Source: Trichoderma breve
Taxonomy: Eukaryota > Ascomycota > Sordariomycetes > Hypocreales > Hypocreaceae
Assembly (NCBI RefSeq): GCF_028502605.1
Contig: NC_079232.1
Coordinates: 124,001 to 188,000, forward strand
Reading direction: 5' to 3'
Length of the DNA: 64,000 bases
Made by a program: the position numbers and the translations under genes
The notes under the pieces: model-generated
The model's input: only the letters and a program-made list of their open reading frames with translations
Database searches by the model: none
What the model was told of the DNA's origin: nothing
Part shown: positions 1 to 64,000 of the stretch, one piece after another
Numbering within the stretch: the stretch's first letter is position 1
How the letters are laid out: the number at the start of each line of letters is the position of its first letter

Positions 1-1748
1 AACTTACCCCAGATGTACACTTTGCACGCAGTATGTGAACTCTACTGAATACCTGTATTCTCACCGAGGGAACAACGCTAACGATGCCGGCGTTCATTCA
101 GGAGGCAGATCCTGTGTGATTACCCTTATCGCCGTAAAGAGCGAACGCGCCAGATGGCAAATCCTGAGGGAGATGAATCGATGCCTGTTGGATCCAATAC
201 GCCTTTGTTTCATACGCCAACCGAGAGATTAAGGCCAGGGCGCAATGGCATCTCGGATCCCAACATCTCGGATATTCTTGCATCACGCTTTCTGGACCCC
301 GACTTTTTCTATCATCTACAATTAGAAACTCCCAAAGTGGATATAGCGATACCAAAAATGGTTGCTGACTATGTTGGTACCATAGCCGACATTCAGAACA
401 TCTCCAATACCTATTTCGATTCCATTCACACGTGGATGCCAATTTTGTCAAAGAAACAATTCTCCTCAAATCTGCCTAACTATCTCACCCATAGAAAGTC
501 CGAGCTCTGCCTGCTTGTCATATGCATGAAACTAAGCTCTTCTCTTACCACCACGGCAAAAACAGTGCTATATCGAACAGCAAAACAATTTTATTTTGAA
601 ATGGAGTCGTCGGGAATACTATCGGTTACAGTTTTGCAAGCCGGTGTACTTATTGCGATTTACGAACTCGGGCATGCCATATATCCGGCTGCTTTTTTAT
701 CTGTGGGACAATGTGCTAGGTATGCGGCGGCACTCGAGATCGAAAAAAGTATCACTTCGCAAATATTGGACAAGCTCCCATGGAATGAAGTAGAAGAACA
801 ACGCCGAGTGTGGTGGTCTATTATAATCTTAGACCGGTAAGGAACCTTTAAAAGAGACACAATGTGGCTATTTGTGCTAAAACAAAGGACAAGATACCTC
901 AATCTCTGCAATCCTGGTCGGCATCTCATCACTCCAGATCCATCACCAGATAGCTATCTTCCCGCTGATGACCAAGAGTGGGACACAGGAGTACGTTTTA
1001 ATACAGAAAATGCAAATATAGTACTAATCATAAATCTTCCAGTCATCACGACCAGAAAGCTCCTTGACAATCGGCTCATCGTCGGGCTCATATATGGGTC
1101 GTTTCGCTCGGTTTGCGCAAACCGCTCATTTATTAAGTCAAGCGTTATATACTGTCGCAAAGGAACCTGATACTGAAACCACTCAATTACGGCGCACTCT
1201 TATGGCACTCGTCAACCTCTCATTTATGGAGGGCACAATGAGACAGTGGGCATTTTGCAGTCAGATGGCGGTGTGTTTCAGGTAAGAAATACGTTTTTGA
1301 CGGTTTAATTTTCACCATGTCTAATCTCTTCCAGCGGCATACTTCTACTGGACTATCCTGGCGTATTGCTAGACGGAAAAAATCCCATTATGGAGCCTCT
1401 GTCGGTAGAAGCTGAATCTTCTCTCAACGCCGCAATAGAGTGGATATCAAACTTCCTGACAGAAATGGGTGGACAAAAATGCGAACGAGTATCTCCTTTC
1501 TTATTACATTTTCTTTATAAAGCAACTTGCGTTTATGCAAAGCTGCAACGCTCGACATCGCAAAAATCCGTCAGCGAGAGAATATCCATATTGAAGAATA
1601 CCTTGCGTCTTCTTAACCATCGATGGCTAGCAGCTGGTAAGCCGGTCTTTTCATCAATGTTCATGCAAAAGTTAACCTTTGTTTCCAAGGTGCATATATG
1701 TCACTTCTTGAAAAGCAGGAGATAATGCTTTTGGTACAAAACAGCTAA
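1..1748 (+). CDS. Zn2Cys6 fungal transcription factor, 5' end cut by window edge
   Basis: Partial gene of a nuclear binuclear zinc cluster regulator. Exons by splice logic: <1-30, 102-836, 894-990, 1043-1281, 1335-1636, 1690-1748. Joining the first two exons gives the second half of a Zn2Cys6 motif, PRCTLCTQ/RQILCDYPYRRK, with cysteines at 14, 23 and 115; the first three cysteines lie before position 1. The rest is the fungal transcription factor middle region, including the run YELGHAIYPAAFLSVGQCAR and an R-R-V-W-W-S-I-I-I-L-D-R segment. It ends in a short C-terminal exon (GAYMSLLEKQ...). It is paralogous to the minus-strand regulator at 33562-35422, with matching intron positions and an identical 97-nt third complete exon. 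I infer that it regulates the adjacent enzyme genes. The targets are unknown. Confidence 0.85.
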
Positions 1749-2843
1749 ATGCATCTTGTCTTTCAATCAAGGCACAGGGAATCGTTATGATACGCAAATA
1801 TCCTTTCTCTCATGGTACTGTTATGACTAAATCTAGTTACCTTCATCGCTCAAGGCCGGGTTACTCTTGTAAGGTAGAATATATATCGGTGCCTCATAGT
1901 CAGCACCATTTCTAAATTAATTGCGCTTAGGGTTGTAATGAGCGTCCATGGATAGTAGCTTGAGCATAATACATCTAAATCTTAGGTCATTTACCCATTT
2001 TCAGTACTTCTTTTGGAATCTGTAGTATGATGCCTCCAAAAATACCGACATTAGGGACAAATGTTAGAATTGCATTTAAATTCGGGTAAATGGAAGCCCA
2101 CATGAAACTACTTTCTACCATATGCGTAATATCGCATTCGGGCTTGTTGAGATCGCGCTAAATTGCGGCAGTTCGGTGCGGACTTGGGCAGCGTGTTCAT
2201 GTACGATCCAACAAGGCCGAATGTGCAGCAGGGTGGAAGCCTACAGAAACCACTATGCCTGATCAGGATGAATGTGGTGCTGGGGATTCTGGCAGTAAAC
2301 ATTGATAAAACTAAAATGAATGCAGACTAACTAGACTACTTATTAGGAATGAAGAGAGATAATATGCGTAGCTACTTTTTGAGCCTTTATAAGTAAGAAG
2401 CGGGGTATTTTCATTATTTCCTGCTCGAGCTTTTGCGCCGTCAGCCAGCAGGTGAATGCTCAGAACGACCTGGGATCATGTAACCTTAATTTGAGCCCGT
2501 GTTAACCACCCTGTCTCGGCTTTACAAACACTAGCAGTCAGCCAATCTGATGTAGCCTGTTACGGTAAATGGTACTACACCAAGGGGAGGCGGGGTTATC
2601 ATAAGCTCTTCTCCATCAAAACACCCTATGCAACTGTTTCTATCGGAACTTCTGCTGTCAAGTAGACATTTTGTGGGATTCTCTTTATGATTCAGGGGAG
2701 AAAATTTACAAAACCGTTTTGTTACGTAACCGAGGAGCCCCAGCGAGTATATATTCTTCATATCTTCTCATCCGCTCTCCAATACCACTCAGTATTTCGT
2801 CTTCCAATTCCCCGCCTGTCAAATTGGAAACTCATCTATCATC
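1749..2843. other. intergenic spacer
   Basis: AT-rich sequence with only short open frames lacking recognisable motifs. It holds the 3' region of the regulator and the promoter of the dienelactone hydrolase gene. I see no further gene. Confidence 0.6.
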
Positions 2844-3754
2844 ATGGCATCAAACCAACCAAAAAGCTGCTGTACAATTGGTACTCTCCATGAGTATGTA
2901 CTCTTTGCATTCATCAATCTCCAAAACGACCCTCCAGCTATGCATTCAAATTGATACGAGCCTTCGCTAACGTGCATTTCTAGAGGTACCCCAACGGGAA
3001 AGCTTATCAAACTCGAAGGGGGTTTCGATGCCTATCTCTCAACTGCGCCGGACGAGAATCCGAACAAAGGTATTGGCATTTTATTTGCTCCGGAGGCAAT
3101 GGGTATATATCCGAATAGCCAGCTCCTGGCGGACAGTTTTGCCGCCAAAGGATACACTACACTTATCCCAGACGTATTCAATGGAGATGCAGTACCATTG
3201 AACAAGTTTCCGTCCATTGACCTAATGAGTTGGCTTACCAAGGGCTCCAATGGCAATAATCCTCATACTACCGAGCACGTTGACCCTATTCTCGTTGCTG
3301 GAATCAAAGCATTAAGGCAGTTGGGAATACATCGAATTGGAGGTGTTGGATACTGCTTTGGTGCTAAGGTAAAGCTGACTCGACATGTGCATTAGTGTGT
3401 ACCTAATTAACTTGTCAAAATATGTAGTATGTATTACGACATTTTAAGAGCGGTATTGATGTCGCTTTTATTGCTCACCCAAGCTTTGTCGAGGAAACCG
3501 AGTTGGCTGCTTTATCGGGACCTTTGTCCATTGCAGCAGCTGAAACTGATTCTATATTTACTACCGCGATGAGACACAAATGGGAAGAAATCCTCATCAA
3601 ATCAGGACAGCCCTTCCAGATAAACCTCTTTTCTGGAATTGAGCATGGCTTCGGAATTCGAGGTGATCCAGCTGTGAAGGTAGAGAAATTTGCCAAGGAA
3701 CAAGCATTTTCCCAAGCAATTGCTTGGTTTAATGAATATTTGTTGAAAGAATAA
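2844..3754 (+). CDS. dienelactone hydrolase family protein
   Basis: Exons 2844-2893, 2984-3368 and 3428-3754 give 253 residues. The family (PF01738) hydrolyses dienelactones and related esters, usually in the cytosol. The Cys-Asp-His triad is visible: Cys141 in GYCFGAK, Asp186 in AAETDSIF and His218 in IEHGFGIRG. The conserved Glu is in FAPEAMG near residue 54. The start follows an ATCATC leader, and the first exon encodes the usual short cysteine-rich N-terminus (SCCTIGTLHEGTPTG). Length is typical. It lies directly after the regulator and before two short-chain dehydrogenases, which suits a catabolic or tailoring role, but the substrate cannot be read from the sequence. Confidence 0.9.
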
Positions 3755-4787
3755 ATGTGGATAAAGAAGGAACGAATGGTCGTTAATAATGTAAGGCGGT
3801 GGAAACCACCTGGATCTGGTCTCATAGGACACATGGTATCATTTCACAGAAAGTCTATATGTTGCTGCAAGTTTCCGTAAATCGGAAGTTTTATTGGCGC
3901 TCTGAGTGAATAATGAGACAATAAAATGTTATATCAATCTATAGTATTTATTATTGCGTTTACTTAGCCGATCTTTGTGACGGAGTGGATGCCCCTGGTA
4001 TCAAGAAAGCCCTCATAGCCACCATGATGATATTCGGCGTCGACGGATTGTCTGACAGGCCCCAAGTCCGCGAGAACATCATAAAATCATTAAGCGCCCT
4101 TGTCTCCTAAAGGAACTGTGTATTAAGCTTATGATAGACTCGTAACCTTCTTTTTTAAATAGGGGTAGGCGTGTAACCGCCCATTAATTGGCACACCTTT
4201 TTGTTTTCCGATTCTCACAGTAGTTGAACACTCTTCAGTCGTAAAATAACGATCAAATAACTAATTTAATAGAAGAATCATCTGGTAGATAATGATATCG
4301 AGTGCAATGGTCTATTAATACTACTCATCTATACTTCACCGATGCAACTGTATTTGGGTGCTAGCCCCTGGTTCCGCTCTCATCCACCCCCTCTTTTGGA
4401 GACACGAAGGATTTCATTTGTATACGTCATGTCTAAAATATTCTTAGACCCAATTCTTAGTAATTTCACGGTATGACAAAAAATTGATCATTGGATCATA
4501 CGTAAATTAGAAAATGTTCACAACATCTCAATTGTATCATTTTGCAATAACTCTATCGATTAAGTAGATACATTACACCCAATCTTCAATTTGATCTCTT
4601 TCTCAAAAATTTCATCTTTTAGTAGTGCCCCTGAAAGGTATTTGTGTGATAGAAGCCCTGTGGTCATCATTCAAGGGGCATTGCGTGGGACTGAATCCTT
4701 TTAGGCAGCCAGCTTCACGATGTTCGTGTCCCACAGCTGCCCCTCCTTTGTGAGAAAAATAAAGCCAATGTCCCCACCTAATAAAGG
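3755..4787. other. intergenic spacer
   Basis: About 1 kb of AT-rich sequence with no open frame I can support. Its right end is the promoter of the next dehydrogenase gene. Confidence 0.6.
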
Positions 4788-4795
4788 TATAAAAG
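4788..4795 (+). promoter_or_regulatory. TATA box of short-chain dehydrogenase gene
   Basis: TATAAAAG about 107 bp upstream of the ATG at 4902. A transcript starting about 30 bp downstream would exclude the in-frame ATG at 4809, which supports 4902 as the real start. Confidence 0.5.
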
Positions 4796-4901
4796 GTCCA
4801 ATCCTCTGATGCATCTTTTGTTGCCCCTTTTTATAACGCTCCTTATTGGCAAATGCCAGATTGGCTCCACAAACACAAAGATTCGAATAACAACAAACAT
4901 C

Positions 4902-5660
4902 ATGGGGAAAGACAGCGAAAAGAAGACCTACGTAGTCACCGGTGGAAATAGGGGCCTTGGTCTTGGACTTATTAAGGCACTTCTTATCCGCGACAACACG
5001 ACTGTTATCGCAACCGTTCGCAACGAACATGGCATTTCAACCCTTATCGATGAGACTAAAATGGTCAATAAGGGGTTAGGCAGTACCCTCCTGATCACAA
5101 CGTTGGACTTCTCAACGACTCTCTCCCTTGCCAAAGTTAGAGACGCCTTCAAATTCGATATAGATCATATCGATGTTCTCATTAATAATGCTGGAGGGGC
5201 CCCGCCTATGGTAACAGCGGCCGAGACAACGGCAGAAGATTTACGTACTGCCTTTGAAGTCAATACGATCGCTCCTCTGATGGTCTTCCAGGCACTGTGG
5301 CCACTACTACAGAATTCACCTTCACCGAAGCTTGTGATGATTACATCTTCAGTTGGTAGCATTGGAGAGATGGAACCTGTGCCCGGTGGTGCCTATGGCC
5401 CGAGTAAGGCGGCTCAGAATTGGCTCACCAAAGCCTTGCATTTGGAAAATAAAGACAAGGGCCTCATTACAATTGCGCTGCATCCAGGTTGGGTACAAAC
5501 GCGTGCGGGACAATTTGTTGCAGATCAATGGGGGTTTGCATCTGGTCCTCCCGATACGATTGAGGCCAGTGTAGATGGGATGCTTAAGATTATTGATGAG
5601 GCATCACAGGAGACGTCAGGAAGGTTTATCACTCAGAAGGGTCAAATATTGCAGTGGTAG
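4902..5660 (+). CDS. short-chain dehydrogenase/reductase, Nor-1 ketoreductase-like
   Basis: Single-exon gene, 252 residues starting MGKDSEKK. The classical SDR fold is plain: cofactor motif TGGNRGLG near residues 12-19, NNAG in the centre (LINNAGG), the catalytic Ser in ITSSVGS and the YxxxK motif as YGPSKAA, followed by HPGWVQT. The overall pattern resembles the fungal norsolorinic-acid-ketoreductase-type subgroup, NAD(P)H-dependent soluble oxidoreductases. An in-frame upstream ATG at 4809 would add 31 hydrophobic residues, but it sits just downstream of the TATA box, so I reject it. Substrate unknown. It could act on products of the nearby decarboxylase/P450 group, but that is inference. 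Confidence 0.9.
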   Translation: MGKDSEKKTYVVTGGNRGLGLGLIKALLIRDNTTVIATVRNEHGISTLIDETKMVNKGLGSTLLITTLDFSTTLSLAKVRDAFKFDIDHIDVLINNAGGAPPMVTAAETTAEDLRTAFEVNTIAPLMVFQALWPLLQNSPSPKLVMITSSVGSIGEMEPVPGGAYGPSKAAQNWLTKALHLENKDKGLITIALHPGWVQTRAGQFVADQWGFASGPPDTIEASVDGMLKIIDEASQETSGRFITQKGQILQW

Positions 5661-6606
5661 ATGCGTCTTGAACGATTCTGATTCTTTTCAACAGCTTAGA
5701 ATGGGATATCATGACCAATGAATGAATATGAGTAATATCGCAGCGATTTTACCTGTAGATACGATCCATTTAGTGCCCTGAATCCATTCGCGGGTTCGAT
5801 ACCTCTTCCTAAGCCCTCCTAATGTAAAACTTGATCAGACAATATCGTACAAAGTTCATTAAAGCTATTAATTGGTGGCAATAACGGTTACTTTCTGTGG
5901 AATACCCTTCTATAAAGATATTTATTGTCATAGAGTCAGCAATACTATCAGCTTATTCTGTGGAACACAAGCTAATGAAGGGAATGAGGAGAGAATAGAT
6001 ATGAGTTGTTGTTTAAATTAGTAGGAAAAGAAACCGCGTTAATCCATTGGCTGAGATTATGGGCTGGTTTTTGATAACGAAGCAGCCGTGTTCACAGGGT
6101 GATCTGCTCTAGAACTGCAATGAGGGGGTGAGGGGGTGATAGCGCGTGGAAGCAAAAGTAAACATTTCGGCAAATGGGATCAACTACTGAGTAGGTTACT
6201 TAACCAAACAAAGCTATTTGTTATATACGACAAATCGTTCGTTCTCAAAACTTTAGGCGCTTTCGGATTTAAGTATTAGAAATTCAAGAGCGTGGCGTAG
6301 TTCTTTGTTCAAGCTGCGCAGATCCGACTAATGGGACAAGTTGCATCCGATTATTAGCTAACGTTAGAATTTAATGATTACTCAACAATTCTCTCACCAT
6401 CGCATCGATTTGCATGACGTCTTGTCCTTGAGAGGAATTATGTAACATGATCCGATATGATGTTTTTAACTAGCATTGCGTAGAGAGATCAATTGATGGC
6501 ACGAATATTTACATAGAGTACAAATTAGAAATACACAGAACAGTGATACGGGCCAACAGTGGCAATCGGCGTTCTTTTAGATAAGACGACTTGACTGTCC
6601 GCGAAA
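5661..6606. other. intergenic spacer
   Basis: AT-rich sequence without a supportable gene. A short G-rich direct repeat (GAGGGGGT twice) is present near 6122-6137. Confidence 0.6.
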
Positions 6607-6614
6607 TATATAAA
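6607..6614 (+). promoter_or_regulatory. TATA box of second short-chain dehydrogenase gene
   Basis: TATATAAA about 119 bp upstream of the ATG at 6726, at the usual position for this genome. Confidence 0.5.
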
Positions 6615-6659
6615 GAGATGCGGTGTATAACAGCATAATCTGGATATTATCTGAAAACA

Positions 6660-6679
6660 ACACACACACACATATATAT
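6660..6679. repeat. CA/TA microsatellite in 5' leader
   Basis: A run of CA dinucleotides followed by TA dinucleotides, between the TATA box and start codon of the dehydrogenase gene at 6726. Confidence 0.7.
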
Positions 6680-6725
6680 CAGTATCTTAAACATCTTTCG
6701 GTTCTTTTATACAATCTCTGTTGCA

Positions 6726-7592
6726 ATGGCATCATCAATTGTCTCCACTTTCCATTTTGAATCCTACCCAAGACTGTCACCTTCGAAGCTACATGAAGAA
6801 TTTAGGGGAAAGACAGTTCTCGTGACAGGCGGTGGTTACGGAATTGGCTCTTCAATTGCTCGTAGCTTTGCTGAGGCTGGCGTCGCATCGATAATTTTGG
6901 CGGGGCGTACTGAGTCCAGCCTGAAGTCGACAGTTAACGACTTGGCACAATCCTTCCCATCGCTAAAGGCCAGCTACCGCCTTGTCGATATCTCGTCCAC
7001 AGCATCTGTCAAGAAATTGTTTGAATCTCTACCGGAATCACCCGATACACTTGTCAACAATGCCGGGTTTCTGTCTGAGCCTCAGAATTTTCTTACTGCC
7101 GACATAGACGAGTGGTGGAAAGGCTTTGAGGTTAACGTCCTTGGTACAACTATTGTTACGCAGGCTTATCTACAACACCGATTGGCAAGCAAACCCAAGT
7201 CACCAGGTGTAGTTGTCGCTCTCAATACGTTTGCTTCATTTACTGTCCGAGCGCCGCATCTGTGGGCATATAGTGGGAGCAAGATTGCGTTGGCCCGCAT
7301 CTTTGAGTTGGCTGTTGTTGATGTCCCATCATCTGTTGCGCGCTTTATAAGCATTAACCCAGGCGCTGTTAAAACGGCAATGTTTCATAAGTCCGGACTT
7401 GAGGGATCTTCGGATATGCCAACGACTGATGCCAAGCTCTCTGCTGAGTTTATTGTCTGGGCTACTTCAGAAGAGGCTGCATTTTTATCTGGACGGCTGG
7501 CATGGGCTAATTGGGATGTTGACGAGTTGGTTGCCAAGAAAGAAGAGATTGTAAACAAGGATCTGCTCATATCAGGCCTTACAGGGGCATAA
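6726..7592 (+). CDS. short-chain dehydrogenase/reductase
   Basis: Intronless, 288 residues. Motifs: TGGGYGIG cofactor loop at about residues 33-40, DIS at the adenine-binding Asp position, NNAG (VNNAGF), the active-site Ser/Thr stretch ALNTFASF, YSGSK catalytic Tyr-Lys pair, and NPGAVKT. A 27-residue N-terminal extension precedes the Rossmann fold, as in many fungal SDRs. It belongs to a different subgroup from the dehydrogenase at 4902. The start is the first ATG after a CT-rich leader. Adjacent genes suggest a role in the same metabolic locus. Substrate not predictable. Confidence 0.9.
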   Translation: MASSIVSTFHFESYPRLSPSKLHEEFRGKTVLVTGGGYGIGSSIARSFAEAGVASIILAGRTESSLKSTVNDLAQSFPSLKASYRLVDISSTASVKKLFESLPESPDTLVNNAGFLSEPQNFLTADIDEWWKGFEVNVLGTTIVTQAYLQHRLASKPKSPGVVVALNTFASFTVRAPHLWAYSGSKIALARIFELAVVDVPSSVARFISINPGAVKTAMFHKSGLEGSSDMPTTDAKLSAEFIVWATSEEAAFLSGRLAWANWDVDELVAKKEEIVNKDLLISGLTGA

Positions 7593-8533
7593 TTACCTCT
7601 GTGTTTCATTCACAGTTGTTTGAGACAGCCCGCGGTTGTATCCTTTGATTGCTCATATGTATTTTATGCCAAGTATTGCAATCTTCTAGCAAGTCAAGAG
7701 CAGATTAATTAGATAGATGAATTACGATCTGTGTTTTGTATAATATCCTCGACCGCCTTATTCATGGCACTATTGGATGAAAACAGCGCGTCCCATGATA
7801 ATTCTTGGTAAGATATTTAGTATGCAGCGAATTCCATCGTGATAACTATCATAGAGCCTATTGCATTTGACTTGTATGATTCCATGTTGACAGCTTCTAT
7901 TATTCTATAATTACCCTATTCAAGGCAGCGACTTGCCTCCCATTTATATGAGAAGCAATGTGTACACCATTCCACTGCGGTGGTTCCATAATTTCATTCA
8001 AATGCAGGTAATTATAACTATAACACATGTTTATCTCAGCCGTCATTGCCTTGAATGGTTGCATTGACGAGCAGAATCTTCCCATGTCCAACCTGTTTCG
8101 TGGTGCTCTTCATCCCCCTCACCCTGCCTCCTCCCTACGATGCGAGTCCTTCTGATAGGTGGTATTCTATTCCATATCGTCCCCTTTCTTCTGCAAACTT
8201 AAAATTTGACTCGCACCCTACCTGCCGCTAGAGCATGCGCGCAAAGCATTGAACTTGTGGCTAGGCTTTGCTATGGCTGCAAAAAGCTGTGGGCATATAA
8301 TACTTCTGTGAACATACCTATGATTGCATGGGGATGAAAGACAACTTTATCGATCCCACCATTGATTTTAATGTCATGGGTACCCTTGGGACTCCCAGAG
8401 ACCTCTACTTGCTGGATGATGCCGCTGATGGCGTGTGTGGACTAATACACAGAGGCTCCAAAGAGCACCGTTTTGCAAGGAAACCCGATACGAAGACTAT
8501 GCCTCCTTCTCCTCTCATTTTCTATAGCGTCTA
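7593..8533. other. intergenic spacer
   Basis: No convincing gene. A 73-codon open frame on the plus strand at 8328-8549 shows no motif and I treat it as chance. Confidence 0.5.
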
Positions 8534-8734
8534 TCAAGGTGCACCATAGTCAATGGCCTCTCTCATTACTATCATATCATCATCGTCCAAAGGCTCCAGC
8601 GCCAATCTGTTTTCTGCGAAGATCTTTTCTTTGGAAACCGGAAAATCGGGTGACAATTCGGGACTCGCGGCAATGTCTACCTTAGCGGTGCGCTAAATCT
8701 TCTCAGCTAGATCGATGGCCGCCCAAAGCTGGTT
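8534..8734 (-). pseudogene. unidentified gene fragment with one in-frame stop
   Basis: On the minus strand a 67-codon frame reads as an ordinary acidic protein C-terminus (...VSKEKIFAENRLALEP... ending REAIDYGAP). It is interrupted by a single TAG at 8693-8695. Upstream of it the minus strand breaks into several frames. This looks like the 3' end of a decayed gene. I do not recognise the family with confidence. A distant resemblance to the end of an aldo-keto reductase is possible. Confidence 0.3.
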
Positions 8735-9177
8735 CAATGTTCAGCGATGTATTAAGTGGCCTCATTGAAGAGTTGCATCGACCGATCCGTATTTGTCAAT
8801 TTGGCATCTGTATCCCAGTTCGTAGGCCTTGCCCGACACTCGACCGCATAAAAGATGTGCCACGCCTAGCAGGCAACGGCAACTACTAGCTAAATGGCCT
8901 TAAGATCTAGAAGGCATTGAAGTTTAGAGGAGGCGCGCTACAGGCAGAAGAGGGAAGGGGAAAGTCGACCGATTCACAGGCGAAGAGCCGTGTATCCATT
9001 ATTTCTCCTGATGCATGATGGCGTGGAAGCGGGAAATCGGCACTATAGTGGCTGATCAGCTCCATGGTCCCAGGATGCGTCACTTTATATAGAACATAAA
9101 TCCTAGAGAATCTGAGATTCAATTGGGTATCGCTCACATCACGATTGCATCATAGTATTTATAAGACCCACTACCGT

Positions 9178-9205
9178 GTAGAAAGTATGAAGCTATACTT
9201 TCTAC
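9178..9205. promoter_or_regulatory. 11-bp perfect inverted repeat upstream of decarboxylase gene
   Basis: The left arm GTAGAAAGTAT and the right arm ATACTTTCTAC are exact reverse complements separated by 6 nt. The site lies about 135 bp before the decarboxylase start and just upstream of a TATA-like TATATAA at about 9213-9219, a good place for a dimeric operator. Confidence 0.45.
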
Positions 9206-9339
9206 TTGCGACGTATATAATGCTGTAGAGCTCGAATGCTCGACTAGATATAGATGCATTAATTGAAAAGGCACCTGCTGAAATACAAATATTTTTTTAA
9301 GTGGTGTTACTCTACTGTGGCTAACTCTCTTCATTCACA

Positions 9340-11007
9340 ATGGTTTGGCAACACGGCGATCACCATGACATCCCGCAGCAATGGCGCATACACAAGTATG
9401 AATATTCCTCTTCCCGTATTTTCACTTGTCAAAGTATCAAAATCTCACGCCTTTTGACATGATTCAGGCCTGGCGCATGGCTCCCAGCTGACCATCGTGT
9501 CCATCGCGAATATCTTCGTCGTGTGACGGAGCACGTCGACAGGCACCCCGATGAAAAACTGACACCAGCGCTGCAGGAGTTCAAAGAGTTAATCGAAGGA
9601 AACTCACGAATATACATGTACTTTGTCCAAATGTTTGATGAAATCCCAAAGAAACGGCCATACTGGCGCGATCCCACAGGAACTAAACAGATCCGCGACT
9701 ACAAACACATGCTTCAGGTGCTCAACCACATTGTCTCAAGAGCTCCAGAATGGACAGATGCCGCCGAAAGTGCTGGTGTTGTGGGAGTGCCATTTTGCGC
9801 AATCCTTGATTACCCCATGGGAACACCAAGGTGCGTGGACGCGGTTTTGCAGACTCATGGATACATCCATACTTCAATGGCTGCTTGTAGTCCTTGACAT
9901 TGGGTGGCGAAAGCACTAACTTGGCCTTGTCTCAGTGGACATGCCGCGTTCCTCGACCCAGACGTGAACAAAGCGATCAAGAAAGTTCTAAACGAGTGGG
10001 GGAAGTTCTTAGAGGTAGGTGATTTTGAGCCTTCTACAGTCTCAATTGAATTCTTAAAAAATGATCAGCACCAAATGTCGGCTAACATGCATCGCAGACT
10101 CCCAAATCGGCCGAGGTGTTGGGAGAGCACAAACTGGGCTGGTTCGGCGAAACAGGACGAAACGACGTCATGCAAGTCGCCAACGCTCCGTTGAAGTCGT
10201 CCATGAAATTTGAAGAAATGTTTGTTTGTGAGCCATCGGCAAAATATCACGGCTACAAGTCATGGGATGGTAAGCTTCTGAACATGGATTTTCCCAGAGT
10301 GAAACTACACGGCAAATGCTGACAGCTCTTAAGACTTCTTCACTCGCAAGGTTCACGATGAGGCAAGGCCTGTCGCATCTCCAGACGACGACAATGTCAT
10401 TGCCAATGCATGCGAATCAAAGGTGTTCAACATTCAGCATGGTGCTCAACTGCGAGATAAATTTTTCGCAAAAGGGCAGCCTTACTCAGTACTTGATATG
10501 CTGGCTCACGATCCACTTGCTCAACAATTCGCCGGCGCCACAGTCTACCAGGCATTCCTATCGGCGTTGTCCTATCACCGTTGGCATTCCCCAGTCTCAG
10601 GAACCATTCGACGTGCTTTCGTCCAAGATGGCACGTACTTCAGCGAGCCTCTCTTTGAAGGCGTAGGTGATCCGACTGTTCATGAAATTGATACTGGCGG
10701 CATTTCGGTTGGTCAAGGCTATCTGTCTGCGATGGCAACTCGAGGCATCATCTTCATTGAGGCAGATAATCCGGCAATTGGTTTGATGGCTTTTATTGCC
10801 ATTGGCATGGATGAAGTCAGCTCGGTGGACATCACCGTAAAAGAGGGCCAACATGTGAAGAAAGGTGAACAAACAGGCATGTTTCATTTTGGTGGATCGA
10901 CGCATTGTCTTCTATTCCGAAAGGGAGTCAAGTTGTCGGGATTCCCCGAAGTTGGGAGGCAAGAAAATGTCCCCGTTCGTGGTAAACTTGCTGTTGTCAA
11001 GCCATAG
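9340..11007 (+). CDS. PSD-family pyruvoyl decarboxylase, PsiD-like (soluble amino-acid decarboxylase type)
   Basis: Exons 9340-9395, 9468-9830, 9936-10014, 10098-10269 and 10334-11007 give 447 residues. The C-terminal two thirds are phosphatidylserine decarboxylase family (PF02666): WDDFFTRK at about 222-229, YHRWHSPVSG at 304-313 with the conserved His, and the self-cleavage site HFGGST at 408-413. Ser412 would become the pyruvoyl group. The N-terminal ~170 residues (LTPALQEFKELI..., FVQMFDEIP) and the GGST in place of the LGST of true PSD match the architecture of the psilocybin-pathway L-tryptophan decarboxylase PsiD (439 residues). There is no mitochondrial presequence or membrane segment. 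I infer an amino-acid rather than a phospholipid substrate. The P450, b5 reductase and kinase genes follow directly. Confidence 0.85.
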
Positions 11008-11252
11008 GGATCGCATAATGAGCATGTGAATTGACATTTCGTATACAACGGGAGGGTCGCATTCCAGTTACAGGCAAAGTGTGGTTTCACCGATGGCACA
11101 AATATTCGGCGGCGCTAATTAGATTTAATTTTAAAATACATTAACTACAGAACTGAAATGTTTTTGGCTAGGCTTGGACGCTATATAAGAAATATAAGAA
11201 CCTCTTGTCACACAACCTTTTTGATGGTTGTCTTGTGCTCTTCACACTCGCT

Positions 11253-12720
11253 CTAGAAAATAAAGACCTGGTCGCTCATCTTCGGGTTTGCACCCGGAGT
11301 CTCGTAACCCAACTCTCCAAGAAATTTCTTGGCTGCGCCGACCATACCAGGTGGACCGCAAACCATAATTTTGACATCATTTCCCGGAAGCGGTAGTCTT
11401 TGTGCTGCCATATCTTTCGTTATGTAGCCAACTCCAGAGTTCCAAGTTGTTGATGGATGCTCAATGACGTAGAAGACCTTGAACAGCTTTGGATATAGGC
11501 GGGAAAACTTATCCAGCTCGTCTTTGAGTAATATGTCGTTCTCTGTGTGATTTGCGTATATCAGACTTATTTCTGTCGCATCACGGTCGTTCTCACAAAT
11601 CGCTCGAATGAGCTGGAACATGGGCGTGATGCCTGTACCACCAGCTATCATTCCGATCTTCTTACAAAGTCCGTTGGAGTAGCGCATTGCCCCTTTAGGA
11701 CCTCTGAATTGGACCTCATCTCCAATTTGGAGGTTGGCAAGACAGCCACCAGTCAACTTGCCGTCTGGATAGATCTTGACGAGTAATTCCAGAACACCAT
11801 AATCCAAGTTATTGGATACTGGAGTGTAAGACCTTGTCACCTTGTCTCCATCAATGTTCATCGTAATAGCGACGTGTTGACCAGTCGGTAGGCCTAACAT
11901 TGCTTCTGGCTGAGGTAGAGAAAATACCAAGCGGTATACATTTGGTGCAATAAGTGTCTTCTTTGTCAACGGTAGGGGAGATAACACCGAATCCAACCAG
12001 CCTCTTTGAAGTAAGGGATCCCGTGTCACTGGTTTAGGTACTTTCAGGTGATTTGGGTACGTTCTGAAGTTCGCTTCACCCATGATAATGCCAAAAGACT
12101 TCCGTATTGCAAATGATGTACAGCCCATTAAGAGTAATGAGCTACCCAGTAACCCCTTGGAGTAACTTGAGTTACTTGGTTGTGTAGAAGCCATCGGTAT
12201 CGACAAAATCGAGAGTGCATGAGTTAACTGACTCATTTGAGGCATGGCTACTGGTATCAAGGCTGAAATACCATGTTCTCCTTTAAGAACCTTGTACGTC
12301 GATGCCGCAATACCCAGGGAAAGAAATCCCAAGGTTATTCCTGCTAGGCCATGGGGTTGTTTCGTGGAATCAAGCTTCTCCAGTGGAGATTGCAAAGGAA
12401 CTGTTAGCTTTGACTTTTTGTTAACGTGACCTTTTAATTTCCCGATCCTGAAAGGGGTCATGAGGTCGAAGGCATCATCTGAGTGGCCAGCATTGTCGAA
12501 TGGTTCGCTTGCATCAGTGCCGGCTGCTTCCAAGAGAACTTCGATTCCTCCTGGATGATCCATCACATATTTGGTTACGTCGTATACTGCAAAAAGTTAA
12601 TGTCAATCGTTAAGGGGGATAATAAGCCGACGAACCTTCCCCATGGATAGTCATCCATATGTCATCAGGCTTGGTGTGCTGAGCAACTTCGTCTGCCGTG
12701 TATTCCGTTTCTAGAGTCAT
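11253..12720 (-). CDS. cytochrome b5 / cytochrome b5 reductase fusion protein
   Basis: Exons 12720-12636 and 12586-11253 give 472 residues. An N-terminal cytochrome b5 domain has heme ligands His39 (MDHPGG) and His63 (NAGHSDD). A middle linker holds two hydrophobic stretches (LAGITLGFLSLGIAAS and GLLGSSLLLMGCTSF), likely membrane anchors. A C-terminal ferredoxin-reductase module carries the FAD motif RSYTPVS (280-286), the NAD(P)H motif GGTGITPM (344-351) and CGPPGM (438-443). It passes electrons from NAD(P)H through FAD to heme, typically to a P450 or desaturase. I chose the ATG giving MTLETEYTADEV; an upstream in-frame Met would add residues unlike the family. It is divergent from the P450 gene and could be its redox partner. 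Confidence 0.9.
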
Positions 12721-12793
12721 ATTGACTGGATTTATATGTCTGAACTTGTAATTTTGATTGAAGCATTCAAAGGTTTTGGGATGCTTCTGCGAA

Positions 12794-12802
12794 TTATATA
12801 TA
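12794..12802 (-). promoter_or_regulatory. TATA box of b5 reductase gene
   Basis: TATATATAA on the minus strand about 75 bp upstream of the ATG at 12720. Confidence 0.4.
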
Positions 12803-13424
12803 AACAATTTGACCGGTATTCTGATCCATAAGAGCGCGTATGACGGGAACACTAGCATCGGTAGTTGTCGGCAATCCCAAAATAGTTTCATCCCGAGACG
12901 GAGATTGTAGTTTTCCTACTAGACGCTGATCACTGACTTAAAAACGCCGAAGCCCCACAAACGCATACGGCATCTGTCCCTCCGCGTATATCCGGAAGCA
13001 ACCATTGCGGAGTGATCTTCGACCGACAAAACTCACCCGGGCGCCAACTGCGGGAAGGAGGGTGGGTTTCCGAGGAATGCAGGCGGGCAGGGTATAGGTT
13101 GGTAAATATTAATATGTCAAAACCTACTTATGCCCTCTATTATGCATACGAAAAGGGGACATTAGCCGAGGATAGGGCGGCTTTCGCCCTGCAACTGATA
13201 CAGATGCATAACAGGATCGAATAATAATGTTACATCGTTTCTTGCTTTTCTACGTTCCACGGACCATGAAGAATATCCGAACAATGTTGGCTTTGCCCCT
13301 TTCTATGGAAATTCCACGGAGACATGCCATGGAAAGTGACCCAAGCCGAATAATCAAGAAAGTGGTAATGTTTGCGACTGTTGTTTTGTGAGCAAGTTAT
13401 CTATTAACTATTAACATCTATAAC
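12803..13424. other. shared divergent promoter region, b5 reductase and P450
   Basis: Spacer between two genes transcribed away from each other. A 70-codon open frame at 13012-13224 has no motif and is ignored. A shared promoter would allow co-regulation of the P450 and its presumed electron donor. Confidence 0.5.
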
Positions 13425-13431
13425 TATAAAG
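13425..13431 (+). promoter_or_regulatory. TATA box of P450 gene
   Basis: TATAAAG about 74 bp upstream of the ATG at 13499. Confidence 0.45.
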
Positions 13432-13498
13432 CGCGTTGGACATCTCAAAAACAGTTCGAATTGTGTCAATTATCAGCGTCTCAAAATAGCCTTTCATC

Positions 13499-15299
13499 AT
13501 GATTTCTTCGTCTTTCCATCTTTTGGGGGAGCAACCATCCACCTCCCGCCAAATCACGTTCCCTTCGAACTTCAGTTTTACGGATTTGCAAGAGTTGGTT
13601 GCATCTCACTTTGCTATTGTAGACTCTAAAGGTTAGTGTGTTATTTACAAATATTTCATGTAAACAGTGGTGCTTACGTTCTCTTCTAGATGTTGGCTTC
13701 ATTCATCAAAATATCGAGCTGACATCGGTAAACGAGGTACGCGCAGCAACCGACCCCGTTGCGATATCAATCAGTGGTAAATCTGTACGAGATATACCGG
13801 GGCCAGGTGGTTTGCCATACGTCGGAAGCTTTTTCGAAGTATATCCCGATCATCTTGGAAACCATCAACGACTCTTTAATAAATACGGATCACTATTCGT
13901 CACCACCAACATGGGAAGCCGCATACACCATACGAATGATCCTAGTTTGGCCAATCTCTTCTTCACCGAGAGTGCATTCTTTTCAAAAAAGATAATCCCC
14001 AACCATCCCATACATCCGTTGGGTATGCCAGAAGCTGGATTGTTTTTTGGCGATACAGATTCGGAGGCATGGCGGATTACGCATAAGTTTTTACCGCCAG
14101 CTTTGGGCCCCAAGGCAGTACGACACTACGCACCAGCAATGCAAAAAACAGTGGAAGAGTCATTCAATGTATTCGACCAATTGGACCTGGATGGGGAAGC
14201 ATGGAACGTATTTCCATACATGATGAAGATCGGTTCTCAAGCAGTCGGCAGACTTGTTCTTGGTATGGATTTCAACCACTTCGCATCTGTTGATGCTCCT
14301 TTGCACGAGTTTGTGCTCAAGCTCGCGCATAATGTCGAACTGAGTAAGCGAGTGTCGTCTTTCGGTAGCTGGTATGCAAACATGCCCTTCGGAGACCCCA
14401 AAAAACTTCGAGACAATATGCACGAAATCCAGAGGATGATATTTGAAGCATCCAAGAAAGCATCCACTGGAGTTGAAGATTTAAACCTCCAAGATGCTGC
14501 TCTACAATCTCAAAATTTGGTCGGTAAGTACGAACCCATTGTTTCTATCTTTAGCGGGCTTAAAGCTGACTAGTAATTACTCATGGTAGACTACTGTCTC
14601 AGGGCAAGAGACTTGAAAGGCAATCGATTGACGTGGGATCAATTTGTACCAGCTCTGGTTGTGCTTACCGGCGCTGGGTTTGTAACCTCCGCTTCACTGC
14701 TCTCGTGGATGATATACGCCCTTGTGACCTACGAAGGGATGCAAGAGAGATTGCTCCAAGAATTGATTGACCACGATTGGGATGAAAACATCCAAGTGAC
14801 CGGAGATATGGTAAATGAACTGAAGTTTTTGAATAACTTTATCAAGGAAACTCAGCGGACACACAATCCTTCGTTCCAGCCCGCCAGAACAGCCTTAGTG
14901 GACATGATCTTACCTGGAGGGTACAGGTTGGCAAAGGACTCTATTGTTGTTGCTGATTTGCACCACATTCACAACAACCCACACATCTGGGATAACGCTG
15001 AAAAGTTTGACCCTGACCGGTGGGACACTGAGAAAGTTAAAAATCGACCTGCTGGATCCTATCAACCTTTCGCCTCGGGCCCGCGGAGCTGCATTGGATT
15101 CAACTTTGCACTCCAAGAGGTCAAAATCGTCCTATCTAAGCTGCTGTACCGATACAGATTTAGTTTGGCCGAAACGGGAACCGTGGAGTATAATCCTTAT
15201 TATTTACTGATTAAGCCTAATAACTTATATGTACGAGCAGAAAGGAGGTTCAAGTGGCCACAGAAGACTTCTGCTAGGACTGATCCATTGACAGAATGA
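13499..15299 (+). CDS. cytochrome P450 with atypical soluble N-terminus
   Basis: Exons 13499-13631, 13690-14523 and 14590-15299 give 558 residues. P450 hallmarks: proline-rich IPGPGGLP at about 80-87, I-helix GAGFVTSA at about 350-357, K-helix ETQR at 409-412, DPDRW, and heme loop FASGPRSCIGF with Cys490 as thiolate ligand. Two oddities. The first 80 residues are polar and contain no transmembrane helix, unlike microsomal P450s. The I-helix has the conserved Thr, but Val replaces the acidic residue before it, which may change oxygen activation. The flanking b5-reductase fusion gene is the obvious candidate redox partner, and decarboxylase and kinase genes flank this pair. I infer hydroxylation of a decarboxylated amino acid. 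Substrate not proven. Confidence 0.92.
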
Positions 15300-15586
15300 G
15301 GATGAGGTACTTCGTCTTACAACGATGCTGGACTTTTTATATACTGTTTTCTTTTATACTACAATATCTCTCAACCAGATTGTTCGATTGAACACAAATT
15401 AATTGAGTTCATAAATAGTGATAGTGGCATCATTCAACCTATTTCTCTGACACCAGTTGGGACACAATTTGTTGATCCAGGGGAATAGTTCAAAATGGAA
15501 TGACAGGACATGCACAATGAAAGTTATATAATATTTAGATCTCAAATACCTAAACAACGCTATCCTGAGCTTTCATACCTCGTAAT

Positions 15587-16819
15587 TTAGGATTGGCGGT
15601 GAAGCCAATCTCTCCAGCCATCATCTTTAGTAATAAACCTCACTCTTGATTCAAGCCATTCTGTATTCCCCCAGAATCCCCATGATGCTTGGAATCGACA
15701 CCAGTCGACAAGGGCAGTCTCCCAATGTCGAAGAAATTCGTCCCAGTCGTACATGGGTACTTTTTCATGCGGTTGGCTTTCCATTAAAATGGTCCAATAG
15801 TGCTTCAGCAACTTCTTTTCTCGTTCATCCATATCCAAGCCGTCTGGGATGGAATCATCACTGGTAAGCATACTCATTGGGACAGAGCAAGTGAATAACT
15901 TTGCCAGATCACAAACGCCCAATCCTAACCCCGCATACTGGAAGTCAAAAAATACCACATCATCTCCAGCTTCTGTCGAATACAGATTTTCTGACTTCAC
16001 GTCCCCATGAATGTATGTTTCAAAAGGCCTACCACGCGGCGTGAGAAAGGCGGCGGCTTTTTCAGCAACGGACAGGGATCCATCCACTGAGGTACAGAAT
16101 ATATCAGACCACTCTGAGAACTTGTCATGCTCAAGCGATCGATATTCCTGTCGTCGGGTAGCTAGATATGTATATCCTCCATTCAACCAAAGGGCATTTC
16201 CACCTGATGCGGGATCATTTCGACGTCTTGAGGCTTCTTCAAGCGGCGGTAGAAGAAACTCATCCAAACTTTCAGGCAAATAAGACCATGAGTTGCCATG
16301 AAACTTGGCCAACCATGCTAGAGCTGCATAGACCTGATTGCTTGAAAGCACCGCCCTTTTTTCGCCAGCAATGGGAAACTCAAGCCTCAAATCATTCATG
16401 AGAGTAACCATCAAATGATCAATTCCATTCTCAATGGCTTTTCCCTTCATACTTCTTGTCGAAGCGAAGCATTGTGCTACTGCTATGGTGTCCGTGAGGC
16501 GCGGAGCAACTTCATCGTAAAAGTACTGCTCAACCTCGTAGCTGAACATCTTACGAAGATGCCCTTCATCTCCAGTTGTAGCTGGAGGTCGAACTATCTT
16601 CAAAACGAGGTGGATTATTCTGCCTTGGTCATTTCCCTGGTCTTTGGAGAAGCGCTGCCACCGTGTGGTCGCGCCTTCAGTAGTTGGTCGAGCAGAAACG
16701 GCGCAGATGTGGCCGTAGCCCGCCCAGAGGCCTTGAAGGGTGGTGCATGAAATTAGCTCAAGGTCGAGCCAAGAGAGCAGTATGGCTGCAATTTGACTTG
16801 GCTCAATCGGTCGAGTCAT
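15587..16819 (-). CDS. APH/choline-kinase-fold small-molecule kinase
   Basis: Intronless, 410 residues starting MTRPIEPSQ; the codon further upstream in frame is GTG and is not used. Protein-kinase-like fold of the aminoglycoside phosphotransferase/CHK family: the Lys in LVLKIV (about 74) is the likely ATP-binding residue, Brenner motif HGDVKSEN at 271-278 has the catalytic Asp, and FFDFQY near 291-295 holds the metal-binding Asp. Such enzymes phosphorylate hydroxyl groups of small molecules (choline, ecdysteroids, methylthioribose, 4-hydroxytryptamine). There is no signal peptide. It is convergent with the P450 gene, 287 bp away. In this setting I infer that it phosphorylates a hydroxylated amine, but a detoxification role is equally compatible. 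Confidence 0.85.
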   Translation of the reverse strand: MTRPIEPSQIAAILLSWLDLELISCTTLQGLWAGYGHICAVSARPTTEGATTRWQRFSKDQGNDQGRIIHLVLKIVRPPATTGDEGHLRKMFSYEVEQYFYDEVAPRLTDTIAVAQCFASTRSMKGKAIENGIDHLMVTLMNDLRLEFPIAGEKRAVLSSNQVYAALAWLAKFHGNSWSYLPESLDEFLLPPLEEASRRRNDPASGGNALWLNGGYTYLATRRQEYRSLEHDKFSEWSDIFCTSVDGSLSVAEKAAAFLTPRGRPFETYIHGDVKSENLYSTEAGDDVVFFDFQYAGLGLGVCDLAKLFTCSVPMSMLTSDDSIPDGLDMDEREKKLLKHYWTILMESQPHEKVPMYDWDEFLRHWETALVDWCRFQASWGFWGNTEWLESRVRFITKDDGWRDWLHRQS

Positions 16820-17310
16820 TGTGGCAGTGGTCCAAATATACAAGCCAGGTATGAGCACCGATGAGTTCTTCCGACAAATGTTGCTATACCGCCAGGGGAA
16901 AAAAAATAAAACAAACCCTGGAAATAATAAGACGTGGTCTCGCGGGCGAGATTACGTAATGACCTGCAGCACACACTTGGTGCTCAAAAATGCATGGCGA
17001 GCTCTCCACCGCGGGTTATTCAGACAAAATAATGCATAAGACGTAAATCAGTGGGGAGCAGTTAGTATAATCACATTATGCTCGTAGAGATTTGACAGCT
17101 CTAAATACCAGGCTGGATATTCTTTTGATTTACTCCATAGAGCAGCTCAATAGGCTGTAAGAACTGAATTAGCAAAAAGCCTCCTCCGGGAAGAGGAAGG
17201 CAAGCTTGCTTGCAATTATTCCAGAGAGTCAGAGTCAATTGTGTTAGATCAGTAGCTAATATCTCATTGCTGACTAGTCTGACGGGTCCTGACTGCATCC
17301 TAGTTAGATC
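16820..17310. other. upstream region of kinase gene
   Basis: Promoter and leader of the minus-strand kinase gene. No open frame with recognisable motifs. Confidence 0.5.
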
Positions 17311-17330
17311 CGATCGGTTATAGCCGATCG
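17311..17330. promoter_or_regulatory. 20-bp palindrome containing CGG-N6-CCG
   Basis: CGATCGG, 6 nt, then CCGATCG, a perfect 7-bp inverted repeat. It contains inverted CGG triplets 6 nt apart, the classic geometry bound by Zn2Cys6 dimers of the Ppr1 class. It sits about 490 bp upstream of the kinase start. Confidence 0.45.
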
Positions 17331-18073
17331 AACCCATCCATAGAGATGACAACTTTCCATGGGCAGCGGCTGCATGAAAAATACTAAAAGTCAATATTTA
17401 CAAATTAAATTACTAGCAAACATAAGATTAGAGAGACTATAGCTTGCTCATTCACTTTATTGAGAATGACCGATGTAATAGGCTAATTCCAAGCCCGGAC
17501 AAACAAGTTAAAACAACCAATGTCGTGTTATCGGATGCTACTTTCGCTCATGTGCACATTTTTTTCACATCACCTAGCTGCCCAAAATGGTTATGTTAAC
17601 AATATACAGTTCGCCAACTTTATTCGCCATTTGGTATGGACTTTATTCCACAGCCCAAGCAATACTTCTAAGTTGTTCATCTGTAAGTTAACAAGTTGAA
17701 ACTGTACTTTGCATATAAATGATCCCCTCAATATCCAGCTCCTCTTTACCAGGCAGGTTAAGCAATGAAAGATTGTATGTAAGCATTTGATGTAGTAAGT
17801 AACCAAGGCAGATCACTTCCACACAATCGCGCGAGTTGGAATGGTTGGTTTCACTCAAACATACTAGGGTATACATGTTCACTTATGGAGGAAACTCTCA
17901 TCATAGATAGATATTTTTTTCATTTCAAATTGTTCAACTTTTAAGCCTGCTCTTTGACCATGACGCTGACTTTGCCTACTGAGTATATAACCATTTTTCT
18001 ACAATAGTCCAATCGGTCAATGTGCCACATTTTCCACCATTTAAGCTAAGGCATTGTTGGCTGGATAGCGAAT
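17331..18073. other. intergenic spacer
   Basis: AT-rich sequence between the kinase promoter and the 3' end of the subtilase gene. No gene seen. Confidence 0.5.
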
Positions 18074-19439
<1,366 letters not shown>

Positions 19440-20802
19440 TGTGAATATGTCTTCTTATTGTAAACTTAGAAGTAATGGGAGATTGATGGCTGAGTCTGAT
19501 CAGAAGTGTTTTTGTTGCGAGGAGAGTCGATTTAAATAATTTTTCTCGGCGCCCTATATGTAATCGATTTCACCAGCTTGAGCTATCATCACTTCTATCA
19601 ATATGGCGTCTTTCTGAATGATCTGCCAAGTCGCTGGTTACAGACAACCAAGCTGCCTAAAAGGATTTAGGACAAATCGATCCAAACAAGATTGTGTGCT
19701 TTCATTCGGTAATCACAGCGCCAACCTCTTGGCATCTAGTTTGAATACGGAAAGCAATAAGATGTAGCAATATCGTCCGCATGTTTGCTAATGGATATTC
19801 ATGCTGTGTGTTAAGGCATAAACTCGTGAACTTTTGCTTAGGCAACCTCCGTATCTTCCTAGACTAATGTCCAAGTGTTACCATCATCTTTGCCATACAT
19901 CATCATTCCTATGAGGCCATACCCAGGCTATATTTATCTGTTATATAGTTTAAGGTATGCTATACAGTTTAAGATTCGTTTAAGGTTATATATTGCCCAT
20001 AAACTAGCTTTGGCGAGCTAGCCTATGAGCTTAACTGGAGGAGTCTATCGGCTGTGGAAAGGCAGATACTTGGGCGCTTCAGCTAGCACCATGCACACTA
20101 AGATCGCAATATCTGGGCACCTGCTAATTGCGTCACAATGTCCGAGCAATAAGGAACCTTTGAACAGGAGGGACGGCAAATATCTATATGGCGCAATACC
20201 TCCCGGCGGCTTGTCAAGTTTTAAGAAGGAGGGGATACCGAGTGCCGGACCTTTGATACTGCTCTAAAAGGAAGGTGATTCTACAATCCCTGAAGCTCCT
20301 CCATCATTGGCACAGCTTCTTCACTAGTGATTGCACCTATCTTACATAGAAAACAGCGACAATAGCTCTTAAAGAAATAAAAAGATAAGATAACCATAAA
20401 CTAGTATAGAACAAATTTCCTTATATCTCTTGTTCTATTACAAAGCCTTTGGCAGCTGTAAAAATGAATTTTGAATTCCAGTTTGGTCATATTTTTAGCT
20501 GGTGGTATGGAGTATGGGCACAAAGAGTAATGGATAGTTAAGATTAGCTTTAAAATTTCCGCTCTCTGGATCTCTCTTTTTATTTGCAATACCTTTGGGG
20601 TCGTGCATCGGCTGATGCGGGCGTGTGGTGTTTTCCTGAGTTTCAATTACGTATATAGCAAAAGGGCCATTTAGCTGTGCGTCTGTTATTCTAGTGTTTC
20701 AGGGAATTCGGGGTCTAACTGGAAGCTCGACCTTCCTGTTGATTACGCACCTGTGATACCCCGCTGAGAGCCACACCAACGGTTCCATTACTAACTTACC
20801 AG
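19440..20802. other. intergenic spacer
   Basis: Promoter of the subtilase gene and further non-coding sequence. The 80-codon frame at 20025-20267 has no motif. Nothing else seen. Confidence 0.5.
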
Positions 20803-21033
20803 CGCGCTCGATTTAGGCCTCCTTGGCATGGCTCCGGTGGAGAGAAACATCGATCCCGTGATATTGAGGTAGTTTTTGAGGACGGTGGATTCGGATCCTA
20901 CGTTGACAGGCATGATACTCATCATACTGAGCCTCAGCCTCCAGGATTAGCTGCTGATTTTACACAACTTCACTCTCTAGAAGATATTGAAGTAGAGGCT
21001 CTTCAACTTTCTCAAGACTTGCCAATTATTTAG
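20803..21033 (+). pseudogene. orphan 3'-exon-like fragment
   Basis: A 76-codon frame preceded by a plausible acceptor (CTTACCAG) and ending in TAG. Composition is protein-like (RFRPPWHGSGGEKHR, then EDIEVEALQLSQDLPII). I find no upstream partner exons and do not recognise the family. It may be the remnant of a lost gene or of a mobile element. Confidence 0.25.
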
Positions 21034-21120
21034 GCCAAATCAAGCGTTTTTCTTGCTAAAACTATATGGTGGGTCGAAGAATTCCCTTTCTTCCTAATAA
21101 ACTGAGAAACCTTGAGTGAT

Positions 21121-22203
21121 TTACAGAAGATGCTTCTGTAAAAACTTCACTTCGACATCCTTCTGGGACACCTTCGCCGTGCCGTTCATATATCCTCCAA
21201 AGTCAAATGGTTCGATCTTGTAAAACTCTTTTGGCTCGTTTACTTTCGCATACGCTTCCTCATGAGGCTCAGCAGGAAGCTCTCCACTGGGCGCGATATA
21301 TAAGAGCGGCCTAGGAGAAACTCGCGGCAGATATGCTTGGAATTCGTTGGCGAAATTATAAAAGGCGCTTTCGAGTGTGACTCTGTTTTGCCAATTGAAC
21401 TCCTTTGCATCACAGTTCCCTTTTATGTAAGAGTGAAAGTTAAAAAGCGCTGGCCCTCCGAGTAGCGCTTTTTGAGTAGCCGCAGTGGCTTCTTCCATTG
21501 ATTCCGGGAAAAGTTGTATGTACTCTTGCTCGCTCTCCGAGGTCTTTGGTCGCGCTAAAGCTGCTCTCGATTGGTCTAGCAGACCTGGTGGGTAAAATTG
21601 GGCGTCGATTGCGCCCGATATTCCTGGGACTTGCAAAATAAGGGCTTTGACTCGCGGGTCAAGGGCAGTCGCTCGGATAGATGCGCCTCCTCCATGCCCA
21701 CCGCCGACTTTAGAAATACGTCAGTACTTTTTACATCAATGTAAATGGATAAGGCTTCAGAGTTCGGTGCTTCAAGCAATACGCTTCAGTATAATCTGAT
21801 ATACTTACTAATCGCGATACGTTCTGGGTCTACATGCGGCGTTAAAAATGTACCGTATGTGACAGCGTCAAAAATATCCTCAGACTGCTTATCAAAATTT
21901 ATATTGTGTCTTGGTAATCCATCGCTTTTGCCAAATGTTCTTGCATCGTACGTCAACGTTGCGAATCCGTTTTCGTTGAAAAGATTCGTTTGATGATCCA
22001 TCAAGTGGCCTCTTGTAACAGCAAACTATGTTGTGTCAGTTGTATTCAAGAATGCGGTCAATCGCCCTGCATAAACGTACTGGGGACACGAAAATCACCA
22101 ATGGCACGTTTGGTGCATCCAGCAATGTCAGTAAGCCTCTCAATGTAAGACCATCGCGGGTCTCGAACTCGACTTCTTTCTTAGTAGGCATCTTTCTAGT
22201 CAT
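21121..22203 (-). CDS. alpha/beta hydrolase-fold protein lacking the expected catalytic residues
   Basis: Exons 22203-22081, 22025-21809 and 21707-21121 give 308 residues starting MTRKMPTKKEV; an ATG 12 bp further in is also possible. The fold follows the fungal polyketide-transferase-like hydrolase group: LTYDARTFGKSDG, DPERIAI, then the nucleophile elbow. Here the elbow reads IGGGHGGGAS, with Gly where the nucleophilic Ser of GxSxGG should be. The acid loop (IAPSGELPAEP) and the usual C-terminal GGHF segment (here PFDFGGYMNG) also lack the expected Asp and His. It may be a non-hydrolytic or inactive member. It is related to the apparently active copy at 24857-25806. Confidence 0.75.
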
Positions 22204-23060
22204 ATACACCAAAGTCACTTATCGATATAGCAATATTAAGCTGCTAAATGTGTCTCTTATTTGTGTGTGTGTTTGCGATTCGTTGTGTTCAGTTTTACAC
22301 AGCGTCAATATTAGTATTTATATTGGCCGTGAGGCCTCATTCTGCTAATTGTCGGCTTGTGAAAGAGTGGCCGTCACACTCCATGTTTCCTTGGCAACGT
22401 TGTTTCCAAATCGTGTTCTCTAATACAGAAGGTGTGTAGAGTGTAAGGAAGGAAATATTCACGACTTCCAAGTGTTTTATCGGCGAAAGGTTGTGAAGTT
22501 GCACACGGAGAAAATTACAAATGCCATTCTGGTTTTAAAGCGCCATCTCTATTTTCGCCTTAGAGTAAGCACGACTCTGCATCTCAAAACAGATTATGAA
22601 TCTTATTGCCGCCTTAGGCTTCATTAATAAGCTCGGCGTTTGAAAGAACGGCGCATATAGTTATCCATGAAAGTCGCTCATTAAAACAGGCATACAGTTC
22701 CTGCACTCTCATCAGATAGCCTGCGTTATACAGCTGTTTTTCGTGTCTTTATAGATGAGGCGAAAGCTTGAACAGCGGATCTTACACTAATGGTATTATA
22801 GAGTGCATCTAAAACCATTTTGATGTCTTGCAAGCATCATGGTCGTTTGTATTTAATGGCGAGTCATTTCGAGAGCTGCTATTAACAGATGGTTGCAATT
22901 TATTGCGTATAAGTCCATTAATCATCTTCTATTTATACGACTATATAAAATATTTGGCATGACAAAATACTTATGCTACTAGAACAATGAATGGCTTCAT
23001 CGTCGCTCTGTTAATAACCTTGTATCCGTTTCTCGCCGTTTTATAACCAACGTCTCGTCT
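22204..23060. other. intergenic spacer
   Basis: Promoter of the hydrolase gene, including a short TG-repeat near 22255-22270. No gene seen. Confidence 0.5.
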
Positions 23061-23729
23061 CTATCGGATCTGCACATTCCTTGCCCAATGATCTCGAGTC
23101 ATCCTGAGAGTGTTCCCCACATAGCTAACATCCTCATAGCCTATTGCTATTGCACTCAGGAAATTCATGCCTTCGGGGAGGTCTAATTCGCGTTGTAATA
23201 TCGTTGCATATCCTGCGACACTGGCCTGGTAACAAGCCTCAACGCCTTGTGCTCTAAGGGCCAGAGTCAAATTTTGCATCCAAAGTCCAGCGCTGATCAA
23301 ATCATATTTTGAAAGCCTGTTGTCCATATAGACAATGATGGCTGCTGGGGCTCCATAGAACCGAAAATTCTCCGCCAAGGTCGTCTTTCTCTTCTCATGG
23401 TCATCACGACCAATATCCAACAGCTTTCCGTACAGTTCTGCGCCGAAATTTTCCTTATGATGCATATAATCGGCGGGTGTTTCAGGAATATCAGGCCATC
23501 CTTTATCCCATGCACTCAACATCGCTTTGTTGAGGCTTTCTAGCTTTTCGCCAGTGAGTATGACTGCCCGCCAGGGCTGCAAGTTGTTGTTTGAGGCCGT
23601 TCGCTGGGCTATCGATAATGCCTTTTCCAGTACTTCGCGAGGAACAGACTCTGGCAAAAACTTTCGAACGGTATGGCGATCATTTATTAATTTAGCGAGA
23701 GCGCTAAGCTGGCCGTGCTCTGAACCCAT
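23061..23729 (-). CDS. nitroreductase family protein
   Basis: Intronless, 222 residues. FMN-dependent nitroreductase fold (PF00881): N-terminal RHTVRKFLPESVPREVLEKAL with the FMN-phosphate-binding Arg residues, ASNNNLQPWRAVILTG for the cofactor site, central AGLWMQNLTLALRAQGVEAC helix, and the C-terminal AIGYED. This type reduces nitroaromatics, quinones or flavins with NAD(P)H in the cytosol. The pattern is close to bacterial nitrobenzoate-reductase-like proteins, which together with the absence of introns would fit an old bacterial acquisition, though I cannot test this. It lies between two alpha/beta hydrolase genes, all on the minus strand. Confidence 0.9.
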   Translation of the reverse strand: MGSEHGQLSALAKLINDRHTVRKFLPESVPREVLEKALSIAQRTASNNNLQPWRAVILTGEKLESLNKAMLSAWDKGWPDIPETPADYMHHKENFGAELYGKLLDIGRDDHEKRKTTLAENFRFYGAPAAIIVYMDNRLSKYDLISAGLWMQNLTLALRAQGVEACYQASVAGYATILQRELDLPEGMNFLSAIAIGYEDVSYVGNTLRMTRDHWARNVQIR

Positions 23730-24856
23730 CCTGTTGATCGTAGACTGTTATAGTTGTATATTATGCGTTTCGGTCAGGTATAGCAGTCAATTATTTAATG
23801 CATTCAAGAGCGATCGGGCCAGGATATATATATGCGTGCGCGTGTGTGTATGTGATTACCATGAATGTGTGCAGTGCGTTCCAATTTCTAGTACTACTAA
23901 CATTACGAGTAGTATCACATTAATAATTCACATTTACGCGTCTTCCTATATAATGGCATACTTCAAAAAGTAAGAGCAACGAGATGGAGCCAGCAAATCT
24001 CTCACAGGATCCAAAGTGGCGTTACCCGAAATAATTAGACGTCGCAGCTACAGTTATGAAGAAGACATTTGATTAGGAATACGTTTGGGTGACTAAGGCT
24101 CTACAACCGAGCATTTTTGTTGGATTAGGAATACAGCGTTCAACCAGGCCTTTTCCCTGCCTATTTTCTTTCCAGTAAGCAAGCTGATAACAGAGCAGCA
24201 TGCGCAGAATGGTTAAGTGTACGGGGCAGTAATAAACACCATTTGCCTGTTCGCCCTCCAACAAGTGGTACCCTGCAACTAACATGTATTCCGTCAATGT
24301 TAAAATGGTAGCGTCGTGTATTGTGTATCTTGAAAGCTATAATGACTTCACTTTATCTACTCCGCATATTCTCACATATTAGCGGGTGGCGATTTCCAGT
24401 ACAGATCATTTAGCGGCCAGCCTTGTCAAATGGTATAAGACTGTGATTTAAATCAACATCAGAAAGCGTGTCGTATCATATCGCATGGGCATGCTACTAC
24501 TGACCAGTCAGCTTAAGAATGTCAAGCAGCCTCAAAAGTACCCAAAAATATCGGCACCGTCAACTCCACACGGCCAGAGAAGCGGCACGCCATCGGAGAT
24601 AAATATGAGCACCTCGCCTTGGCTTTGATACGGCAAATTACGCAATAAGACGCGACACGCATCAGACTGTGCGGGAGACTTTCACGGGGACTTAGTACAT
24701 AATGATAATAGGTAACATGGGTGATTATCCCGAGCAGTTTGCAAATGTATTTCGAGCATATCATAGGGTCTCATGAACACATATTCTTCTCATCTCTGGA
24801 TCTTCAAAATCTGGAATTAAAGGCTTAGGTAAAGTCAACTCTACAGGGTGATTAGG
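23730..24856. other. intergenic spacer
   Basis: Nitroreductase promoter with a purine-pyrimidine alternating run (TA then CG/TG) near 23825-23850. No gene seen. Confidence 0.5.
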
Positions 24857-25806
24857 CTACACATATTTCCTCAAGAACTCAATCTGCACTGAAAGACTCT
24901 CTTCGCGTAGTTTTCCTTGGTAATGATTGAAATGATCACCGCCTTTCAATATATGAAGCTCTTTTGGGCCCTGCGCAAGCCCAAATGCCTGCAATTGAGG
25001 TGTAAACAAACTCTCATCCTTTTCGCCAACAACCATCAAGAGAGGTGTAGGCGCGATCCGATGGATATACTTAATCGGCTCAAATCGAAGGAATCGGAAA
25101 AGGGATATCGTTGTAATTTTATTTTCCCAGCTGCCACCTTGGGCGGATGCGTCTTGGAAGAAGCGGAAGCTGGTCGCATCTCGGAGCAATACAGGCGCAC
25201 TTCCAGCCTCAGCCTCTTCAATAGTAGAGGCAACAACGCGAGAGAGGGGCCATTCTTCCCCTTTACGAATTATGGCGCGATCTCTTTCGGCCATATCAAG
25301 AAGTGGTTGGCCAGTCCCGAGTAAAAGCTCTCCCGACACATAAGGCACGAGGCCAATAACAGCCTTGACTCGGCGGTCAATTGCCGCAGCAGATATGGCA
25401 ACTCCTCCAGCAAGACTTGGTCCCCAAAAGACAATTCTCTTAGGGTCAACCTCTGCAAGGGACATAACATAGTCAAAGGCATCAATGTAGTCATCTTGTG
25501 CCTTGACAGGGTCTGAGTCATATCTGCGGCCGCCGCTTTCTCCAAACCCACGATTGTCATAGAGCAAGACATTAAATCCTGCTTTTTGGAAATCTAGAGC
25601 CATTCCCTCAATGAAGTGCTCTTTGAGGGCCGTAACCTAATGTTCGGAATCATTAATCTTGATCTACATGGTAGATTGCCAGTTGAACATACCCCATGAG
25701 TCATAATAATACATGGACCCTTTTCTTTAGTAGCCGGGAAAAACCAGCCTTTAATGGTAACTCCATCAAAAGCTTGGAATGAGACATTCCGGCGGTTGTC
25801 GGACAT
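24857..25806 (-). CDS. alpha/beta hydrolase (polyketide-transferase-like / DLH-like family)
   Basis: Exons 25806-25693 and 25636-24857 give 297 residues. Visible motifs: oxyanion-side MTHGVTALKEHF, YDNRGFGESGG, the nucleophile elbow WGPSLAGG with the catalytic Ser, an acid in GEKDESLFTP and His in GGDHFNHYQG. It is therefore complete, unlike its relative at 21121-22203. Soluble, no signal peptide. The family contains esterases and acyl- or polyketide-transfer enzymes of fungal clusters. Substrate unknown. Confidence 0.88.
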
Positions 25807-26995
25807 TATGAGTGAGTTGTATAAGTTGAGGTTGTTGTGAGTGTTGTATACCAACAGACGTAATGGAAATTTTACTTAATTCGGGAAATCCATATAGCTA
25901 TATATGTGAATCGTTCAACGAGCGGTTAAGCAAAACATTGAGTACTAACCACATATAATAGCCAATTAATGAGCTTACAAGTAATAGATATTTACTGATA
26001 CAATGCTGACGCTTCATTGTGGAAACTATTAAAACGTGTAATGTTGACGAAGTTATGCCAACCCAATCAGGTGTTTGGGCATCTAGAAAGCGGATACGTG
26101 ACATCGGTATTTAAAGTGTATCCACAAGATTAACCACCGTGAAGGGTGCTGAGAGAAAAGTCAGTTCTCGTACTTGTCCGTGTGATATGTTTGCGTAACA
26201 ATTTTTGGTCCGTCAACGTCCGAGGGCTGGAATGCTGGGGCACAGTGCAACTGAAAGGGATGATTAGGGTTCGGTTGCTCCCTTTCCAGATATCACTTAA
26301 TAAATAAGCTGAGTAAGATAAAGGGGCTTTCAATGCAATTATACAGCGACTGAGTACATAGAGATCGCAGCCTCAGTGACGCTCAATGGGGTCAAAGGCA
26401 AATGGCATTTTCTTTACACCAAATTTTAATGTTTTATGAACATTAATGATACAAAACGCAAAGCAATGCATTGCTGCGTCTAAGTTTTGGAGCTCGGACG
26501 AAATTACGGCCGAGAGTTTCAAGCATTGCATAACTGTAAGACAGAGTAGTGTAGTTCATCGATCTAATTTTACAACAGTTGCTCCAAGTGGTTTCCCACA
26601 GATGATACACACTAAGCAATCCTTTGGTCATTTGATGAACTAGATAGAGAGAAATAATTTTCTGCCTGCTCTTCTCTACTGACAGTTACAAATAGAGGTT
26701 AAGAAATGAGTGACATGCAGTTCGAAGAACGTCCTACCGTCTATAATGATCTTATTGAATAATACTTGGCAATAAAATTGCAAACTAAGACATAAGTTGC
26801 GATTGAGATAAGAATAGATATAACTGAAGATCAACAAATCCACAGATGTTGCCAGGTAAGGTTGCGCCAAGCTCACGCTACTACTAATGTATAAATCTGG
26901 ATGGAGACAGAATACGTGGATGGGACATGGGAACAATCACTGCGAAGCCAAATCCCAAGCGGCTGACGGGATTTCTTGGCCGAGTATAGCGACAG
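25807..26995. other. intergenic spacer
   Basis: Non-coding AT-rich sequence. Several 60-90-codon frames overlap on both strands and none has a motif. Confidence 0.5.
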
Positions 26996-27220
26996 CTACT
27001 TCATACTCCGTAGACGATGCAGAATTGAAGGCATTGCCTCTGAGTTGTCATAATGCTGTGTGAATGAGCTTGGGTAGTCCGTAGTATCGGGCAAATTAAA
27101 GAGACGGAAGAGATCACGGACGAGCTCGGAAGTAACAGGGGGGCGTAATCACATTAGCGCAATCTCGTAGGCCTCAAGCAATACGGAGGTGGGGTATTGA
27201 GGGGAGTTCGCAGCATCCAT
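26996..27220 (-). pseudogene. small unidentified gene with a single in-frame stop
   Basis: A 75-codon minus-strand frame from ATG (MDAANSPQYPTSVLLEAYEI...) to TAG. It is broken only by TGA after LEAYEIALM. The protein resumes with PPVTSELVRDLFRLFNLPD. TGA could be a C-to-T change in a CGA Arg codon. The family is not recognised. It could also be part of a larger lost gene. Confidence 0.3.
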
Positions 27221-27913
27221 ATTACCATGAACTTTTCTATTTCTAGCTCTCCTTGCGCACTTTTAAAGGGCTTGGATACCCCTCATTCTCATCTTACCAT
27301 TTCTGTTTATGCCGCGAGTCTCTCTCCTTCACTAAAGTCTCATCAAACGATATCATGACTTCAGACCTCATGATGGCAGCAGCAGCTTGGCCATGACGAC
27401 TCAGCGGCATATGAAGACGTGCCCAGACCGGTCGATGGAAGCTGGAACCGCTCACCAATACTGAACTTAAGTGGAGATGGAATTGCTACTGTCTGACTTG
27501 CCAAGATAAGCCGAGAGATGGGACGCGACGCCTGGATTGAAAAGCGCAACATAGAGCGTTACAATATCGAGGATCCCAACTTCATTTCACCTTTCTTCTT
27601 CACTATGACTCTTATTATAGAGGTTATATAGAAGCCTAATTATTACGATTTATCATCAGGTGTATCGTACCTCAATCCGATTTCCTCACGGCAACTGACA
27701 CTACCTGAGCCTCACATATGCCCCTCCCACTAGATGCCAGACTATTTAATGTTCTAGAGCATTTTCATAAGCGCTAGTAGAAAACATGCATTTTTTTTAA
27801 AGACAAATAAATATGGCTTTACAATAGTATATTGCAGTGCTCCTTTTGATAGACATTACCAAGCTTCCATCACCAGAACCACGTCACATCGCCAACATAC
27901 CTAGGCGTTCAAG
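27221..27913. other. intergenic spacer
   Basis: Promoter of the downstream dehydrogenase and otherwise no supportable feature. Confidence 0.5.
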
Positions 27914-28954
27914 ATGGGTGACGTGCGGCAAACCATCAAGCAGTCACTCCCGGTAGATGTTAATAAGCCGTACGACCCATCGACTCTCAAGCATAAGACA
28001 ATTCTCATCACAGGAGGCGCTAATGGCTTGGGCGCGCACATGGTCCGCCATTGGGCTTCTCATGGTGCCAATATTGTGATCGGTGATGTTGCGGACAAAG
28101 CTGGCGAGGAGCTCGTGGCTTCTCTTCGAATGGCACATCCCAAAGGGGTTTTTCAGTTCCAACACTGCGATGTCACGGATTGGGAATCTCAGGTCAGCCT
28201 GTTCGATGCCGCGGTCAAAGCCAGCCCACATGGTTCTATAGATATTGTGGTGCCCAATGCAGGAATTATTCTCCCTGGGGAGGCAACCAAATTCGAAAAT
28301 CCCGACTTGGTGAACGGCAAATTGCCCGAGCCCAACACAGCTACTCTCGATGTAAACGTCAAAGGAGTCATTTTCACCGCTCACCTTGCGCTATATCATC
28401 TTCCACAAAACAAGAGACCGGATCGGTGTTTTCTGTTTGTCGGCTCTGTGGCATCACTCATCCCCCTCCCTGGCCAGAGCCATTATTGCATGAGCAAACA
28501 TGCTGTGCTGGGCCTCTTTCGCTCATTGCGCGGAACCGCTGTCTTGAAGGGAATCCGTATAAATATGATCGCACCCTACTATATTGCACAGACCAAGATG
28601 CTACAGCCGATCACCGAGGCACTTTTACTCTCTGGCTCTGCAGGGCCGGGACAAGTTCCCGATGTGGTCGACGCAGCCACGCGTTTGATTGCCGACGAAT
28701 CCATAGTTGGTCGCGCGCTCGTTGTTGGTCCGCGGTTAAAGCCTCAAGATTTCGAGGTAATCGATAATGGAAGTGGCTCGTTGGGCATAGAGGATCAAAA
28801 CCAGGCGCAGGGAATTTGGGAATGCTACGCCCATGATTACGACCAGGTGGAAACATTCGTGAAGAGGTACTTGTGGCTTCTGAATGCCGCTGCTCGGGCA
28901 CGAGGAATGCTTGCTTGGATTCGTGATATTATGGCCATATGGAAGCGAGGATGA
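27914..28954 (+). CDS. short-chain dehydrogenase, 15-hydroxyprostaglandin-dehydrogenase-like
   Basis: Intronless, 346 residues. SDR core: TGGANGLG at about 34-41, acidic GDVAD after the second strand (an Asp that favours NAD(H)), CDVTD, PNAG in place of NNAG, Ser in FVGSVASL, YCMSK catalytic Tyr-Lys, and a C-terminal extension of about 60 residues with hydrophobic stretches (YLWLLNAAARARGMLAWI) that could be membrane-associated. The overall pattern is that of fungal 15-PGDH-type alcohol dehydrogenases. Start is the first ATG (TTCAAGATGGG). Substrate unknown. Confidence 0.9.
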   Translation: MGDVRQTIKQSLPVDVNKPYDPSTLKHKTILITGGANGLGAHMVRHWASHGANIVIGDVADKAGEELVASLRMAHPKGVFQFQHCDVTDWESQVSLFDAAVKASPHGSIDIVVPNAGIILPGEATKFENPDLVNGKLPEPNTATLDVNVKGVIFTAHLALYHLPQNKRPDRCFLFVGSVASLIPLPGQSHYCMSKHAVLGLFRSLRGTAVLKGIRINMIAPYYIAQTKMLQPITEALLLSGSAGPGQVPDVVDAATRLIADESIVGRALVVGPRLKPQDFEVIDNGSGSLGIEDQNQAQGIWECYAHDYDQVETFVKRYLWLLNAAARARGMLAWIRDIMAIWKRG

Positions 28955-29594
28955 AGTTTAAACAGCGTTTGCTTTTAACCATTGCAAGCCTTACACTCAA
29001 GTTACTTCTTACTTTCTAGTGTCAGGAGAATATCCTTTTACTTCTCTATCAGCAATTATCGGGTTCATGACGTTGGAACACTTTCTTATTTAGCAGCACC
29101 AAGACATAGACAAAATGAAGCACATTTATCTCGCCTAGTAACAAAGACTCGAGGTTTCCATATGTGTTCTGGAATTGGCATGTATGAAGTCTAACAAAGC
29201 TTCCTTAGGCGCCTGGGGAAGATGACCTCGATTAACCAACAATAAATTGACACAGCTACGCCACGAGTGACAACAATTGCCGAAGTTGTACCCAAAACTT
29301 AGGGCTAAGCTCCTCTTTAGCTAAAAAAAAAAAAATGACCACTTTGTCCAACGCCATAGTTACAGCTGATTGAGGATGGCTTCATCTTAGATTGGCACTC
29401 CCTTCTTATTCAAAAAGACACCACGTTTTACACAACTTCCAATCCCATCCAAGTCCCGAGGTGTTATCTCTTTTTAAGATAGATCATTATAAAGCTATCT
29501 CTGCATAGAAATCTTTAATCATAGTGACGTAACATCTGCATGAATAGATTAATCTCACTATGAAACCCCGCACTTGGAGTGATTGCGATATGAG
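28955..29594. other. intergenic spacer
   Basis: Includes a run of 13 A at 29323-29335. No gene seen. A 70-codon frame at 28982-29194 has no motif. Confidence 0.5.
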
Positions 29595-29619
29595 TATCCG
29601 GTTGATGCCCAACCGGATA
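29595..29619. promoter_or_regulatory. 9-bp perfect inverted repeat upstream of molybdo-enzyme gene
   Basis: TATCCGGTT and AACCGGATA are exact reverse complements with a 7-nt spacer. The site ends 5 bp before the TATA box at 29625, so a bound protein would directly affect promoter use. Confidence 0.45.
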
Positions 29620-29624
29620 TTTTG

Positions 29625-29632
29625 TATATAAG
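29625..29632 (+). promoter_or_regulatory. TATA box of molybdo-enzyme gene
   Basis: TATATAAG about 98 bp upstream of the ATG at 29723. Confidence 0.5.
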
Positions 29633-29722
29633 CAGAGAAATCATTTGGTGTATTTCAAATGCTTTAAAGCTCCAAAGTATTGAGTGGCTATCAGAATTAT
29701 AATTTGAAGAACCAATTGAGCA

Positions 29723-31648
29723 ATGGATACAGATCGCAAGCGGTGGGTTGGTCTTCAGGTCAGGACAATTAGTCAGAAGAGATATCGATGAATGCTAACC
29801 ATATCTACAATCACTAGCCTCCAAATGAATGGAAACTCGAGCAAGGATTAGATCCCGCTCATCTTGGTTTACGGAACCAGAGCAATCTCGTGATTCATAC
29901 GGAATCAGAATCACCTACGGAGACAAATTCAGCGGAGCTTCGTGCAGATGCGGATGATGATGATCCGACATTTGTAGTTGGGGAAGAAAGAAAAGGGTGG
30001 AAAGGATACATAGAGTGGGAAGAATATCCAGAGAAAAAGGCCAAAGCTCGGAAGAGATTTTCACGCCATAAATTTCCTCCACCTCCCGAGTTCCAACTTG
30101 GGCCAGTCCCGGCTACCAACCCAGTCCTTGAAGGTGTTCGATGGAAGCTGTGGCATAAAGCTATTGGCGGTGCTCTCGTCAACGTACCTGAAGACAGCTG
30201 GAAGACTGTGCTAGAGGTATTACCCCGTACCCTACAATTGAGGATGTATGCAGTAGACTAACTATTTCTTACAGGAAAAACACCCGGGCATGCTCCATCT
30301 TCTTCAGTTCCCATACAATGGCGAACCTCCTAAAGGCCTTCTCACCAAAGAAGCCATAACACCAAACGACCTTCATTTTGTACGCAACCATGGTGGCATA
30401 CCAGACATTGATCCGGTAGAATTCGACCTTCGTCTTGACGGCTTGGTAAATGATCCCAAAGTTCTCACGCTGGATGATCTAAAGAATGAAGCTTTATTCC
30501 CGCGCACCTCTATGTTGGTTACTATTCAGTGCAGTGGTACGAGGCGCGTTGAGCAGATTGGTGAATATGCTGGTGAAGGCGACGAGATGATCAATGCTCC
30601 ATGGGCAGAAGGAGCAATTGGGACGGCAAAATGGACTGGCGTCAGTCTCAAAAAGGTCATCAAGTACTGTGGTGGACTCAAGGGTGATGCAAAACATCTT
30701 GAGTTATATGGAGCCGAAACATATTTCAAGGGTGGCGATTGCATGAATTATGTGGTATCGGTTCCGTGGTCAAAGGTCAAAGCAAACGAAGTCCTCCTTG
30801 CATGGGAGATGAACGATAAGCCTTTGCCCAAGATCCATGGTTTCCCACTGAGGGCTGTGGTCATGGGCTATATTGGCGCGAGGAGTGTCAAGTGGCTCTA
30901 CCGCGTTAAAGCAATCGAGAATCCCAGCCGTGCTCCTGTCCAGAGCAGAGAATATCTGTATTTCCAACAGCAATATGGAAAGCATAATCAGCTACCTACG
31001 CGTAAGAAACTCCGCTATGTTAGACCATGACGGTTATACTGATTTGCAAGCAGTGGGAATTCAGATTCAAGAGATGCCGGTCAGCAGCGCCATCATGAGC
31101 CCTTGGCATAAAGAAGTTGTGGTCCATAACGGTCATATTGAAGTCACTGGTAAGATGCACCGTGCTTTTGTTTTATGCGACTTTATGGCGTGCTAACTGT
31201 AGAAGGTTGGGCTTATTCTGGTGGTGGACGCTGGCCGGAGCGCGTCGAGGTCTCTTCGGACGGTGGTTGGGCTTGGTATGCTGTACCAATCGAAAATCTG
31301 TCGCCAAAGCACAAATACGCATGGAGGACTTGGTCCGCTTCTATTCCATGCGACCATGAAGGATGGACAGAGCTCGTCGTCCGCTGCTGGGACAACAGTC
31401 TCAACACACAGCCAATGAACGTGCGCCACAGCTGGAATTGGGGGCTGCACGTTACGAGCAGCTGCCACAGAGTGAAGATATACAGCGTCAATGCAAGCCG
31501 GCCCGAAACAAAGAAGAGGCTGGAACTGTTTGAACAAAACGGAGAAAATTTCCTGCCAATCACACGGCCAACGGAGTTTAAATACATGAGTGCCGAGGAA
31601 TATGAGAAGGCATGGTCTACTATGGAACCACGAGATGTGGACAATTGA
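29723..31648 (+). CDS. molybdopterin oxidoreductase, sulfite oxidase / nitrate-reductase Mo-domain type
   Basis: Exons 29723-29758, 29818-30216, 30275-31001, 31051-31149 and 31203-31648 give 568 residues. A polar, Asp-rich N-terminus leads to a Mo-cofactor domain (PF00174) with FVRNHGGIP, the likely Mo-ligand Cys231 in TIQCSGTRR and HGFPLRAVVMGYIGARSVKW. A Mo-co dimerisation domain (PF03404) follows: PVSSAIMSP, YSGGGRW, W..NTQP and WNWGLHVTSSCHR. The N-terminal pattern is that of eukaryotic nitrate reductase. The protein ends after the dimerisation domain, with no cytochrome b5 or FAD module, so it would need a separate electron partner. The acceptor at 31051 could shift by 3 nt (CAG). Substrate unclear. 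Confidence 0.88.
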
Positions 31649-32115
31649 TAGCAATGTACTCCGTACAACACGGCATAATACAAATTCCAGTAGCTTCAAC
31701 AACCTCTGTTCCTATCCAGTGATCCATTTGTTTTCGTTTACTCGTCCAATGATACGTCTATGCTTGTATGGAGATTGAATGTATGAAATATGCAGTGCTT
31801 TCTCATTTGTGGACAATATCCTGCAGAGAGATACTTGCTACCACCCAATATCTACCTTCGTATGCATTTAGTAACTAAAACCACTCCGGGTGTATTTCGT
31901 TCCCTATGCAAGGATGCAAGAGGAGGTGGAAATTTTGTAATCAGATGGCAACGTTCAAGTCGATCTTTCCCTCCAATATCGCCGAAATGTTCTTCTAGGG
32001 TCCATTCAAGACGACGAAAACTTCAACAGACTTATTTGCGCATAGATTCATAAGCGACTCCAAGTTAAACCGGGCACCGTTTTGTGGGTCGGAGATCCTG
32101 GGGACCTGGGTTGAT
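31649..32115. other. intergenic spacer
   Basis: 3' region of the molybdo-enzyme gene and the distal promoter of the next hydrolase. No gene seen. Confidence 0.5.
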
Positions 32116-32148
32116 CGGATTTGGGCGGATTAGGGCGGATTAGGTCGG
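32116..32148 (+). promoter_or_regulatory. array of four CGG triplets at 10-bp spacing
   Basis: CGG at 32116, 32126, 32136 and 32146, within a degenerate 10-bp unit CGGATTAGGG. All triplets fall on one face of the helix. It lies about 250-280 bp upstream of the hydrolase start, as expected for a Zn2Cys6 upstream element with direct repeats. Confidence 0.5.
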
Positions 32149-32291
32149 GACAGGAGACAGGGAGCGGGATATGCGGGTGAGTAAGTGACAAATATGAAGG
32201 ATTCGAGAGGAAAGCGGAAGTGATGATGTTACATTGGTGTTTTTACATGTTTTGAAGGATCTGAATATAGTTAACATGGCTCATATTTGGG

Positions 32292-32300
32292 TATATATAG
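32292..32300 (+). promoter_or_regulatory. TATA box of alpha/beta hydrolase gene
   Basis: TATATATAG about 105 bp before the ATG at 32397. Confidence 0.5.
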
Positions 32301-32396
32301 AAGACCACCTTCCTTCATCATGAGACTTTAATCATCACTTGCATTCAGGCAAACACTGGAAATCATTCAAGACAACAACAACAAAAATTTATCAAC

Positions 32397-33353
32397 ATGG
32401 CTACACAAGAGACCGCAAAGACTCTCTATCTTGACGCAGACGGCATCAAATATGCGTACCGACTCATCGGAAACTCCACCTCAAAGAGTCACCCAGTTCC
32501 TTTGCTGATGCTCAACCATGTTCGGGCCACCATTGACACATGGGATCCTGAAGTTATCAACAATCTTACTGCGTCTGGTCGACAAATTATCACGTACGAT
32601 TATGCTGGGATAGGACACAGCCAGGGCAATATTGCGCCATCTATCAGGGGATTTGCTGTTAACCTGCTTGCCTTTCTCGGCGTGCTACTCCCATCCCTAC
32701 ACACTCAGCAGGTGGATATCCTTGGATTTTCCATGGGTGGCTACATTGCTCAACAAGTTGCTTTGGATGCTCCAAACCTGGTTAACAAATTGGTCCTCTC
32801 CGGTACTGGCCCAAGTCTTGGGCCAGGCGTTGAGCGGCCAATGAATGAGGTGCAATCTACGGTCTTCAACCCAACCCCAGGGGTACCAACAATTGAAGCA
32901 TTCTTTCCGTCTTTCACGACTGGTGACGAGGGACAAGCTTGGTTCAATCGAAGCTTTGGTTCACGAGCAGGCGTTGCTGGAAAACATGGAGAACCTGACA
33001 TTGCTGGTTTCACAACTGGAGAATCTCTAGTCAATCTCACTCAGGCTTACTTGACTTGGGATGCTGACCCAGTCCCCTATTCCCTTTTACAGACTATACA
33101 AAAGGATGTACTAGTTACCACTGGAGACAATGATCTTATCGTTCCGACGCAAAATTCCTACGTTCTTGCTAGACAATTACCACGAGCCAACCTCATCATG
33201 TTTCCCAGCAGCGGCCATGGGCATCTGTTTCAATATGCCAGCTATTTCACAAAGGTCGTTGGTGAATTTTTGGATGGTCATCTGCCGACGGCTCCATTCT
33301 CAGCTGGTCGAGCTCCTCCGTTGGGAACGTATGGACAGATCAACGGCGCTTAA
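32397..33353 (+). CDS. alpha/beta hydrolase
   Basis: Intronless, 318 residues. Full catalytic set: nucleophile elbow ILGFSMGGYIAQ, acid in TGDNDLIVP and His in SSGHGHLFQ. YDYAGIGHSQG is the typical loop before the elbow. It resembles the haloperoxidase/hydrolase branch that acts on small esters or lactones. Soluble, no signal peptide. The start follows an A-rich leader (TTTATCAACATGG). It is convergent with the Zn2Cys6 regulator gene at 33562-35422 and preceded by the CGG array at 32116, so specific induction is likely. Confidence 0.9.
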   Translation: MATQETAKTLYLDADGIKYAYRLIGNSTSKSHPVPLLMLNHVRATIDTWDPEVINNLTASGRQIITYDYAGIGHSQGNIAPSIRGFAVNLLAFLGVLLPSLHTQQVDILGFSMGGYIAQQVALDAPNLVNKLVLSGTGPSLGPGVERPMNEVQSTVFNPTPGVPTIEAFFPSFTTGDEGQAWFNRSFGSRAGVAGKHGEPDIAGFTTGESLVNLTQAYLTWDADPVPYSLLQTIQKDVLVTTGDNDLIVPTQNSYVLARQLPRANLIMFPSSGHGHLFQYASYFTKVVGEFLDGHLPTAPFSAGRAPPLGTYGQINGA

Positions 33354-33561
33354 TTACTAGGCATCGTGTGGATTTACTGCTCCGCTAGTTCCATGGCATC
33401 CGGGGCAAAACTTTACTTCTCATAGACAGTTTCACTTAGATTTCATAGACATCTTTATACAGCTATTGCTCCCCAATTGTATTCTTTCAAGCCTTTCATT
33501 GTGAAAAGCTCTCATCTAGACATAGGACCGAAATATACAACATCCGTCCAAATATGAAAAG

Positions 33562-35422
33562 CTACAAGATACCAGTTACCATTCGTGCGTCAATTAATTG
33601 AACATAAAACGCTAAAAGAGTTAGTCCGTCATCTTTATTCAAATGAAGTAAGTGAGAGACTTACCGGCCGCCCTCCATCTCTTGCTTATTATGCTCAGAG
33701 CGTCTTTGATCGCGTTACATGATGCTGCAGTGCTGGGATCGCCTGTCCTCGAATATTCTTGAGCGTATAGTACTGCTCCCCGATAAATCGCCTCTAAACA
33801 AAGCGGCGTGATTTCCTCCGCGGCACAACTATTCGTGGAGATTATTGTATTAGCTAATCCAAGCATACCAACAGCAATCTCATGCTTAAAATCTTGTGAT
33901 ATGAAGTTGTCTGTCGAGGCGAGCGGCTTTTTGCCGGGTGCATATCTTTCTTTATCGTGTAGAAGCAACCGAGCAATGAAGATCTGTCAGTCTAACTGAA
34001 TATCCTTAATAAGAACGTGAGCACTTACCTGTAGCAGATAGTTGAAGGGCTACATACAGCAATGCCACGAAAGCGACCCTCTTCCAACGAAACATTTGTC
34101 AATGCAACAAGAGTATTATCTAATACTTTGACATCGTTTTGCCAAAACTCTTCTGATACAGGGAACTCATGTATGCTACGAAACACCCTACCCAGAAGGA
34201 CTGCGGCTTGCGCAGTCAAGGAGAAGCGGCCCATTGACGTGGTCGGTGGCTCAAAGAGCCTGCGTACCGGAGCATCGGTCTCTCCCTAAGCCGTCATAAG
34301 CCATCAAATTTGCATCTTTTTGCACAACTCATCAATCTTACATTTTCCTCCCATATAGTGTCGTCAATAGGTAACAAGCTGTTACTGCTAGGATCTGGTG
34401 TGAGAAAGGCTCTTTCGGCGCTACCAAGGCTTATAAAACTATTAACAGTTAGCCTCAATGATGATTCTTCCATGTTTGACACAAAGCATCAAAGTCTCTC
34501 AATGGAAGTACGAAAGAAGAGTCCCAGTAGTAACAACTAAAAAGAAATACTGACCGATCTAAGACCAATATGGTCCACCAGCTTCTACGTCGCTCTTCTG
34601 ACTCGGTAACACTGAAGGTCTCTTCTGAATACTGCTCCACTGCTCTGTGAATGCCCAACGCAGTCCCATACCGTATACAGTAGCCCACTGTTAAGTATGC
34701 CGCAGGATAAATAGAGTGCCCAATCTCGTATACTGCAACGAGGATGATTGCTTGTAGTACGCGCAGTTCCAAAACACTTGAGTGTTCGGCTTCTAGTAGG
34801 CTGTTTTTGATCGCATAATATGCACCGCTTCGTGGCCCTTCGTCTTCTAATGGAGTTGCTAATAGCTTCATTGAAGCAACAAGAAGGGTGTTTACTGGTC
34901 GTTGAGGAGCCAGTGGATTTAAAACTCTCTCCTTAAACCCTCTTTTCGATAAAAATGGTATCGCTGGGTGAATACTCGCAAAGTATGAGCCTACAAATGC
35001 TCTATCAGACGCATCGTGACCAATGTAGCTCAAGAGCGGATCGCCGAGGCTTAATTCTAGTTCTGGTAACCGATTCAAGGAGCGCTGAAAAAGAACAGAG
35101 TCAAGGAAGAACACTACAGGAAAGCTTTCTTCGTTCTCCTGGGCAGCTTTCGACGGCGATTGAGATGGGGCAAGTGTTATGGGTGCTTGTTCATTTCCAA
35201 CGATGCCCACGGTGCCGGTATAGATGCATTCTCTCCCATATCTGACCGTTAGTGTATTAGAATTCGACTCTTCATTTAGCCCCCGAGCCTAGTTTTAACT
35301 TACCGCACACATGCAGAGCATCGGGGCTTCTCTCGGTCGCATCGCTTCTTTGACCTTTGACACTGCGAACATGATGGGCGCATGCGAGGAATAATCACGC
35401 GAGCCTCATTCTCCGCGCTCAT
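33562..35422 (-). CDS. Zn2Cys6 fungal transcription factor with probable frameshift
   Basis: Exons 35422-35304, 35241-34555, 34438-34342, 34285-34029, about 33983-33665 and 33611-33562. The zinc cluster is complete across the first intron: SCSQCQRSKKRCDREKPRC followed by SACVR/YGRECIY. The middle region (YEIGHSIYPAAYLTVGYC, RRRSWWTILVLDR) matches the regulator at 1-1748, and the introns fall at the same places, including an equal 97-nt third exon. At the exon 4/5 junction (34029 to 33983) canonical splicing reads YRSSLLG and then loses frame, while LLLHDKERYAPGKK continues in another frame. This suggests a one-base indel near 33975, or use of an alternative GTATGT donor near 34053. It could be a damaged paralogue or a sequence error. 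Confidence 0.8.
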
Positions 35423-36348
35423 TGCTTAAATTGAACGAAAGACAACTGTTGAAGACCCAAAAGAATGTGCCGAGACAAATCCGGTGGCTGCAGTAGTGCA
35501 GAAAGGGTGTTTTGGAAATGCTACAGTAAATGAATGAGTTAAAAGAGGGTCACACTCAAGCAAGTAATTAACAAGCGCAGAATATCTTCAGTCTCAAACC
35601 AGATGCACGAATGATACTACGTTGGAAAAGGAAGATTGCAAAGCCGAATGGCGGACAGAGCGCAGAGCCGTTCATTGCTAGCTGACCTGTGCAAATTCAA
35701 CCTATAAGCTCAGAGTTTACATTTAGAACATACATCACGTGAAAGTATTTGACTCGCACATTCAAATACTTCTGAAAAGAGGACAGGCACCAACTGGACG
35801 CGACGCTGGTGTTGAAAACTGCATATTCAGGTTGTCTGTGGCTCCCATCATGCAGAGTGGGGATGGTGATGACTAGCATTCGCACAAGCAGAGCTTCTTT
35901 GGCGGTCTGGTGAGATCCAGAGAGTTGATATGAAACACTAACACTGGTTAAGAACGCTGGATCAAGATGTGTCTTGTTCTTTTCCTTGACCGCCACCGAT
36001 CTAGTGAGACAGGAGTTCTAAATCGACTTGGTATTTTAGTTCTGATCATACCAGCTATTTGACACTTAGGTTCTACGCTGCACCGCCTAAACCCAATCGC
36101 ACATAAGCTAGTTACGAGATGCAAAAATTCTCAAGATGACGGAACGGTACACAAATGGGGCGTAACAGAGCGTAAGGCATCACGACAAACTTGTAAGGGT
36201 TGTTGATTGGTAATACGTGATTAGTGGCGATTAAGGCGGACCCGGGATTTATAACGTTGTCCCGTCCGGGCTGCGGTGTTATTCTGGCCAAGGCAAGGAT
36301 GCCCAGATGCGAGCATTGACCAGCCATGAGATTCCACCAGTCTCTTGT
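35423..36348. other. intergenic spacer
   Basis: Upstream region of the regulator gene. No supportable gene. Confidence 0.5.
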
Positions 36349-36384
36349 CGGACTGACAGTCGGGATAACAGTCGGGATAGTCGG
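36349..36384. repeat. short tandem repeat with four GTCGG elements
   Basis: Two perfect adjacent copies of ACAGTCGGGATA (36356-36367 and 36368-36379), flanked by further GTCGG at 36347-36351 and 36380-36384. It lies in the divergent region between the regulator at 33562-35422 and the kinase at 37011. It could be a Zn2Cys6 target. Confidence 0.5.
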
Positions 36385-37010
36385 AGCGGGGCCGCACGCA
36401 ATGGACAGACAATATGTAATCAATCTGCTGACAGTCCAAGGTCGCCTTAAAAAGAGAAAAAGACAGACGAACTTCTGCTCTGCTACGCCAGAGCTGATTC
36501 ATGGATGAACTGAAGAAAGGGATCCAGTTGTTGTAAATGTATGGCCGCCTCAAGCCAAGTGCCGCAAAGGCTACTTGGATTCAAATTGGTTCAGCTTACC
36601 CCAATGTTGTATAGGTAGGTAGTTTTGGATTAGTTTAAAAATATCATCTATTAGTAAAACTCCAAGAAGTGTAATTAGATGCCGATCAGAAGTTCAACGA
36701 CTACTAGACTTTGGAGGTTCAGCGACTAGAGTTGTTGAAACTACGTACAAGCTCACAAACTGGCGACAGAGGCACAGTGGGGGCGAACTGCTCATGGGCT
36801 ATTAGTGGGTAAGGGCGACAGTCGCCCGTCCAGATGGAGCACCAGAGGTCATGACTCGGAGATTTAGGAGGCATGTGGGACAAAGCACCCAGTATACACA
36901 ATGAAAGAAGAGGTTTACACGGAAAGCAGTGTCCGTTCTACAGAGCAAGAATATATACGACAAGCAATACTATGACCTTTTAACCGGCATCCAAGTATTT
37001 GCAATACAAG
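36385..37010. other. intergenic spacer
   Basis: Promoter of the following P-loop kinase gene, with TATATA near 36950-36956. No gene seen. Confidence 0.5.
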
Positions 37011-37727
37011 ATGGATCAAACGTACAGATCACTTGCAGACTGCATCCTTAGCAAGTGGGAGGAAAAGAAAGCAAAAGCCGCTACCGCCAACGGCACCAAG
37101 AATTCGACTCCTCGCCTCATAGTTGCAGTAGCAGGCCCTCCCGGCTCCGGAAAGACAACAATAGCCAACAAGGTTGTCGACATTATCAATTCTTTACCAT
37201 CAAAGAGCCCCAAAACTATTGTGGTATCTGCCGACGGATTCCATCTTCCACTTGCCACTCTGCGAAAATTACCCAATGCTTCGGAAGCTCTTGCTCGCCG
37301 GGGAGCGCCCTGGACGTTTGACGGCCATGCCGCAGTGAGCCTGGTTCGAAAGCTCAAAACAAGCACACGCGCCCAGCCGGTTCTCGCGCCCACTTTTGAT
37401 CATGCAATCAAAGATCCAGTGTTAGATGGATTACTCATAGAGGAGGACGTGGATGTATGCATATTGGAAGGTAATTATCTTCTCTGTGATGAGCATCCGT
37501 GGGATGAAATCGCAGATCTTGTCGACGACAAGTGGTTTGTCCATGTGGAACCGGATTTGGCCTGCAGGCGGGTTGCATCACGGCATCTTGCAGCTGGGAT
37601 TGAAACAACAATGGAAGGAGCAGTTCATCGAGCGAAAACAAATGATCTGGTGAATGGAGAGTTTATTTTGTCTAAAAGTAGGGGCAGATATGATGTGATG
37701 ATAGAAAGCATAGAAATGAGAGCTTAG
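37011..37727 (+). CDS. P-loop kinase, uridine kinase / Yfh7-like
   Basis: Intronless, 238 residues starting MDQTYRSLADC. A Walker A motif AGPPGSGKTT lies at about 41-50, followed by VVSADGFHLP (the Asp/His substrate loop of uridine and pantothenate kinases). ILEGNYLLCD and the Arg-rich lid CRRVASRHLAAG complete the fold. The set matches the fungal Yfh7/uridine-kinase-like group, soluble ATP-dependent kinases of small molecules whose substrates are mostly unknown. Length is close to that of bacterial uridine kinases and shorter than yeast Yfh7. Probably a housekeeping or salvage gene. It might also serve the neighbouring loci. Confidence 0.88.
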   Translation: MDQTYRSLADCILSKWEEKKAKAATANGTKNSTPRLIVAVAGPPGSGKTTIANKVVDIINSLPSKSPKTIVVSADGFHLPLATLRKLPNASEALARRGAPWTFDGHAAVSLVRKLKTSTRAQPVLAPTFDHAIKDPVLDGLLIEEDVDVCILEGNYLLCDEHPWDEIADLVDDKWFVHVEPDLACRRVASRHLAAGIETTMEGAVHRAKTNDLVNGEFILSKSRGRYDVMIESIEMRA

Positions 37728-38618
37728 CGCATTGAATGCATACTAGTACAACGGAAAGGTACGCCGCGCGTATTGTCCACTGCGATATAAACAGCCAGCA
37801 TTTAATAAAAAGAAAACAAGTAAAAGGAAGAGAGAAACGAAAGCAAAATAAAAGAAGAAAGGCATTGAAAGCAGTGTTTTAGCCGCCCATGGCTACTATA
37901 CGAGTCCAGGATCTTTAACACAGTAGACCAATTAGGGCGATTCTGCAATAAAGTATGTAAATATTCTCGGTAGATGTACATCGTAGTCATCATGGGAAAA
38001 CTGTACTTCAAATGGCTTATGCCATTAGTGTGCGGATAACTAGATGAATCATAAGATATAAACCGTCTGGGCGATAACTTCGTCATGAGGATATAAACGT
38101 AGGTAGGCTTCGGACGCTAAAGCTTTGCTGTGTTTATAACAGACATTTAAAGATTATCCAACATTAAGGTAACGGGCGACCGAGCCCAACGTCAATCATT
38201 GTAGAACTGTTATCTCTTGAGAATGACGAAGGTTTAGACCTATGAGACTTTGTTTGTCCCTTCCCTTCCATTCGGCCAAAGGCTGGCATTCTGCATGGTC
38301 CCTGGTCTGGGGTGACTGTCGACCTTGATGTGGACGCAGTCCCTAGGCCTAAAGATAGTGACAATTCTAGCGCCACAAGAGATCGCGACCAATTTTGGAG
38401 CCCATGTCCTTAATCTTCACCCTCTTTAATATTACAAAAATTTCGAAAAATTAAAAGATACTTCAAATTAGCCAGAGAGCCACTAATTAGTCGAGGCGTA
38501 TCACTTCCATCGTAGCATAGCTTTAGTTCTGTTGAGAGGAGGGAAAAAAAACTCCAGTGGCTTTTCGGGCATGGAAATGAAGGATAGTACTTTCATGCGC
38601 TCGGCATTGTGTTCAAGT
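37728..38618. other. intergenic spacer
   Basis: Contains a purine-rich stretch at about 37803-37862. No gene seen. Confidence 0.5.
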
Positions 38619-41135
38619 CTATATCCCATTGAGAAAATCCATCCAAGAATCATCATGTCCCTTCTCGGCAGTATCGAAAAGCGTGTTGGGCCACATCATG
38701 CCAAAAACCGCGTTCATCTGATCGTTTGAGTCAACCCCGGACATCATTTGTCTATCCCCGTCTGCATCTGAAGCCTGACGGTATATTGCGCTATTAAAAC
38801 CACCAACGTCTTCTGATTGAAGAACGAGGGTTTCTTCTGAGTTGACATCCTCGGGAAGAAGAGGCATCGGTGTATCGAGATGGGCTCCACAGAGGCTGAC
38901 AAGAACTTGGTAGCACCGTCTAGCGCTTGGATTTACTGGTACCAAGGCCGCAATAACTTTTAAAGAGGTAACAATTTGATCACGCCAATCCGGTGCGTTT
39001 GAGGAAGAAGATTCGTTTTGCAGGCAGATACAAGGGATCAGAGCAGCCTGGAAAAGGAAATATCTGTCTCACGAGTTAGCAGAGGACTCTGATTAATGTC
39101 AGCCGCCAGAGAATAACTCACAATGCATACCACGCGAAGAGACGGTTGTGGTCATTTGCAGCCCAGAATGCACTGATCGACAATATGCTCTGTTTAGCAT
39201 CCTCCAAGCATCGCTCGTAAGCCTGCAGCGATTCTGGACTCGAATTGTCCCGACGACCGCTGCGCGCTAATAAAGCTCGCCGGATGACAAAAGGGCGGTA
39301 CATGATCATGCGAAAGTTTCGCCATCTCCATTGCATGACGGAGTGGGAAAAGACAGAAGTGGGCGGTATGGCTGCTGTTTCCGAGAAGTAAGACGGCGTC
39401 TTTTCTGCCCACGATCCTATGCACTGAGCCTCCAATTGGAGTAGCTCGCGGGCACTGGGCAAAGGCTTTGAGATAATTCTGAGGTATATGGGGTTTGTGG
39501 CGATAAAAAATCTTGCTTGCGTTCGTACCGCTGTGTAAACAGTTATTTCTTCCGGATCAGGAGGATATGAACTAGACATCGCAGTGAGATCCTGCAGGAG
39601 TTAGTTTCGCCGATAAGTTAAAGAAACTGGGATAATGTTACCTTGTCATGAACATTCCTGGGCAGCGCTATGTCGACACCGTCGAACGGGCACACTTGCG
39701 GTCGACCAAACGTGATGGTAGCACCAATGTCAAATATACTCATCGTCCACCAAACTCTGCGTCGGATCTCCATGCTTAAAGGTGGGATTTTCCATCCCTG
39801 AAAATCCTTGTGCAGCCCAAGCGCCATAGCCATTCTGGCCGCCAATCCCGAGTAACTATACGCAGAATTCGGCTTATCTCTCTTTTGTTGATAGTTGGAA
39901 ATTAAAGTCAGGGCTTGGACCATTGTTAAGCTTCCAACTTCAAGTATGTCAAATGTGAGGAGAGATTTGGTGTGCTGAAAGATATCTAAATCCAGGTTAT
40001 TCAGATCCGTTGCGGTCGTATAGACTCCAAGGGCTGCCATAACATATGCCAAGATATACCAAGATCCGCCGTTAGGCCTTCGAATGACTTCCGAATACTG
40101 AGCTCGGAAAGTTGGTTCGTGGACAATCGGATAACTGAGGTGATATATTCTGAAATAGGCATCGATCATAGTGTCGGCTATGTGTTTGTTCAGATTGGGC
40201 AGCGTGATTAGGGAAACGCGGGGATCAGCCTCCACAGGTGAATGGCTTTGCGCATTTCTATACTCCACAGGCTCTAAAAGGCGTAGAAAAGCGGCGCCTG
40301 ACGCGATTCCGAGATAACCACTTCGCTGCTCTGAGACTGTCAGAGATGCCATGCCATCTAGAATCTGCCTGGTTTCATTCACGTCGCTCGCAATCGAAAT
40401 TCCGGGAGAATCTTGCTGGATAGCCCCATGCTCATTCCAACCAAAGTCGCCTGTTGAGGGTGGGCTTTCGAATTCGTCATCCTGAGACTTATCAGAACTC
40501 TCAACTTGCTCTGAGGCCCCCATAATCTGCTGGGTCATTGGGCCATCACCAAAAACTTTCTTTGGAATATTTGCGTTGAGCGTGGAATCTGAGGCCAAAC
40601 CATCATGAATACTAAGAACTGATGACTGTTGCAAATGTGATCCGTCCATAGACAAGTTGCTATTGGTGAATTGTCTGGTATCTGACAAAACATCAATCTT
40701 ATCTGAACCCAATCCCGAATGATCATGTTTATCATGGGCCAGTTCACTAGCCTCAGATAGCTGGTTGGGCGAAGCAAGTACATTAGTAGATCCTTCGCTT
40801 AACAACGTTTGCGGTGGCTGCGTAGCTCTTAGTTGTCTGATCAAAGCCTCCGCTTGCTCTAATCTTTCTTCAACTTCCGTTAAGTGCCTATGGATATACG
40901 TTAGAACAGATACGGTGCTGTGGTGAACTCTCAGCAAACTGGCTACTCACCTCCTCGTAAGTGGAGTCCTCGAATGTTTTTCGTATAGGCAATGTCTTCT
41001 GTATCTCAGGCACATGTTACATGTGGGGATCCCCTTATTGCATTTCGATTTCCTCCGACGGCATTCTTTGCATGCTTGGTCGGCATATCCAAGGGGTTGG
41101 GGTAAACCCAGAGGCATTAGACCAGGAGAGTCCAT
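38619..41135 (-). CDS. Zn2Cys6 (Gal4-type) transcription factor
   Basis: Exons 41135-40951, 40887-39642, 39591-39122 and 39063-38619 give 781 residues. The Zn2Cys6 cluster is ACKECRRRKSKCNKG with PTCNMCLRYRRHC at about 22-50. A short coiled coil (HLTEVEERLEQAEALIRQLR) gives a dimerisation element. A Ser/Gln/Asp-rich linker follows, then the fungal-specific regulatory domain PF04082 with YPIVHEPTF, MALGLHKDF and the RRRVWW motif. The C-terminus is acidic and may activate. I chose the ATG giving MDSPGLMPL, since the frame upstream has no ATG. It is a full-length regulator unlike the two shorter paralogues. It stands between the P-loop kinase and a glutathione transferase. Targets unknown. Confidence 0.9.
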
Positions 41136-41984
41136 TGAGATGAATGAATATGGCAAAAATTGGGCTGGTTATGACTCTGCAAGCCTGTTAGGGTGAGTCT
41201 CTGATGGCTATTTCCAGATCGAAAGCAGAGCAAAGACTAACTATGGTACTTCTTAAGGAAGAACGATGACCCGTGATGCTGCTGCGGAGATGGAAAAGTC
41301 ATCCCCCACATGGCCAATATTTAGTCATGTTTGGATTCCATGGCTACCTAGTAGGAGTAGTAGAATGTCGTAGGCTAGTTAGCGTACCAAGAGTGCGCCT
41401 AACGGTCACAAAGAGCTGTAGTGGCAAATTGATTGTATGTCGTAATATCGTTACGTCGGTATAATACATTCGCTCAAATTCTAAGTTTGTCATGATTCAA
41501 GACCAGTTGAGCCAGACACTGGGCGCAAAGATACCAATTGTATAGCGGCTGCGTACGAGCCAACGGAACACCCATGCCACATAGCATGACTTCTCCGCGT
41601 TTCCAGGATGCTGCTAGAGTGCACTAATGTTCCCAACGTACCTCAATTAGGACACAGCGGTAGGAAAATTTAGGGCCAAACTCTGACTTCTAATTGTCTG
41701 CAGCGTTAATTGGCTACACATGGTATCTATCAACTAATGACTCGTAGAGTGAGCCGTGTATAATTTCTTCTTGTATAAGTTCGGTCACAAAATGCGTTTT
41801 CGCACCAGAAGATGAAGCTTTTGTAATCATCATGAAGTGTAGGGTCATATTGCAAATAGGAAAATGAGTAGGAAAGAGAGAAGGAAAGGCGCTGCCACCA
41901 CTAAACGCTCAAAGGATATGAAGGTATGTGATCCCACAAATCAAGATGGGAAAAATATTTCGCGTAGCGTTAAGTAAACCGTCC
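41136..41984. other. intergenic spacer
   Basis: Regulator promoter and the 3' flank of the glutathione transferase. No gene seen. Confidence 0.5.
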
Positions 41985-42881
41985 TCAGTTCTCCTTTGAG
42001 TCGCCGAATAAATGTTTGTATGATTCGCGACTGGTTATTCTTTCCCACCATGCACTCAGATGGGGCCGAGAGTCTAGTAAGGTTGGATAGACGGTTCTAA
42101 CCAGATGGTGCATGTAAGGGACAAAGAACAGATCGACCACCGTCAATTTCTAAATTTTATCAGCTTCCTTTCTCATCCTTTTCTCTTGTGGGGAATCTTC
42201 TCAAGCCTGTTACTTACGTCTCCTGCCATGAATTGTTGATCCGTAAGTCTCTTGTCCAACAAGTCAACGACTCGCACAAGGCTCTCTCGAAGAAGCTTGC
42301 ATTTTTCAACATCAGTCTCACCGTTAAACCACGACCTATCATCAAAAAAGATTGTTAGGTAAAAAAAATTAGCTAACGTTTTTTCTATTGAAATGGTAGT
42401 CTGGGTGTTCAAAAAGGACATACGGCTTAAACAGCTCTTCAAATACTAGCTGATTTGCGCAGGAATCGAAGGATGTAAGCTCAATTGACACTACCTCTTC
42501 GAACTTGGCCACTGCAACAACATTTGTTGGATCAGGGAGCAGCGAAGCAGACGCATCACTGCTACCGTACGCTTGCGCCAGATATCTTGCAATAGCGCGT
42601 GATTCAGTCAGCATCAATGGAGGATCATATGTTTCGTCCCGAATAAATGGCACAGCGCCGAAAGGATTGAGTTCCAAAATTTCTGGACGCTGAAAACTGT
42701 CAGTGAGTCATGTAATCGTAGATCTTTTTTCGGTTGCAATTCTATGCTATACCTTATGTTCAAACTTGGAAATATCAACCTCCCTGATATCCTTAATCTG
42801 GAGTCCAAGTTCGTGGACAGTAAGGAGCAGGCGCTGTGGGCAAGGCACCCTAGAATCAGCGAAGAGAGTAATCTGGGACAT
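41985..42881 (-). CDS. glutathione S-transferase
   Basis: Exons 42881-42753, 42689-42424, 42335-42218 and 42149-41985 give 225 residues. The N-terminal thioredoxin-like domain begins MSQITLFADSRVPCPQR, where the Ser of DSR is the likely glutathione-activating residue. NPFGAVPFI holds the cis-Pro and LTESRAIARYL the Glu-Ser glutathione-binding pair. The helical C-terminal domain ends with TVVDLFFVPYMHHL and HLSAWWERI. The type resembles theta/phi-like fungal GSTs (GstA/Ure2p-related). It conjugates glutathione to electrophiles in the cytosol. It is about 12 kb from the NRPS, with unrelated genes between, so I do not assign it to that cluster. Confidence 0.88.
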
Positions 42882-43686
42882 CGTGGCGTCGTATAGCGTC
42901 CTTTTACTATGCGGGCATTTACTTGCGTTGGTGTTACGAAGGGTTCAAACAATGGCAAATAGGACGCTCATTTATATTTCTGTCTGAGATTCACACATAA
43001 TTGATTAAGATGCCTGAATTAAAGTACTGCCCATCACGCTGTCATCCTTTTTTTCTGTGTTTGTAGGCAGTACGTAGGCAGATCGGGTTGACGTACAATC
43101 ACTATTCCTGAATAGCTTCGCCGAACTCACGTCTCCACACAGGCTATTAACCCCCAGCTCTTCTACCGCCAGCCTCATTGAAATAGGCTACTATATTACG
43201 TTCGCATGTCACGAACACAGTGCTCTTGTGGCTCTAGTGCCTTGGTAGTTTGGGGGGTATCTACTCCATGCTGTATGGGTTCACCACTAGTAGTATATAC
43301 CTGGAGGCCTAATGTTGTGGTGTAGCCTTCTATTGGTGGACGCTGGTTGAATAGCATAGCTCGATTCAGTATCATATTCCGTGACTATCAAGTGAACAGC
43401 CTAAATGATTCAGAGCTCACAATTGATGCTGACTTTGTTGTCTCATTCCTTGCTAGTTTCGATAGCACTCGCCTGCATTCCATGCTCGATACGGATATTT
43501 GGCGACGGAAATATTCCAAGAGGGGGATGTTACTTCTCAGGGCTGGAAGTTATAAAACTCAGGTTCAATTGTCATAACAAGTACACATGGTGGAATTGGA
43601 TGCGATACATTCGTTATCACTGCAAATTGATTATAGTGAGATTGACGCGCTTTATTTATTTTCTATATCATTTCTAAAGCATGCTA
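42882..43686. other. intergenic spacer
   Basis: Promoter of the GST gene and the 3' flank of the phosphatase. The 73-90-codon frames at 43347-43677 have no motif. Confidence 0.5.
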
Positions 43687-45301
43687 TTACTGGACAACAA
43701 ATTGCTGGTTGTGAGACTTGAAGAGCTTCGAGCTATCCAACAGCGTTCCAGTTGATGACTGATAGAAATCAACTTGCAAGTTCTGTTCATCCAAGAAGCG
43801 AATAGTTGCATAACTGAAATCATCTGCGTAGGCAAATGCAGTGTACGAAGGTTCAGTACCGACGGCCGAGAGGCCCTCGATGTTGCCGGCACCACCAGCG
43901 ACGATATACATCGGCGCCTTCGGGTTAGTCATACCGGCGGCATCAGCAGTACCATTAAATACTGGGAAAAACCTCTGAGAGTTGTGCACATGACCAAAGA
44001 CTCCTAGATCAACTCCGTATTTGTAGAACAGTCCTTCAAAAGCTGTCTGGCATGGTGCGCAGCCCGAGCCTCCGGTCGAGTACCATGGTCGATGACCCGC
44101 AACAATAAGCCATGGCGTAACGCTGCGATCGACAGAGGCGAGGTCCGCCTCAAGAAATTGCAGCTGCTGGTTGGGAGCACCGAACGGTCCACCGTTGAGG
44201 CCGGCAGAGCCATCTGGGCCGTCTGGAGCATTAGCAAAGTCTGTTTCTGTGTCGATCATGACAATATGTGCCATGCCGTATTCGAAAGAAAACCAGAACG
44301 GAGGATTGGCAAGCTGCTGTGCTTTGTTTGCGTTAATCTTTGCGGTGTTGTTTGCGGAAGTTGAGGTAAAGACAGTGGGCATAGTCTTGCCGAATCGGTT
44401 AATGAAGTCGCTTGGTCACAAATAGTCAGTATCGCAATGTCGGAGAGAAGACTCATGTTGCAAATATACCTGAAGTTGCGCTGTCCGGCACTGCAGAGTC
44501 CTGTGGTGTGCGGGATCTCCTGGCAAGCAGCTTCGTGATTTCCAGGACTGGCCATATACGGCTTGCGGCCAGAAATGGGAGCTAATTGAGCGTAAAACTG
44601 CTCCAGAATTGCTTGGTACGCATTTTTCCCATCAAAAATGTTCTTGGGCGTCTCAATCCAATCATCAGCATAGGCCAGATCTCCAGGATGAATGACAAAT
44701 TCATAGTCGTCGACTGTTTGAGCCAGGCGTTGAATGGTGGTGTGATTCAACGAAGGATCAATGCTTGGGATAGTATCGCGCTTTGTTTGGTCATTTTGGA
44801 TGGTATATCCATCGGGTCCAACCACGCCCAAGTCAATAATAGCGTTGATGGAGAACGGAGTTTTATCTCCAGCGACACGGGGACTGAAGAAATGATCCAC
44901 GCTTGAGTTGGTTGAGACGATCTTATAGTAGTATGTTGTGGCCGGTGATAAGTTATTAAGAGTTACCACATTCGACCAAGTGCGTGATGATTCATATGTA
45001 ATAGAGCTTTGCGAGCAGGTTTGCTGCGTCAAAGATGTGGCAGAGTTGCCATATGAGACACAAGGCTGGCTGAGTTGCCTATATGTGTTCCAGGCAATTG
45101 ATACGCCTAGAGAAGATATATCAGCATAAATGTAGACTTGATCTGTTACATCGATTCAAACGTACTGTTGGGCCCGTTGACGGCAATTCGTTGTTGCACT
45201 GGTGTTGTCAGGTCGGCTGGGATAGCAGGATAGCTTGCTGCAGCAAAAGCGCCGGCTGCCAGAACCGGCAGAACTTTTACTGAACTGTAGGCCGACACCA
45301 T
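43687..45301 (-). CDS. secreted purple acid phosphatase
   Basis: Exons 45301-45166, 45106-44470 and 44410-43687 give 498 residues. The signal peptide is hydrophobic, from KVLPVLAAGAFAAASYP. An N-terminal fibronectin-like domain (LSPATTYYYKI) precedes the calcineurin-like metallophosphatase domain. Its Fe/Zn-binding motifs are visible: IIDLG, GDLAYADDW, PGNHEAAC, VAGHRPWY and FGHVHNSQR. The enzyme hydrolyses phosphate esters outside the cell at acid pH, as in fungal phosphate acquisition or phytate use. Length is normal for fungal PAPs. No connection to the neighbouring genes is apparent. Confidence 0.92.
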
Positions 45302-47409
45302 TTTAACTTTAGTAGTTGGTGTTCAACTAAAGCAATAATTGATGATATAGATGGGTTATTGATCATAAGAAGTAGATGCAGGTTCGCTAGCAAAGGCTCG
45401 GTACCTATATATATTTGATCAAGACAAGCACGCTCGGCTCGTAGTTGCTATATCCCATGGTACTTTTGTCATTATTAATTCCTCAATGACCATAGGATGA
45501 TCAAAAGAAATTGCTATATATAGCGTGTTGAACGCAGTCAAGTGGAAGCGGACGACAGCTATGCAGTAGCCACCTGTGTGATCATGTTCATTGTGCCTCG
45601 GTTCCCTGCGACATGGTTAGGGCTATAACTACTTCAACTCTCTGCGAATATCGTAGGTATTGGAAGTATCGGGTGCTGGAAATTAGTACTATAGAACCAT
45701 GTCAAACTGACCCCACGGCCCCTGCAACCTCGCACTCGTCTAGCAATATATATGTCTGCATGCACAATGCTATATACCGTAATATGCCCGTAGATCCCTA
45801 CATTTCATCTGGGTCGTAGGCGAGGCGAATATGCTATGAGAATGAGATCTTTCCACTCGTGGGGCGACCGTGTGATGCTATTGGTGAGGCATTCCATCGG
45901 AAAAAACGGCTCGATCTAGATTTCCGCTTCGTTCTTCTTGGGCGCCTTATTAGTGAGGTGATCTTCGGTAATTGATTTGGCTAGACTTGCCCGTCTAAAT
46001 CACGCATCGGCATCTGAGAGAGGTGCTCGGGCTGGGAAAAGTTGCGATTGGGTTATTACGGTGCTAGTAATTCATTTTTTCTCTCTCTATTAACCTCGGC
46101 GTTGTTTGTCTAGATAGCTCTCGTGTCGCTCTAAGACACAAACTGCAGGTGCATATTTACATAGCTACAACTTCTTCGTTATATCAAGTAATAGAGAGCA
46201 TTTAGTTATCTACCAATCGAAAGGTCCTTTTGAGCTACTTTCACTGCCGTGCATCCGCTACACTGCGAACGAAAGATAGCCGCCCACGGTTTTTGCGCAG
46301 GCGTTGCGAATGCAATACGGTCATAACCGCAACACAATACTGAATGAACTTGAATGAGAGACTTTTCCGTACATCACTAGATTTTAAAATGGCTGCTCTA
46401 TTTCTTTATTGACTATTAATTAAATATTTACGTACTAATACAGCATGCAATGAGCCTAACTGGATAGCGATTTACTAGAGGTTTGAGCGTCAGTCATTGA
46501 TGCCAGAGTGAAGCATCTACACACTGTCATGTCATTATGTTTCTCAAGTCGTCTACAGTGGTCGAAGTGAAGGGGCTAGTCGAAGGAGAAGAGCAAGTTG
46601 TTGGCAAGATTAGGGCCAAGGGGGACGATTACATCGAGATGCTCACTCGGGTCCAAGCGGCGAAGAAAACCTCTGCAGGACCACAAAAAAGAGGAAGAAT
46701 GCACCAGATTCAGGTTTCAAGTTGGGAATAATAGTGGGAGAAGACGTGCGTCCAGTGCAGAAGTTGCGTCTAGTACGTTATGGAGGATCAAATGTCTTTT
46801 TCCACCTCATGTATAATCACAATATATTCATCCCGATTTCTGCTTCCATGGAGTCATTTACTATGGCTGTGTTCATTACGATATGTCTATAGCTAACTGC
46901 TGACTGCGCTTCGTAGAGAGGGTTATTAATTTACTTCGAAAGGGATAGTATTCCATCTAAAGGTGCTACCTCTATTAAGTATTTGACCTTCCCTTCGACC
47001 AATCGCCTATATAATAAGGTGTTTCCTACCCCACATGTGCTTCACAACGTGCCCTTGATCCTCAATCCTAATTTTATCTCATCCTCGATGAACACGGTGA
47101 CTGTGCTGTCTTAGAAACTCCCCCATAGATGTCGTCAGGCTCTGGTTCTGCTGTATGGCCATTTGTTTGGAAAGATGGACTGCGTAAGTTCCTATTCTCG
47201 GATTTACCAACAGCGGAACGCACAACAATTGGAGACAAGAATGCCAAGAAACGGATCGAATGTGATTTGGTTTGGGAAAGTACGCACGCGACACAACAGC
47301 GCTCCCTTGCGTTGCCCAACTTGTCATCTCGGGGTTGCCCTCAAAAAACCTCCTCTTGAACTAAAAGTAAATACTTCCCTTTACTTTGTGTATTAGTGTC
47401 CATAGTAGT
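45302..47409. other. intergenic spacer
   Basis: About 2 kb without an intact gene. A 64-codon frame at 46537-46731 (...VEGEEQVVGKIRAKGDDYIEML...) is protein-like but unrecognised. It may be a remnant related to the decayed gene that follows. Confidence 0.4.
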
Positions 47410-48788
47410 AAATTACCTAGCTTGTGTTCCTCATATTTGAGGCGAATACTAGCTCCTATCAGTTACAAACCTCTGCCATACCTCATTGCCCTTGAATCGC
47501 CGCGCCGTGATATTGACAGCTGGCTAGGCCTCTGCAAGCATGAGCGTAGCTCAATTTCTTTGTACACGCATTTTGAGAGCGATCGCTCCTTGTCTACTCA
47601 ACCGCCTACTTGCTTTCGCCATAGCAGGCGTCGCGATGCTCAGCGCCAAACTAGACCACATTTACGCCCATCTGGATGTTCTACCTCAAACACATTTGCT
47701 GCTATGGAGTGCATCTTTCTATTCTCAGGATACGGCTTTCCTACTAATAATCAGAATTCTGATGGATCGCTGCTTCGGTATCATTTCGTCAGTAATAATA
47801 ACGACCATTAGTAGCTTTCTGCTCTTTGCGTCTGTGGTTTCAATACCGATCCACTCGGCTGATGGGAGTTGAAAGACGAGGCGGCCAAACTTGGTTCAGT
47901 TAATCTAACCGATTTTAACTACTACGGCATGCCTGAAGATGCCATAGAAGATTACCAGCGAAATGTTTTCTCATCGGCGAAAATGAATAACGAGAGGGCC
48001 TTCTCTCATCTGACGAGCTCAACCCACCACGACTTCGGCATTCCGGCAGACGAAGAATATGTCCCATTGGCAGGCGACATAGATCACGATGACTTATCCC
48101 ATGATTGAAACAAAGTGGGCTATGTCGATCGTTAGCTGAACAAAATACTTCAGATATTGGATGAACAAGATGTAGCAGGCGAGACTCTTGTGGTGGCTGT
48201 TAGTGACCATGGCCTTTTCATCGCAGAGCGCGGAACCATCACTCCCTACTCTAATTTACATGTCGCAAATTACCATGTGCCAACGACCATGTCACATCCT
48301 AAACTACTACATATCAACATTGACGATCCAGTCTATTCCATCCAAATCCTTCCCACCATCTTGGATCCTCTCATAGAGACCAAATCACTCTCGCTCTCTG
48401 AGAATCGCGCAGCTCATGATGTGGTCCGAAATTACGAGTGTCAATCTCACTTGCGACCGCTGCAGAAATTCTTAAAAACAACTGGACGAGGAGGCTGGCA
48501 GTTTACGATCATGAACTCAGGCGGCTCAACAATTGCAGTTAGGGATGCTCGCCAACCAAATTGAAGATCGATCATCCCTGTATTTGGCAACTACGAATGG
48601 AGATTCACCGATCTAGACACCGACCCCCATGAGCAAGTTCCGCTGCTATCATATGACTATAAGCCAGTTTGCGAAGTATGGAGGCAAAATTTGGATTAGA
48701 TGCGGCGATGTGGGTGGAAGAAGCCGCTGCCGTTACCCGTTGGTGGACTGACAAGAACTACAAGCAGGGCTGGCGCTACACGGCATGA
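47410..48788 (+). pseudogene. decayed membrane-anchored sulfatase (alkaline phosphatase superfamily)
   Basis: Fragments of one protein lie in order but in different frames. A multi-helix membrane segment (LLAFAIAGVAMLSAKLDHIY..., about 47540-47870) is followed by VNLTDFNYYGMPEDAIEDY and HHDFGIPADEEYVPLAGD (47905-48085), then KVGYVDR, a stop, and ILDEQDVAGETLVVAVSDHG (48150-48220). VRDARQPN, another stop, and FGNYEWRFTDLDTDPHEQ come next, and it ends RWWTDKNYKQGWRYTA at 48788. The catalytic N-terminal part, including the formylglycine Cys/Ser region, is missing between the membrane segment and 47905. At least three stops or frameshifts are present, so this is a non-functional relic of a fungal sulfatase-domain protein. 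Confidence 0.75.
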
Positions 48789-49702
48789 TCCACCTGTATT
48801 CAGTGGACGATAAATTGCCTGAGTATATGAATCTTGGTGCGCTCTTGAGAAGTCGACGGTGTAAAATGCATTCGTGCGCAAATGTGAAATTAGACACTAA
48901 TGACTATGAAGGGAACTTCAAATATTAATGTATATACATTCAAAGTACTAGTATCTTTGGTGGTGCGATAATAGCCGTCCAGCATGATGGGATGTCCATC
49001 ACATGTTGCAGATGCATAGCCTCAGTGCCTCGGGCCTGCTTGCACATGCCAAGCTTGCCACAGCCAGCTGTTCCTATTTACATACGGAGTATATACAATT
49101 GTATCCCACGATAGCGACACCGTCAAGTATTGCAGTAGGAGTGTCTATAAGACGACAATTTGTTCGATCATCTATTGTGGCGTTATCCCGGGCGATTAAG
49201 TTCATCGCCTCGTTAGGGCTTTTGTCTCGTCTTCAAACATATAGATGTGGCCCTAAAAAGAGCTTATTTCTGAAAGCCTGGAGGCATCCGCATGTACTTG
49301 AATGTTTGATGTCATAATGATGCCACCTCAAGATCTCGTACCTCCATATAGGATTCTCTCGACAGAGTACGCGATCTCATCCCACCATCTCCAGATGTTC
49401 AGCTGCGACAATCCACGCCACGCAATCATTCATATCCTATAGAAGCTAGCCATTAAATTCGGAGATTCGGGTATAAATACGCACTTCATCCCTGAAGTGA
49501 ATTTGACCTTTTGGGCCTGCTTGTTTTGGCTGAACCTGCATGAACACAATACGCCTAGACAGATGTCTCCGAAATTGGCCTCACGTCGTACTTAGCCATC
49601 GTATAATTTACCGTACATCCTATTTATACGTCCAACGATTTTTGCATTTGGAAACATTCGTTTTTATAACAGAAATACACAATAAAAAAACAAAACAACA
49701 AG
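48789..49702. other. intergenic spacer
   Basis: 3' flank of the pseudogene and promoter of the trehalose phosphorylase gene. No gene seen. Confidence 0.5.
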
Positions 49703-52285
49703 ATGAGTGACGCGTCTAATCAAGAGTTTCACGTCAGCGCTTCGCTTCGTCGCAAGTCGCAAGCGGAAAAACTGGTCGAGAAAGAAGGATGTTTCGGCCT
49801 TAGCCTGACTGTCAGTCTCCGCCGTGAGCTTAATATGGTCTCTTTTGAAGAGTGTCCAAAAGAACACTTGACACAGAAAAAAATTGCCAAGAAAAGGAAG
49901 GGAAGCAAAACAATTCTTCAGTAGCTAACCTGATCTTCTTAGCCCGTATTCATTGGAATATCAGCCACATCGTCCGGGTACAAAGAGTACTTGGTTTCCT
50001 TTGCTGTTCGTGATGCTACTTACCTACTCGATTTTGCGATTAAAAAGATTTCACCACCAGAAGGCTCAAATGGTCGCGATTTCATTGCCGACTACATTAT
50101 CAAGTCAATCAGGTGGTACGAGCATACAACTTTCGTTAAAGTCGTAGGCGCTGGCCTTCCCCGTGCGTTGCAGACGACGAGCCCAACACTTTGCTCTCGT
50201 CTTTGGCTTGAATTGGACATTGTTCCTCTTGTTATTCAGCAGCCTCATGAACATACTGAGAGGATAAGTCTCTGGCTTACCAAACGAGTGGACGAACAAG
50301 CTGATTCAATGGCACGAAAATGCATCATGTAAGCTATGATACTTGGTTCATGATTCACCCGTATACATATGGTCGTATAAGTGATTGACTGTCCTAGGAA
50401 CTTTGGTCCTTCGTTAGCACCCCTTTTACAAGTTGCCTGGCGCGGCATTGTAGAAGTTGATGCATCATTTCAAGCGCCGCTCATCTCAGTCGAGGATTAC
50501 AAAACCACATGCAATTCCGCGACTTGGGAGGCAGTGATGCATTATGCAAAAACTTTACGGAAGCATAAGACCAAAATTGCTTTCTTCAGCAGCACTCCTC
50601 AAGGTGGCGGCGTTGCATTGATGAGGCACGCTCTCGTGAGGTTTTCTCGTGCGTTGGGAGTAGATCTTCGCTGGTACGGTACGTTGTTCATTCTCACAAG
50701 CACCAATATTCGTTGCGCGCATTCGGATACGAATTAAAGAATTGTAGTTCCAAAACCTCACCCGGGAGTGTTTCGAATCACCAAAAATATCCACAATACG
50801 CTGCAAGGGGTGAGCGAGGATGGTAAATACATCTCTGCGGACGAAAAGAACGCGATAGTGGACTGGATTACCGACAACGGCAAACGGTATTGGTTCTCAA
50901 ACGACGGACCATTGTGCCGACCAGATAAAGGCGGCGCCGATGTCATTATTATTGACGATCCCCAAATGCCTTGTCTCATTCCGCAAATCAAGAAACTTAC
51001 ACCATCGCGGCCAGTGTTTTACCGATCGCATATCCAGATTCGAACTGACTTGATCAAAGTCGCTGGCTCTCCTCAAGCAGATATCTGGGACTTCCTCTGG
51101 CAAAATATCAAGCAAGCCGACTTATTCATTAGCCATCCGATTCCTTCTTTTGTGCCCCATAATGTGCCTAAGGAGAAGGTACTCTACATGCCTGCAACGA
51201 CCGATTGGTATGTATTACATGTCAAGGATAAAGGAAGGCCGTCATACTGACACTCATCTAGGCTAGATGGCTTGAATAAACCGATGGAAATCTGGGACAC
51301 TGGATACTACGGCCATCTGTACAATGTCAAATGCCGTGGAGAACGAATGACAGAGCTGCAATGGCCAAGAAGTGAGTAAATGCAGCGTTCATGTAAGAGA
51401 TGGCTTCATCATATGCTAAACCCACCGTAACTAGGGAGGTATATCATCCAAGTATCACGCTTTGATCCCGCCAAGGGACTGCCAACGGTTGTTGATGCTG
51501 TGAGTATGACCAATAGCATTAAGTATCTCCAGCGTTTTAATATTTTATTGAGCTAACAAGGCCCGGCTGTGGCATTTTAGTACGCTTGTTTCCGAGAACA
51601 GCTCGAAAAGCATGGTGGTGTCGCCATCCCCCAGCTCGTCATGTCAGTTTCCCCGTTTTGTATGTTTCATACATAAACACTAACTTTATCCGAACAAAGC
51701 TGCGGCAATGCATCTGTTGATGACCCCGATGGTATTGCTATCTACGATCAAGTAATGACGCAGCTAGAAACAAAATATCCCCACATCATGGGCGACGTGA
51801 GCGTCATGCGCTTGGATCCATGCGATCAGCTATTGAACTGTCTCATGGCAAATGCCCACGTCGTCCTACAGCTTTCCACATACGAAGGTTTCGAAGTCAA
51901 GGTCTCTGAGGCACTCCATGCGGGTCGTCCTGTCATTGCTACATATGCTGGCGGGATACCCCTTCAGATCAAAGATAAAATCGACGGCTTCCTCGTTGAA
52001 CCGGGCGATTGGAAAGCAGTCGCTGGTCATTTGATGGAGTTGTTTACAGATCTCAAATTACACGATCGAATGTCACAAGCCGCAAAAACCGGCGTTTCAG
52101 ACGAAGTTTCAACTGTTGGAAATGCGTTATCTTGGTATTATCTGGCCATGAAATGGGCACAGAAAGGGCCTAAGCTTGAACTGCTGGGGAATGAACAATG
52201 GGTTAATGATATGGCCCGAAGCGAAGCTGGTCAGCCGTATACGGAAGGCGAAAATCGCTTACCACGCAGCTTCACTCAGCTGTAG
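49703..52285 (+). CDS. trehalose phosphorylase (CCG-9-type GT4 enzyme)
   Basis: Exons 49703-49810, 49943-50328, 50398-50678, 50748-51207, 51262-51371, 51435-51499, 51581-51642 and 51700-52285 give about 685 residues. The C-terminal half is a GT-B glycosyltransferase family 4 domain: VSRFDPAKGLPTVVDAY, STYEGFEVKVSEALHAGRPVIAT with the EX7E-like Glu residues, and GFLVEPGD. The N-terminal half (FAVRDATYLLDFAIKKI, FFSSTPQGGGVALMRHAL, WYVPKPHPGVFRITKNIHN) is the fold partner seen in fungal trehalose phosphorylase/synthase such as Neurospora CCG-9. It reversibly interconverts trehalose plus phosphate with glucose 1-phosphate plus glucose in the cytosol. The first donor (GTCAGT at 49811) is chosen for frame; the exact N-terminus is less certain. 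Confidence 0.88.
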
Positions 52286-52563
52286 TTACGCAGTATACGA
52301 GTTCAACATTGGAATTACTACTTTCACTTTGGCGAACCTGCTCACTTAGGTAACAGACATGACGCGAGGTGATTGAGTATGCTTAAGGACAACATTAGCA
52401 CTATTCACAATGTCCGTGAATTGCTCAACGGTATTGTAATCCCCTTTCATGTTGCTTGTGTCAATCGCGCATCTCGATCTCGACTATTTCGACAAGATGG
52501 CGACCAGAAACCGAATTTTGAAGGTGGCTACTCTGCTTGAACCACAAAGGCGGAAAGGCGAGT

Positions 52564-52628
52564 GTGTTGTATGATGTGGAGTGAATGCTGTATGACGGAA
52601 AGTGAATGTTATATGATAGAAAGCGAAT
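52564..52628. repeat. imperfect 21-bp tandem repeat
   Basis: Units GTGAATGCTGTATGACGGAAA (52581) and GTGAATGTTATATGATAGAAA (52602), flanked by partial units on both sides. Four differences between the two full copies are mainly transitions. Confidence 0.6.
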
Positions 52629-52791
52629 GAAGGCGTCACTATGTAGTCATTAATAGGGTCTAGTTTTGAACGTTATGTACATCATCCAGCCACTTTTCAT
52701 CCACTATGTATTCTATCCTATCAAATGCTAGATCTTAGGTTCAAAATACATGAATGCTGCATCCGATGAGATGAAGGAAGGCAGCATTTTC

Positions 52792-52822
52792 CCTAATTGG
52801 TAGATTTTACCTAATTGGTAGA
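52792..52822. repeat. 18-bp-spaced direct repeat
   Basis: CCTAATTGGTAGA occurs twice (52792-52804 and 52810-52822) with a 5-nt gap. Confidence 0.6.
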
Positions 52823-53471
52823 GCGGCAACTTCGTTACCGGAACTCGGGCAAGCTCTATACGAGAATTGTGCCTAAGGTACATGTACTTAAAACGACTCC
52901 GGCATCCGAACATACCTATGCATACCTAGGTAGGTATTTATACCCCCGACTTCCCATAGTCTCAGCGGCACGGTAATCTCGATTTCGAATATTCTTTTTA
53001 TTTATTGAGCAGCTCTGCAGTCATGCGGCTTCTTGTTAGCATACGAATATAATGACCGTAAGTAATCTTCGGCCGGTATTCTTCCAGTGTTACTATTCCC
53101 CCTTCCGCTTCACCTTACAAGATTCCTAAAGTGCCAAGATGTCCGGACATTTCATCCGGTCAGCACGCACATGCATCTTTCTCACGTAATTCCTTCGAGA
53201 TAGACACAGTATTACAGTATTACATACGTATCTCTCCATAGGCATGCATAAATCGATGCAACATTGCCCCCACCTACTGGCCGATACCCCTGTGGGAGGA
53301 GTGAATGTCCGACCAACGCAGGTCAAGGCATCCTTCGTAAGCACTGACAGTTGGAGGGACACGAAAAGTCCCCGAGCGCGAATTTCATCAAACACTCTAC
53401 CTCGAGCGCGTTAAGAGGTGCTCCCGGATTGATGACCTCTGTCACTACGCTGGCATGACCATTAAGATATA

Positions 53472-54949
53472 ATGATGGAAGTCTCAGCCAGCCAGCAGCG
53501 CAGGCGACTTCGGTCTGCCTGCGATGTCTGCCATGCGTCCAAAGTTCGATGCTCAGGAGGCCAGCCGTGCAAAAAGTGCTGCAACTCGTACGTAAGAGAC
53601 CTGAAAGCCCGCGATAACGGGATTCCAAGGGCGCAAGCAAAGATTGGCCATGAATAACCTCATATCTAGCAATCTTCCTTGTACATATAGTTACATGGCA
53701 AAGTTGGGGAAGCCAAAAGGCAGCCGGAATAAAAGAACGCTCGAAAGGCTAGGCCTCGCAATCGCCGGCGGCACAAATTCCACCATCAATGCGTGTATTC
53801 AAGCCTCAGCAAACAACGCATTTCAAGGCGACTGGCCAGTAATGCTAAACACTCACCAAGGCGAACGGGAGAAAGACATGCCAGCAACAACAACAATATC
53901 GCCACCGTCTGACGCCAATGCTTCTCTGCCCACAACCTTATCCATCACAGCACCTTCATGCACCGCATGCACGCCCGTCATAAATGATCCCACTCCCGAT
54001 CTAAGCATGGAACTAAGCAGTATATTGGATTTTGAAGTGCCACTATTCTTCTCGCCGCAATCTCCGACTAGTAAAGATCCTCAATTCGTGCCAGGTAAGA
54101 GCCTTCTATTTCGGGCTGGAGATATTTTATCAGCAATCATGTGTAATAACTGGTATAGATTTCCTTGATATCCTATTCGCTAGCAATCCTAACACCGATA
54201 TCCTGTCCAATGGCCCAGACAGCGAGTCAGGCGTAGGGCGTCGATCGCGGATTGGTAGCTATGAAGTGGCAGCAAATGGGTCTCCGCCGTCATTGATGCA
54301 GCCCAATAACTCGAACTCGAATTCTCCTAATTCTCCTCATGAGGTTCATAAAAGGCCTAAGCAATTTCCACCTATAAGAGGCGAGCAGAGACAAACGGTA
54401 TCGTCACTGTCCAATTGCATTTGCTTGAAGATGCTCACCGGAATGCAATGCTCTCTCAGTGGCATTGAGCGCAAGCAAGGGAATCGGCGTCTCGACATTA
54501 TACTGTCTATGGCCACAATGATTCTTGACTGCTCAAGCCGTGCTCTTGCGTGCGACCCCTGCTGGCTAGACAGCCAGGTTCTTTTCCTGATCATGGTCTT
54601 GTTGCAGACTGTTTTTAACTGGGCCATTATCAATTGCAACAATGCGAGAAGTCGGGACGCTCATAAGCCGCCTTCTATCAACTTTGGCACATGGAATGTG
54701 TCGGAGGAAGAAGGCACTGCGGTGAAACTGTTGCTAGTAAATCGCATTATGGCAAAGAGCAAGTCTACTGTGAACATAGTTCGTCAGCGTATTGACAGCA
54801 TTTCATCAACAGAGACCGAGGGTCGTTATCAGCCTATAGATTCCCAAATCTTGTATGTAGCCTTGAAGCGAGTGGCAGATGCCCTAGCTGAGGTCCGAAG
54901 GCATGGAAAGGAAATGGGTACATGTTATGACAGTGACTCTACAATCTGA
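53472..54949 (+). CDS. AflR-type Zn2Cys6 regulator of secondary metabolism
   Basis: Exons 53472-53587, 53670-54094 and 54159-54949 give 443 residues. The DNA-binding part is typical AflR type: [19 protein letters not shown], then [13 protein letters not shown] across the first intron, followed by [14 protein letters not shown], the basic linker characteristic of this subfamily. A low-complexity Thr/Pro/Ser region precedes the C-terminal AflR domain (PF08493) with [34 protein letters not shown] and [14 protein letters not shown]. These proteins are pathway-specific activators encoded inside their clusters. It is tail to tail with the NRPS gene, 207 bp away, so I infer it controls the NRPS and efflux pump. 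Confidence 0.92.
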
Positions 54950-55156
54950 TATCACCGTTCTTATTATAAATGTTACATGTTGCTATGTCTAGGTACCTTG
55001 ATCTACGGGGTAGCCTACTCATGTTATGGAGGTGGTAACATTTGACAGATAGCGAACCATATTTTCTCTGACTGATAGATAGAATTTCTGTTTGGAGAGT
55101 CAAAATTCTGTGTTGCGCCCACTCTAAATCTCACTCCCAATGTTTTACGATCTACT

Positions 55157-58100
55157 TTACTGGAACATCCAGGCAATCTCTCCTAGAGAAGGCGCTCTAA
55201 GTATATCGCACAAATCTCCACGTAACCCATTCTCGCCTAATAAATAGTGAAGCCGGAGTGCTGTTATAGATGTTCCTCCCAGGTCATACAGTGTCGTCTC
55301 GGGTGTAATGCCCTCTGTCTGAATGCCTAGTGCCTCAGAAAAAGCCTTGCGAACTTCATTAACCCTCTTGTGATAAGACGGCATAGCTTCCAATGGATCG
55401 TAGTCATTCAATAGCCTGAATGAGAAAAGAATTTCAGCCGGTGCCGAGCCAGATAGAAGGCCCTTGAAGACGGTCGGGATGAAGGACATAATCGCTGCCA
55501 TTTGCGGCGGAGACAGAACGCCAGCATTGTACTCGATGCCGCAGTGCAGTCCATCATCCTGCTCGCTAAATTCTAGCTGCAATGTAAATTTGGCTCCTCG
55601 CGTTCGAATGCGTTCGCTCGAAACCTGAGCGCCAGGTATCTTGAGGGAATGCTCCAGTGCATCAGACTGCCAGTGATAAATAACCACAACATCAAAGAGA
55701 GATCTCCGATCTTTTGCCAATTGTAAAATTTCTGAATAAGGCATCTGGTTTTCAACCGAAAGGTTAATTTCCGACACGATATCGTTGATGAGCTTACTGG
55801 AGTCCACCATGTTATTATCATCGAGTTTTATGCGCAATGGTAGCCTGTCGAGAAGGAGGCCCATAATGTTCGCCGCCCCAGGCTCGTCTCGATTCATATA
55901 TGGAATTCCTAATACAATGTCGCTGTAACCGAACACTGTATAAAGTGTAATTGCGGACGCAGCTAGGGCCATACGCTGCGAAAAGCCCTTACCATCCGTA
56001 GTTGAGATGATGATGGATTCATAACCAGGTATCTCATGACCCGGCCTTCCAAGTTCATGTTTGCTTAATAACGGAATTGTCTCTATTCTTCTAACACGAT
56101 CGTTCCAAAATTCTCGCTTCGCTAATTTTGTTGGCGTTGCAGGTAGGGAACTGTTCTTTTGAAGCCACTGCGTCCATTCGAGATAGGTGCCCTTGTGCGT
56201 ATTTTCATCAACAGCTTGCCCATTGCAAACTGCGGCATCGGCTGCTGCCAGGTATTTCTGACTAATTGATTGTAGCAAAAGGGCAAGCGATGCCTTATCT
56301 GTAACGATGTGATGCGTTATAAGTGAGAGCGACGTCTTTGTCGTAGCATGCTCATCTTTCTCTGCACAGATAACCGCCCTAATGAGTTGGTCATGGGCCA
56401 GGTCAAAAGGTTTATCTATCAGGGCCTGTAGGTCCTTGGAACCTATAGATCGCCCCGAGAAGACCAAAGGTGGAGTAACTTTATCGCTGACGAGCCGGTA
56501 GATGAACCCTTCTTTGAGGACATAGCGAGCTCGAAGAATTGGGTTTTCTTGGATTACAGAGATCAAACATTCATTCAACAGCTTAATGTTGACATCACCT
56601 TTAATGATGAATTGGAATGCGGTGTTGAAGAGCGACTTCGTGTTCGACATGATGTGCCATAAATAAAATTCTTCTTCGAGTTGCGACGGTATTTGTGCTG
56701 CCATTATACTTGGCGGAGCGGACAGAGTGGATAGGAACGACTTGAATGTAGTAATTCCATCCTCTAGCTCATCAAGAGCTGCAAATCGATCGATTTCTTT
56801 TGCAAGATTTGATAGAACTGTTTCTCTGATGAGAAGTGGCACCGGAGTGTGATGACCTGTGCGCTCAGCGATTAAACGAGCTGCCTTGATAGCTAGTAGA
56901 GAGTTTCCACCAATGGCCAAGAAATCATCATCTCGGGAAATTTTTCGCTCATTATTATGACCTTGGAAGTCGAGAACTTTTCTCCAAATTTCTGCTATCA
57001 ACTTTTCTGTCGGCGTTGACGGTGCATCTCCTTGGTCCAGGTTTTCAGTAGCCAACTCCCGAAGAGCTTTGCGGTCAATTTTGAGATTAGACGACTGTGG
57101 CAAGGATTCTATCGCTATTACCTGCGCAGGACAAGCGTAAGCGGGTAGAAACTTCTTGACCATTCGTCCAGCTGATAAAACATCAACAGTACTTGGCGTG
57201 ACAAAGGCTACAAGACGGACACGGTCGACGACAATTGCAACAGCGCTTTGTATAGAGGAATCTGCACGCATAAGAGCGCTTTCGACTTCTTCCATTTCAA
57301 TTCGGTATCCTCGCAATTTTACCTGGTTGTCAATTCGTCCCACGTAGGCCACTTTCATGTCTTGTGTCCAATAACCGAGATCTCCAGTCTTATACATTAC
57401 TTTGCCAAGAGAGAAAGGGTTTGGAACAAATGCATTCAAAGTTTCGGTTTGTAGATTCCAGTATCCGTCAGTAATTTGTTCTCCAGAGATGTAAATCTCT
57501 CCTGTGACTCCAATGGGAACTAAACACTGGTGATGGTCTAATAGGTAGATATCCAGATGGGGGACGACTTTTCCGATGGTGACTTGCTCTCCAGGGCGAA
57601 GCTCAGTTCGAGTCGAGATAGGCCCACACTTTCACCAGCAACCAGCAGTGTCAGTCGACTCTCTCATAAGTCCATCTACATATGTCTAAAGATTGACTGT
57701 GACTCACCTCGCTCGGTCCGTAAAAATTGAACAAGCGCTTATGTGACCATCTATCTGCGAGGCTTTGGGGAACAGGCTCTCCAGCAAGACCAATCGTTTC
57801 GACGTTGGAGAATTCTTCTGGCGACAGAGCTGCTAGCAGTGATGGCGTAGAATAGGTTGCATCTACACGCTTGAGGTGCCCAAGAGGATCACTGGGGTCT
57901 TTCAAAACTAGTGTCCCACCATAACATATTGATCCAAATAGCTCAACGAGCACTACGTCGAAGCCTATTCAACAAAATGGTGAGTACATCAGCGTCAGAG
58001 AGAATTTTTCTGTGGCAAGGCATATATAAATAAAGCGTGTTCCACTCACCGAGAGCGTAGACTTGAGCATGTCGGCGACCAGGCCTAGAGAACATTCGGT

Positions 58101-61100
58101 TTACTTCATCGTCGATGACCATAAGAATGCTACGGTTATGCAAAGCAACACCTATAGAATAATTCAACACCATATTCAAAGAATAAGATACAGATAGTGG
58201 ACAGATTATTATACCTTTTGGAATACCAGTGCTTCCCGAAGTGAAAACAAGATAGATGACGTCTTTCGGCTTTGAAACGGTTCCAGGTGAAGATGATGGT
58301 GTTTTGCACGACGCGAGAAACTCGTCAGAAACTATGATACGACTTCCTTGTAAAGCTTGAATCACTCGTGCGCAATCTTTGTTGGCGGCGATAAAAATGG
58401 TGGCACCGCTTTGTTGGATGATGACTTCAATCCGTGCTGCTGGAAGACTAACGTCAATGGGACAGCATATACAGCCCGCTTTGAGAGCAGACAGAATAGC
58501 TACAACCCAGTGGAGGGATCCATCGGTAAGAATACCAACAACATCTCCAGGGTTTGTTATGGACCGGAGATGGCTGGCCAGCTTATTAGCAGATTCATCC
58601 AACTCTCGATAAGTCATTGAACCACAGGTTGACTCCAAAGCTGTTAAATCTGGCCACTTCGCTGCAGCAGCTTCAAAAGCATCTTTGACTGTATCATATC
58701 CTTGATAGTCCCTTCCTCGCTCTTGTTTCGATGGACTTAAAAGCGTTTTTTTCTCTTCTTCCAGAATTATACGGTTTCTAACTTGCTGCATTTGACTATT
58801 GGAGCAGTCGAGTAACCCCTCAATCACACGCTTAAAATGGTTCAAAAGACCGACGACACTCTGCTCGGTATATAGCGAGCCATCGTACAGAATGCGGGCC
58901 CGAAGACTGCCATCGCTTTCATCCTCAAGCAGAAGAGTTATGCCAAATTCCATCATGTCTTCTCGTTCAATTTTCCATGGCTTTGGTATCGCCTCGCAAG
59001 ACCCCGATTGTGACGGGAGATCGTACTCCACGACCACAATTGTCTGGAAAGCATTGGCTATCCTTTCGGATGGCATTTTGGCCAGGGCATTATCAGCGCA
59101 CCATTGGAACTCGAGCATCTGTAGCAGCTGACTCTGAGCGTCAGAAAGTATATCAGCCACAGATTGGCTTTCTTTGAACTCGAGGGGAAACGGGCATGTG
59201 TTGAGCAGCGGCCCGACGACTCGATCGGCTCCCGCTGCATCGATATTCCTTCCAGAAAACACCACACCAAAAGCCACTCGGTCAGAAAAGCTATAATTTG
59301 ATAACACCAATCCCCATGCTGTATATATTGCCGTCGCTGGTGTAATACGACGAAGGCGACTTTTGGCTTCCAGCTCTTTCGATCCAAATCCAAGGTTGAC
59401 TTGCAGGCTCTTGGACCAGTCAGCCACTGGAACATCGACCGATGGTTTCGGCAGCCTCAGCTTCGGTTGCGCCAAACCGTCCTTTAAGCATTTCTCCCAA
59501 AATTCATTGCCTTGAGGGTCTTGTTGCAGTCGCTTTTGAGCTAAAGCGATGTTGATGAATTGCGGAGGCTCTGAGAGCGGCTTGCCATCCAATGCTAGAC
59601 GGAGCTCTTCTAATATGATGCTGAATGACCAACCATCCACTAAACTGTGGTGCACCAGAGCCAAGAACGTAGAAGCAACATTGGGAACTATGATCAAGCG
59701 ATAAGCTGAAATAGGGATAAATGTGTCTCCATCTCCCAAGTATGAGATCCTCTTGCGCATTTCTTGGGAGCGTATCCGAATCACACGTTCTAGCTGGTCG
59801 CGAGTTGTTTCCTCATTTTTCCAGTCAAGGTGAAGCTTCTGTTGTACATGTTGTGTTTGATCTTTGAGATTGAAGGCTGTGCGAAAGATTGAATGTCTCT
59901 CAATGACTTGTTGCCATGCGGATTGAAGCGTTTCTCCACTAAATGCATTGCCTGAATATGGGAGAGTCATACGCAACAGCATGTAACTCGTGGCAGGATT
60001 TCTAATTCCTGTTCGAATCATCTTGGTCTGAAGAGACGTCATGGGTCCTGAAGCTAGAGTCGGCTTTTGGTCTGAGGTGCCATCCTCTTCTTCGGTACCA
60101 ACAAATTTTGCCATAGCATCATGAATAGTAGATAGATTTGGTAGATCAAAAAGCGGTCCAAGCCGCATGTGGAATCCTTTGGTACGCAGAAAAGATAGCA
60201 CTTTCAATCCTGCCAAGGAATTTCCTCCTAATTCAGCAAAAGAACTGTTGTCAGGGATCTCCGATGGCGGTAGAGATATGGCAAAAGAAAGCGCAGCTTT
60301 CAGTATGTCCATTTTTGAGCCATGACTGGACACATCATGTACTAGATTGTCGCCACTCAGCAGCGCTTGTAAGGCACGGTTGTCGATTTTATCATTTGCA
60401 GTAAGTGGAAGGATTTCCACTGGACGAATAATATCCGGGATAATGAAGGAATCGTATTTCTCAGTCAAGATCTTCCGCAACGCGACCCCATCAATGTCTT
60501 CCGGCGTTACAAAGGCCACAAGGCGGCCTTGATGCATAAAAGCCGTAGCCGCCATAACCTTCGGGTGGCTGCATAACATGGGAATCACTTGTCCATCAAG
60601 GCTCACAAGGAATCCACGGTTCTTGACAATGTTGTCCTTGCGTCCGGCAAATTCTAGCCCGTGGTCTGTCCATCGTGCAAAATCCCCAGTGCGATATATC
60701 CTTTCGCCTTGCCAATAAACAAATTTGTCAGCTGTAAGTAATTCATTCTCATAGTATCCTCTGGCTAGGCCTGGTCCAGCAATGCAAATCTCCCCGTAGT
60801 GAGACTCGGCTTGCCCATCAAGTAACATTACACGGCTGTTTGACATTGGACGCCCCAAAGTGATTGGCTTATCAGGGTAAAGTCGAGACACCAGACATGC
60901 AAAAGTAGTTTCTGTAGGCCCGTAGAAGTTATATATGGGAGAAGTCGGCAAAGATGCTGCCCACTTGCGAACCAGTGAAGCGGGGGCTGCTTCTCCCCCA
61001 ATCATGATGGCTCGCAAGTTGGAATAGCTCGCCGGATCCTGAATTGTAGCCAACACTGAAGGTGTACATGCCATAATTGTGCAGAGTGTCGCGGTGTACA

Positions 61101-61824
61101 AGAAATCGGCCGGAGTGGCAATCTTCAGCTCCGCGCCATTACACAATGCCGACACGGTAACAGCCGTGCAAGCATCAAAAGCGGGAGAAAAGATTAAAAT
61201 AACTATATCAGCTGGAGACGAGCTCAAGTTGAACGGTGTTATTTCTCCTCCTTGTTGGACATAATTTAGGACTGAACTGTGAGGAATCATGACCCCCTTT
61301 GGCGTAGAGGTTGTGCCTGATGTAAAAATTATAAAGGCAAGGTCACTGGGATCAATTCGTTTCCAGGGGCGATCCAGTTCGTTATCCCAGTGTCGCTCGA
61401 TGGTCGGTGTAAAGGCACTTTCGATTTCTTTCAGCGAAATTTCCTCGTATCCAGGATATTCCTCCGTACTGGTATTCAAAACGACACGGGCAGATACTCG
61501 CTTCAGCGTTGATTGGATGCGATCTTTGCTCCAAGATTCCACATCGACGGGCACGTACAAAGCGCCTGTCTTAAGAACGCCTAAGAAGCAAATTACCATT
61601 TCGGGGCTTCTCTGGGCCATGACAGGGATTTTATCGCCGGACTCGATTCCTCTCTGCAATAAAAGCCATGCAATATGAGATGTAGCAATGTCAAGCTCAG
61701 CGTATGTAATCTTTCTGTCACCAAAAGAAATGGCAACATGGTCAGGCTGCTTCTGTGACCATTCTTCGATGAGATCACATATCGTTCTAGGCTCTTTGTG
61801 AGCCCTTTCAGCGGTAATCGCCAT
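55157..61824 (-). CDS. two-module NRPS, A-T-C-A-T-C-T, diketopiperazine-synthetase architecture (GliP type)
   Basis: Exons 61824-58215, 58151-58050, 57964-57708 and 57628-55157 give 2146 residues. Domains: A1 about 20-490 (FTSGTTSTPKGV, YRTGDFARW), T1 with Ser536 in ELGGNSL, C1 about 595-1020 with HHSLVDG (725-731), A2 about 1045-1510 (FTSGSTGIPKG, YKTGDLGYW), T2 with Ser1566 in AIGGNSL, C2 about 1630-2050 with HHIVTDK (1762-1768), and T3 with Ser2110 in LGGTSI at the C-terminus. Both A domains keep Asp at the amino-group-binding position (AFDAC, GFDVV). There is no leading C domain and no thioesterase. The order and length equal those of gliotoxin-type synthetases, so a cyclic dipeptide product is likely. 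Amino acids unknown. Confidence 0.92.
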
Positions 61825-61926
61825 ATTTGATCTCCCTTTTGGCGCCGGCGTGGCAATTGATGAGTTTTGTGACCAAAGTGAGAGGTATTATCGGGATCGG
61901 GGGGAGGCTAGACGTATTCTGTTATC

Positions 61927-61964
61927 TTGGTTACGAATAGTAACCGTTCACATCTTGTAACCAA
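61927..61964. promoter_or_regulatory. inverted repeats in NRPS/efflux-pump divergent promoter
   Basis: TTGGTTAC (61927-61934) recurs inverted as GTAACCAA (61957-61964). In between, GTAACC at 61940-61945 forms a closer inverted repeat with GGTTAC at 61929-61934 (5-nt gap). The site lies about 105-140 bp upstream of the NRPS start. Confidence 0.45.
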
Positions 61965-62620
61965 ATTTCCAGTTATTGTTGAGAGGTATTTCTAGAGAAT
62001 CCAAGCTCATGTCATGATGATATATTTATACGAAAGATGCTGGACAATACATGTAAGCTGACGCTGTTGTTGTCTTTTGTTCTCCACAAGGGCTGAGCTT
62101 ACAGTGATAAACAAGCCAAACTTATTTGTCAACCACGAGTGGCGTCTTATGGAGAGCTCCGATCAAACATCACAAACATCAGGGTACTTTGTAAGGTTTT
62201 TGTGTCGAAATAGCCCTCTTGAAGGCCTTTACAGGGTAAGTCAAGATGGGAGTGAGACGGCTCATATCGGTCTATAAACGTATATAGATAGGGGGTCTCG
62301 GCGAATATTTGGTTGGCCTGCGCACTTTTCCGTGTGCACGGCACGGACTCGGTTCGTTAAGGCTATAGCGACCGAAATACTCCATACTCCGTACAAACAC
62401 CTAGAACCAACAGTATCTCTTCTTTAGCATACTGACTGGCCTCTCGGTATATATAGCATCTAAAGACGTCTTTTCATATATTAGGTTCGATTCGAAGCCA
62501 TTCAATATGGATAACAGACTCGCCTGTCATCTACTTTCTCGTAGATATTATTACTATTCGACTTTACTGCTATACAGCTGCAAAGATATCACGGCCTTCT
62601 TATAAAACGGCTAAACAACA
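61965..62620. other. divergent promoter region, NRPS and MFS pump
   Basis: Spacer shared by the two cluster genes. No open frame with motifs. It includes a CCG-N6-CGG site at 62330-62341. Confidence 0.5.
62330..62341. promoter_or_regulatory. CCG-N6-CGG candidate zinc-cluster site
   Basis: CCGTG, 2 nt, CACGG, a 5-bp inverted repeat whose outer triplets are CCG and CGG 6 nt apart. It is 280 bp upstream of the pump gene and in the shared promoter, so a plausible site for the cluster regulator at 53472. Confidence 0.4.
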
Positions 62621-64000
62621 ATGTCTGGTGGGAAAGCAGAGCCTTCTCTTGTGCCGAAACCTCTCGCTATTCGCGACGAGCATGAATCCGAAGGAACCAA
62701 TCGCGTATTAAAACCCGAATGGAAAATGTCGAACCGCACATTATTGGTCTTCATTACCATCTGCGTTTTAACACTCATGGTTGCTTTGGATAGCACATCA
62801 ATCGGTGTAGCATTGCCAGTCAGTACAACTGACCTTCGTTGATGCACGTATTCAGCTGATTAAAAATGAACTTGTAGACAATTTCAAGAGCGCTTCATAG
62901 CTCCGGCATAGAAACCTTCTGGGCCGGTACTGGATTTTTGTTGTGTGCAACAGGTATATTCCGCCTTACATCGTCTCTATCCTTCCGCAGTGCTAACCAA
63001 CATACTGATGCGCAGTCTTCCAGCCAAATTTTGTTTCCTTTTCCACCATCTTTGGTCGTCGATCTCTCTTCATTGTTGGCATAGTTTTCTTTTTCATCGG
63101 TGCCGTGGTAGCAGGTGTATCGAAAAATGTTACCCAACTACTAGTTGGTCGATGCATACAAGGTGTCGGTGGGGGAGGCATCTCGGCCATTACCGAAGTT
63201 CTCATTGCTGACTTGGTGCCGATACGATATCGAGGACAGTATTACGGCCTCATGAATGCCATGTGGAGCGTTGGATCTGTCTGTGGTCCCATTATTGGAG
63301 GCGCTTTCGCAGGCAGCGCGTCATGGGTAAGAAACAGCACCAGTACAAGTTACATGTCTGCGGGTGGCTAATATCCGTGGTATCAAACTGTAGCGGTGGA
63401 TATTCTACATCAATTTCCCCTTCGTCGGAATTGGAATTGTTTGTGTTGTCGTCTTTATGAACCTTCACTTCGTCCCAACATCACTTTCTGACAAGCTTCG
63501 TCTAATTGATTACATCGGTTCCGTCATCTTCATCGGTAGCACGACGGCATTTCTCATTCCCTTGACGTGGGGTGGCGTCGTGTACAGCTGGCATTCGTGG
63601 AGAACACTGGTCCCTCTCATTATTGGCAGCGTCGGGTGTGGCGTATTTGTCGTTTATGAAGCGTACTTTGCCCCTGCTCCCATCATTCCGATCGATCTCT
63701 TCAAGAAGCGTACTGCCAGCGTCTCGTTTGTCAGTGCCGGGCTCTCGGGGCTGCTCGTTTGGTGCATCGTCTACTACATGCCGTTGTATTTCCAGGCCGT
63801 GAAAGAGTACAGCCCCGTCTTAACCGGAGTGTGTATCTTCCCTCAAACGTTCACTGTGGCACCCGCAGGTGCGATAGCTGGCATAGCCATCACAAAGTCT
63901 GGCAGATACCGATGGGCAATTTGGTCGGGGTGGGCTCTGGCGACTCTAGGTCTGGGTTTGCTTTGCATTCTGGAGGTCGGAACAAGTGTGCCTGGTTGGA
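62621..64000 (+). CDS. DHA2-family MFS efflux transporter, 3' end cut by window edge
   Basis: Exons 62621-62818, 62878-62953, 63016-63326 and 63394->64000. After a cytosolic N-terminus with charged residues, helix 1 ends in TLMVALDSTSIGVALP/TIS. SGIETFWAGTGFLL and the loop GRRSLF follow. The helix-4 to helix-5 region has VGRCIQGVGGGGISAITEVL and RGQYYGLMNAMWSVGSVCGPIIGG, the antiporter motif C of drug:H+ exporters. About nine or ten helices are inside the window, as in a 14-helix DHA2 pump (GliA/TRI12-like). It probably exports the NRPS product across the plasma membrane and so gives self-protection. It is divergent from the NRPS gene. Confidence 0.9.

Follow-up and report, generated by a model that had tools for sequence, protein, structure and literature searches.

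Fungal genes for a decarboxylase, a P450 and a kinase that lie together often make up a pathway. In the asperlin cluster of Aspergillus nidulans, AlnD is presumably paired with the b5-reductase-like AlnC. The EcKL family of kinases takes its name from the ecdysteroid kinases of insects, and to our knowledge no function has been assigned to its fungal members. Among the enzymes of psilocybin biosynthesis, we take PsiM to belong to the PF05971 family. The described decarboxylases closest to the enzyme considered here are PsiD of Psilocybe cubensis (PDB 8x4q, 8zia) and an arginine decarboxylase of Aspergillus oryzae (PDB 9jer, 9jf5; 9jer below). According to the available text of PMC11808438, the psilocybin kinase PsiK carries a DXE motif, and that of PMC6121855 puts GGSS forward as a mark of tryptophan decarboxylases and links the PsiM family through a DUF890 column. 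A Trichoderma P450 group that includes CYP540 is placed under primary metabolism in the accessible part of PMC5985579. Two mushroom psilocybin pathways use unrelated enzymes, as reported in the available portion of PMC12603985, and unlike enzymes alone would therefore not exclude convergence.

The window analysed here is a stretch of 64,000 nucleotides from Trichoderma breve, corresponding to bases 124,001-188,000 of a 7.59-Mb contig in a genome of 38.5 Mb and 9 contigs; it is thus situated 124-188 kb from its contig's end. An earlier note on this DNA had pointed to four adjacent genes as a psilocybin-like set of enzyme classes. The reading developed below, to which we give an even chance, is that of a conserved, amine-forming decarboxylase of the PsiD branch standing beside a duplicated, Trichoderma-only oxidation unit and a kinase that acts on another small molecule.

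The locus and its gene models

The four genes at 9340-16819 are real and intact: their spliced models are stop-free and their introns follow the GT-AG rule (Table 1). Pfam assigns PSDC and PS_Dcarbxylase to the decarboxylase, Cyt-b5, FAD_binding_6 and NAD_binding_1 to the fusion protein, p450 to the P450 and both EcKL and APH to the kinase. The earlier note was thus right about the adjacency of these enzyme classes and about both bounds of the group. Short gaps separate the genes: 245 bp in the first, convergent interval, 778 bp in the divergent one and 287 bp in the last, again convergent. The window proteins are closest to those of other Trichoderma, and among the matches listed the P450 is 98% identical to that of T. 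afarasin.

Table 1. Coordinates of the genes, predicted motifs and paralogous pairs. Positions refer to the window, except for the three pairs, which are given by contig.
Feature	Location	Strand	Remarks
PsiD-type decarboxylase gene	9340..11007	+	exons 9340-9395, 9468-9830, 9936-10014, 10098-10269, 10334-11007; 447 aa; stop-free spliced model
His308, second His of YHRWH, predicted relay histidine	10585..10587	+	H in 62/62 aligned homologues
GGST, predicted self-cleavage site	10891..10902	+	Ser412 (10897-10899) would become the pyruvoyl group; from sequence
Cytochrome b5/b5-reductase fusion gene	11253..12720	-	exons 12720-12636, 12586-11253; 472 aa
Divergent region common to b5 reductase and P450	12721..13498	.	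778 bp, from gene models
CYP540-like P450 gene	13499..15299	+	exons 13499-13631, 13690-14523, 14590-15299; 558 aa
EcKL/APH-fold kinase gene	15587..16819	-	single exon; 410 aa
Predicted metal-binding DFQ, residues 292-294	15938..15946	-	60/60 aligned rows
Catalytic loop HGDVKSEN, residues 271-278	15986..16009	-	H271, D273, N278 invariant in 60/60 aligned rows, window included
Pair 2	P450 C1:284381-285199, b5 reductase C1:286209-287522	divergent	genome searches
Pair 3	P450 C2:4707607-4708446, b5 reductase C2:4709788-4711131	divergent	genome searches
Pair 4	P450 C1:2807283-2808092, b5 reductase C1:2804579-2805301	divergent	genome searches

Other genes to the left had been proposed as possible members. 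Pfam domains were assigned to the first short-chain dehydrogenase (SDR) and to the dienelactone hydrolase. The zinc regulator (82-1725), with 33 matches in the genome, and the second SDR, with 85, turned out to be members of large families: the former has no special tie to the four genes and the latter nothing specific. The regulator resembles one beside the P450 pair at C1:284k, and its duplication together with the P450 pair was considered; it was rejected, as six other genome matches score higher.

The decarboxylase

Two Pfam models match the decarboxylase well above their cut-offs, PSDC with 193.5 bits (cut-off 23.4) and PS_Dcarbxylase with 124.6 bits (cut-off 22), and alignment with PsiD gives 36.7% identity over 365 columns. 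Of the 120 listed homologues 62 were aligned, and all of them keep Ser412, followed by S in 49 rows and by T in 13. D224 is found in 59 of these 62; the window protein has the Ser412, the His308 and the Asp of its family. We take His308 to be the relay histidine of an Asp-His-Ser triad, as in other phosphatidylserine decarboxylases (PSDs). Its position is occupied by N in 9jer and by S and D in the T. breve paralogues C5 and C7, respectively.

The cleavage motif, on which the earlier note had drawn, is present as GGST but is not diagnostic. Among the best 120 of 5981 homologues, 92 carry GGSS and 28 GGST, the latter comprising every row with a Trichoderma name together with Fusarium and Cordyceps rows; a PSD-like gene on C8 of the T. 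breve genome has GGSS as well. The motif proposed for tryptophan decarboxylases is thus absent from the window enzyme, and the choice between GGST and GGSS was ruled out as a sign of substrate, both varying within one group of close homologues.

The affinities of the enzyme were examined in two trees. In one, of 14 rows (the window enzyme, nine of the 120 listed homologues, PsiD, 9jer and the C5 and C7 paralogues among them), the window group and PsiD are split from 9jer, C5 and C7 with support 100/97, and an AU test rejected the alternatives (p 0.007 to 0.012), including the union of the window group with 9jer (p 0.00714). The larger tree includes 33 of the 120 listed homologues; its Trichoderma rows make up a single clade (99), nested in a group of 18 rows that are mostly hypocrealean (99). 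Here the PSD branches are very long and PsiD falls among Dothideomycete rows with 9jer, C5 and C7, in conflict with the 14-row tree; we read this placement as a long-branch effect because the tree program flagged it. The kinship to PsiD claimed by the earlier note is supported by the 14-row tree and by the two Pfam domains.

A genuine phosphatidylserine decarboxylase would share the PF02666 domain, as this enzyme does, and Foldseek matches the protein to the PSD of E. coli. We find this identity scarcely credible, and it was rejected on the domain make-up, on the larger tree and on the NCBIfam models tried, whose matches stayed below cut-off. The enzyme does not group with the PSD-like genes in the tree, the outcome that the earlier note had considered fatal to its proposal. 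The comparison thus supports a PsiD-type enzyme rather than a phosphatidylserine decarboxylase.

Activity on arginine, as in the A. oryzae member of the family, would instead feed agmatine or polyamine metabolism. We give this little probability. The 14-row tree sets the window group and PsiD apart from 9jer, C5 and C7, although the larger tree lacks such a split; the window group and PsiD retain the second His of YHRWH and the Asp before FF, where 9jer has N at both positions; and T. breve has in C5 a paralogue that is closer to 9jer (43.2% identity). From the place of the window enzyme beside PsiD, an aromatic amino acid would be the likelier substrate. A literature search returned no substrate for the ascomycete PsiD-branch group, those on the 9jer enzyme, on PsiD-like proteins and on alnD yielded nothing useful among the papers listed, and in the available part of a Trichoderma paper (PMC5299017) tryptamine appears just as a chromatography standard and in the title of a reference.

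The count of 5981 homologues applies to E values of 0.001 or lower. Those listed, the best 120, have 68-93% identity and come from Hypocreales and further Sordariomycetes, from Dothideomycetes and from several Mycena, among other groups. The decarboxylase therefore looks like an enzyme inherited mostly vertically that serves its own purpose rather than being tied to one cluster. Around the C5 and C7 paralogues, 20-kb stretches held no P450, APH or EcKL match (92 of 186 candidates were scored in the P450 search).

The P450 and its b5/b5-reductase partner

Genome searches with each protein revealed that a P450 and a b5 reductase adjoin divergently at four places, namely the window, C1:284-287k, C2:4707-4711k and C1:2804-2808k. 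The recurrence of such pairs indicates that the reductase of the locus goes with the P450. For a fifth related P450, at C4:3446838, the nearest candidate partner is a mere b5-domain match at a distance of 11 kb. The window reductase has its closest paralogue in the C2 copy (56%), and the P450 exons are 59% identical to the C1:284k copy versus 56% to the C2 copy. The N-terminus of the P450 lacks a hydrophobic stretch (best 19-residue mean 0.64); in the fusion, two stretches of moderate hydrophobicity lie between the two parts.

The best 120 of 778 P450 homologues were examined. The CYP540 label used here is the name of one listed homologue, P0252, which is 64% identical and named CYP540B16. A 43-row tree, with 38 of the 120 listed homologues, places the window protein on a rather long branch in a six-row Trichoderma clade (support 100), to which the C2 copy and T. 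arundinaceum attach (97). The I-helix motif marks the same clade: among the 120 listed homologues AGFVTS is confined to five, precisely the remaining Trichoderma rows of the window clade, and AGFTTTS is found in 112. P450 and b5 reductase thus form a single unit transcribed divergently, and the window copy falls in a clade restricted to Trichoderma; we take it for a duplicate of an older pair whose products likely act together in oxidation.

The kinase

The kinase matches EcKL (PF02958) with 48.4 bits (cut-off 22) and has 951 homologues at E 0.001 or better; FDFQY is present in 118 of the 120 listed (best 120 of 951). The catalytic residues of both kinase and decarboxylase are intact. The AlphaFold2 model of the kinase has a mean pLDDT of 83.3, and its fold resembles that of PsiK no more than those of choline or methylthioribose kinases; the kinase matches from Foldseek by itself were weak (Plasmodium choline kinase, TM 0.41). 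PsiK was missing from the sequence matches of the kinase, and the DXE motif of PsiK was not seen in the 60 aligned rows, all of which have DFQ. A literature search on fungal EcKL kinases found nothing relevant.

Linkage of the four genes among fungi

Linkage was read from the gene tags and longest-contig values of the homologue lists, which stand in for direct synteny; the lists hold the best 120 of 5981 decarboxylase, 951 kinase and 778 P450 homologues. The tag counts leave out cut-off tags and 'DRAFT' numbers, which need not follow gene order, and a longest-contig value is that of a 90% cluster and is weaker evidence than tags. Outside Trichoderma, the decarboxylase and P450 tags lie far apart in all six comparable annotations among the listed homologues (Conoideocrella luteorostrata, Hirsutella minnesotensis, Fusarium zealandicum, Anthostomella pinea, Cytospora chrysosperma and Monosporascus sp. 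CRB-9-2), as do those of decarboxylase and kinase in three of three (Cosmosporella sp. VM-42, Neonectria punicea and Tolypocladium paradoxum). In Cladobotryum mycophilum, decarboxylase and kinase both come with a 7.6-Mb longest contig. Since close homologues of the decarboxylase are kept where their tags are far from those of P450 or kinase homologues, the enzyme needs neither as a neighbour.

The earlier note had named a lack of synteny in any relative as a ground for refutation, which is not what the lists indicate. Kinase and P450 tags, far apart in F. nematophilum and Penicillium robsamsonii, are consecutive in the third comparable case, T. virens FT-333 (P450 TrVFT333_000099, kinase _000100), at 16-17% protein divergence. 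The decarboxylase, P450 and kinase of T. chlorosporum are each listed with the same longest contig of 915,965 bases, and the decarboxylase and kinase of T. novae-zelandiae with one of 2,583,132. In T. compactum the values are 37,457 for the kinase and 3,101 for the P450, the latter contig being too short to be informative. Association of the genes thus seems to be a trait of Trichoderma. Within the genus, window-clade P450s occur in five species among the matches listed; the kinase is also listed in species lacking a listed window-clade P450, and the decarboxylase in T. gamsii and T. arundinaceum, with neither kinase nor window-clade P450 among the matches listed, all of which is weak evidence on absence.

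These distributions bear on how the genes came together. The neighbourhood could be plain coincidence, three unrelated roles having met when a duplicated pair landed in a contig-end region. The position of the window near the end of its contig fits such an account, as do the three independent, wide distributions and the promoters, in which no 8-letter word is common to the three (0 found, 0.975 expected). The consecutive P450 and kinase tags of T. virens, retained despite the divergence of the proteins, speak against it, and we regard it as unlikely, though still to be taken seriously. The preferred reading, of a decarboxylase with its own role beside an oxidation unit and kinase, itself has points against it: the neighbourhood is at least partly retained in T. 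virens FT-333 and T. chlorosporum; such neighbouring enzyme classes often signal a pathway in fungi; and a trio of PSDC gene, P450 and APH kinase, had it been named beforehand, would fall within these distances in just 0.0002 to 0.00035 of random-placement simulations, a figure that overstates the case since the trio was picked post hoc.

A psilocybin-like pathway

In a third account, the four genes form a Trichoderma-only pathway cluster: the decarboxylase would provide an amine, the P450 with its b5 reductase a hydroxylation and the kinase a phosphate ester, as a convergent analogue of psilocybin chemistry. The set of enzyme classes, the grouping of the decarboxylase with PsiD in the 14-row tree, the compact spacing and the partial conservation in T. 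chlorosporum (by longest contig) and T. virens (for P450 and kinase) all point this way. In other fungi, however, the decarboxylase is conserved and unlinked; the decarboxylases of T. gamsii and T. arundinaceum without listed partners, like the several Trichoderma kinases without a listed window-clade P450, count weakly against it; the promoters have no words in common; and the P450 paralogues sit in three other pairs with different neighbours. We consider such a cluster distinctly improbable, and we place slightly less trust still in the bolder proposition that some Trichoderma reinvented the logic of psilocybin with other parts, an arylalkylamine being made by a PsiD-branch enzyme, hydroxylated by a CYP540 P450 that draws electrons from a b5/b5-reductase of its own, and capped with phosphate by an EcKL kinase; the product would be a phosphorylated hydroxy-amine new to ascomycetes.

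In its details, the psilocybin-like set of the earlier note is not supported. The kinase has DFQ in place of DXE; the P450 is CYP540-like, with a b5-reductase partner of its own; and no PsiM-type (PF05971) methyltransferase lies nearby, the only genome matches being at one place on C4 (C4:3981385-3982282), which bears out the absence already noted. A psilocybin-type cluster is thus unsupported on the kinase and the methyltransferase. In judging the pathway, the independent distributions count for more than the dissimilarity of the enzymes. The convergent phosphorylated hydroxy-amine pathway put forward in the earlier note found no backing beyond adjacency in one genus, with the decarboxylase unlinked elsewhere and promoter words unshared. 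A psilocybin-like assembly is possible but unsupported beyond that adjacency, and the four genes likely form no psilocybin-type pathway.

Predicted activities and significance

The decarboxylase would cut itself at Ser412 to generate a pyruvoyl group, which would capture an L-amino acid by forming a Schiff base with its amine, release CO2 and leave a free amine. Electrons would pass from NAD(P)H to the FAD domain and then to the b5 domain of the fusion before reaching the P450, which would hydroxylate a substrate, and the kinase would move a phosphate from ATP onto a hydroxyl group of a small molecule.

The decarboxylase is kept across many filamentous ascomycetes and its group is the nearest to PsiD among the ascomycete groups compared. 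Its substrate would bear on the origin of PsiD and might bring to light an amine widespread among fungi. The P450 and b5/b5-reductase pair, if confirmed, would exemplify fungal P450s with dedicated electron partners instead of the common reductase. Should the cluster reading be true, phosphorylated hydroxy-amines would have arisen one further time.

Comparison with known systems

The window decarboxylase differs from PsiD of Psilocybe cubensis in that its group is spread over filamentous ascomycetes and that no psi cluster surrounds it. The Aspergillus oryzae arginine decarboxylase stands on the other side of the 14-row tree. As for a PsiH-type enzyme, the listed relatives of the P450 are CYP540-named ascomycete genes and a hydrophobic N-terminal stretch is absent. 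The nearest known P450s are those of the CYP540 family, such as CYP540B16 of Coniochaeta and alnD-named genes of Penicillium and Cladobotryum; its listed matches beyond the Trichoderma clade have 59-67% identity. It departs from that family by its Trichoderma-only clade and its changed I-helix motif. Where PsiK and the methylthioribose kinases have DXE, the window kinase has DFQ and an EcKL assignment in Pfam; it shares with the fungal EcKL kinases the domain match and an HxDxxxxN loop accompanied by DFQ.

P450 genes and their surroundings

Approximately 80 residues of the window P450 (13499-13790) precede the match to the Pfam P450 model, and this N-terminal part matched no family in the Pfam search. 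Comparison within the genome located its first 42-44 residues at two of the four paralogues as well. Another P450/b5-reductase pair, also near a contig end, is encountered at C1:277260-287522 (loci L029 and L030), where the adjoining genes encode a polyprenyl synthetase and a regulator of the zinc type. Further genes of the window are listed below; the regulator family represented at 34455-35288 and 82-1725 gives 33 matches genome-wide.

Additional genes in the window
Feature	Position	Strand	Basis
NRPS-type gene, two long ORFs	55157-61887	-	AMP-binding, condensation and carrier domains
Molybdopterin oxidoreductase domain gene	30257-31030	+	Pfam domain match
Zinc-type regulator	34455-35288	-	36% to the zinc regulator at 82-1725

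Homologues of the kinase and decarboxylase

Among the kinase matches listed, several Colletotrichum homologues reach about 460 aa and two (P0144 and P0148) are annotated 'pig-p domain protein', perhaps reflecting a fused gene model. Elsewhere in the T. breve genome, weak PSD-family matches at C2:6590363-6590892, one of them carrying in-frame stops, perhaps correspond to an intron-rich or broken gene. The ascomycete-type decarboxylase is found in Mycena mushrooms among the matches listed (P0046, P0055, P0064, P0115 and P0118). Because these sequences share 69-73% identity with it and are placed near the Xylariales rows in a tree of 33 of the best 120 homologues, sequence comparison suggests that Mycena acquired the enzyme by transfer from ascomycetes.
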